Source: an uncultured Eubacteriales bacterium
Lineage (GTDB): Bacteria; Bacillota; Clostridia; Oscillospirales; Acutalibacteraceae
DNA: 34,288 nucleotides
Assembly (NCBI GenBank): GCA_900315195.1
Contig: OMYD01000009.1
Coordinates: 1-34,288 of the forward strand
Reading direction: 5' to 3'
Both the position numbers and the translations under genes were made by a program. The notes under the pieces were generated by a model. The model worked only from the letters and a program-made list of their open reading frames with translations. It ran no database searches and was not told the origin of the DNA. Below, piece by piece: positions 1 to 34,288 of the stretch. How positions within the stretch are numbered: position 1 is the stretch's first letter; each line of letters starts with the position of its first letter.

Positions 1-419
1 TGGGGTATATATATTTCGCCCTTTTTGAGCGGAGCGGCTTTGGTACAACCCGTTTTATCGTCATCAAGCAGCCTGTATTCATCTGTAAGCTTGGTCATAA
101 ACCATGAGCTATTGTAAGAGGTATCGCCGAATTTTGCCCCGAAGGTTGCCACCGCTTCCTTTGAAACAACTTTCTTAACCGAAGGATGATTCTTAACGGA
201 GCTGAGCAAGTCGTCGCTGAGCGATTCTTTTTGCAGATACAACATTAAATCACCCGCGTTTACGCTGTCGAGCGCGTCGTTTATGCAGTTTGAGCAGTTG
301 TCCTGAATGCTGATAATTGAGGTAAAGGACATTGAAACAATGATCATTAAGATGATAATGCTAATAAACGAGCCCTTTTTGTGGCGGATATTAGCTTTAA
401 GCAAAGTGAGTATTTCCAT
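1..419 (-). CDS. FtsX-like ABC transporter permease, N-terminal part (cut by window edge)
   Basis: The frame opens at the ATG at 417-419 and runs off the left end of the window, giving 139 N-terminal residues. The start is MEILTLLKANIRHKKG, a basic cytoplasmic stretch. A hydrophobic segment follows at about residues 17-38 (FISIIILMIIVSM), and then a soluble, probably extracellular region. One N-terminal transmembrane helix followed by a large external domain is the usual beginning of MacB/FtsX-type permeases. It lies 8 nt behind the ATPase gene on the same strand, which supports a transporter pair. The substrate cannot be told; antimicrobial peptides or lipids are typical for permeases placed behind a two-component system. 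The C-terminal transmembrane helices are outside the window, so family assignment rests on topology and context. Confidence 0.75.
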   Translation of the reverse strand, partial: MEILTLLKANIRHKKGSFISIIILMIIVSMSFTSIISIQDNCSNCINDALDSVNAGDLMLYLQKESLSDDLLSSVKNHPSVKKVVSKEAVATFGAKFGDTSYNSSWFMTKLTDEYRLLDDDKTGCTKAAPLKKGEIYIP

Positions 420-427
420 ATCGCGCC

Positions 428-1189
428 TCACCACTGCATTGACGAAAGCCAGGCGTTTACCTGAGCCTCGCGGCTTTTTCTTTCGTCATGAATGTACGGC
501 GGCAGGCTCAGCTCGCCTGTGATTTTGCCGTCGTCAAGATACAGAAGTCTGGTGGCTCTCAGCGCCGCCTTTATGTCGTGGGTTACCATTAAAATGCTCT
601 GTCCGGATTTGTTGAGCGATGAAAGGAGGTCAAGCACTTCATAGGTGTTCTTTCTGTTAAGAGAGCCTGTGGGCTCGTCGGCAAAAAGGAGCCTTGGGTT
701 TGTTACGACCGCTCTGGCTATTGCGCAGCGCTGCTGCTGACCGCCCGATACCTGCGACGGCAGGTGGGTTTTTACGTCGGCGATCCCCATTTTTTCAAGG
801 AGCTGTTCTGTGCGCTCTTTTACATCATTCGCGGAAGTTGCTTTATCAAGATAGCCTGCCACTGCGATGTTTTCAAAAAGCGTAAGGTTGCTTACAAGGT
901 GCATTTGCTGGAAGATAAAGCCGAAATCCTTTTGCCTGAGCTTTGACAGCTCTTTTTCCTTCATTTTTACAATATCCTTGCCGTTGTAAAGCACCTCTCC
1001 GGCGGTGGCTCTGTCCATGCCGCTCAAAGAATAAAGCAGGGTGGATTTGCCCGAGCCCGACGCGCCCATGATTACTGAAAAATCGCCCTCGTATAAGTCA
1101 AGGTCAATGTGCTGTAAAACGTGGTTCTGTCCGCCGTTGTGGGCGTAGCTTTTGCATAGATCTTTTGCTGATAGAATTGTATTTTTCAT
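428..1189 (-). CDS. ABC transporter ATP-binding protein (MacB/LolD/BceA type)
   Basis: This 253-residue protein is a single complete nucleotide-binding domain. Visible motifs are Walker A GASGSGKST (residues 42-50), the Q-loop in FIFQQMHL (about 91-98), the signature VSGGQQQR (147-154), Walker B LLFADEPTG (167-175) and the switch histidine in MVTHD (201-205). The spacing and the DEPTGSL sequence are typical of the lipoprotein/antimicrobial-peptide export group that pairs with FtsX-type permeases, as the next gene does. The start is supported by CGGAGGAAGCAAT ahead of the ATG. It follows the histidine kinase gene by 57 nt on the same strand, so the four genes probably form one operon. It hydrolyses ATP on the cytoplasmic face to drive the permease. 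Confidence 0.93.
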   Translation of the reverse strand: MKNTILSAKDLCKSYAHNGGQNHVLQHIDLDLYEGDFSVIMGASGSGKSTLLYSLSGMDRATAGEVLYNGKDIVKMKEKELSKLRQKDFGFIFQQMHLVSNLTLFENIAVAGYLDKATSANDVKERTEQLLEKMGIADVKTHLPSQVSGGQQQRCAIARAVVTNPRLLFADEPTGSLNRKNTYEVLDLLSSLNKSGQSILMVTHDIKAALRATRLLYLDDGKITGELSLPPYIHDERKSREAQVNAWLSSMQW

Positions 1190-1246
1190 ATTGCTTCCTC
1201 CGTTTTGTTATGGCTATATTCTATCAGAAAGAATATTAAGAAATCC

Positions 1247-2383
1247 TTAAGAATTTATCGGTAAACTTACAATTGCCTCAAAACTGTTTGTATGGTTGTG
1301 CAGGATAACGCTGCCGTGCATTTTCTCTGCTAAATATTTTACAATGTACAGTCCAAGTCCCGAGCCCTGCTCGCTGCCAGCGTTTTTGCCGCGGTAAAAC
1401 TTTTCAAATATAAAGGGCATGTCGCTGTCGGGAATTCCCTTGCCGTAATCGGTAAAATGAATGCTTACATAACCGTTTTCGCGGGTGAGCTTTATGTCGA
1501 TTTCGGTTTTTGCGTACTTTCTTGAATTGTTGATAAGGTTTTCGATTATCTGCGTCAGCCTGTTTTTGTCGGCTGAAACAAGCGCCGTGAAGCCGGGCTT
1601 TTCAAAGCGGACGTCGCCGTATTCTCCTGCGATTTCATTGACTACCGATTCCGCAAAACCGCAAAGATCAAAGGTTTCGGAGTTTACCTTCATTTTGTCC
1701 AAGTCGGAAATTGAGTGCAAAAACAGGTCGTTTGTGAGCTTTGAAACCTCGTCGCATTTGCGCATGATCACGGAAATGTATTTCTCGCGCTTTTCGGGAG
1801 TTGAGTCCATGTTCGCCTGCAAGCCCTCGGCGTATGCTCTTATTGACGCGATGGGAGTCTTGATATCGTGGGAGAGGGTGGCGATAACGGTTTTGTTGTT
1901 GTCCACCGCTTCCTTTTCGCACTGTCTTGCTTTAACTATCTCGCTGCGCATGCTGTCAAAAGCCCAGGTGAATTTTCCGAAGTAATTTGACCGCTCGTAC
2001 TTTAGAGGCACGTCAAAATTGCCCCGCGCTATTTGGTCGGCAAACCATTTAAGCTTTTTAAATGGTCTGAGCACCGCGAAATAAATATACAGTGAAACCG
2101 CTAAAAGAAAAGCAAGGCTTACTGCGCCGATCAAAAGCGTTTGATTATTGCTTTGAACCGTTATATCGGAGTCCCTTATGCTTTTTTCCAGCTCATCTAT
2201 TTTGTTTCGAGCGGTCTCGGTTTCGCCCGCTTGAGCAAGGCGGCTTATTTCGTTAAGCGCTACGATCTGCTCTGATTTTTCGCTTCGATTATCCGTTGAC
2301 GGCGCGGAAAAATAAAAGAAGCAGGTGAGAAAGATGATAACTGCCGCAAAACCGGCGGTTACAATAAATAGCTTATTTTTCAT
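1247..2383 (-). CDS. Membrane sensor histidine kinase with HAMP domain
   Basis: The 378-residue protein has two transmembrane helices (about residues 5-27 and 82-105) around an external loop of some 55 residues. A HAMP-like linker follows (LRPFKKLKWFADQIARGNF). The dimerisation/phosphoacceptor helix carries ATLSHDIKTP with the phosphorylated His at about residue 172. The ATPase domain shows the N box (LTQIIENLINNSRKYA), the G1 box (DYGKGIPDSD), the F box (IFEKFYRG) and the G2 box (GSGLGLYIVKYL). The start overlaps the end of the response regulator gene by 11 nt and has GGAGG at good spacing, so translation is probably coupled. The loop is longer than in BceS kinases, so direct ligand sensing is possible. 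The cognate regulator lies upstream and a putative target transporter downstream. Confidence 0.94.
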   Translation of the reverse strand: MKNKLFIVTAGFAAVIIFLTCFFYFSAPSTDNRSEKSEQIVALNEISRLAQAGETETARNKIDELEKSIRDSDITVQSNNQTLLIGAVSLAFLLAVSLYIYFAVLRPFKKLKWFADQIARGNFDVPLKYERSNYFGKFTWAFDSMRSEIVKARQCEKEAVDNNKTVIATLSHDIKTPIASIRAYAEGLQANMDSTPEKREKYISVIMRKCDEVSKLTNDLFLHSISDLDKMKVNSETFDLCGFAESVVNEIAGEYGDVRFEKPGFTALVSADKNRLTQIIENLINNSRKYAKTEIDIKLTRENGYVSIHFTDYGKGIPDSDMPFIFEKFYRGKNAGSEQGSGLGLYIVKYLAEKMHGSVILHNHTNSFEAIVSLPINS

Positions 2384-3077
2384 TTGGCGCCTCCAGAATA
2401 TAACCTACTCTGTGCTTGGTTTTGATATACACGGGATGGGCAGGGTCGTCCTCAAGCTTTTCCCTGAGCCAGCGGATATGCACCGTAAGCGTTGACGGCT
2501 CAACCGTGGAAAACGCGCCCCAAACCTCGGAAATCAGCTTTTCTTTTTCTATCGCTCTATTTTTATTGCGGCATAAATATGACAGCAAATCAAATTCCCT
2601 GAGCGACAATGACACGGGACTGCCGTTTTTGGTGACGGTTCTTGCTGTCACATTTACCGAAACATCGCCGAAATTAACAACGCTTTCATGCTGAGAAAAC
2701 CCATAGGTGCGTCGGATAAGCGCATTGACGCGCGACAGCAGCTCCTTCATGGAATAAGGCTTGGGAAGATAGTCGTCACCGCCGATATCAAAGCCCGTTA
2801 CACGGTCGGTTTCGCTCGTCCTCGCGCTCGCAAAAATTACCGGAGTTGTTGATGTTCTCCTCAGCTCGGTACAAATCTCAAAGCCGTCCGAATCGGGAAG
2901 GTTTATGTCAAGCAATATTATATGATATGTGTTGCTTTCCAAAAGCTCAAAGGCTTTTTCGGCTGTTTCGGCACAGGTTACCTTATAGCCGTATCCCTCA
3001 AGCATATCGGAAATAATAAAGGATAAGTCCTCGTCATCGTCAATAATAAGAATTTTGTTGTAAAGGTCGTTTGCCAT
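2373..3077 (-). CDS. OmpR/PhoB-family response regulator
   Basis: The receiver domain (about residues 6-120) has the acidic pair DDD near residues 13-15, the phosphoacceptor Asp57 in HIILLDINLPDSDGFE and the conserved Lys106 in LPKPYSM. A winged-helix DNA-binding domain follows, with LSLREFDLLSYLCRN and the recognition-wing region TLTVHIRWLREKLEDDP. The frame is open further upstream to 3113, but the ATG at 3077 is chosen because AAGGCGGTGAT precedes it at normal spacing. The extra 12 codons upstream would be the translated end of the MITE-like element. It forms a two-component system with the overlapping kinase gene and probably controls the downstream ABC transporter. Confidence 0.93.
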   Translation of the reverse strand: MANDLYNKILIIDDDEDLSFIISDMLEGYGYKVTCAETAEKAFELLESNTYHIILLDINLPDSDGFEICTELRRTSTTPVIFASARTSETDRVTGFDIGGDDYLPKPYSMKELLSRVNALIRRTYGFSQHESVVNFGDVSVNVTARTVTKNGSPVSLSLREFDLLSYLCRNKNRAIEKEKLISEVWGAFSTVEPSTLTVHIRWLREKLEDDPAHPVYIKTKHRVGYILEAPNEK

Positions 3078-3090
3078 ACAATCACCGCCT

Positions 3091-3257
3091 TGAGGCAACA
3101 CCGCACAATTCACGGCGCACGCCTTGCTTGAATCTTATTCCGTCAGACTGCCCGAAAAACCTCGGCAAGGCGTCAGCCTTACCTCAAATTATATGTGCAC
3201 CCTGACGAAAAATCTTACTGCGCAATCCGCACACCTGAACTATGCGGTATTGCCTTA
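3091..3257. repeat. MITE-like element with imperfect terminal inverted repeats
   Basis: The ends are inverted repeats of 20 nt: TGAGGCAACACCGCACAATT at 3091-3110 and AACTATGCGGTATTGCCTTA at 3238-3257, matching at 16 of 20 positions when one is reverse-complemented. An inner inverted pair, GCCTTGC (3121-3127) and GCAAGGC (about 3165-3171), adds further secondary structure. The 167 bp have no coding potential I can support. The element starts only 13 nt upstream of the response regulator start codon and fills almost the whole intergenic space, so it would be transcribed as that operon's leader. No clear target-site duplication is visible. Similar short elements with such ends are, from memory, common in Oscillospiraceae genomes; this needs a search to confirm. 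Confidence 0.6.
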
Positions 3258-3261
3258 AAAT

Positions 3262-3290
3262 ATTATAAAGCGCATTGGTAAAAAAAGCAA
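3262..3290 (-). promoter_or_regulatory. Candidate sigma-A promoter of the response regulator operon
   Basis: On the minus strand TTGCTT (3285-3290) and TATAAT (3262-3267) are separated by 17 nt. The start point would fall at the outer end of the MITE-like element, so the element would form the 5' leader. The -35 box overlaps the T-tract of the preceding terminator. Confidence 0.45.
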
Positions 3291-3320
3291 CAAAAATCAG
3301 GCGGGATCACTCCCCGCCTG
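3281..3320 (-). terminator. Intrinsic terminator of the zinc-ribbon regulator gene
   Basis: CAGGCGGG and CCCGCCTG (3298-3320) form an 8-bp stem with a 7-nt loop, and the minus strand then reads ATTTTTGTTGCTTTTTT. It lies 13 nt behind the stop codon of the regulator gene. Confidence 0.85.
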
Positions 3321-3333
3321 ATTGAATCGGATA

Positions 3334-4098
3334 TTATCTTTTTTTGTAGAGTACAAGCTCCGGGTCTGCTCCGTCTGTGCCGTAAGTGCATATAAGGATA
3401 AAATCCATATTGGCAACAACTCCGAAGCAGCGTTCCCCTCCAAACATAGATTCCAGTTGATTACCTAAATATGTTGTTCCGTCATTCAAAAACTTAGCCG
3501 TCGTGCCGTTTGAAAGCGGATACTCAAGATTGACGTACTTACCGACAAGCGCGTTGAGCTTTTCAACCTTGGGCATACCCTCAATGTTAAGGGCGTTGAT
3601 TTCCTCAATAAGCTTTTGCTTGAATTTCTCAAACTGTCCGTCGTCGCTGAGCTCCTCATATCTTTTCCAGTAGTCGAGCTTAGGCAGCATTTCTTTCATA
3701 TACGCGCGTGCCTGTACCTCGGAAAAACCTTCTTTTACCATATGGGGGATACAGACGTTTATAAGATCATCCATATCGCTGTAGGTGTAGTTTCCGTCTG
3801 CATAACACCATTTGCAGTAATCCTCGTTGAGCGTTCCGTCCTGATTTCTGCCGATGAGCTCATCCTCAAGCGGCATACCGCAGCACTGACAAACCAGTTG
3901 ACGCGGCGCGCCAAGCAGCGTGTTGATTGAAACATTGAATAGGTTTGACAGCAGTTTAAGCGTTTCGGTGTTCGGCACCGTTTCGCCGTTCTCCCAGCGC
4001 GACACCGCCTGACGGGTTACAAAAACTTTTTCGGCGAGCTCGTCCTGCGACATACCGCGCTTTGTTCTCAGTTCAAATAATACGTCTTTTGTGTCCAT
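3334..4098 (-). CDS. XRE-family HTH regulator with C-terminal zinc ribbon
   Basis: The 254-residue protein begins with an XRE/Cro helix-turn-helix (about residues 5-60; MSQDELAEKVFVTRQAVSRW). A cysteine cluster follows (C70, C72, C73 and the pair CKWC at 95-98) in the sequence CQCCGMPLEDE. This resembles the putative zinc-ribbon domain (zf_ribbon family) often fused to XRE domains in Clostridia. Residues about 110-180 look helical, and the last 70 form a separate, probably beta-rich domain that I do not recognise. AGGAGGTG stands 7 nt before the ATG. It has its own extended -10 promoter and terminator, so it is monocistronic. The palindrome near its promoter suggests autoregulation. The ligand may be metal or redox state, but this is inference. 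Confidence 0.85.
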   Translation of the reverse strand: MDTKDVLFELRTKRGMSQDELAEKVFVTRQAVSRWENGETVPNTETLKLLSNLFNVSINTLLGAPRQLVCQCCGMPLEDELIGRNQDGTLNEDYCKWCYADGNYTYSDMDDLINVCIPHMVKEGFSEVQARAYMKEMLPKLDYWKRYEELSDDGQFEKFKQKLIEEINALNIEGMPKVEKLNALVGKYVNLEYPLSNGTTAKFLNDGTTYLGNQLESMFGGERCFGVVANMDFILICTYGTDGADPELVLYKKR

Positions 4099-4117
4099 AA
4101 TAACACCTCCTGATTAA

Positions 4118-4163
4118 ATAATAACACTGAAGTTTTAATTTGAAAAGCAACCGGTTGTTGCTT
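4118..4163 (-). promoter_or_regulatory. Extended -10 promoter of the XRE gene with overlapping palindrome
   Basis: On the minus strand TTTTCA (4141-4146) and TGTTATTAT with its -10 hexamer TATTAT at 4118-4123 are 17 nt apart. Overlapping the -35 side is an inverted repeat, AAGCAAC (4145-4151) and GTTGCTT (4157-4163), with a 5-nt spacer. It could be an operator for the XRE protein, or a short terminator for the remnant upstream. Both readings are inference. Confidence 0.45.
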
Positions 4164-4179
4164 GATAATATCCTTGGAG

Positions 4180-4317
4180 TCAATTAACCGTTCCATTGAC
4201 GATTTTCGCGTACTGATGTTCAGGGATCATCGGTGATGTGATTTCTTTTATCAAATCCTCGCTGATGATTTTCGTATTAATTCCCGGAGGCCTGTCGGGC
4301 GTATGCCTTGTTATAAC
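4180..4317 (-). pseudogene. Probable 3' remnant of an unidentified gene
   Basis: A 45-codon open stretch has no start codon or ribosome binding site and begins right after an in-frame TAG. Its translation looks like real protein: it contains DRPPGINTKIISEDLIKE and then SPMIPEHQYAKIVNG before a TGA. The amino-acid composition, with charged and aliphatic residues alternating, fits the C-terminal end of a decayed gene rather than random intergenic DNA. I cannot name the family. The rest of the 305-bp space between the kinase and XRE genes holds only the XRE promoter region and about 85 nt next to the kinase stop with nothing clear. Confidence 0.4.
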
Positions 4318-4403
4318 CTATGCTTTGCGATTATAGCATTTAAAGATAGTATTATTCCATCCATTCTCTGACGGTTTGTATTTCATCTTGGTAGCCCTTG
4401 TCA

Positions 4404-6983
4404 TCATTCGCCCTGAATGTTGGCTATAGTGTTTTGAAGCAGCTGTTTTGTTGCCGCTTTGTCATCAGCCTTCCAGGAATCCTTGTAGAGTTGGGATCCG
4501 AGAGAACCCATTGGTGTCCAATAGTTGGCGGAAATGTTTAACTGCGGTACGGAAAATTCGGCTTGCACCATAAACGCCTGTATTTCGGGAATGTCTGCGG
4601 CCGCAGCCTGCGCCTTGATATTGGTTGGGATAAAGCCCAGCTGGTCAGCGCGTTGCTGCTGGCAGGTTTTGCCTGACAGATAATAGGCGAGCGCCTGCGC
4701 GGCAAGGGGGAATTTGCAGCGTGAATTTACGCCGAAAAGCTTTTGAACGTTAAAGCCGACAATTTGCTTTTTGGCGCCGTTTACGTTGATGGTGGGAAGC
4801 TTTGCGACACCAAAGTTGCTGCCGAGCGCGGACTTATCCGCAGCTAAGTTCCATGATCCGTCAATACCGGCGCCGACTTTGCCGTTCAAAAAACCTGTGG
4901 AGATGTGTGCGGGGTCCTGTGAGACTAATGTGCCCTTATAATCCTTCATAAGCTTAGCAAACGCCATAAGGGTAGCAACCGCTTCATCTTCGTCATAGTT
5001 GCTGAATTTTTGAGTGATGCCGTCCTCTTCAAAGCCGTCAATGGTCACACCGCCCGTAAACGCAAACATAGAACTGTAGAAGCCGTTTCCGCAGTCCATA
5101 ATAAACTGTTTGCCGGCCTTTTTACAGGCGGCAAGAACGCCCTCAATGGTGCTAGCGTCCGCGTCGGAGACAATGCTGCGGTTGTACACAAGCCCATAAC
5201 CGTTGTAGCTCTCCTCGGGAAAGGCGACAAGCTGACCGTAAACGCTGCCGACTTTTACAGATGAAGCATCGTTTTCCTGTGTAACAAATTTCGAAATGCT
5301 TTCTTTGACGGGTGCAAGTACCTCTTTACCGGTCAGCGCGCTGATTTGATCGCATGAGAAGGCGAAGATGTCCGCTGAACTGTCCGGGTCTGCTAAAATC
5401 ATCGCAGGGGCGTCTGCTTCACCAACTGCCGAAACTGTGATGCTTTTAAAAGAGGTGTAGGAATAATGTGACTGAAATTCCGCAATCTGCTGTTTTGTGA
5501 GTGAGACCTGTTTATCGGGAACCCATACCTTCAGTTCAATATTACTTTCATCACCGAAAACAGATTCGCTTAGAAAGTCGCCGTCCGTAGTGACAGCGGG
5601 GTCTGCCGCCTTGGATGTGCTGCTTTCACTTGCTCTGCTTGTTGTGGCGATGGTGGGATCCGTTTCGAATGAGGCAAGCTCACTTGCTGCGCTGACGCTG
5701 ACTGATTCTCCTTTTTTGCTGTTGTTTGCCGCAACCACGCCTATGACTACGCCCGCTGCAATGAGAACCGAGAGCACAGATGCAAGTATGGCTATCAGCT
5801 TTTTGGATAATCTCTTTTTAGGGGGATGCTGAGTTGCCGTATTTGGTTGCCGCATCACAGCTTGCTGTCTGTAGCCGGTGTTAACCGCGGGATCTACAGC
5901 CGGCTGTTTGGGCTGCTGCATCGGCTGCTGATGTGGCGACTGCTGACGGTTTTGGGAATAAGGCGGCATGATGTCCGCATCGGCTGCTATGGTTCGCTGT
6001 GAGTATGTCGCAGCTGAGGCGCGGCTTTGCTGCATAGCATTGATTAACGCGCCGATGTCGCGGAAGCGGTGCTGCTGATAGACCGCCATGCCGCACATAA
6101 GCGCCTGCTCCTGCTGTGCAGATATTTTGGCGCCGTATACCGACGGCGGTTTGAGCTCGTCGTTGAATATACGCTCCATTGATTCGTCGGGCGTGACGCC
6201 CGTAACGCACTTGTACATAGTTGCACATAGGGCATAGACATCTGTCCATGGGCCCTGATTGCCCTTGGAGCGGTACTGTTCCTCAGGGGCATAGCCAGGG
6301 CGCAGAACGATGGAAAGGCTGCGCTTGTCCTCGTAGTTTACCTCTCTTGACGCGCCGAAGTCCATCAGCTTGAGCGAACCGTCCTTCATAATCATGATAT
6401 TGTCCGGGCTTATGTCACGGTGAATTAAGCCGTTTTGATGAATTTGTTGAAGTGCGTAAAGTACAGGCAGCATTTTTTGAAACAGTTCATCAAACGCAAA
6501 TGGACCGTGTTCGTTAATATAGCGGCTGAGTGTGACGCCGTCGATGTATTCCATTACTATGTAAGCTGTGTTGTTGTCCTCAAAAAAATCACGCACATCC
6601 ACGATGCTCTTGTTTCCCGAGAACCTGCCCAGTACCCGCGCTTCCTGAATAAACTTGGTTTTTCCCTTTTCAAAAAAGCCTTTGTTGTTTTCGCCGGTAA
6701 TGGTAACCGTGGTGTTTGCCTCACAGTTGCGGCTGACATATCCGACCGGGAAAAACTCCTTGACGGCAATAATCATGTCTAAATTGAGGTCGCGGCCTAT
6801 GTAGGTGATGCCAAAGCCTCCCTCGCCCAGTACACGCCCGATGAGATAACGGTTGTTAAGCACTACGCCGCAGGGAAGGTGCTGCACGTTGTCATCATCC
6901 TTGGTGTTTCTGAACCCGCAATGCGGACAGATATCGCCCAATTCAAGTTTGTGCATACATTGATAACAATATTTATTTTCCAT
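4404..6983 (-). CDS. Membrane Ser/Thr protein kinase fused to an extracellular solute-binding-protein-like domain
   Basis: The 859-residue protein starts with a zinc-ribbon-like pair, CYQC and CPHC (C6, C9, C19, C22). The kinase domain (about 45-320) has the glycine loop LGEGGFG (52-58), Lys75 in AVKEF, the catalytic loop HRDISPDN (188-195), DFG (208-210) and APEEQY, so it should be active. A Gln/Pro-rich linker leads to a transmembrane helix at about 396-420. A Ser/Thr-rich spacer follows, then some 370 residues (about 480-859) resembling a type 1 extracellular solute-binding protein (VWVPDKQVSLTKQQIAEF, GVTIDGF, WNLAADKSALGSNFGVAKLP). The expected role is to sense an extracellular solute and phosphorylate cytoplasmic proteins. 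PrkC-type kinases carry PASTA repeats in this place; none are seen. GAGGTGG precedes the ATG, and the stop codon of the PP2C gene lies within 10 nt, so the two are one operon. Confidence 0.9.
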   Translation of the reverse strand: MENKYCYQCMHKLELGDICPHCGFRNTKDDDNVQHLPCGVVLNNRYLIGRVLGEGGFGITYIGRDLNLDMIIAVKEFFPVGYVSRNCEANTTVTITGENNKGFFEKGKTKFIQEARVLGRFSGNKSIVDVRDFFEDNNTAYIVMEYIDGVTLSRYINEHGPFAFDELFQKMLPVLYALQQIHQNGLIHRDISPDNIMIMKDGSLKLMDFGASREVNYEDKRSLSIVLRPGYAPEEQYRSKGNQGPWTDVYALCATMYKCVTGVTPDESMERIFNDELKPPSVYGAKISAQQEQALMCGMAVYQQHRFRDIGALINAMQQSRASAATYSQRTIAADADIMPPYSQNRQQSPHQQPMQQPKQPAVDPAVNTGYRQQAVMRQPNTATQHPPKKRLSKKLIAILASVLSVLIAAGVVIGVVAANNSKKGESVSVSAASELASFETDPTIATTSRASESSTSKAADPAVTTDGDFLSESVFGDESNIELKVWVPDKQVSLTKQQIAEFQSHYSYTSFKSITVSAVGEADAPAMILADPDSSADIFAFSCDQISALTGKEVLAPVKESISKFVTQENDASSVKVGSVYGQLVAFPEESYNGYGLVYNRSIVSDADASTIEGVLAACKKAGKQFIMDCGNGFYSSMFAFTGGVTIDGFEEDGITQKFSNYDEDEAVATLMAFAKLMKDYKGTLVSQDPAHISTGFLNGKVGAGIDGSWNLAADKSALGSNFGVAKLPTINVNGAKKQIVGFNVQKLFGVNSRCKFPLAAQALAYYLSGKTCQQQRADQLGFIPTNIKAQAAAADIPEIQAFMVQAEFSVPQLNISANYWTPMGSLGSQLYKDSWKADDKAATKQLLQNTIANIQGE

Positions 6984-6992
6984 ATTCCACCT

Positions 6993-7700
6993 CTATCGAA
7001 TCAGCAAAGTAATTGCCGAATGGTTGTCAAAATCTCCGTCGGGGTTGGCGTCGTGAGCAAGGCGCATGACGCGAAGCCAGTCCTTTGCCCTTCGCGAGAA
7101 AGATAGTGATTCGAGCATTTTGTCCTCCACAACGTTTTCCCAGAAGCCGTCGCTGCACAGCAGCAGAGCGTCGCCCGACTTGGGGGTGTATTCGGTGATA
7201 TCAGATTTTACGTTTTCTTTATTGCCCAGCACGCGCACCAGCTTGTTGCGGTCCTTGTGACCGCGGATTTCGTCGGCGGTAATCTCACCTGCCATCACCG
7301 AAATCTGCGAAACGCTGTGGTCGATGGACTGAAACAGTATCTCATTGTCACGGAACACATAAACGCGGGTGTCACCTACGGTAGCGATCAGCGCTTTGTC
7401 CCCGTCGAACCACACCACTGACACAGTGGTTTTCATTTCGGAGCCCCTTGCCCGTTCAAGCACCGCCAAGTTAGCCGTTTCAATCCCATGCTCCAGAACC
7501 GTTTTTGAAATTGGTTGGTGCCTTAGGGCTTTTAAAATACAGTTGACGGCTGTTTTGGAGGCGATTTCGCCGTTATCATGACCGCCCAGACCGTCCGCGC
7601 ATACGGCCACCAGAGCGGAGCCGTGTTTTTTTACAGCAACCGCGTCCTCGTTGTTGGTTCGGTCGCCTGTTGCCGAATAAAAGGAAACGTCAAATTTCAC
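6993..7700 (-). CDS. prpC: PP2C-family protein phosphatase (PrpC/Stp type)
   Basis: The 235-residue length is usual for bacterial PP2C phosphatases. Motifs are GDRTNNEDA (residues 12-20), the metal-binding Asp36 in CADGLGGHDNGE, VGDTRVYVFRD, and SDGFWENV near residue 180. The family removes phosphate from Ser/Thr residues with two Mn or Mg ions. The start is a GTG at 7700, preceded by GGGAGAAAAGAT; the overlapping ATG two bases upstream is out of frame. It is the first gene of a two-gene unit with the Ser/Thr kinase, the same phosphatase-kinase order as prpC-prkC in other Firmicutes, and should reverse the kinase's action. The symbol is by analogy only. Confidence 0.92.
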   Translation of the reverse strand: MKFDVSFYSATGDRTNNEDAVAVKKHGSALVAVCADGLGGHDNGEIASKTAVNCILKALRHQPISKTVLEHGIETANLAVLERARGSEMKTTVSVVWFDGDKALIATVGDTRVYVFRDNEILFQSIDHSVSQISVMAGEITADEIRGHKDRNKLVRVLGNKENVKSDITEYTPKSGDALLLCSDGFWENVVEDKMLESLSFSRRAKDWLRVMRLAHDANPDGDFDNHSAITLLIR

Positions 7701-7731
7701 ATCTTTTCTCCCGGTTTTTATTATTTATGTA

Positions 7732-7760
7732 ATTATATCATGCGATGATGAAAATGTCAC
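7732..7760 (-). promoter_or_regulatory. Sigma-A promoter of the phosphatase-kinase operon
   Basis: On the minus strand GTGACA (7755-7760) and TATAAT (7732-7737) are 17 nt apart, about 32 nt upstream of the phosphatase start. The roughly 350-bp divergent region up to 8056 otherwise holds the promoter of the lipoprotein gene and about 230 bp in which I see nothing specific. Confidence 0.65.
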
Positions 7761-8001
7761 TATTATTTTGAAATAATATAGCATATTTTGTTGATTTTAT
7801 AAGTACATGTAACAGCGGTGCCGCCGATATAAAACGTTTGAATCTTTGTTTCGGCGCGCTTGCTGAGTTTCGGGAACAGTCATAAAGGTTCCTGTGAAAT
7901 GTACTCAAAATGCCCGACGCTATTTGAAGCCATTGGAATGTCAGTGAGAACAAGAGCTAATTGTTATAATATTCTCCTTTGTTCATATAAGCATAAAGTG
8001 T

Positions 8002-8030
8002 TTTACAAAAGAGATAATATGGTGTATAGT
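8002..8030 (+). promoter_or_regulatory. Sigma-A promoter of the lipoprotein hydrolase gene
   Basis: TTTACA (8002-8007) and TATAGT (8025-8030) are separated by 17 nt. The start point would lie about 20 nt before the start codon, leaving just enough leader for the AAGGTGAT ribosome binding site. Confidence 0.6.
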
Positions 8031-8056
8031 ATAATCAGAATAAAAAGGTGATGAAA

Positions 8057-9028
8057 ATGAAAAAACTCATATCAATAATATGTTCACTTGTTATATTGGG
8101 CTTTGCGGCGGCAGGCTGCTTACGGAAATCCTCAACGGTTTCCAAGGAAAGCCTGACAACCGCGCAATCCGCTACCGGCATAAACTTTGAAAACGCTGAG
8201 GATGTTCCATCTTCCGCAGAGAGTACTATCCAACCCGCGAATGTTGACCCTGAGGCAACCTACGATTACGACGTGCGCGAAATATGGTGCGAGAACAACG
8301 GACAGAAAATTTACGGAGAAGCGTATATTCCAATTACGGACGGGAAATCGCCGCTGGTAATTCATTCTCACGGTTTGGGGGCAAACCACGAATCGGGCGC
8401 GTCCTACGGAAAAAAATACGCGCAGCGGGGAATAGCGGTATATACCTTTGATTTCCGCGGCGGCAGCAATAAAAAACACAAAAACCGCAGCGACGGAAAA
8501 TCTACGGATATGTCGGTTTTGACTGAGGCTTCAGACGTAACCTCGGTTCTGAATACCGCAAAGACTTGGGACTTCGTCGACACCGACCGCATATTCCTTG
8601 AGGGAGGCAGTCAGGGCGGTTTGGTAACGGCAATTGCCGGCGTACAGCATGAGGACGAAATCGCGGGGCTTATTATGCATTATCCTGCCTTTGTGATGTC
8701 TGACTTTATTCGCTCCAGATACAGCGACGGAAATATTCCCGAAGAATTTACTATTCTGTCGATAACGCTCGGCAGGGTGTTTGCTGAGGATTTGCTCAGC
8801 TATGATGTACGCGACGATGTTCCGGACTTTGACAAGCCCGTACTGATTTTGCAGGGAAGTGAAGATAACATCGTTTTGCCGTCCGTAACCGAGACTGTTA
8901 GCGAAAAATATCCCGACTCTGAATACCACATTATCGAGGGCGGGAAACATGGCTTTTCGGGTGAATACCACGACCAAGCGACGCAATACGGCTTGAGCTT
9001 CATCTATCGCGTAATAGGTGTCGGCTGA
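8057..9028 (+). CDS. Lipoprotein alpha/beta hydrolase (esterase-like)
   Basis: The ATG at 8057 is chosen because AAGGTGAT lies just ahead; GTG and ATG codons 6-9 nt upstream are also in frame. The 323-residue product begins with a lipoprotein signal peptide, MKKLISIICSLVILGF, with the lipobox Cys at about residue 21. A Ser/Thr-rich spacer precedes the hydrolase domain (about 70-323). The oxyanion/HG region is HSHGLGANHE, the nucleophile elbow is GGSQGG with Ser185, the acid is probably Asp270 in QGSEDN, and the His is His298 in GGKHGF. The pattern resembles cinnamoyl/feruloyl esterase-like and dienelactone-type hydrolases (PF12146/PF01738 kind). It would sit on the outer face of the membrane. 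The substrate is unknown; plant cell-wall esters would suit a fibre-degrading gut bacterium, which is inference. It stands alone with its own promoter and terminator. Confidence 0.87.
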   Translation: MKKLISIICSLVILGFAAAGCLRKSSTVSKESLTTAQSATGINFENAEDVPSSAESTIQPANVDPEATYDYDVREIWCENNGQKIYGEAYIPITDGKSPLVIHSHGLGANHESGASYGKKYAQRGIAVYTFDFRGGSNKKHKNRSDGKSTDMSVLTEASDVTSVLNTAKTWDFVDTDRIFLEGGSQGGLVTAIAGVQHEDEIAGLIMHYPAFVMSDFIRSRYSDGNIPEEFTILSITLGRVFAEDLLSYDVRDDVPDFDKPVLILQGSEDNIVLPSVTETVSEKYPDSEYHIIEGGKHGFSGEYHDQATQYGLSFIYRVIGVG

Positions 9029-9048
9029 GTCATTTTTGGAAAAATACA

Positions 9049-9082
9049 GCGCTCTGTTTAATTATAATAGGGCGCCGTTTTT
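9049..9082 (+). terminator. Terminator of the lipoprotein hydrolase gene
   Basis: GCGCTCT (9049-9055) and AGGGCGC (9069-9075) form a 7-bp stem with one G-U pair, followed by CGTTTTT. The loop is AT-rich and fairly long (13 nt). Confidence 0.5.
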
Positions 9083-9098
9083 ATGCTGCATTATTCTA

Positions 9099-9734
9099 TT
9101 ATCGAATAAAACTTGTTGACATTCTTACTTCTTCTTGCTTCGGCAGAGGAACGCCGGCCAGTTTGCCCGCTTCTATAAGTTTTAGCATCCATGCCATATT
9201 GCGTGCGAGGACGCGCATAATCTGTAAGCCCTCCAAATCCTGAGCTACATCTTCGGGAGTGCTGCCGTGTACCATGTTCCAGTAACGCGAGGTGACTATC
9301 GGCATTTGCTGATGTAAAAAGTATTTATTATGCTGGTCGATAGCCGAGGTAGTACCCGCTCTTCTTGCGGAAACAACTGCAGCCGCGGGCTTATGGCGGA
9401 AGGGGTGCGGATCCTGACGTGAGGCGGAGAAAAACACTCTGTCCATGAAGCTCATCAGGCTGCCGTTTATTCCCGCGTAATAGACAGGCGAGCCGAAGAT
9501 AAAGCCGTCGTAACCCTGAGCTAAAGCGGTAAACTCGTTGACCTTGTCGTCAAATACGCACTTGCTTTTTTGCGCGCACATACAGCACCCGATACAACCG
9601 CCTATGGGCTTTTTGCCGAGCCAAAAGAAGTCGGCTTCAATTCCTTCCGCAGCAAGAGTTATCCTTATTTCGTCGAGAGCAGTGTAGGTGCAGCCGTTTT
9701 TGTTAGGACTTCCGTTTATAAGTAATACTTTCAT
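9099..9734 (-). CDS. Flavodoxin-fold NAD(P)H-dependent FMN reductase
   Basis: The 211-residue protein has the start LLINGSPNKNGCTYTAL, which is the FMN phosphate-binding loop of the NADPH-dependent FMN reductase/flavodoxin_2 superfamily. FGSPVYYAGINGSLMSFMDR is the second flavin-contact region. A cysteine-rich loop, GCIGCCMCAQKSKC (about residues 46-59), resembles the iron-sulfur flavoprotein arrangement and may bind a cluster or act in thiol redox. CGGAGGTTGTT precedes the ATG. It is monocistronic, with its own promoter at 9762-9790. The family reduces quinones, nitro compounds or metals with NAD(P)H; the actual substrate cannot be read from the sequence. Confidence 0.9.
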   Translation of the reverse strand: MKVLLINGSPNKNGCTYTALDEIRITLAAEGIEADFFWLGKKPIGGCIGCCMCAQKSKCVFDDKVNEFTALAQGYDGFIFGSPVYYAGINGSLMSFMDRVFFSASRQDPHPFRHKPAAAVVSARRAGTTSAIDQHNKYFLHQQMPIVTSRYWNMVHGSTPEDVAQDLEGLQIMRVLARNMAWMLKLIEAGKLAGVPLPKQEEVRMSTSFIR

Positions 9735-9761
9735 AACAACCTCCGATTATTTGATGATAAT

Positions 9762-9790
9762 ATTATATATTCAAAAATCTGATTTTTCAA
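9762..9790 (-). promoter_or_regulatory. Sigma-A promoter of the flavoprotein gene
   Basis: On the minus strand TTGAAA (9785-9790) and TATAAT (9762-9767) are 17 nt apart. An inverted pair, CTGAT (about 9779-9783) and ATCAG (about 9801-9805), flanks the -35 box and could be an operator. A hairpin GCGGAAA/TTTCCGC (9837-9856) lies further upstream with no clear role. Confidence 0.6.
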
Positions 9791-9904
9791 TTCATAAATT
9801 ATCAGACTTTCTATGTTTTATAAAGGATTAATGATTGCGGAAAACAGGATTTCCGCTCATTTAAACGTGAGTTTTTCCCGAACGGATCAACTGACAAATT
9901 TAAA

Positions 9905-9949
9905 ATGATATAATCCCCCGGCAAGAGCCGATTAAGCTCATGCCGGGGG
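9905..9949 (-). terminator. Terminator of the subtilase gene
   Basis: A long interrupted stem is formed by CCCCCGGCA (9915-9923) with TGCCGGGGG (9941-9949) and GAGC (9925-9928) with GCTC (9936-9939). On the minus strand it is followed by ATTATATCATTTT, a weak T-tract. It lies 28 nt behind the protease stop codon. Confidence 0.65.
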
Positions 9950-9977
9950 ATTGCTCGTTAACCCAAAGGATTTCGGT

Positions 9978-12900
9978 TTATTTCAGCGGAGAAGGAAAAC
10001 CCGCCAGATAACGCTGTATACATGTAGCGTCGCTGATCGTTACAGTGCCGTCGCCGTCTGCATCCGCTGCTTTTTCGTTATAATCCTGAACTTTGAAGCC
10101 GCTAAGCTTTCTCTGAATACAGGTAACATCAAGAATGGTAACAGTACCGTCGCCGTCAACATCGCCGAGAAGCGGCTTTTCGTAGGGGCTTTCATACAAG
10201 CCTGAGCTTTCGGGCAGCAGGCAGAGCTTCCAGCCGACATTTTCGTCGTCTAAATAGTGATAGATGTAGTAAATCCCGTCGCGGGTTGTGACGCAGGAGT
10301 TGTAATGATCGAAGGAATCTGATATAGAGTCGTTAACTGAACAGTAAAGGGGTTCAATCTTATCCTTTTCCGTATTATAGAGGAACATATTTCCGCCGCC
10401 GTCTACTGACGCGCCGATAAATACCAGACCGTTCTTCACCTGTGTGATTGCGTCGGAATGATATAGTGTATCGTATGATTTATTGATTCTGCCGACATAC
10501 TTGTTGAGGTCGCTCTTTTCCCAGCTTATGCCGTCAAAGCACCATGCGCAATTAAGAATTCTCTCCTCGTCGGAAAGGAACGTATCGGGATCGGAACCGT
10601 ACATCACATATAATTTGTCGTTAATAGCCGCAAAATCAAAGGAGTCTATAATAACCGGGAGATCGTGCTCCTTTTCCCATAGATCTTTCGCGGGATCATA
10701 GCTGTACATCGGCAAGCTGTTTTCGGTCGCTTCAGAGCTGTAATAATCGCCTATACAATAAAACCTGCCGTTACAGAAACATGATTTAAATCTCGGTTCA
10801 AAGCCGTACAGGAGTGCTTCGGGATACTCCGACAGTTCAGTGAAGCGCCATTTATGATCGTCAGAGTTAAGATCGAAGGAAGCAAGATAAGCTTCTTGCT
10901 CATACCACCAGGATCCTTCATATTCTTCATCGGAGTCATCATTTTCCGGAGGTCTGTTGACGCCAATAAAAGTATATATCACACCGTTTTCATTTATAGG
11001 TATAGGCGCTTCGGAAAGGATACAGTAGAGATCATATTCGTTGTAAACAGTGTAGGTATCTTTGCCGCTCTCAACGAGATCTTTGCGAAATGCTTCATAA
11101 ATATTCGTGTTTTTATATGTGTTGAACTGATTGCCGTCGTAGCAGCAGACCTCGCCGGTGGTGTTATAAAAGCCGTACAGATTATTTCCGCCTGAGTCGG
11201 TCAGAAGATACGGCATAGTAAACACAGAATCATTGGGAATTATGTGTGTATTTATCTCAGTGAGTTTGTTCTGTCCCTTTACCAGGAAAAACTTTCCGCC
11301 GCCCTGCGTGCCGTTTTGGGCAGTCACGGTGAAAGCGGTGTAGGTTGAGAACAGACTCTTTGCGTTACTTATGACTAGCTTCTTACCGTCCCGGGTATAT
11401 TTTACGCTCATCTTATCGGGTAAGGGAGATTCTTTCGCGCCGTCGACAGCCAAGCGCCTGTAGGTCAGCTTGGAGCCTTTATACAGGTTTGAGCCGTACA
11501 GTGTAAGCGTTTCGTTTTCAACGTCGCACACCGCGTCGGTCAGTGAAGGGACTGCTTCGTTGATAAGCGACAGATCGACATATCCGCCTGTAGAGCATAG
11601 GTCTTTGAACGCGTCTGTCCGACGCACGCATGAGAAAAGCTTCGCACGGATTCTCTTTGCGTAATCGCCGCCCGATTCGCCCTTCTGCCTCGGATAGAGT
11701 GCATTAATCAGCGCGCCCGCGGCGCAGACGGCAGGCGTTGCCTGAGAGGTGCCGGAATTATAATCATATGAGGTGTTCGGCTCAATCTCGATATCCGGCT
11801 TAGAAATAGCGAGATTTTCGAGATACATTGAAGCGTCTTGCGAATCACCCATTTCACAATTAGCGTACAAACTTATTCCGAAACCGAGTTCCTTATCTTC
11901 AGCGTCCTCCGCGCTGAGCAGAAAATCCTTGCCGATGTTTGTGGTGATGTACTTCATCTTATCGTAATCTTGGTCGGTAACGGCAACCAGCATACCGTCT
12001 TCGGTCATTTGCAGACCATCTTCATCCTCGTAGATTTCGCCTCCGGAAAATATTCCAATTGAATCGTCGTCGTTCTTGATACACTCGGTACACATGGAAA
12101 AATACGTATTATTGCCGCCGGTGGTTTTTGGATTCTTCTCATATGGGAAATAAATAAAGTAGAGTTCGCCGTACTGCGCGTTTTTGACGGTGATTTTCAG
12201 CCTGCCTTCAGGCTCAACAGAAAGTTCAAGTTTTGCGTCGTCGGGGATCTCGTACTCGTCATCGTCATCAAGATATCTCTGCTTTACGAATTTAATTTCG
12301 CCGAATGACTTGATATCTTTGCCCGCTCTGCTTCCGACAGATGGGGTAATCTTGCCGTCAACGATCTTGGTTTTTGAGTTGAACTCGCCGTAATACTCGG
12401 TTGTAGCGTTCAGCAAATCCGCCGAATAAATGCCCGGCGTATAGTTGTCATAAGAAACGGATGAAAGGATATTCAACCCGGGGCCGAAAACGTCAACAGA
12501 GGTCTTTCCGTAATTGGAAAACTCAGTTGATTGTCCATAGTTATTTGCCGCGCCGACGGTGACCGCGTAGTCACTCTCGGAATTGGCAGGGTACACCGAC
12601 ATGCGGTCATTGTCATAGCATTCATTGCCTGCGGCAATATAAGATATCGCGCCTTCCTCACCGAGCAGGTTAATGAGATCATCATAAATTGTGCCGTATG
12701 AGAAGCCTGCCCATGAATTATTGATGCCTACAACATTAACGCCGCCCTGTATGGCTTTATAAATATAGTGATAGCAGCCGAAGGTCTGGTATACGGTCGA
12801 GGACATGCTGTTTCCGCTTCCGCTCAGCATTTTGAGCGCCATAATTTTGACGTTTGCGGCGGACGCGACACCCGCTATACCTTTAGCGTTATTTGCCTGA

Positions 12901-13778
12901 GCAGCTATGATGCCCGAGCAGTGGGTGCCGTGGCCGTGATCATCCGTCGGATCGTCGTCATTGTTGACGAAGTCATATCCGTGCTCACCCTTGAGGCCGA
13001 TATTACCCGGATTCGTCCACATTATTTCCTGAAGATCCTCGTGCTCGGCAAGCACTCCGGTATCGATGACAGCGACAACGGCTTCTTTTTCGCTGCCGCT
13101 AAGCTTAGACCACGCGAAGGACGCGTTGACGGATGGGATTGTTTCGGGATTGGCTCCGAAGTCTGAAACGCTCTCGCCGCCGGTATTCTCAGCCAACGGA
13201 GAGTTTACGTTATATAGATACCTGTTGTAAGGGTCATTGAGCGAATAGGGGGTAAAGCTCGTCGGATGAACGTAAAAATTCGGCTCGACCTTAGCAACAT
13301 TTTTGTTTTTGCCGAGCTTTTCGATTAATGCCGCGGTGTCGTATTTATCTGACGACACCAGCGCAACGGTAAGGTCATCAAACGAAGTGTTCGCCCCTGC
13401 GCCGACAGACGCGCCGCCTTTGGATTCCGCGGTATCATCGCCGAAAACAAGCGTATCTTCCAGCACAAAATCGTTTCCGAGGCTGTTTTTAAGAATTTTT
13501 TGCTCCTCGTCCGCGGCGCCGAGAGCCTCACGCTCTGATGAGGACGCGTCCATTGTGTTGCCGAAGTTCGCGCCGACAGACTCAAGGTCGTCCTTTTTCG
13601 GGACGGTTTTTGTATTGATCGCGCTGTCCCTGAACTGTACAATTACCTGACCCGGAGCGTAGGTGCCCTCAACAAGCTCGATGTTCGGCTTTGTTTCGGC
13701 GGCTGATACCGACAACGCGAGAGTTGCGGTTAACGCGGTCAGGATTACTGCCAGAAGTACGGAGATGTACTTTTTCAT
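9978..13778 (-). CDS. Secreted subtilisin-like (S8) protease with catalytic-domain insertion, kelch-like region and type I dockerin
   Basis: The 1266-residue protein starts with a signal peptide (MKKYISVLLAVILTALTATL, cleavage near AA-ET at about 27). A fervidolysin-like prodomain follows (YAPGQVIVQFRDSA, about 35-170). The catalytic triad is complete: Asp239 in VAVIDTGV, His283 in DDHGHGTHCSG and Ser678 in SGTSQATP, with the oxyanion Asn385 in AAGNE. Between about 441 and 665, just before the Ser loop, lie some 220 extra residues that ordinary subtilases lack. After the catalytic domain come a TIG-like stretch (about 742-840) and a beta-rich kelch-like region (about 860-1190; YSYDPAKDLWEKEHDLP). 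The end (1202-1266) is a dockerin with two calcium loops, DVDGDGTVTILD and DADGDGTVTISD, each followed by TCIQR. AGGAGG precedes the ATG. The enzyme is expected to be secreted and docked to a cohesin scaffold. Confidence 0.93.
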   Translation of the reverse strand: MKKYISVLLAVILTALTATLALSVSAAETKPNIELVEGTYAPGQVIVQFRDSAINTKTVPKKDDLESVGANFGNTMDASSSEREALGAADEEQKILKNSLGNDFVLEDTLVFGDDTAESKGGASVGAGANTSFDDLTVALVSSDKYDTAALIEKLGKNKNVAKVEPNFYVHPTSFTPYSLNDPYNRYLYNVNSPLAENTGGESVSDFGANPETIPSVNASFAWSKLSGSEKEAVVAVIDTGVLAEHEDLQEIMWTNPGNIGLKGEHGYDFVNNDDDPTDDHGHGTHCSGIIAAQANNAKGIAGVASAANVKIMALKMLSGSGNSMSSTVYQTFGCYHYIYKAIQGGVNVVGINNSWAGFSYGTIYDDLINLLGEEGAISYIAAGNECYDNDRMSVYPANSESDYAVTVGAANNYGQSTEFSNYGKTSVDVFGPGLNILSSVSYDNYTPGIYSADLLNATTEYYGEFNSKTKIVDGKITPSVGSRAGKDIKSFGEIKFVKQRYLDDDDEYEIPDDAKLELSVEPEGRLKITVKNAQYGELYFIYFPYEKNPKTTGGNNTYFSMCTECIKNDDDSIGIFSGGEIYEDEDGLQMTEDGMLVAVTDQDYDKMKYITTNIGKDFLLSAEDAEDKELGFGISLYANCEMGDSQDASMYLENLAISKPDIEIEPNTSYDYNSGTSQATPAVCAAGALINALYPRQKGESGGDYAKRIRAKLFSCVRRTDAFKDLCSTGGYVDLSLINEAVPSLTDAVCDVENETLTLYGSNLYKGSKLTYRRLAVDGAKESPLPDKMSVKYTRDGKKLVISNAKSLFSTYTAFTVTAQNGTQGGGKFFLVKGQNKLTEINTHIIPNDSVFTMPYLLTDSGGNNLYGFYNTTGEVCCYDGNQFNTYKNTNIYEAFRKDLVESGKDTYTVYNEYDLYCILSEAPIPINENGVIYTFIGVNRPPENDDSDEEYEGSWWYEQEAYLASFDLNSDDHKWRFTELSEYPEALLYGFEPRFKSCFCNGRFYCIGDYYSSEATENSLPMYSYDPAKDLWEKEHDLPVIIDSFDFAAINDKLYVMYGSDPDTFLSDEERILNCAWCFDGISWEKSDLNKYVGRINKSYDTLYHSDAITQVKNGLVFIGASVDGGGNMFLYNTEKDKIEPLYCSVNDSISDSFDHYNSCVTTRDGIYYIYHYLDDENVGWKLCLLPESSGLYESPYEKPLLGDVDGDGTVTILDVTCIQRKLSGFKVQDYNEKAADADGDGTVTISDATCIQRYLAGFPSPLK

Positions 13779-13794
13779 GGTTCTTCCTCCTTTT

Positions 13795-13891
13795 GTTTTA
13801 AAAAAGCTCAGGCAATAAAGAGCCGAAAAAAAGCATTTTCAATATTATTCGCCTGCGTTTTTTCTACGGCAAATTTTGCGTTGTGCCTGAG
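13795..13891 (-). promoter_or_regulatory. Possible attenuator in the protease leader
   Basis: On the minus strand CTCAGGCA (rc of 13884-13891) and TGCCTGAG (rc of 13807-13814) are perfectly complementary over 8 bp, and the second arm runs straight into CTTTTTT. A shorter alternative stem, GCTC/GAGC, uses the same 3' arm. The arms are about 70 nt apart, so this could be a transcript-level switch or chance. No known riboswitch class is recognised. Confidence 0.3.
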
Positions 13892-13908
13892 AATTATTGC
13901 TTATTTTT

Positions 13909-13938
13909 ATTCTACCACATACAAAGTACCTTTGGCAA
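13909..13938 (-). promoter_or_regulatory. Candidate sigma-A promoter of the protease gene
   Basis: On the minus strand TTGCCA (13933-13938) and TAGAAT (13909-13914) are 18 nt apart, giving a leader of about 125 nt. A second possible pair, TTGCCG and AATAAT with 17 nt spacing, lies closer to the gene. From 13939 to 14058 I see nothing specific. Confidence 0.4.
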
Positions 13939-14058
13939 TCCAAATTATCGGTGTGATATTTAGTGAATTTGCATATAAAAAGCTATAATCAACTACGCAG
14001 TCAAGGATAAAGCTTAATGCGTATGTAAAAACCGAATACAGGCGTGTATTGATTAGAG

Positions 14059-14127
14059 ACGGCTGTGACGCTGTTTTTCTTGCAAGCCGTTTTTCCGGTA
14101 GACAAAACCATCCCTTTCTGGTATCAT
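14059..14127 (+). promoter_or_regulatory. Terminator-like hairpin and candidate promoter ahead of the permease gene
   Basis: ACGGCT (14059-14064) and AGCCGT (14085-14090) form a 6-bp stem followed by TTTTT. Next comes TAGACA (14099-14104), 17 nt, then TATCAT (14122-14127). The promoter would start transcription only about 11 nt before the permease ATG, clipping a normal ribosome binding site. Either the mRNA is nearly leaderless, or the real promoter is further upstream and the hairpin acts as an attenuator. Both are weak. Confidence 0.3.
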
Positions 14128-14144
14128 ATTCTCGGTGAAAAATA

Positions 14145-15287
14145 ATGAAAAAAGTGTTATCATTCTTAAAAAGAGAACCGATGCTAACGGTATCTGTTTC
14201 AGCGGCAATCGCGGCGTTGATAATTACGCCGCCGTCATGGAAGCTGTTGACGGATATTGACTGGCGCACGCTCGGTACGTTGTTTATGATGCTGACTGTG
14301 CTTGAGGGCTTTAAAAAAGAAAACATCTTCCGCCCGTTGCTCAGGCTGGCAGGCAATATTCGCTCAATGGTGGGATTGTCGCTGTTTCTGGTGTTCTCGG
14401 TATTCTTTTCCTCGATGCTCGTCACCAACGATGTTTCGCTGATTATTTTTGTGCCGCTGACGATCATCCTGTTCCGCGCAGGCGGCAAAGAGCGTTATAT
14501 CCTGCCTGTTATAAGTATGGAAAACATTGCCGCTGTCCGAGGCTCGCTGCTTATGCCGTTCGGCAGTCCGCAGAATCTTTTTATATACGGACAATCAGGT
14601 GTTTCAGCGTGGCGGTTTATTTCCTATATGTTTCCGATATGGATAATTTCAGGCGTTCTGCTCGTAGGCTTTGTAGTGCTTTTATACCGTAAAAATATCC
14701 GTCAGAAGACAGATATCGAGAACTTTCACTTCATCGGAGAGTGGCAGCGGTGGCGCCGGGGTAAGCGGATTGTCTATCTGGTGATTTTTGCTCTGGTTAT
14801 TACGACGATTGTTACACGGACAGATTTGTGGATGTGGGCAGTGCTGGCGGTTGCGGTTACCGTGTTTTTTACAGACCGTCAGGTGCTTGCTCTGACAGAC
14901 TATGTGCTTCTTTTGACATTTTTCTGCTTCTTTATTTTCTCGTCATCTATTGCGCGCAACGAGGCGATATCGTCATTCCTGCGAAGCGCTGTGGCAAACA
15001 ACGAGTACATTTGGAGCATTCTGCTCAGCCAGGCAATTTCCAATGTCCCCGCGGCAATTGTGCTTTATCCTTTCGCTGTCAATCGCGGAGCGCTGCTCTA
15101 CGGGCTGGATTCGGCAGGACTCTGCACGCTGATAGGTTCACTCGCGTCGGTTATCAATTACCGTCTTTACGTCAGGGAATATCCGGGAAAGGGTAAACGA
15201 TTTATTTTGGTTTTCACCTTGATAAGTCTTGCGTTTTTCGCAATAGTCGCGGTTCCGGGATATTTAATCAGCCTTTCACCGCTATAG
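14145..15287 (+). CDS. SLC13/ArsB-NhaD-type (ion transporter superfamily) permease
   Basis: The 380-residue protein is almost wholly hydrophobic, with about 10 predicted membrane segments in two halves. The two re-entrant signature regions of the ion-transporter superfamily are visible: LVTNDVSLIIFVPLTIIL (about 91-108) and its partner ILLSQAISNVPAAIVL (about 290-305). In this superfamily the Asn-containing hairpins bind substrate and sodium. Substrates range from dicarboxylates and sulfate to arsenite and sodium/proton exchange, and the sequence does not decide which. The gene is short for the family (usually 400-450 residues) but appears complete. The ribosome binding site is weak (CGGTGA). 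It is followed by the spore-protein gene 190 nt later with no strong terminator between. Confidence 0.83.
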   Translation: MKKVLSFLKREPMLTVSVSAAIAALIITPPSWKLLTDIDWRTLGTLFMMLTVLEGFKKENIFRPLLRLAGNIRSMVGLSLFLVFSVFFSSMLVTNDVSLIIFVPLTIILFRAGGKERYILPVISMENIAAVRGSLLMPFGSPQNLFIYGQSGVSAWRFISYMFPIWIISGVLLVGFVVLLYRKNIRQKTDIENFHFIGEWQRWRRGKRIVYLVIFALVITTIVTRTDLWMWAVLAVAVTVFFTDRQVLALTDYVLLLTFFCFFIFSSSIARNEAISSFLRSAVANNEYIWSILLSQAISNVPAAIVLYPFAVNRGALLYGLDSAGLCTLIGSLASVINYRLYVREYPGKGKRFILVFTLISLAFFAIVAVPGYLISLSPL

Positions 15288-15415
15288 TATTTTAAGCGTT
15301 GAAATATCTCTATCAACAAAAACGCATGTTTAAGAAATTGAAAAAACTTTTTAAGAATACACAACTTACAAAAATTACAAGCAATAAAAATAAAAAAACT
15401 CCTAACACTACTAAT

Positions 15416-15446
15416 GCGGCGATAAGTTGCGAGGGCAATCCGCCGC
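15416..15446 (+). other. Stem-loop in the spore-protein leader
   Basis: GCGGC (15416-15420) pairs with GCCGC (15442-15446), and inside it TTGC (15427-15430) pairs with GCAA (15435-15438) around a GAGG loop. No T-tract follows, so it is not a terminator. It may stabilise the mRNA. The rest of 15288-15415 is A-rich with nothing clear. Confidence 0.3.
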
Positions 15447-15477
15447 TTGAGATAGATTAAGTTAAGGAGAAAGAACA

Positions 15478-15672
15478 ATGTCAAACAATAATCAGATCAA
15501 TGTTCCCGAAGCAAAGGAAGCAATGAACCGCTTTAAGATGGAGTGCGCCAACGAAGTAGGCGTAAACCTCAAGCAGGGTTACAACGGCGACCTTACAAGC
15601 CGTCAGGCAGGTTCCGTCGGCGGCCAGATGGTCAAGAAAATGATTGAATCTTACGAGAACAGCATGAAGTAA
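15478..15672 (+). CDS. Alpha/beta-type small acid-soluble spore protein
   Basis: The 64-residue protein matches the family in its two conserved blocks: the first helix region with CANEVGVNL, and GDLTSRQAGSVGGQMVKKMI, which holds the DNA-contact residues. The GYNGDLTS spacer is the form usual in Clostridia. These proteins coat and protect spore DNA in the forespore and are later cut by the GPR protease; the site would lie at MEC-ANE, where Cys replaces the usual Ile/Val/Phe. AAGGAGAAAGAAC precedes the ATG. The presence of the gene indicates a spore former. A sigma-G promoter is expected, but I could not find a convincing one. Confidence 0.93.
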   Translation: MSNNNQINVPEAKEAMNRFKMECANEVGVNLKQGYNGDLTSRQAGSVGGQMVKKMIESYENSMK

Positions 15673-15680
15673 TCACTTCA

Positions 15681-15728
15681 AAAAACAGAACGGTTGTATC
15701 AGGGAGTACCTTGATACAACCGTTTTTC
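15681..15728. terminator. Bidirectional terminator between spore-protein and metal-exporter genes
   Basis: AACGGTTGTATCA (15689-15701) and TGATACAACCGTT (15712-15724) form a perfect 13-bp stem with a 10-nt loop. TTTTT follows on the plus strand and CTGTTTTTTG on the minus strand, so it serves both convergent genes. Confidence 0.92.
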
Positions 15729-15731
15729 TGT

Positions 15732-16646
15732 TTATTCATCTGTGCTTTTGCCGTCGGTTTCTTCTTGCTTGTGCGGGTTTACATGCACCATAACGTGCTT
15801 TACCTGCAGGAATTTAAGCTCAATATTATCGTGAACACATTCGGATATTTTGTGAGCCGCGGCACAATCAAGTGTTTCGTCAACGCCTATTTCAATGTCC
15901 GCGTATATTTTGTTGCCGAATATCCTGGTGCGCAGCATGTCTATGCTTATTACGCCGTCAACTTCTTCAACACAGCCGCGCATTTTTTCCTCGGTTTCTT
16001 CATCGCAGGAGTGGTCTACCATGCGGTCAATAGCGTCCTTGAAAATATCGTAGGCGACCTTGAAAATAAACAGGCAGATAATAATGCTGGCTATGGGTTC
16101 GAGAACAGGGAAGCCCAAAGCCGCGCCGCCTATGCCTATAAGCGCGCCTACGGAGGAGAGAGCGTCGCTGCGGTGGTGCCATGCTTCTGCCGAGAGCGAC
16201 GGCGAGTCGATTCTCTTGGCGTTTATTTTGGTGTACCAGAACATCGCCTCTTTAACGACTATTGAGGTCACGGCCGCGATCAGCGCGAGCGGATTCTCAA
16301 AGGCATGTTCCAGGTATTCGCCGCTGACTATGCTTTTTACGGCTTCAAAGCCTATTGTTCCGCCGGCTATAAAAAGCACAACCGACAGAATTATTTCCGC
16401 GACGCACTCAAATCGTTCGTGCCCGTATGGATGCTGAGAGTCAGAATCCTTTGAGGACATGCGCACGCCTGCAATTACTATTAATCCGCTGAATGTGTCT
16501 GACGCCGAGTGTACCGCGTCGCTAATCATAGCGCCTGAGTGTGAAATGAAGCCCGCGGCCAGCTTAAAGGCCGTCAAAAAAATGTTAGCGATCATTCCCA
16601 CAAGCGATACCTTTGTCGCAATGTGTTTAGCGTGGTTTTCGTTCAT
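15732..16646 (-). CDS. czcD: Cation diffusion facilitator metal exporter (CzcD-like)
   Basis: The start is put at the second in-frame ATG (16646), 8 nt behind GGAG; the first ATG at 16652 is too close to it. The 304-residue protein has six membrane helices. Metal-site motifs are DAVHSASD in helix 2 and HHRSDALSS in helix 5, the H/D pairs of the CDF family. A cytoplasmic ferredoxin-like domain (about 205-290) follows, with GVISIDMLRTRIFG and HVMVHVNP. CDF proteins export divalent cations in exchange for protons. The upstream leader carries a NiCo riboswitch-like structure with a terminator, which points to Co/Ni as physiological substrates, although zinc cannot be excluded from the protein alone. 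Confidence 0.92.
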   Translation of the reverse strand: MNENHAKHIATKVSLVGMIANIFLTAFKLAAGFISHSGAMISDAVHSASDTFSGLIVIAGVRMSSKDSDSQHPYGHERFECVAEIILSVVLFIAGGTIGFEAVKSIVSGEYLEHAFENPLALIAAVTSIVVKEAMFWYTKINAKRIDSPSLSAEAWHHRSDALSSVGALIGIGGAALGFPVLEPIASIIICLFIFKVAYDIFKDAIDRMVDHSCDEETEEKMRGCVEEVDGVISIDMLRTRIFGNKIYADIEIGVDETLDCAAAHKISECVHDNIELKFLQVKHVMVHVNPHKQEETDGKSTDE

Positions 16647-16693
16647 AAGCATTTCTCCGTTTTCCGCGGTTTTTATAATATGCTATGCTGCCA

Positions 16694-16738
16694 TAAATAA
16701 AAAAGAACCCGCGGACAGTATTGTTGCTGTCCCGCGAG
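16694..16738 (-). terminator. Leader terminator controlled by the NiCo-like riboswitch
   Basis: On the minus strand CGCGGGACAG pairs with CTGTCCGCG (one bulged base), and the sequence continues GGTTCTTTTTTATTT. It lies inside the leader, 48 nt before the exporter start codon. Its 5' arm uses the same bases as the aptamer's last helix and GGGACAG motif, so terminator and aptamer exclude each other. Confidence 0.8.
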
Positions 16739-16784
16739 TATTCGCTGTCTTATTCAAGACCCGACTCCAAGCCTGACACTATTA
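16722..16784 (-). ncRNA. NiCo (czcD-type) riboswitch aptamer
   Basis: On the minus strand the conserved pieces appear in the right order. CAGGC (rc of 16771-16775) is followed by a very short P2-like stem and then by AGUCGGG. The P3 stem GUCUU/AAGAC (16747-16760) and a single A lead to the P4 stem GCGA/UCGC (16734-16745), directly followed by GGGACAG (rc of 16727-16733). This matches my memory of NiCo riboswitches, in which cobalt or nickel binds a four-way junction and prevents terminator formation. Here the terminator arm overlaps GGGACAG in just this way, so metal would switch the exporter on. P2 is only about 4 bp, shorter than usual, and P1 is weak (UGUC/GACA). The alternative is an unnamed metal leader. 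Confidence 0.68.
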
Positions 16785-16841
16785 TCAGATAAAACCATTA
16801 AACATCTGTTTTAAAACGTTTTAATTGAAAATAGTATAAAC
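16779..16841 (-). repeat. 63-bp dispersed repeat, copy A
   Basis: Read on the minus strand, this copy begins GTTTATACTATTTTCAATTA. It matches the plus strand at 30798-30860 at about 56 of 63 positions, with the first 25 identical. It lies in the exporter leader between promoter and aptamer, and its last bases reach the 5' edge of the aptamer. Confidence 0.8.
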
Positions 16842-16862
16842 TTCGGTCTGTTCAGTATGGTT

Positions 16863-16891
16863 ATTTTAGCATAGTTTTTATGCTCTGTCAA
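16863..16891 (-). promoter_or_regulatory. Sigma-A promoter of the metal exporter
   Basis: On the minus strand a perfect TTGACA (16886-16891) and TAAAAT (16863-16868) are 17 nt apart. The leader would be about 210 nt and contains the repeat, the aptamer and the terminator. Confidence 0.8.
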
Positions 16892-16913
16892 CAAAAATAA
16901 AGAATAGAAAAAT

Positions 16914-16937
16914 GTCGCTTCCAAAGCGACCATTTTT
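16914..16937. terminator. Terminator-like hairpin between divergent genes
   Basis: GTCGCTT (16914-16920) and AAGCGAC (16924-16930) form a 7-bp stem. It is followed by CATTTTT on the plus strand and ATTTTTCTATTCTTT on the minus strand. It stands upstream of both the exporter promoter and the vWA gene, an unusual place for a terminator. Confidence 0.5.
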
Positions 16938-16989
16938 ATAAGCGGCGGTAGTATGATAAAGCTGTAATAAAACATTGGAGGTATTAGTT

Positions 16990-17670
16990 ATGAAAAAAAC
17001 AACAAATAACACTATCATCAAAACAAGAGTAAAAAACAACATTACGGAACTGGTGTTCATTCTCGACCGCAGCGGTTCAATGGTCGGTCTTGAGAGCGAC
17101 ACAATCGGCGGATTCAACTCCATGCTTGAAAAGCAGAAAAAGGAGAAGGGCAGGGCGTTTGTGTCAACCGTTCTTTTTGACCACGAAACCGTTGTGCTGC
17201 ACGACAGGCTCCCGGTTGATAAGGTCGCCCCGCTTACTGACAGAGATTACACGGTTCGCGGCTGCACGGCTCTGCTCGACGCGATAGGAAAATCCATTCA
17301 CCACATTTCAAATATTCACAAATACGCCCGCAAAGAGGATGTGCCGGAACACACTATGTTTGTGATTATTACGGACGGAATGGAAAACGCCAGCAGGTTC
17401 TACAGCGGCAGAGAAATCAAAAAAATGATTGAGCGGGAAAAATCAAGGTGCGGCTGGGAGTTCCTGTTTATAGGAGCCAATATTGACGCGATCGCTACCG
17501 CGCGCGCGTTCGGAATTTCTGAGGATAAGGCGGTTAACTACAGAGCCGATAAAAAGGGCACAGGCGTTGTATATGAGTCGGTATGCGCGGCGGTCAGCAA
17601 TGTCAGAAAAGGAAAGGCCATTGAGCCGTCGTGGAGCGGCTCTATTCAGAAGGATTTCAATTCAAGATAA
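16990..17670 (+). CDS. von Willebrand factor A domain protein
   Basis: The ATG at 16990 follows TTGGAGGTATTAGTT, a clear ribosome binding site; 15 nt more are open upstream but include that site. The 226-residue product is essentially one vWA domain. It has the metal-ion adhesion motif DRSGSM (DxSxS, about residues 25-30), a conserved Thr in RGCTALLDAIG and the Asp in IITDGMENASR. There is no signal peptide or membrane helix, so it is cytoplasmic. Such stand-alone vWA proteins bind partners through a divalent cation and often act with AAA ATPases or stress proteins, but no such partner is encoded nearby. The biological role is unknown. No good promoter is visible between the hairpin at 16914 and the start. 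Confidence 0.88.
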   Translation: MKKTTNNTIIKTRVKNNITELVFILDRSGSMVGLESDTIGGFNSMLEKQKKEKGRAFVSTVLFDHETVVLHDRLPVDKVAPLTDRDYTVRGCTALLDAIGKSIHHISNIHKYARKEDVPEHTMFVIITDGMENASRFYSGREIKKMIEREKSRCGWEFLFIGANIDAIATARAFGISEDKAVNYRADKKGTGVVYESVCAAVSNVRKGKAIEPSWSGSIQKDFNSR

Positions 17671-17700
17671 CAGAACAACGCGGTATTCGATAAGCAAAAC

Positions 17701-17738
17701 GGTGTTTTGGGGAAATCTTTCCAAAACACCCGCGTTTT
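17701..17738 (+). terminator. Terminator of the vWA gene
   Basis: GGTGTTTTGG (17701-17710) and CCAAAACACC (17721-17730) form a perfect 10-bp stem, followed by CGCGTTTTG. The T-tract is short. A further inverted repeat, TGGAACG/CGTTCCA (17794-17810), lies between this and the opposing terminator. Confidence 0.7.
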
Positions 17739-17807
17739 GACGCGCCGTTATACCGACGTTCCGTTAAATTGATTTTTCGAAAGGCGCGCCGGATGGAACG
17801 TCACGTT

Positions 17808-17840
17808 CCAAAAAAGCGGTCAGGCGTTTGCCTGACCGCT
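17808..17840 (-). terminator. Terminator of the LCP-family gene
   Basis: AGCGGTCAGGC (17815-17825) and GCCTGACCGCT (17830-17840) form an 11-bp stem with a 4-nt loop. The minus strand continues TTTTTTGG. It lies directly behind the LCP stop codon. Confidence 0.92.
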
Positions 17841-17849
17841 GAGTTTGAT

Positions 17850-18992
17850 TTATCCCTTAATTAAATCCTCGTATACAAATTCCGCAAGCGCGGTACGCTG
17901 GGCTTCCATATCGGAAATGATTATGCAGGAACCCGCGATATCCCACGATTCGTCCTCGGGTTTGTTGTAGTACCAAAGACCTTCTTTGGGAACGTAGTTC
18001 TGAACAATTTCATAGCCGATGTAAGTAAGCGCGTTTTTCGAGAGCTTTAAAATTTCATCAACCTTGAGATTAGTAGTAATTTTTGGACCGATCGTGTCTA
18101 CGATCTCAACTATCTGGCCGAAGCTTGCGCCCTTCATGTCGGTGACCATCTTGGTGAGCAGCTTTCTCTGACGAGCTGTTCTGTCCCAGTCGTCGCCCGA
18201 AATACCGATTTCGTTGCCGTCCTCGCCCTTTTGTAGACCGCGGTCTCTGGCGTACCATAGGGCTTCCTGACCGTTGAGCTTTATCAAGCCGGGCTTTTCG
18301 GTGATGGTGGTTCGGTTGCCGTTTGACTGGCCGTTCTTGTACATCTGGTAGTTGATGTAGTCGATTTCGTCCTGAGTTACTTCCATCTCAACGCCGCCCA
18401 GGGTATCGATAATATCCTTAAAGCTTTCAAAGTCAACAATTGCGTAACGGTCAATTTTAATGCCGAAGTTACTCTGTATTGTTCTGATTGAAAGTGTAGC
18501 GCCGCCTAAGGTGTAGGAAGCGTTTATTTTGTTATATCCGTGATCCGGAATATATACATAGGTATCGCGCTGGAACGAGGTGAGTTTAAGCTTTTTGTGA
18601 ACCGTGTCGATCGACATTAAAATCATCGTATCGGTTCTGCCGTATTTTTCACCATGGTTATTGTCCTCGCCGAACAGCATTATGTTAAGAACGTTTTTGT
18701 GCTGCAGCAGCGAACTGTTGTTATAAATGACGTTCTGAGCTTCATCATCCTTGTGTTGCTTCGGTTTATTGTTGGCGTCCTCGTCCTCCATGTAGCTGTA
18801 GTTACCCTCATATTTGTAGTGAGTAACAATGTATGTGTACGCGCCTATTGCTACCGAGCCGGTAATCAATAAAACTATAGAGAGTACAAGACATATAATG
18901 CGGATGGCGCGGCCCTTTTTTTTGTACAGCTTAATAACCTGTGTATTAGAACTGATGTCTACCAGATTATCGCTGTTTGGTTTGTTAGCCAT
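17850..18992 (-). CDS. LytR-CpsA-Psr (LCP) family cell-wall glycopolymer ligase
   Basis: The start is the second in-frame ATG (18992), 6 nt behind AGGAGG; the ATG two codons earlier almost touches that site. The 380-residue protein has a basic cytoplasmic tail (KLYKKKGRAIR), one transmembrane helix (about 29-53) and an external LCP domain (about 100-320). Family motifs are YGRTDTMILMSID, LTSFQRDTYVYIP with the key Arg-Asp, GVEMEVTQDE and LNGQEALWYARDR followed by DWDRTARQRKLL. LCP proteins transfer teichoic acids or capsular polymers from a lipid carrier to peptidoglycan. With the surface-polymer operons at 20-27 kb and 31-34 kb it may attach one of their products, which is inference. It is monocistronic. 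Confidence 0.93.
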   Translation of the reverse strand: MANKPNSDNLVDISSNTQVIKLYKKKGRAIRIICLVLSIVLLITGSVAIGAYTYIVTHYKYEGNYSYMEDEDANNKPKQHKDDEAQNVIYNNSSLLQHKNVLNIMLFGEDNNHGEKYGRTDTMILMSIDTVHKKLKLTSFQRDTYVYIPDHGYNKINASYTLGGATLSIRTIQSNFGIKIDRYAIVDFESFKDIIDTLGGVEMEVTQDEIDYINYQMYKNGQSNGNRTTITEKPGLIKLNGQEALWYARDRGLQKGEDGNEIGISGDDWDRTARQRKLLTKMVTDMKGASFGQIVEIVDTIGPKITTNLKVDEILKLSKNALTYIGYEIVQNYVPKEGLWYYNKPEDESWDIAGSCIIISDMEAQRTALAEFVYEDLIKG

Positions 18993-19098
18993 AATCATCC
19001 TCCTGTAAGGGAATACAAAATCTTTTCATATACTTTTTGTTCGGGATAATCCGAATTAAAGCCGTGAATAAACAGGTTATTCCGCGACTATCCTATTT

Positions 19099-19107
19099 AT
19101 TATAACA
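19099..19107 (-). promoter_or_regulatory. Extended -10 promoter of the LCP gene
   Basis: On the minus strand TGTTATAAT (TG plus TATAAT, 19099-19107) lies about 107 nt before the start codon. No good -35 box is visible, which fits extended -10 promoters. Confidence 0.55.
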
Positions 19108-19203
19108 CATTATCCAATAAAATAATTCTAAATAAGAATTATAAAAATCAGCGGTTACAAATTTTGACATCATTTTATGGTCTGTTATGTGATATTTTTC
19201 AAA

Positions 19204-19794
19204 TTACTCTTGAATCTCATCCAGAGCAAGACTAAACGAAGGAAGAAATTCATTGAAAAAAACTTCGGCTTCGGGAAGCATCATTTCATGGATGGATTTT
19301 GTGATTGTGTCTTTCGCCATCTTGAATTCGTCGTTTCCCATGCGAATTTCCTCGATGCACTTTATCAGCGCCGAAAAACGGTCGGCGGCTTTTACAAAGA
19401 CTTCAAGCTCGCGGTCTTTTTCCGACGAGGGTTTTAAAATCTCGCGGTACTCACCGCGGAAATCCTCGGGCAATAGTTCAAGCAGCCTGTCCGCGGCGCT
19501 GTTTTCAACCTGTTTGTACACCTTCTGAATAGACGGGTTGGCGTATTTAATCGGTGTAGGCATATCGCCTGTTATTATTTCGGTCGCGTCGTGGAACACG
19601 GCCAGAAGCGCTGCGCGTTCGGCGTCAAGCGAGCCTCCGAAGCGCTTGTTATGGATAAGAACAAGACAGTGCGCCAGCACGGCCACCTGCTGACTGTGCT
19701 CGCTTATATTTTCATATTTTGTATTATTCATCAAACCCCAGCGGTTTATGTATTTCATCCGCGAGATCATTGCGTAAAAATGTGATTGATTCAT
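19204..19794 (-). CDS. yfbR: 5'-deoxynucleotidase, YfbR-like HD phosphohydrolase
   Basis: The 196-residue protein aligns by eye with E. coli YfbR along its whole length (HFYAMISRMKYINRWGLM, NISEHSQQVA, FGGSLDAERAALLA, LPSFSLALDEI). The metal ligands of the HD domain are at the same places: His33, His68, Asp69 and Asp138 in VKAADRFSA. YfbR removes the 5' phosphate from deoxyribonucleoside monophosphates and helps control dNTP pools. GGAGCAAAGGCA precedes the ATG. It stands alone; the LCP gene downstream has its own promoter, and the operon upstream runs the other way. No clear promoter was found for it. Confidence 0.92.
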   Translation of the reverse strand: MNQSHFYAMISRMKYINRWGLMNNTKYENISEHSQQVAVLAHCLVLIHNKRFGGSLDAERAALLAVFHDATEIITGDMPTPIKYANPSIQKVYKQVENSAADRLLELLPEDFRGEYREILKPSSEKDRELEVFVKAADRFSALIKCIEEIRMGNDEFKMAKDTITKSIHEMMLPEAEVFFNEFLPSFSLALDEIQE

Positions 19795-19896
19795 TGCCTT
19801 TGCTCCGTATAATTATGTTGTATCATCTCAAAATCATGCGCGTTTGAGTGGTGTTTTCAAAAGAGTTTCATAAGGGATAATATCTGTAAAATTGAA

Positions 19897-19925
19897 TTGC
19901 AAATTGTATTATGATGTGATATAAT
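19897..19925 (+). promoter_or_regulatory. Sigma-A promoter of the surface-polymer operon
   Basis: TTGCAA (19897-19902) and TATAAT (19920-19925) are 17 nt apart. The leader to the YfhO start would be about 95 nt. This is the only good promoter seen for the six genes up to 27495. Confidence 0.75.
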
Positions 19926-20027
19926 AAATTGAATATACCATGTTTAACGCCGATATGCAACCGATTTGCAAGAATTTTCACTCAATTTTCACGGACACAT
20001 GGCGTTTTACCGAAACGGAGATTACCA

Positions 20028-22499
20028 ATGCCGGCAAAAATTTCACGCTTACAACCCAAAAAGAACGGGCATTATTTGTTAATTACATTTTTAATATCAA
20101 TTTTGTCCGCGACGGTGATTTTTGTACCGTTTATTATTATTAACGGCGGAGTGTTTTATTACTACGGAGATTTCAACGTTCAGGAAATTCCGTTTTATCA
20201 GATGACACACGGACTTGTGCGCGACGGCGAGCTTGGCTGGAACCACCTGACCGATTTGGGTACCGATACTTTGGCAAGCTACAGTTTCTATTTGATGGGC
20301 AGTCCGTTTTTCTGGATGACAATTCCGTTCCCGAACGAAATAGTTCCAAACCTTATAGGGCCGCTTCTTATATTGAAATTCGCGTGCGCGGCTTCCGCGG
20401 CATACATCTTTCTGCAGCGGTATGTGAGTAACAAGAGCATGGCGGTACTGGGCGGATTGCTTTACGCGTTCTCGGGCTTTTCGATTTATAACGTGTTTTT
20501 CTTCCATTTTCACGAGCCGATGATAGTGTTCCCGCTGCTTTTAGCGGCGCTGGACGCTTTCCTTTATGACGGAAGGCGCGGGATTTTCGCGGTCGCGGTT
20601 TTCGGCGCGTGCGTGGTCAACTACTATTTCTTTGTGGGTCAGGCGCTTTTCCTTGTGATGTATTATCTTATGATTATGCTCACAAAGACATGCAAATTCC
20701 GCGTTAAGGATACATTGCTGCTTGCCGCCGAGGTTATTATCGGTTTTTGCGGCACGGCGTTTGTGTTATTGCCGAGCGTGATTGGCCTTATGGGAAATCC
20801 AAGGCTTGACTCGCTGCCGAACGGCTGGGGATCGCTTGTATATGCAAGAGAACAGAAGTACTGGCTGATTATTTTAAGCTTTCTGTTCCCGGCAGATTTG
20901 CCAGCTATGCCGGTATTTACTCCGGAGTCAAACTGCAAGTGGGCGTCTGTCGCGGGCTGGCTGCCGTTGCTTAGCGTTACTGGCGTAGTAGCTTATTTGC
21001 AGCTGAAAAAACGCGATTGGCTTAAAAAGCTCATTTTTCTGCTTATGCTGTTTGCCATGATCCCTGTACTCAACAGCATGTTCCAGCTTATGAACAGCTC
21101 GATTTATTACGCGCGCTGGTTCTATATGCTTGTGCTTATGTTCTCGCTGGCTTCAATCAGGGCGATTGAGGACAAGGAGGCTGACTGGAACCGTGCGATT
21201 ATTTGGTCTGTCGGACTCACGATGGGCGCTATATTGCTTATAGGAGTTATGCCGCTGACTACAGGCGAAGAGGGTAATAAAACAACTACCATAGGCGTTC
21301 AGAGCGCCTTTGAAAAATTCTGGATATACGCGCTTATGGCTATGATTAGTCTGCTGGTGTTTGTGCTTATATATAAAAAAATGTGGCACAAGCGCGGATT
21401 CGCGGTGACGATTATTTCCTCCGCGATGGGCGTAGCTGTTTTTTCGTCATTGCTGATTATCGGCCACGGCGTATTTGTAAGCGGTACTACCGACAGCATT
21501 AAAAGTCACATTATAAACGCGCGCGATAAGATCGAAATAGACGACCTTGAAGATGTGAGAAGCGATTTTTACGAGGCTGTTGACAACACATCAATGTATT
21601 GGAAAATTCCAAGCATGAACTGCTTCCAAAGCTCGGTTTCAACCTCAATTATGCAGTTCTATGAAAAAATGGGCATCACCCGCGACGTGGCGTCGCGCCC
21701 GAACTTCAGCGCTTACGGTCTGCGCACGCTGTTTAGCTGTAAGTACTATTTTGATGATTTGATGGACAGCAACGACCCTAATTTTGACGAGTGCTTTGAG
21801 GACAAATCCGGGAATCCGAAAATGCCGGGATGGAAATACTTAAAAACCTGCAACGGCTTTAAAATTTATGAAAATGAAAATTATGTGCCGATGGGATTTG
21901 CCTTCGATTCATATGTAACCGAGGAAGAATTTGAGCGTGTAAGAACAACAAACCGCAGCGAGGCAATTTTGAATGCCATGGTGCTGACACGCGACCAGAT
22001 GAAAAAATACTCGAAAATCACAGGTTATTTTGATAAGCAGTATTATCTGCTTTACGGCAAAAATCCCAAAGCCTTCAAGAGTGAGGCAGATGACTATATC
22101 TACGGAAATGAAGTGCTTAAAAAGCAGGCTGATAAGCTCAGAGCAAGGTCATGCTCATCGTTTGAGTACACAAAGGACGGCTTTAGGGCTGAGTTTGAAA
22201 ACAGCGGCAAGGAAACTCTGCTGTTCTTCAGCGTGCCGTACAGCGATGGATTCGCGGCAACTGTCAACGGAGAAAAAGTTGACGTTGAAAAGGTCAGTTA
22301 CGGTTTTATGGCTGTAAAGGTTCCCGAGGGTAAAAGCGATATTGTGTTTACCTATCAAACTCCGGGATTCAAAACAGGCACTGTAATAAGCCTTTGCTCA
22401 GCCGCCGCTTTTGCAATTTATATGACATTAATAATTCTTTTCCGCGTACGCAAAAATAAAAAGAGAGTCGCGGTGCAGAATGAAATAACAGAACAATAA
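20028..22499 (+). CDS. YfhO-family membrane protein (GT-C-type glycosyltransferase)
   Basis: The ATG at 20028 is chosen because CGGAG stands 7 nt ahead; the frame is open a further 33 codons, but that stretch has no ribosome binding site. The 823-residue length is usual for YfhO (PF09586). The protein has about 12 or 13 membrane helices. The first external loop holds YYYGDFNVQEIPFYQ, the acidic Asp region characteristic of the family, and LGWNHLTDLGTDTL. A large external C-terminal part (about 490-770) ends in a last helix (TGTVISLCSAAAFAIYM) and a basic tail. YfhO members add sugars from a lipid carrier to lipoteichoic acid or related polymers in Bacillus and Listeria. It heads the operon with two more transferases and LicD. 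Confidence 0.88.
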   Translation: MPAKISRLQPKKNGHYLLITFLISILSATVIFVPFIIINGGVFYYYGDFNVQEIPFYQMTHGLVRDGELGWNHLTDLGTDTLASYSFYLMGSPFFWMTIPFPNEIVPNLIGPLLILKFACAASAAYIFLQRYVSNKSMAVLGGLLYAFSGFSIYNVFFFHFHEPMIVFPLLLAALDAFLYDGRRGIFAVAVFGACVVNYYFFVGQALFLVMYYLMIMLTKTCKFRVKDTLLLAAEVIIGFCGTAFVLLPSVIGLMGNPRLDSLPNGWGSLVYAREQKYWLIILSFLFPADLPAMPVFTPESNCKWASVAGWLPLLSVTGVVAYLQLKKRDWLKKLIFLLMLFAMIPVLNSMFQLMNSSIYYARWFYMLVLMFSLASIRAIEDKEADWNRAIIWSVGLTMGAILLIGVMPLTTGEEGNKTTTIGVQSAFEKFWIYALMAMISLLVFVLIYKKMWHKRGFAVTIISSAMGVAVFSSLLIIGHGVFVSGTTDSIKSHIINARDKIEIDDLEDVRSDFYEAVDNTSMYWKIPSMNCFQSSVSTSIMQFYEKMGITRDVASRPNFSAYGLRTLFSCKYYFDDLMDSNDPNFDECFEDKSGNPKMPGWKYLKTCNGFKIYENENYVPMGFAFDSYVTEEEFERVRTTNRSEAILNAMVLTRDQMKKYSKITGYFDKQYYLLYGKNPKAFKSEADDYIYGNEVLKKQADKLRARSCSSFEYTKDGFRAEFENSGKETLLFFSVPYSDGFAATVNGEKVDVEKVSYGFMAVKVPEGKSDIVFTYQTPGFKTGTVISLCSAAAFAIYMTLIILFRVRKNKKRVAVQNEITEQ

Positions 22500-22579
22500 C
22501 ATTTAACAGGATACCAAACCCATTACCCGCCCCTGAAATTCTACGGAGGACCGACCGTTCGCTGAAAGAGGAGATAAAT

Positions 22580-23938
22580 ATGTTATTCGGAAATAAGATT
22601 TTAGCATATAAGGAAGAGCTTTTAAAGGATTTGGAATACTTATTGCGCATTGAGTCAATTGACAGGGAAAAGGACGAGGAATGTGAACGCGCACTGGCTT
22701 TTATTCTGAAGCGCGCGCAGGATTTCGGACTTGACTATGAGCTTGTTACCGACAAAAGCGTTCATGTGCAGCTTGGCGAGGGCGGCAAGCTTTGCGGTGT
22801 GCTCTCACATGTTGACGTTGTGCCCGCGGGAAATAACTGGAGTGTTATTCCGTTCGCTCTTACCGAGCGCGACGGCAGACTCTACGGCAGAGGAATCGCC
22901 GACGACAAAGGAGCCGCTCTTGTAAATCTTTACTGCCTGCGAGCCCTTAAAGAAAACGGAGTAGCGGGCAAAAACACGCTCCGCGCAATTTTCGGCTCAG
23001 CGGAAGAAACCGGCATGAGCGATATGAAGGGCTATTTTGAAAAGCAGCCGCTGCCCGATATGGCGTTTACACCCGACAGCGACTACGGAATTTGCTACGC
23101 GGAAAAGGGAATCCTTCACCTGCGCGTAAGCACCCCGTTTAACGAGGCGAAGGTTTTGTCGCAGTTTCATTCGGGTAAGGCGGTCAATGCTGTTCCCGAC
23201 TTGGCGTATGTTATGCTTGACTCCTCGGGATATGACGAGCAGCTTCTTATGCGGCTTGCCGACGCAGGAGAAGGAAGCTTTGAGTTTAACTATACTATTG
23301 ACGGTCTTATGATAATAAGCAGGGGAAAGGCGTCGCACGCGTGTGAGCCTCAGAAAGGCAAAAACGCGGCGGCTCTGCTTATTGACCTGATTACCCACGC
23401 TTATGACGTTCACGATATAGGCGCGCTCTGCTCGTTTATCGACTATGCCATAAACTGTGAGACAAACGGCAGGTCGCTGGGACTGAAAATGAGCGATTCT
23501 GTTTCGGGAGAGCTTACCGTAAACCTCGGGATTGTCCATATCGAGGGAAATACCGCTGAAGCGTATATTGATATCAGATATCCAGTGACTGTCAAAGGTG
23601 ATTATATCATCAGGCAGTTCAAGGCTGTGGCGGAGTACAGCGGACTTGATGTTGAGGTTATTCACCACGACAAACCGCTGTATGTTGAAAAAGATTCTCC
23701 GCTTATCCGTGAGCTCAGCGCGGCGTATGAGAGCGTTATGGGCGAAAAGCCTTCGATGTACACAACCGGCGGCGGAACCTATGCCCGCAAGCTCGGCGGC
23801 AGAGGAGTAGCTTTCGGCCCCCATTTTGAAGGCGACCCGATAAACATGCACAACGCCGACGAAAGCGTTGATAAGGAGAATTTCTTTAAACACGCGCAGA
23901 TTTGCCTTGAGGCTATGTACCGCCTGTTTAATATATAA
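22580..23938 (+). CDS. M20-family dipeptidase (PepV/Sapep-like)
   Basis: The 452-residue protein shows the two-zinc site of M20 peptidases. His77 and Asp79 are in LSHVDVVP, Asp108 in GRGIADDKGA, the catalytic Glu142 and ligand Glu143 in GSAEETG, an Asp in TPDSDYG, and a final His in HFEGDPINMHNADE. The length and the broad lid domain fit PepV and the Mn-dependent Sapep dipeptidase. It should cleave dipeptides, possibly D-amino-acid-containing ones, in the cytoplasm; there is no signal peptide. AAGAGGAGATAAAT precedes the ATG. It lies 80 nt behind YfhO on the same strand without a visible terminator. Its place in a surface-polymer operon could reflect use of cell-wall peptides, which is inference. 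Confidence 0.92.
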   Translation: MLFGNKILAYKEELLKDLEYLLRIESIDREKDEECERALAFILKRAQDFGLDYELVTDKSVHVQLGEGGKLCGVLSHVDVVPAGNNWSVIPFALTERDGRLYGRGIADDKGAALVNLYCLRALKENGVAGKNTLRAIFGSAEETGMSDMKGYFEKQPLPDMAFTPDSDYGICYAEKGILHLRVSTPFNEAKVLSQFHSGKAVNAVPDLAYVMLDSSGYDEQLLMRLADAGEGSFEFNYTIDGLMIISRGKASHACEPQKGKNAAALLIDLITHAYDVHDIGALCSFIDYAINCETNGRSLGLKMSDSVSGELTVNLGIVHIEGNTAEAYIDIRYPVTVKGDYIIRQFKAVAEYSGLDVEVIHHDKPLYVEKDSPLIRELSAAYESVMGEKPSMYTTGGGTYARKLGGRGVAFGPHFEGDPINMHNADESVDKENFFKHAQICLEAMYRLFNI

Positions 23939-23986
23939 TTATTGCGGCTTGTCCGCTTTTACTAAACCATCCCACGGAAGGGAATA

Positions 23987-24781
23987 ATGAAAATGAAAAC
24001 GGAACAAATGATACGACGGCAGGCACGCGCCGCGATGAAGGGAAATATGAGCAAGCTTATAGCCGCGATGGGTTTTGTCGCGCTCACTTTTCTCACAATC
24101 GAATACATTAAGTATTTTGTGCTGCACCTGACAGGAAACATTGATTTTCAGTCGGGAGAGGCTTTTGACAGCCGCTCTGTACTGTATTTGGGAATTATAT
24201 CAGCGTATGTTGTAATTGTGCTGTTTCTTTCGCCGCTGCTTAACGGCTTTCTTAAATCAGCCGCAAACACGGCGCAAAAAAAGAAATGCGAATCAACCGA
24301 TTTGTTTTATTACTTTAAAGGGGCAGGGCGCTTTTTTAAAACAGTGTTGTATAATCTTTTGCTCGGCATGCTGTATTTTGCCGTTTCGGGCGCGCTGAAT
24401 TTAAGCGGTTATATGGACGTTTTTTTTCATTCATGGTACAATCAGGCTCCCGCGTGGAACGTCGACAGCTTTCTTGTAGTGCTGGCAGGTGTTGTAACGG
24501 CGTTTATAAGAATTCTTGTATTTATGATCTTTGTTCATTATCCGTTAATGGCGAAGGCTTTAAATGATGACATCGGCATAAAGGACGGCGTTTTTTCAAT
24601 GCTCGCCTTTTCAGTGAAAAATTTCAGGCATATTTTTAAGCTTGCGTTCAGTTTTATCGGTTGGTTCGCGCTTTGTTTCTTTGTTGTGCCCGCGATTTAT
24701 GTTATTCCGTATTTTTCGGTTGCGTCACTGACGTCGGCAAAATGGCTTTTTGCTCTTGATAAACGCGGAGGCGAAAAATGA
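23987..24781 (+). CDS. DUF975-like multi-pass membrane protein
   Basis: The 264-residue protein has five or six membrane helices. The N-terminal cytoplasmic stretch EQMIRRQARAAMKGNMSKLI resembles the start of DUF975 proteins, which are integral membrane proteins of unknown function in Firmicutes. There are no catalytic motifs. GGAAGGGAATA precedes the ATG; a second in-frame ATG two codons later is possible. The stop overlaps the start of the GT2 gene by 4 nt (ATGA), so translation of the two is coupled and a partnership in the membrane is likely. Family assignment is by resemblance of the first 30 residues and topology only. Confidence 0.75.
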   Translation: MKMKTEQMIRRQARAAMKGNMSKLIAAMGFVALTFLTIEYIKYFVLHLTGNIDFQSGEAFDSRSVLYLGIISAYVVIVLFLSPLLNGFLKSAANTAQKKKCESTDLFYYFKGAGRFFKTVLYNLLLGMLYFAVSGALNLSGYMDVFFHSWYNQAPAWNVDSFLVVLAGVVTAFIRILVFMIFVHYPLMAKALNDDIGIKDGVFSMLAFSVKNFRHIFKLAFSFIGWFALCFFVVPAIYVIPYFSVASLTSAKWLFALDKRGGEK

Positions 24782-25863
24782 TTGTTTCACTTTGCATGAT
24801 TGCCTACAATGAGGTTGAGGCGATTGACGGATTGTTCGGGGATATAGCGCTTCAGGAATATCCTCACAGCAAAATTGAGGTGGTGTTTGTCGACAGCATG
24901 TCTAACGACGGCACTTACGAAAAGATGTTGAATTTCAAAAACACGGATTACGGCTTTCGCGATGTAAAAATCGTGCGCTGTCAGAAGAAAAACCAGGCCT
25001 CCTCATGGAACGAGGCGCTTATGGTGTTTACCGGCGACGTGGTAATCCGCGTTGACGCTCACGCCCGTATCCCGCGCAATTTTGTATCGCGCAATGTATA
25101 TAACCTGGGCTTGGGCGAAAATGTTGTCGGCGGCGGCCGACCGAATATCAGCTCAAACGTAAGCTCGTGGAAGCTTACGCTGCTTGCGGCCGAGGACTCG
25201 CTTTTCGGCTCGTCAATAGCGGGTTATCGCCGCCCCTCAACCGAAAAGGAGTACATGGACAGCCTGTTTCACGCTGCCTACCGCCGCGAGGTAATTGCAA
25301 AGGTAGGCGGTTTTAACGAGGATTTGGGACGAACCGAGGATAACGAGTTCCATTATCGTATCCGAATGGCGGGATACAAAATGTGCTGCTGTCCCGACAT
25401 TATTTCTTATCAGCACTCGCGCAATACCTTAAAGCACATGATTAAGCAAAAGTACGGCAACGGCAAGTGGATAGGCCTAACGCTGTCCGAGTGCAGGGGC
25501 TGCCTGTCGTATTTCCATTTTGCGCCGTTCTTGTTTGTAATGATGCTTGCCGCGTGCGGTATTCTTGCGGCCTTCGGGCATCCGTTCGCGCTTATTGTGT
25601 TGCTTATTCTTTACGGAATGTTCGACTTTGTCAATTCCGTAAGCTGCTGTACACTGAAAAATATTCAGCCGCAGTTTGCTTTTTTGCCGCTGATTTTTCC
25701 GCTGCTTCATATCGCGTACGGCATAGGCACAATAGTTGGACTTATTCAGATTCCGTTTTGGCAGCGCAAAATAAAAAACAGCGGCGCAAAGGAGCGCATT
25801 GAGCTTGTAAAACAAAAAGTTGCAGAGAATACCCGAATAATATGGGGAGATTCGGAGCTGTGA
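24778..25863 (+). CDS. Family 2 (GT-A) glycosyltransferase with C-terminal membrane helices
   Basis: The 361-residue protein begins VSLCMIAYNEVEAIDGLF, the nucleotide-sugar-binding strand of GT2 enzymes, followed by VEVVFVDSMSNDGTYE-like sequence (written VVFVDSMSNDGTYEKM). The metal-binding DxD-type motif is VDAHAR (residues 92-97). The acceptor/catalytic region is FNEDLGRTEDNEFHYRIR, with the ED pair typical of the family. Two or three membrane helices follow at about 245-330. It should transfer a sugar from UDP-sugar or similar to a lipid-linked acceptor at the cytoplasmic face. It is coupled to the gene before it by ATGA and to the gene behind it by GTGA overlaps. Confidence 0.92.
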   Translation: MIVSLCMIAYNEVEAIDGLFGDIALQEYPHSKIEVVFVDSMSNDGTYEKMLNFKNTDYGFRDVKIVRCQKKNQASSWNEALMVFTGDVVIRVDAHARIPRNFVSRNVYNLGLGENVVGGGRPNISSNVSSWKLTLLAAEDSLFGSSIAGYRRPSTEKEYMDSLFHAAYRREVIAKVGGFNEDLGRTEDNEFHYRIRMAGYKMCCCPDIISYQHSRNTLKHMIKQKYGNGKWIGLTLSECRGCLSYFHFAPFLFVMMLAACGILAAFGHPFALIVLLILYGMFDFVNSVSCCTLKNIQPQFAFLPLIFPLLHIAYGIGTIVGLIQIPFWQRKIKNSGAKERIELVKQKVAENTRIIWGDSEL

Positions 25864-26600
25864 GCCAAAAGCGCTACGGTTTGATAGACTCTTTTAGAGG
25901 CTTTACGCTGCTGAGTATGCTCATTTATCACCTTGCGTATGATATAATATGCATTTTCGGCGGCAATTTTGATTGGTTTACGCAGCCGTGGGTTATGGCA
26001 TGGGAGCGCTCAATAAGCTTTTCTTTTGTGGTGATTTCAGGAGTTTCACTTAACTTTTCGCGTCACGCTTATCGGCGCGGATTAATTGTAAATGCCTGCG
26101 GTCTGGTGATTACCGCTGTGACAGCGATTGTCATTCCCGATCAGATTATAATATTCGGTATTCTTAATTGCATTGGCTGCTCCATGATAATAACGCGGGC
26201 TTTGCGTCGTCTGCTTGAAAGAATTGAGCCGTTGTTCGGAGCAGTTGTAAGCTTTTTTCTGTTCGGATTTGCATTCGGTTTACCTTTAAGGTACCTCGGT
26301 TTTTTTGACGTCCGGCTTACAAGCCTGCCCGATTGGCTTTACAGCCTGCGCCCTTTGGCGGTTCTGGGGCTTTATGACAATAACTTTTTCTCAGCGGACT
26401 TTTTCCCGCTGATTCCGTGGCTGTTTTTATATTTTTGCGGATTTTTTATCTGGCGGGCAATCGAAAAGGCTGGGAAGGAAAAGCTTTTTTTATTCGGAGT
26501 TCCCGCGCTTGATTTCATTGGGCGCTACACGCTTTGGATATATTTGATTCATCAGCCGTTGTTCATGGGCATTTGCTTTTTGATTTTCGGCGGAATATGA
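25860..26600 (+). CDS. DUF1624 / heparan-alpha-glucosaminide N-acetyltransferase-like membrane acyltransferase
   Basis: I place the start at the GTG at 25860, which overlaps the GT2 stop as GTGA and has GGGGAG 10 nt ahead; an ATG at 25842 is also in frame but has no ribosome binding site. The product of about 246 residues has seven or so helices. It begins RYGLIDSFRGFTLLSMLIYH, the conserved start of the HGSNAT catalytic family, with an Asp-x-x-Arg-Gly motif and a His in the first helix. The end, FIGRYTLWIYLIHQPLF, carries the second conserved His as in related acyltransferases. It probably moves an acetyl group across the membrane to a sugar of the surface polymer, which is inference from family and operon. 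Confidence 0.85.
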   Translation: MSQKRYGLIDSFRGFTLLSMLIYHLAYDIICIFGGNFDWFTQPWVMAWERSISFSFVVISGVSLNFSRHAYRRGLIVNACGLVITAVTAIVIPDQIIIFGILNCIGCSMIITRALRRLLERIEPLFGAVVSFFLFGFAFGLPLRYLGFFDVRLTSLPDWLYSLRPLAVLGLYDNNFFSADFFPLIPWLFLYFCGFFIWRAIEKAGKEKLFLFGVPALDFIGRYTLWIYLIHQPLFMGICFLIFGGI

Positions 26601-26607
26601 GGTTAAT

Positions 26608-27495
26608 ATGGAAAAACAATTGGTAAAGCTCACGCCTGAGCAGCTCAGGGAGCTGCAGATTGCTCAGCTTGATATGCTCAGGTTCTTTAAGCAGTTTTGC
26701 GAGGAAAACAACCTGACCTTTTACTTTATCGGAGGCGGTCTTATAGGTGCTTTACGCACGGGAGGCTTTATTCCGTGGGACGATGACGTAGATGTGCTGC
26801 TGCCAAGAGATGATTACGAACGCCTTTGTGTGCTTTGGCAGGAGAAGTACCCCGACGGCAGGTTCCGCCTGCTTAAAACCGATGACCACATGTTTACGGG
26901 CAACATATTCGCGACCGTAACGGACACCAACTACACAATGGTAAAGGCAAACCAGACCGACGTCGATATTCCTCACGGCCTTGTTATCGACGTCTTTCCG
27001 CTTGACGTTTGTCCCGACGGTAATTTCGCGCGCAAAATGCAGTATTTCCACACCATTATTTACTCGCTGTTTTTGGCTCAGGTTGTCCCCGAGAACCACG
27101 GCGGTCTGATTGCCTTCGGAAGCAAGATCCTTCTTGGGATTTTCCGCGGCAAAAAAATCCGCAGAAAGCTTTGGCGCACAGCCGAAAAGCACATGAAAAA
27201 GTACAAGCGCGAGGAAAATCAATACATGACCGAGCTCTGCTCGGGGCCGCACTGGATGAAGGTTAAGTATCCCAAGCGAATTTACGACGGCATTGACCAC
27301 GTCACCTTTGAGGGGATCGAGCTTCCCGTAGCATCGGGCTATAAAGAGTATCTCGGGCTGGTGTTCGGCGATTACATGACGCCGCCGCCTGAGGATCAGC
27401 GCGTTCCGCACCATGATATCGCGTATCTTGACCTTAATACTCCGTGCAAGGTTTACGATGACGCGCACAGAAGCGAATACACAAAAACACCCTAA
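26608..27495 (+). CDS. LicD-family phosphotransferase
   Basis: The 295-residue protein has the LicD signature: FYFIGGGLIGALRTGGFIPW followed by DDDVDVLLPRDDY (Asp58-Asp62), a nucleotidyltransferase-fold metal site. Further conserved parts are VIDVFPLDVCP, and VTFEGIELPV with GYKEYLGLVFGDYMTPP near the end. LicD enzymes move phosphocholine or other phospho-substituents from a CDP- or UDP-linked donor to sugars of teichoic acid or capsule. No choline uptake or activation genes (licABC) are in the window, so the substituent is not known. GAGG precedes the ATG by 5 nt. It is the last gene of the six-gene unit and is followed by a strong terminator. Confidence 0.93.
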   Translation: MEKQLVKLTPEQLRELQIAQLDMLRFFKQFCEENNLTFYFIGGGLIGALRTGGFIPWDDDVDVLLPRDDYERLCVLWQEKYPDGRFRLLKTDDHMFTGNIFATVTDTNYTMVKANQTDVDIPHGLVIDVFPLDVCPDGNFARKMQYFHTIIYSLFLAQVVPENHGGLIAFGSKILLGIFRGKKIRRKLWRTAEKHMKKYKREENQYMTELCSGPHWMKVKYPKRIYDGIDHVTFEGIELPVASGYKEYLGLVFGDYMTPPPEDQRVPHHDIAYLDLNTPCKVYDDAHRSEYTKTP

Positions 27496-27561
27496 AAAAA
27501 TCACCGTAAATCAATATAAAATATCACTTCCTACGAAAATCATTTTTCGGCAAAAAAACTG

Positions 27562-27590
27562 AGCCGTCGGACTTTACCCGACGGCTTTTT
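27562..27590 (+). terminator. Terminator of the surface-polymer operon
   Basis: AGCCGTCGG (27562-27570) and CCGACGGCT (27578-27586) form a perfect 9-bp stem with a 7-nt loop, ending in TTTTT. Confidence 0.93.
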
Positions 27591-27623
27591 CTGTGTATAA
27601 TAGGCGTAGAACCAGTTTATAAT
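27573..27623 (+). promoter_or_regulatory. Candidate promoters of pflA-pflB
   Basis: TTTACC (27573-27578) and TATAAT (27596-27601) are 17 nt apart; the -35 box lies in the loop and stem of the preceding terminator. A second TATAAT (27618-27623) has no good -35. No Rex- or Fnr-like palindrome is visible. Confidence 0.45.
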
Positions 27624-27648
27624 ACTATATCTTGTTATTGAGGATGAT

Positions 27649-28380
27649 ATGATTACAGGTAACATTCATTCCCTTGAAACCTTCGGCTCGGTTGACGGCC
27701 CGGGAGTCCGCTTTTTGATTTTTACTCAGGGCTGCGAATTGCGCTGCCGCTACTGCCACAACGCCGATACATGGCGGAAAAACGCGGGAACAAAGATGAG
27801 TTCCGACGAGCTTCTTGACAAAGCCGAGCGTTACCGCTCCTACTGGGGCAGTGACGGCGGAATTACTGTCAGCGGGGGAGAGCCTCTGCTGCAAATTGAC
27901 TTCCTGCTTGAGCTTTTTCAAAAGGCGAAGCGGCGCGGCATAAACACCTGCGTCGACACAGCGGGACAGCCGTTTACGCGAAATGAGCCGTTTTTTTCAA
28001 AGTTCAAGGCTTTGACTGAGCTTACCGATTTGTTTTTAGCGGACATAAAACACATCGACAGCGAAAAGCACCGAAGCCTTACGGGGCGCGGCAACGGGAA
28101 TATACTCGATATGCTGCGGTACTTAAATGAGCTTAAAAAGCCTGTTTGGATAAGGCATGTTCTTGTGCCTGATATTACAGATAACGACGATTACCTGCGC
28201 CGTACAAGAGATTTCATTAAAACGCTTGATAACGTTGAAAAAATTGAGGTGCTTCCGTATCACTCAATGGGCGCTTACAAGTGGAAAGAGCTCGGGATTC
28301 CGTACACTCTTGAAAACACGCTGCCGCCAAGCGCGGAACGTGTAAAGAACGCGGAGCGAATCCTGCGCGGCGAGATTTAA
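27649..28380 (+). CDS. pflA: Pyruvate formate-lyase activating enzyme (radical SAM)
   Basis: The 243-residue length is normal for PflA. It begins with the family sequence SLETFGSVDGPGVRFLIF, and the radical-SAM cluster motif is CELRCRYCH (Cys29, Cys33, Cys36). GGITVSGGEPLLQ is the SAM-binding GGE motif, and DTAGQPF, LFLADIKHID and WIRHVLVPDITD follow as in PflA. It uses a 4Fe-4S cluster and SAM to put the glycyl radical on pyruvate formate-lyase, which is the next gene. TTGAGGATGAT precedes the ATG. pflB follows after 41 nt, so the two are probably cotranscribed; here the activase comes first. Confidence 0.96.
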   Translation: MITGNIHSLETFGSVDGPGVRFLIFTQGCELRCRYCHNADTWRKNAGTKMSSDELLDKAERYRSYWGSDGGITVSGGEPLLQIDFLLELFQKAKRRGINTCVDTAGQPFTRNEPFFSKFKALTELTDLFLADIKHIDSEKHRSLTGRGNGNILDMLRYLNELKKPVWIRHVLVPDITDNDDYLRRTRDFIKTLDNVEKIEVLPYHSMGAYKWKELGIPYTLENTLPPSAERVKNAERILRGEI

Positions 28381-28421
28381 AAATAACAGATATCCGATAA
28401 ATAACATGGGAGGAGAAGAAT

Positions 28422-30695
28422 ATGTTAGTTACGATTCCTGAAGAAGTAAAAAAAGAAGCGTGGAGAGGCTTTACAGGAAGAAAGTGGAAAGAGGACATTA
28501 ACGTCCGCGACTTCATTCAGAATAATTATACCATGTATGACGGCGACGAGAGCTTTTTGACAGAGCCCACCGAGGCGACCGACAAGCTTTGGGGACGCCT
28601 TCAGGAGCTTCAAAAGGAAGAGCGCAAAAGAGGCGGCGTTCTTGAATGCGAAACCGAAATCGTTTCCTCGCTGACCTCATACGGTCCCGGATATATTGAC
28701 GAGAGCATGAAGGAGCTTGAGCAGATCGTAGGCCTTCAGACGGACAAGCCCCTCAAGCGCGCGTTTATGCCTTATGGCGGCATAAAAATGGCTGAACAAG
28801 CGGCTTCAACCTACGGCGATCAGGTGAATCCCCAGCTGCATAAAATCTTTTCCGATTACCACAAAACCCATAACCAGGCGGTTTTTGACGCTTATACACC
28901 CGAAATGCGCCGCGCGCGCCACAGCCACGTAATCACAGGTCTGCCCGACACCTACGGCAGGGGCAGAATTGTCGGTGACTACCGACGTGTAGCTCTTTAC
29001 GGTATCGACTACCTTACCAAGATGAAGGAAAAGGATCTGTTCTACTGCGGCGGCAGAAACATGAGCGAGGAGCATATCCGCCTCAGAGAAGAAATCGCCG
29101 AGCAGATCCGCGCTCTCAAGGGCATTAAGAAAATGGCGGAAATATACGGATATGACATCTCTAATCCCGCAAAGACCGCCAAGGAAGCAGTTCAATGGCT
29201 GTATTTCGGTTATCTCGCCGCTATCAAGACTCAGAACGGTGCCGCCATGAGCGTCGGCAGAATTTCCACCTTCCTTGACATCTATATCAACCGCGACCTC
29301 GAGGAGGGCAGAATAACCGAGAGCGAGGCGCAGGAGCTTATCGACCACCTCGTTCTGAAATTCCGCATGGTAAAATTCGCGCGTATTCCTTCCTATAACG
29401 AGCTGTTCTCGGGCGATCCCGTATGGGTAACCCTTGAAATGGCGGGTATCGGCATGGACGGCAGACATATGGTTACCAAAAACGACTTCCGTTTCCTGCA
29501 CACACTCGAAAACATGGGACCCGCTCCCGAGCCGAACCTGACTGTGCTCTGGTCGTCAAGACTTCCCGAAAACTTCAAGAAGTACGCGGCTAAAATCTCC
29601 GTGAATACTTCTTCAATCCAGTATGAAAACGACTGTGTAATGCGTCCTGTATGGGGCGACGACTACAGCATTTGCTGCTGCGTATCCGCTACTCAGACAG
29701 GTAAGGAGATCCAGTTCTTCGGCGCCCGCGCAAACCTCGCGAAGTGCCTGATCTTTGCTCTCAACGGCGGTGTTGAAATCACCACCATGGAGCAAATCGG
29801 CCCCGAAATCGCGCCGATCACCTCCGAGTATCTCGACTATGACGAAGTTATGCACAAGTTCAACGCGATGATGAGCTGGCTTGTTGAGCTGTATGTAAAC
29901 ACACTCAACCTGATTCACTATATGCACGACAAATACTACTATGAGGCAGCGGAGATGGCGCTTATCGACACCTATACCCGCCGCACCTTCGCAACGGGTA
30001 TCGCGGGCTTCTCGCACGTTGTCGATTCTCTCAGCGCTATCAAGTATGCTAAGGTTAAGGCTATCCGCAACGACAAGGGACTTATTGAGGATTACGAAAT
30101 CGAGGGCGACTTCCCGCGCTACGGCAACGACGACGAGCGCGCCGATGAAATCGCTATCTGGCTGCTCAAGGCGTTTATGAAGAAGGTCAGAGAGCACCAC
30201 ACCTACCGCAACTCCGAGCCGACAACGTCTATCCTAACAATCACCTCGAACGTTGTTTACGGCAAGGCTACGGGCGCTACACCCGACGGCAGAAAAGCCG
30301 GCGCTCCGTTTGCTCCGGGCGCTAACCCCGCTTACGGCGCCGAGAAAAACGGCCTGCTGGCGTCGCTCAACTCCGTTGCCAAGCTGCCCTATGAGTTTGC
30401 GCTTGACGGTATTTCAAATACCCAGACAATCAGCCCCAACGCGCTCGGCCACACCGACGCCGAGAGAGTTGATAACCTTTGGCACATCCTTGACGGCTAC
30501 TTCGATCAGGGCGCTCACCATCTTAACGTAAACGTATTTGGCGTTGATAAGCTCAAAGACTGTATGGAACACCCCGAAAAGCCCGAATATGCCAACTTTA
30601 CAATCCGCGTTTCAGGCTATGCGGTTAAGTTTATTGACCTCACACGCGAGCAGCAGCTTGACGTTATCGCCAGAAGCGAACACACCTTCTTATAA
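28422..30695 (+). CDS. pflB: Pyruvate formate-lyase (formate acetyltransferase)
   Basis: The 757-residue length equals that of E. coli PflB (about 760). The active-site cysteines lie in [13 protein letters not shown]; Cys419 and Cys420 correspond to the E. coli pair, and Cys418 replaces the usual Ala. [11 protein letters not shown] follows as in the family. The glycyl-radical site is RVSGYAV with Gly732, 26 residues from the end. The enzyme splits pyruvate with CoA into acetyl-CoA and formate, the main ATP-yielding route of anaerobic sugar fermentation. GGGAGGAGAAGAAT precedes the ATG. C-ending codons for Asn, Asp and Tyr look more frequent than in neighbouring genes, as expected for a highly expressed gene (by eye, not calculated). 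Confidence 0.97.
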
Positions 30696-30725
30696 TGAAA
30701 TAATCAGTCTGACATAAGATATACA

Positions 30726-30763
30726 AAGCAGGACACCCGCATATGGCGGGTGCCCTGCTTTTT
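30726..30763 (+). terminator. Terminator of pflA-pflB
   Basis: AGCAGG and CACCCGC pair with GCGGGTG and CCTGCT across an A-C mismatch (30727-30758), and TTTTT follows. Confidence 0.93.
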
Positions 30764-30797
30764 GAATCAGCTTGTAAAATATAAAGCTCTATTTCAT

Positions 30798-30860
30798 GTT
30801 TATACTATTTTCAATTAAAACGCTTTATAACAGATGTTAAAGTGTTTTATTTGATGATAG
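30798..30860 (+). repeat. 63-bp dispersed repeat, copy B
   Basis: The plus strand begins GTTTATACTATTTTCAATTA and matches the minus strand of 16779-16841 at about 56 of 63 positions. It lies behind the pflB terminator. Its last 14 bp overlap the 3' end of the glycosyltransferase gene, including the stop codon. No riboswitch-like sequence follows here. Confidence 0.8.
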
Positions 30861-31971
30861 TTTTAATAGTATTTGCCAGCTTCTGATTATATACAGCCAA
30901 ATCGGATTCTTCCGCGTGAAGCAAACAGTTATTTTCTATTTGTTTATAGTATTCAGGATCATTCTTTAATCGATCAATCGCCTCAATCAGCTCAGCGCTG
31001 TCACGGTGATCAACGCCAACACCAACGCCCCACTCGTTTACCAGCTCCTCCAAGTAGGTGCCTTTCGCAACGATCAAAGGCAACTGACATAAAACAGATT
31101 CATACAGCTTATTCGGAAGCGCTATTCTGACATTGGGGTTATCCGCGTCGTAGACGGAAAATACGCAGTCGACCATACCGTATAAATCAGCAATTTGTGT
31201 GTTATAGTCATAACGTCCCGTGAACCGAATATTGCTTTTGCCCTTACAGTATGCGGTTATTTCTTTATATTCATCAGATGTTCCGCCTGCTCCGGCAAAA
31301 AGAACGTTGCACTTAGCTTTCCCCGCGGAATCAACCAGCATCTTCATCTGGCGCAGATAGCGGATACCGCCTATAAAGCCTACCGTAAATTCTCCGCCGC
31401 GCTTTTTTTGATACGATTTAAAAACAGATTTGTCGGGCGAATTGGGCATAAAAATAACCCTGTCCTTAGAAATAAGACTTTTATAATGAACATCATAGAA
31501 CTTGGGTGACGTAATCACTAAATAGTCGACATTTTTAAAAACTTTCTTTTCTTTGCGCAAAAGTGTTTTGGTAATAGCTTTTTTTACCGCGTTTTTAGGT
31601 GTTTCAATAAAGCTTTCACGAAGGTCCGCTACCTCAAAAATGACGCGGACGTTATGATTTTTTTTGTATTTCCCCGCGATTATAAGCGTATCAAGTCCTT
31701 CCGCGTAAATAATATCGGGTTTAAGCTCATTAAGCTTAGCAAAAGCTTTCTTTTGAAAGTCACGGGAAACAATATATCGCTTCGCCAGTTGATTAACACC
31801 GGGAAGATCAATATCAAAAATAATATGTTCAACGTCCTGAGCCGGCTCCCAGATATTTTGGCTGGCTCTGCGGGTACATATTACGTGTGTCTCAGCAATA
31901 CTTTTTATTACCTCAATCCTTTTGTTGATCCGGGGATTAGGTACATGAGTCAACAAAAAACATACTTTCAA
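30847..31971 (-). CDS. GT4-type glycosyltransferase (GT-B fold)
   Basis: The likely start is a TTG at 31971 with GGTG just ahead, giving MKVCFLLTHVPNPRINKR; the frame is open six codons more with another TTG. The 374-residue protein has the two Rossmann halves of GT-B enzymes. The donor-binding half includes FTVGFIGGIRYLRQ, NVLFAGAGG, IRFTGRYDYNTQIADLY and ALPNKLYESVLCQLPLIV, the last being the usual E-x7-E-like region around Glu of KLYESV. It should add a sugar in capsule or exopolysaccharide assembly. It follows the acetyltransferase gene by 38 nt and is the last gene of the minus-strand operon. No clear terminator is visible behind it; the 63-bp repeat lies there. Confidence 0.9.
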   Translation of the reverse strand: MKVCFLLTHVPNPRINKRIEVIKSIAETHVICTRRASQNIWEPAQDVEHIIFDIDLPGVNQLAKRYIVSRDFQKKAFAKLNELKPDIIYAEGLDTLIIAGKYKKNHNVRVIFEVADLRESFIETPKNAVKKAITKTLLRKEKKVFKNVDYLVITSPKFYDVHYKSLISKDRVIFMPNSPDKSVFKSYQKKRGGEFTVGFIGGIRYLRQMKMLVDSAGKAKCNVLFAGAGGTSDEYKEITAYCKGKSNIRFTGRYDYNTQIADLYGMVDCVFSVYDADNPNVRIALPNKLYESVLCQLPLIVAKGTYLEELVNEWGVGVGVDHRDSAELIEAIDRLKNDPEYYKQIENNCLLHAEESDLAVYNQKLANTIKTIIK

Positions 31972-32009
31972 ATTTACACCACATTTCAAAGTTTAATAAA
32001 TGCAAAATA

Positions 32010-32477
32010 CTATTTATCCGAGAACTGTATATTCTTCAGCAAGTCCCAAATTGAACAGTCCACTTTTTTTATTACTTTTGCGGGCACACCGGCAACGATG
32101 CAGTTGTCCTCAACATCCTTGTTCACAACCGCGTTAGCGCCGATAATAACATTGTTTCCCACATGTATATTTCCGATAATTCTTGCGCCGGCGGAAATAT
32201 ATACATCGCTGCCGATCGTAGGAAAATCAGCGGGATCCAGTGAACGTCCGATAGTAGTGTTCTGACCGATAATGACCCTTTCACCGATACTGGTGTCCTT
32301 ATGTACAACGGCACCCATTCCGCCGTACGCGAACTTGGTGTCCTTGCCTATCTCTGCTGTATACGGCACAACGGTGTTGAACATAAGATATGTCAGTCCT
32401 TTTATCAATTTAGGAAAAACAGGAACTTTATGAAGATAAAACCACCTGCTTGCTCTGTAGAAGCTTATCGCGTTCAT
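32010..32477 (-). CDS. Hexapeptide-repeat (left-handed beta-helix) acetyltransferase
   Basis: The 155-residue protein has repeated hexapeptides with small-hydrophobic periodicity (IGERVIIGQNTTIGRSL, IGSDVYISAGARIIGNI, VGNNVIIGANAVVNKDV) and ends IVAGVPAKVIKK. This is the pattern of serine O-acetyltransferase-like and sugar O-acetyltransferases. A short helical N-terminus (FYRASRWFYLHKVPVFP) is typical of the capsule-associated forms. It probably acetylates a sugar of the exopolysaccharide with acetyl-CoA; CysE-type serine acetylation is less likely here because of context. AAGGAG precedes the ATG and lies inside the end of the upstream gene, which stops 2 nt earlier. Confidence 0.9.
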   Translation of the reverse strand: MNAISFYRASRWFYLHKVPVFPKLIKGLTYLMFNTVVPYTAEIGKDTKFAYGGMGAVVHKDTSIGERVIIGQNTTIGRSLDPADFPTIGSDVYISAGARIIGNIHVGNNVIIGANAVVNKDVEDNCIVAGVPAKVIKKVDCSIWDLLKNIQFSDK

Positions 32478-32479
32478 TG

Positions 32480-34087
32480 TTATTTCTCCTTCGCGTTTAT
32501 AAGTTTATTTAAGTTAATAGTTATGTCAATTGATTTTTCAGACATAAACTTCAGCGTAATAATATCAATTTTAAATCCGTAATCCTCGGCATACGGCGCT
32601 TTAAGTACAGTCGGTTTATTTTTGCTGACAACGCAGTCCGCCTGAGCCTTCGAAAGCAAATGAATAAACGAGGAAACAGAATGGTCCGAGGTATCTTTAA
32701 TTGTCAGCTCTCCGTTTTCAAGCCTGATTAATCGCTTAGCCTTTTTACCTTTCTGATCTTTCATTTCCATAGTTATGGAGTTTTCGGTTAAGTCAAGGAC
32801 GCTGACAGAACTTCTCTTTGACATGCGGAACTCTCCCCAGCACTGACTTTGCTGGGCGCCGTCAATCATAACGGTGTTATGCGCGGCAGTGCTTCTGAAA
32901 AAGCCTCGCTCCTTGCACTGGTAAGCGTAAGTGCCGCAATTTACTATAACGGGTTTTCCGTCGCAAAACAGCTCAAAGCTCATGGCGTCACAATGAGCGT
33001 GTCCGGGAATATAAGATGGCCCAGGCTGACCTGCGTCAACAATAAGCTTCCATTTGCGGTTATCGTTTTTTGTTTCAAAAATATAATATCCGCTGTTTTC
33101 AAAGCTGTTTTTAAATTGGGGAGTAAGCTCAAAGTATCTGTTTGAAACCTTAACCAGGGCGTCAAGCGATTTTGCGACATTATTTCCGCCGTCATTAAAC
33201 AGCGGAACACGGTCAAGGCCGCTCTCAAAGCTGTACGCCGCGTCAAGCATCGGCTGAATATACGCATCAAGCTCTTTATCGGCTTTTTGCGCTGATTTCA
33301 GCGCGATAGCCACTCTTAACAATCCCTCTAAAATTATCTTGTGGTACATGGGGCTTAGCTCAAAATGCATTCCGTCGGAAAGGATTTCCTCACGGCACTC
33401 AGCCTTGAAATCAGAAAGCGCCCGACTCAGCACATTTTCATCGCCGAAAAAGACAGCAGCCAGCACAAGGCTTTTTAAATCCTCAAAATAATGATTTCCG
33501 AGAATATCCTTTTCAAGATGGTTAGAAAGATAAACATATTGAGCGTGAAGCGAGTTTAAAAATTTCTTTTTAAAGCTTTCGTCAAGTGCGCTGCTTGTAT
33601 ATCCGTAATAACCTATCCAGTTTACAATACGCAGAGCGACAGGGTATGCTGCCCACGCGGGCTGAGTACCGGGAGGATTGCTGTCAATCCAAGCTTCGAT
33701 AATTTCTTTTGTTTTGTCCAGGTATTCTTCCTTTTCGGTATCCTTCCATTCTTTTACAAGCGGAAACAGGTATTCAAAATAATGCAGATTGAAATTCCAC
33801 AGAGACGTTTTGCCTTCAACATTCCATTCGGATTTCCAATCAAATAAAGCGCTGCCGTGCAGAAACGTGACCTTGTTTTGCATCAGCTCACTGACGGAAA
33901 AACGCGAGAGAAACGCCGCGTCAAAATCCAAGTCTTCGGGGCATTCAAGCTGATAAACGTCTGAATAACTGTTTGGCACAGCAGCCTTCAAAGCACATTT
34001 TCGGCCAAGCTTTTTTCCTATGCGGTTAAACACCTGACTTGATTTCATGTGCTTCAATGTATGAAAATATAAACCAAGCTTTCCCAT
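32480..34087 (-). CDS. Heparinase II/III-like protein in polysaccharide operon
   Basis: The ATG at 34087 is chosen over a GTG two codons earlier because AAGGAAG has better spacing to it. The 535-residue protein has an alpha-helical toroid half (about 70-310; WNFNLHYFEYLFPLVKEW, NHYFEDLKSLVLAAVFFG, FELSPMYHKIILEGLLR). A beta-sandwich half (about 340-535) carries YIPGHAHCDAMSFEL and STAAHNTVMIDGAQQS. The conserved Asn-His, Tyr-His and His-x-His residues of the family are present. There is no signal peptide, unlike secreted lyases, so it probably acts in the cytoplasm. Such proteins are common in exopolysaccharide clusters, where lyase or hydrolase action on the growing polymer is supposed. It lies between the sugar dehydrogenase and the acetyltransferase. 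Confidence 0.9.
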   Translation of the reverse strand: MGKLGLYFHTLKHMKSSQVFNRIGKKLGRKCALKAAVPNSYSDVYQLECPEDLDFDAAFLSRFSVSELMQNKVTFLHGSALFDWKSEWNVEGKTSLWNFNLHYFEYLFPLVKEWKDTEKEEYLDKTKEIIEAWIDSNPPGTQPAWAAYPVALRIVNWIGYYGYTSSALDESFKKKFLNSLHAQYVYLSNHLEKDILGNHYFEDLKSLVLAAVFFGDENVLSRALSDFKAECREEILSDGMHFELSPMYHKIILEGLLRVAIALKSAQKADKELDAYIQPMLDAAYSFESGLDRVPLFNDGGNNVAKSLDALVKVSNRYFELTPQFKNSFENSGYYIFETKNDNRKWKLIVDAGQPGPSYIPGHAHCDAMSFELFCDGKPVIVNCGTYAYQCKERGFFRSTAAHNTVMIDGAQQSQCWGEFRMSKRSSVSVLDLTENSITMEMKDQKGKKAKRLIRLENGELTIKDTSDHSVSSFIHLLSKAQADCVVSKNKPTVLKAPYAEDYGFKIDIITLKFMSEKSIDITINLNKLINAKEK

Positions 34088-34107
34088 GCTCACTGCTTCC
34101 TTTTAAA

Positions 34108-34288
34108 TCAGATATGATATACTCCGGGCAGATTGCAGATATTATGACAATCAAGCACAAGCTTGCCCCTGAGCTTATCCATATTCTCCTTGATTTCGTT
34201 ATGCTTAACCATAATAACAACCAAATCAACGCTGTCAAGGAACTCGTCCAGACTATGGAACTGGTTGTCAACTACGTCCTTTTCAATG
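34108..34288 (-). CDS. UDP-glucose/GDP-mannose dehydrogenase family protein, C-terminal end (cut by window edge)
   Basis: The last 59 residues of a larger protein are seen; it runs in from the right edge and stops with TGA at 34108. The sequence includes SVDLVVIMVKHNEIKE and KLVLDCHNICNLPGVYHI, typical of the C-terminal nucleotide-sugar-binding domain of UDP-N-acetyl-mannosamine and related dehydrogenases (WecC/VipA-like). The enzyme would oxidise C6 of a nucleotide sugar to a uronic acid with NAD. The heparinase-like gene follows after 20 nt, so they share an operon. A uronic acid in the polymer would suit a lyase-type neighbour. Confidence 0.8.
   Translation of the reverse strand, partial: IEKDVVDNQFHSLDEFLDSVDLVVIMVKHNEIKENMDKLRGKLVLDCHNICNLPGVYHI

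Follow-up and report, generated by a model that had tools for sequence, protein, structure and literature searches.

A predicted Ser/Thr kinase joined to a MalE-type solute-binding domain in an uncultured Eubacteriales bacterium, and its relatives

Introduction

The stimuli that activate bacterial Ser/Thr kinases are called an outstanding question in a passage of one published article (PMC6069109). In a 34,288-nt stretch of DNA from an uncultured Eubacteriales bacterium (contig OMYD01000009.1, positions 1 to 34,288; hereafter the window), a first-pass annotation had singled out a gene whose product was proposed to be a Ser/Thr kinase with a fused ABC-type solute-binding protein (SBP) as its external sensor. 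Such a gene raises the questions of whether the two halves truly belong together, which class of ligand the external half is likely to bind, and whether the combination is a functional receptor or a passing product of domain shuffling.

Gene product and the adjoining phosphatase gene

The gene lies at 4404-6983 on the minus strand, starts with ATG and encodes a protein of 859 aa. The features assigned to it and to its upstream neighbor are as follows (window coordinates):

4404..6983, minus strand: whole gene, zinc ribbon - Ser/Thr kinase - membrane helix - solute-binding protein, 859 aa
4407..5552, minus strand: MalE-type solute-binding domain, aa 478-859 (Pfam match 515-795; start by eye)
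5553..5717, minus strand: external stalk, Ser/Thr-rich, aa 423-477 (sequence; limits by eye)
5718..5813, minus strand: membrane helix region, aa 391-422 (hydropathy)
6183..6842, minus strand: Pkinase-matched kinase domain, aa 48-267, with K75, HRD 188-190 and DFG 208-210 (Pfam and motifs)
6918..6968, minus strand: zinc-ribbon cysteine pairs, aa 6-22 (motif; Pfam DZR below cut-off)
6987..6992, minus strand: Shine-Dalgarno-like AGGTGG between the PP2C stop and the kinase ATG (read from the sequence)
6993..7700, minus strand: PP2C-type phosphatase, 235 aa (ORF and Pfam)

The kinase domain (aa 48-267) was matched by Pfam Pkinase over its cut-off (E 4.3e-34), and the catalytic residues named at first pass (Lys75, HRD at 188-190, DFG at 208-210) were located as given, with intact motifs that also included GEGGFGIT at 53-60 and APEE at 232-235. 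Judged by the Hanks-type motif list (Gly loop, VAIK Lys, HRD, DFG and APE), the protein belongs with these kinases and is predicted to be active. A hydropathy scan, at the less strict of its two thresholds, found a single hydrophobic stretch (391-422), in agreement with the one membrane helix noted previously, and the kinase would presumably face the cytoplasm. The zinc-ribbon cysteines were identified by motif scan as C6-x2-C9 and C19-x2-C22, with a weak Pfam DZR match (E 0.012, 16.2 bits versus a cut-off of 27.3). The protein is not a member of the PASTA-kinase family NF033483 of NCBIfam, for which it scored 186.7 bits versus a cut-off of 450, and no PASTA repeat was matched by Pfam at E 0.1. 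An artificial joining of two genes was considered and ruled out because genome G073 holds an orthologue with the identical architecture and PP2C gene.

The neighboring PP2C gene named in the first-pass annotation was found directly upstream on the same strand, its stop 9 nt from the kinase ATG, and the two genes are probably co-transcribed. Its product was matched by Pfam PP2C_2 over the cut-off (E 9e-18) and fell short of the Stp1/IreP equivalog family NF033484 of NCBIfam (162.7 bits versus 230). The characteristic PP2C motifs NNED, ADGLGGHD, GDTR, SDGF and DN appeared intact by eye. Corresponding genes precede the related genes in G073 (74% identical to that of the window) and G132 (52%), and a PP2C that is 45% identical lies before a related kinase in G066, whereas BLAST with the window PP2C found none in the stretches fetched around the fused genes of G093, G126 and G524. 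Between the window and G073, aligned identity was 82% for the kinase part, 49% for linker and helix, and 63% for the SBP, and the dN/dS pairs, in which dS is near saturation, were 0.11/1.67 for the kinase, 0.51/1.81 for the linker, 0.29/1.94 for the SBP and 0.19/1.13 for the PP2C. Since dN was below dS throughout, all of the compared parts appear to be under purifying selection.

External solute-binding domain

The earlier proposal that the external part resembles an ABC solute-binding protein was borne out by Pfam SBP_bac_8, which matched aa 515-795 over its cut-off (E 2.1e-21), and by comparison of residues 430-859 with solved structures, among which 4ua8 (E 1e-23) and the MalE1 structure 5mk9 (E 7.7e-23) ranked first. 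We take 4ua8 to be EUR_31480 of E. rectale. A profile built from three sequences (the window domain and two relatives) matched 13 structures, with 5mk9 at E 3.9e-38, 4ua8 at E 5.7e-38, the named maltose binders 1urd, 6dts, 2fnc and 2xd2, and the generically named 9kha, 2zyk and 4hs7 among them. By family, then, the external part is assigned as a MalE-type carbohydrate SBP, and its predicted two-lobed fold follows from homology; an AlphaFold2 model of aa 430-859 from a three-sequence alignment with two relatives had a mean pLDDT of 41.5. The first-pass annotation had left the ligand as a sugar or a peptide. A sugar is now favored and a peptide disfavored, because the informatively named solved relatives (E 1e-5 or better) bind maltose, maltodextrin or carbohydrate. 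A passage of PMC8288039 lists EUR_31480 with transporters of malto-oligosaccharides whose DP is below 8.

To describe how well the binding domain has been kept, we used 77 columns conserved in 33 stand-alone SBPs, which were taken as transporter-type and for some of which the operon was seen. The window domain keeps 69 of the 77 positions and 15 of 17 aromatics, compared with 73 positions in G073, 73 in G093, 69 in G126, 76 in G524, 71 in G132 and 67 in G145. Its retention (90%) is set against a median of 98.7% for the 33 stand-alone SBPs, each scored versus the rest (lowest 65/88). The eight changes are Q520V, V539I, T591E, C638S, G746V, Y747Q, W784F and G785I; a shift in specificity may follow from the four that fall at 746-747 and 784-785. 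In the alignments, W711 and W822 each coincide with a Trp of 5mk9 and of 4ua8, and tryptophans of this kind stack against the sugar rings in maltose-binding proteins.

Paralogues and genomic context

The window protein matched 14 places in its own genome, itself included. Two of these are stand-alone SBPs with lipoprotein-like starts: one (at locus L011) is 54% identical to the window domain and lies beside MalF, MalG and alpha-amylase, and the other (L013) is 42% identical, keeps 53 of the 77 conserved sites, and lies in a fetched stretch of 13.9 kb that holds no ORF like malF or malG. Eight of the 11 other, kinase-side matches are zinc-ribbon kinases, and no SBP was found among the scanned external parts of these paralogues. 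Four zinc-ribbon kinases stand in tandem at 3199-11760 of L009 (contig C63), and the external parts of three of these share 25-34% identity; the row adjoins a PASTA+YARHG membrane protein. From this survey, the zinc ribbon is best read as the mark of a paralogous kinase family in which various external parts occur, the SBP among them, and not as the further addition to the window protein that was suggested initially. Five FHA matches were found on four contigs of the genome, which shows that it has phosphothreonine readers, although none of them is linked to the window kinase.

A separate arrangement was observed at L013 (4619-7567), L059 and L060, where an orphan MalE-like SBP whose conserved sites are eroded comes after a sigma-factor-like protein (by eye; no Pfam match at 1e-3) with a membrane helix; at L013 and L059 a zinc-ribbon membrane protein also follows the sigma-factor-like protein.

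No starch-degradation or malF/malG-like gene was detected among 25 ORFs of the window that were scanned with Pfam or NCBIfam, and BLAST of the window with malF, malG and amylase returned no relative. The neighbors that were matched to families include a two-component pair, an ABC ATPase, an HTH/zinc-ribbon regulator, a subtilase with dockerin, glycosyltransferases, a pyruvate formate-lyase and a heparinase-like protein, none of which indicates maltodextrin use. The subtilase (9978-13778; 1266 aa) has a Peptidase_S8 match (E 5.8e-34), a C-terminal type I dockerin (E 2.2e-12) and a similarity to type VII mycosin that is below the cut-off (E 1.5e-27); its dockerin suggests that the source genome makes cohesin-dockerin complexes.

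Distribution of the fused genes

An SBP match was present in 152 of 161 genomes of the genus. Among the matches listed, which are the best ones, so that weaker fusions may be missed, an SBP-fused kinase was found in at least four genomes (the window, G073, G093 and G126), and nine places lay in open frames >550 aa: four kinase fusions, two proteins with zinc ribbon, helix and SBP without a complete kinase, and three SBPs with extra repeats. The fused gene of G126 has a frame broken near its start. In G132 (L053, 5552-7501) the zinc ribbon, an N-lobe remnant, the helix, the SBP and the PP2C are kept and the kinase C-lobe is gone; three neighbors shared with G073 (78%, 81% and 63% identical) tie this locus to that of G073, rather than a supported SBP branch. 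In G145 a zinc-ribbon-membrane-SBP protein is encoded close to malEFG and to an alpha-amylase gene, separated from them by spoIIE. The 787-aa gene beside that protein was SpoIIE by Pfam and was dropped as a candidate for a specific partner.

Beyond the genus, 75 of 398 genomes in the family sample had a match, with one further fusion, that of G524, in another genus. Within the genus of G524, 21 of 22 genomes had a match, including the full fusion of G524 and, in G941, a fusion whose SBP stops early. In the class sample, 37 of 391 genomes had a match, and the longest frame other than that of the window was 571 aa (G863). A scan of viral contigs found no further relatives, and one of genome contigs found two, both stand-alone SBPs. 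The same fusion was thus found in relatives, as the first-pass annotation had proposed to survey, and among the matches listed it is rare. No malF, malG or amylase relative was identified by BLAST in the stretches fetched around the fused genes of G093, G126 and G524, nor a malF- or malG-like ORF in that of G073.

SBPs of this family were also found with signal-like starts, extra repeats and no kinase in G075, G126 and G133. Such SBPs lie at L055 (4541-6913), L056 (5515-7799) and L048 (5344-7764); the extra parts were matched by GH85_C in L055 and L056 and by fn3 in L056, and by no family over the cut-off in L048. At L062 (4835-6244, G077) a MalE-like SBP with a signal-like start (SBP_bac_8 5.1e-15) carries a type I dockerin (Dockerin_1 E 1e-5) and might be part of an amylosome-like complex.

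Phylogeny of kinases and solute-binding domains

Kinase identity to the window was 82% for G073, 38% for G524 and 28% for G093, and an SBP-free paralogue from the same genome (in L009) was 52% identical. In a tree of 54 kinases, from which duplicates and spans <200 aa (the G132 remnant among them) were omitted, the five SBP-fused kinases fell in three places (window and G073; G093 and G126; G524), and the starred branches force three changes, with the warning that long branches meet at the deep joins beside the G093/G126 and G524 groups. The nearest relative of the window pair is the kinase of G085 (support 96/91), the external part of which carries two PASTA repeats, and the next nearest is that of G066 (80/95, not starred), with an unassigned external part and a PP2C gene directly upstream. 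This G066 locus (L116, 1392-5778) runs from the PP2C and the zinc-ribbon kinase through a short gene, STAS-like by eye, to one for a TIR_2+FHA protein.

The SBP tree (47 rows, versus 42 in an earlier version) was built without spans <330 aa, which removed both L058 pieces, and without rows with an identical core. It grouped the window with G073 (99/95) and G093 with G126 (98/91), gave the window domain an end branch of 0.45, and paired the receptor domain of G524 with the MalE of that genome's own transporter as sisters (100/95); the two are 82.6% identical (327/396 columns). A single origin of all five fused SBPs was rejected (one clade, AU p 2.1e-6), whereas one clade for the window, G073, G093 and G126 was not (AU p 0.318). 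On the SBP data the receptor domain therefore arose at least twice, and the kinases have three placements. In view of these placements, the likeness of G524 to its MalE, and the non-SBP external parts on the closest kinase relatives, the kinases exchange sensors and have recruited a maltodextrin-type SBP repeatedly.

Discussion

The best reading of the window gene, and one that we consider somewhat more probable than an even chance, is a one-protein oligosaccharide receptor kinase with ligand control and a coupled phosphatase. This reading is strengthened by the recurrence of the fusion and by G524, whose domain copies its own transporter MalE. In the proposed mechanism, the MalE-related external domain would close on a malto-oligosaccharide or a close alpha-glucan, and closure would pass via the stalk and the single helix to the cytoplasmic Ser/Thr kinase, altering how active it is or how it pairs. 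The PP2C of the adjoining upstream gene would remove the phosphates, and phosphothreonine readers, such as the FHA proteins of the same genome, may be among the outputs.

Other explanations were weighed against the same data. That the receptor works but its domain has drifted to an oligosaccharide other than maltodextrin is suggested by the eight changes among the 77 conserved positions, four of them at 746-747 and 784-785, by the sharing of Y747Q with G073 and by the end branch of 0.45; however, 5mk9 and 4ua8 likewise have no Tyr at 747 and no Trp at 784, the GFIP of the window corresponds to GQIP in 5mk9, and both aligned Trp, W711 and W822, are retained, so that we regard such a drift as unlikely. 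It is decidedly improbable, in our judgment, that the domain senses transport and not free sugar, docking on MalFG like MalE and reporting the state of the permease or competing for it. The 83% identity of the G524 domain to a transporter MalE and the position of the G145 protein near malEFG and an alpha-amylase gene would fit such docking, but no malF/malG-like ORF was found in the window or in the stretches fetched for G073, G093, G126 and G524, and in G145 spoIIE stands between.

The remaining alternatives deny the kinase a ligand or the fusion a function. SBPs of the same family occur in proteins with signal-like N-termini and repeats, and with dockerin, which indicates that the family has uses beyond transporters that involve no kinase, and the external domain could merely anchor the kinase or the cell to starch, leaving the kinase without ligand control. 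We hold this to be quite improbable, given that kinase, PP2C and SBP stay together in the window and G073 with dN below dS, and that fusion to kinases recurs. Transient domain shuffling without a selected function would account for the rarity of the fusion and for the damaged relatives in G132, G126 and G941, yet dN was below dS in all parts compared between the window and G073, the motifs are intact and the kinase tree gives three placements; this appears very unlikely.

The suggestion that the system was undescribed did not survive comparison with the literature. A kinase and an extracellular SBP in one chain were listed in 2005 for Streptomyces coelicolor (gi 21223285), along with a fusion of a kinase and an ANF receptor in Nostoc, in a portion of the article by Krupa and Srinivasan (PMC1262709). 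As far as that portion describes it, the actinomycete protein shares the single chain with the window protein and differs in its domain of Glu/Gln type, where the window protein has a MalE-like carbohydrate type, zinc-ribbon cysteines and an upstream PP2C gene. In GlnH-GlnX-PknG of mycobacteria, an SBP is proposed to inform a Ser/Thr kinase of nutrient status (PMC6069109, in part); there SBP, membrane protein and kinase are separate and the ligands are amino acids, whereas the window protein is one chain with its own helix and a sugar-type SBP. The PASTA kinases PrkC/Stk1/PknB with PrpC/Stp1, as outlined in a section of PMC6213207, resemble the window system in having the kinase inside, one helix, an outer sensor and an adjoining phosphatase gene, but have PASTA in place of the solute-binding protein. 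The MalE proteins of maltodextrin transporters (4ua8, 5mk9) are homologous to the window domain over most of its length; unlike them, it is joined to a helix and kinase, and malF/malG-like genes are not beside it. No MalE-type kinase fusion was found among the titles and abstract openings that were listed, all of open-licence articles, preprints excluded. As such, the kinase-SBP fusion itself is already known, and the new part is the MalE-type version with its repeated recruitment.

More broadly, the large zinc-ribbon and related kinase families of this bacterial family may serve as a platform for sensor exchange, in which cells repeatedly fuse to a kinase a copy of the SBP that serves their maltodextrin transporter, and so obtain a receptor and a transporter that are matched to one and the same sugar. 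We offer this tentatively, as a plausible idea that falls somewhat short of an even chance; such pairs would be a phosphorylation-based counterpart of sugar-sensing histidine kinases. For the window kinase the sequence allows a guess at the likely class of ligand, and G524, whose receptor domain and MalE are 83% identical, is a good test case. If the reading as a receptor is true, it suggests how such bacteria may sense starch fragments outside the cell.
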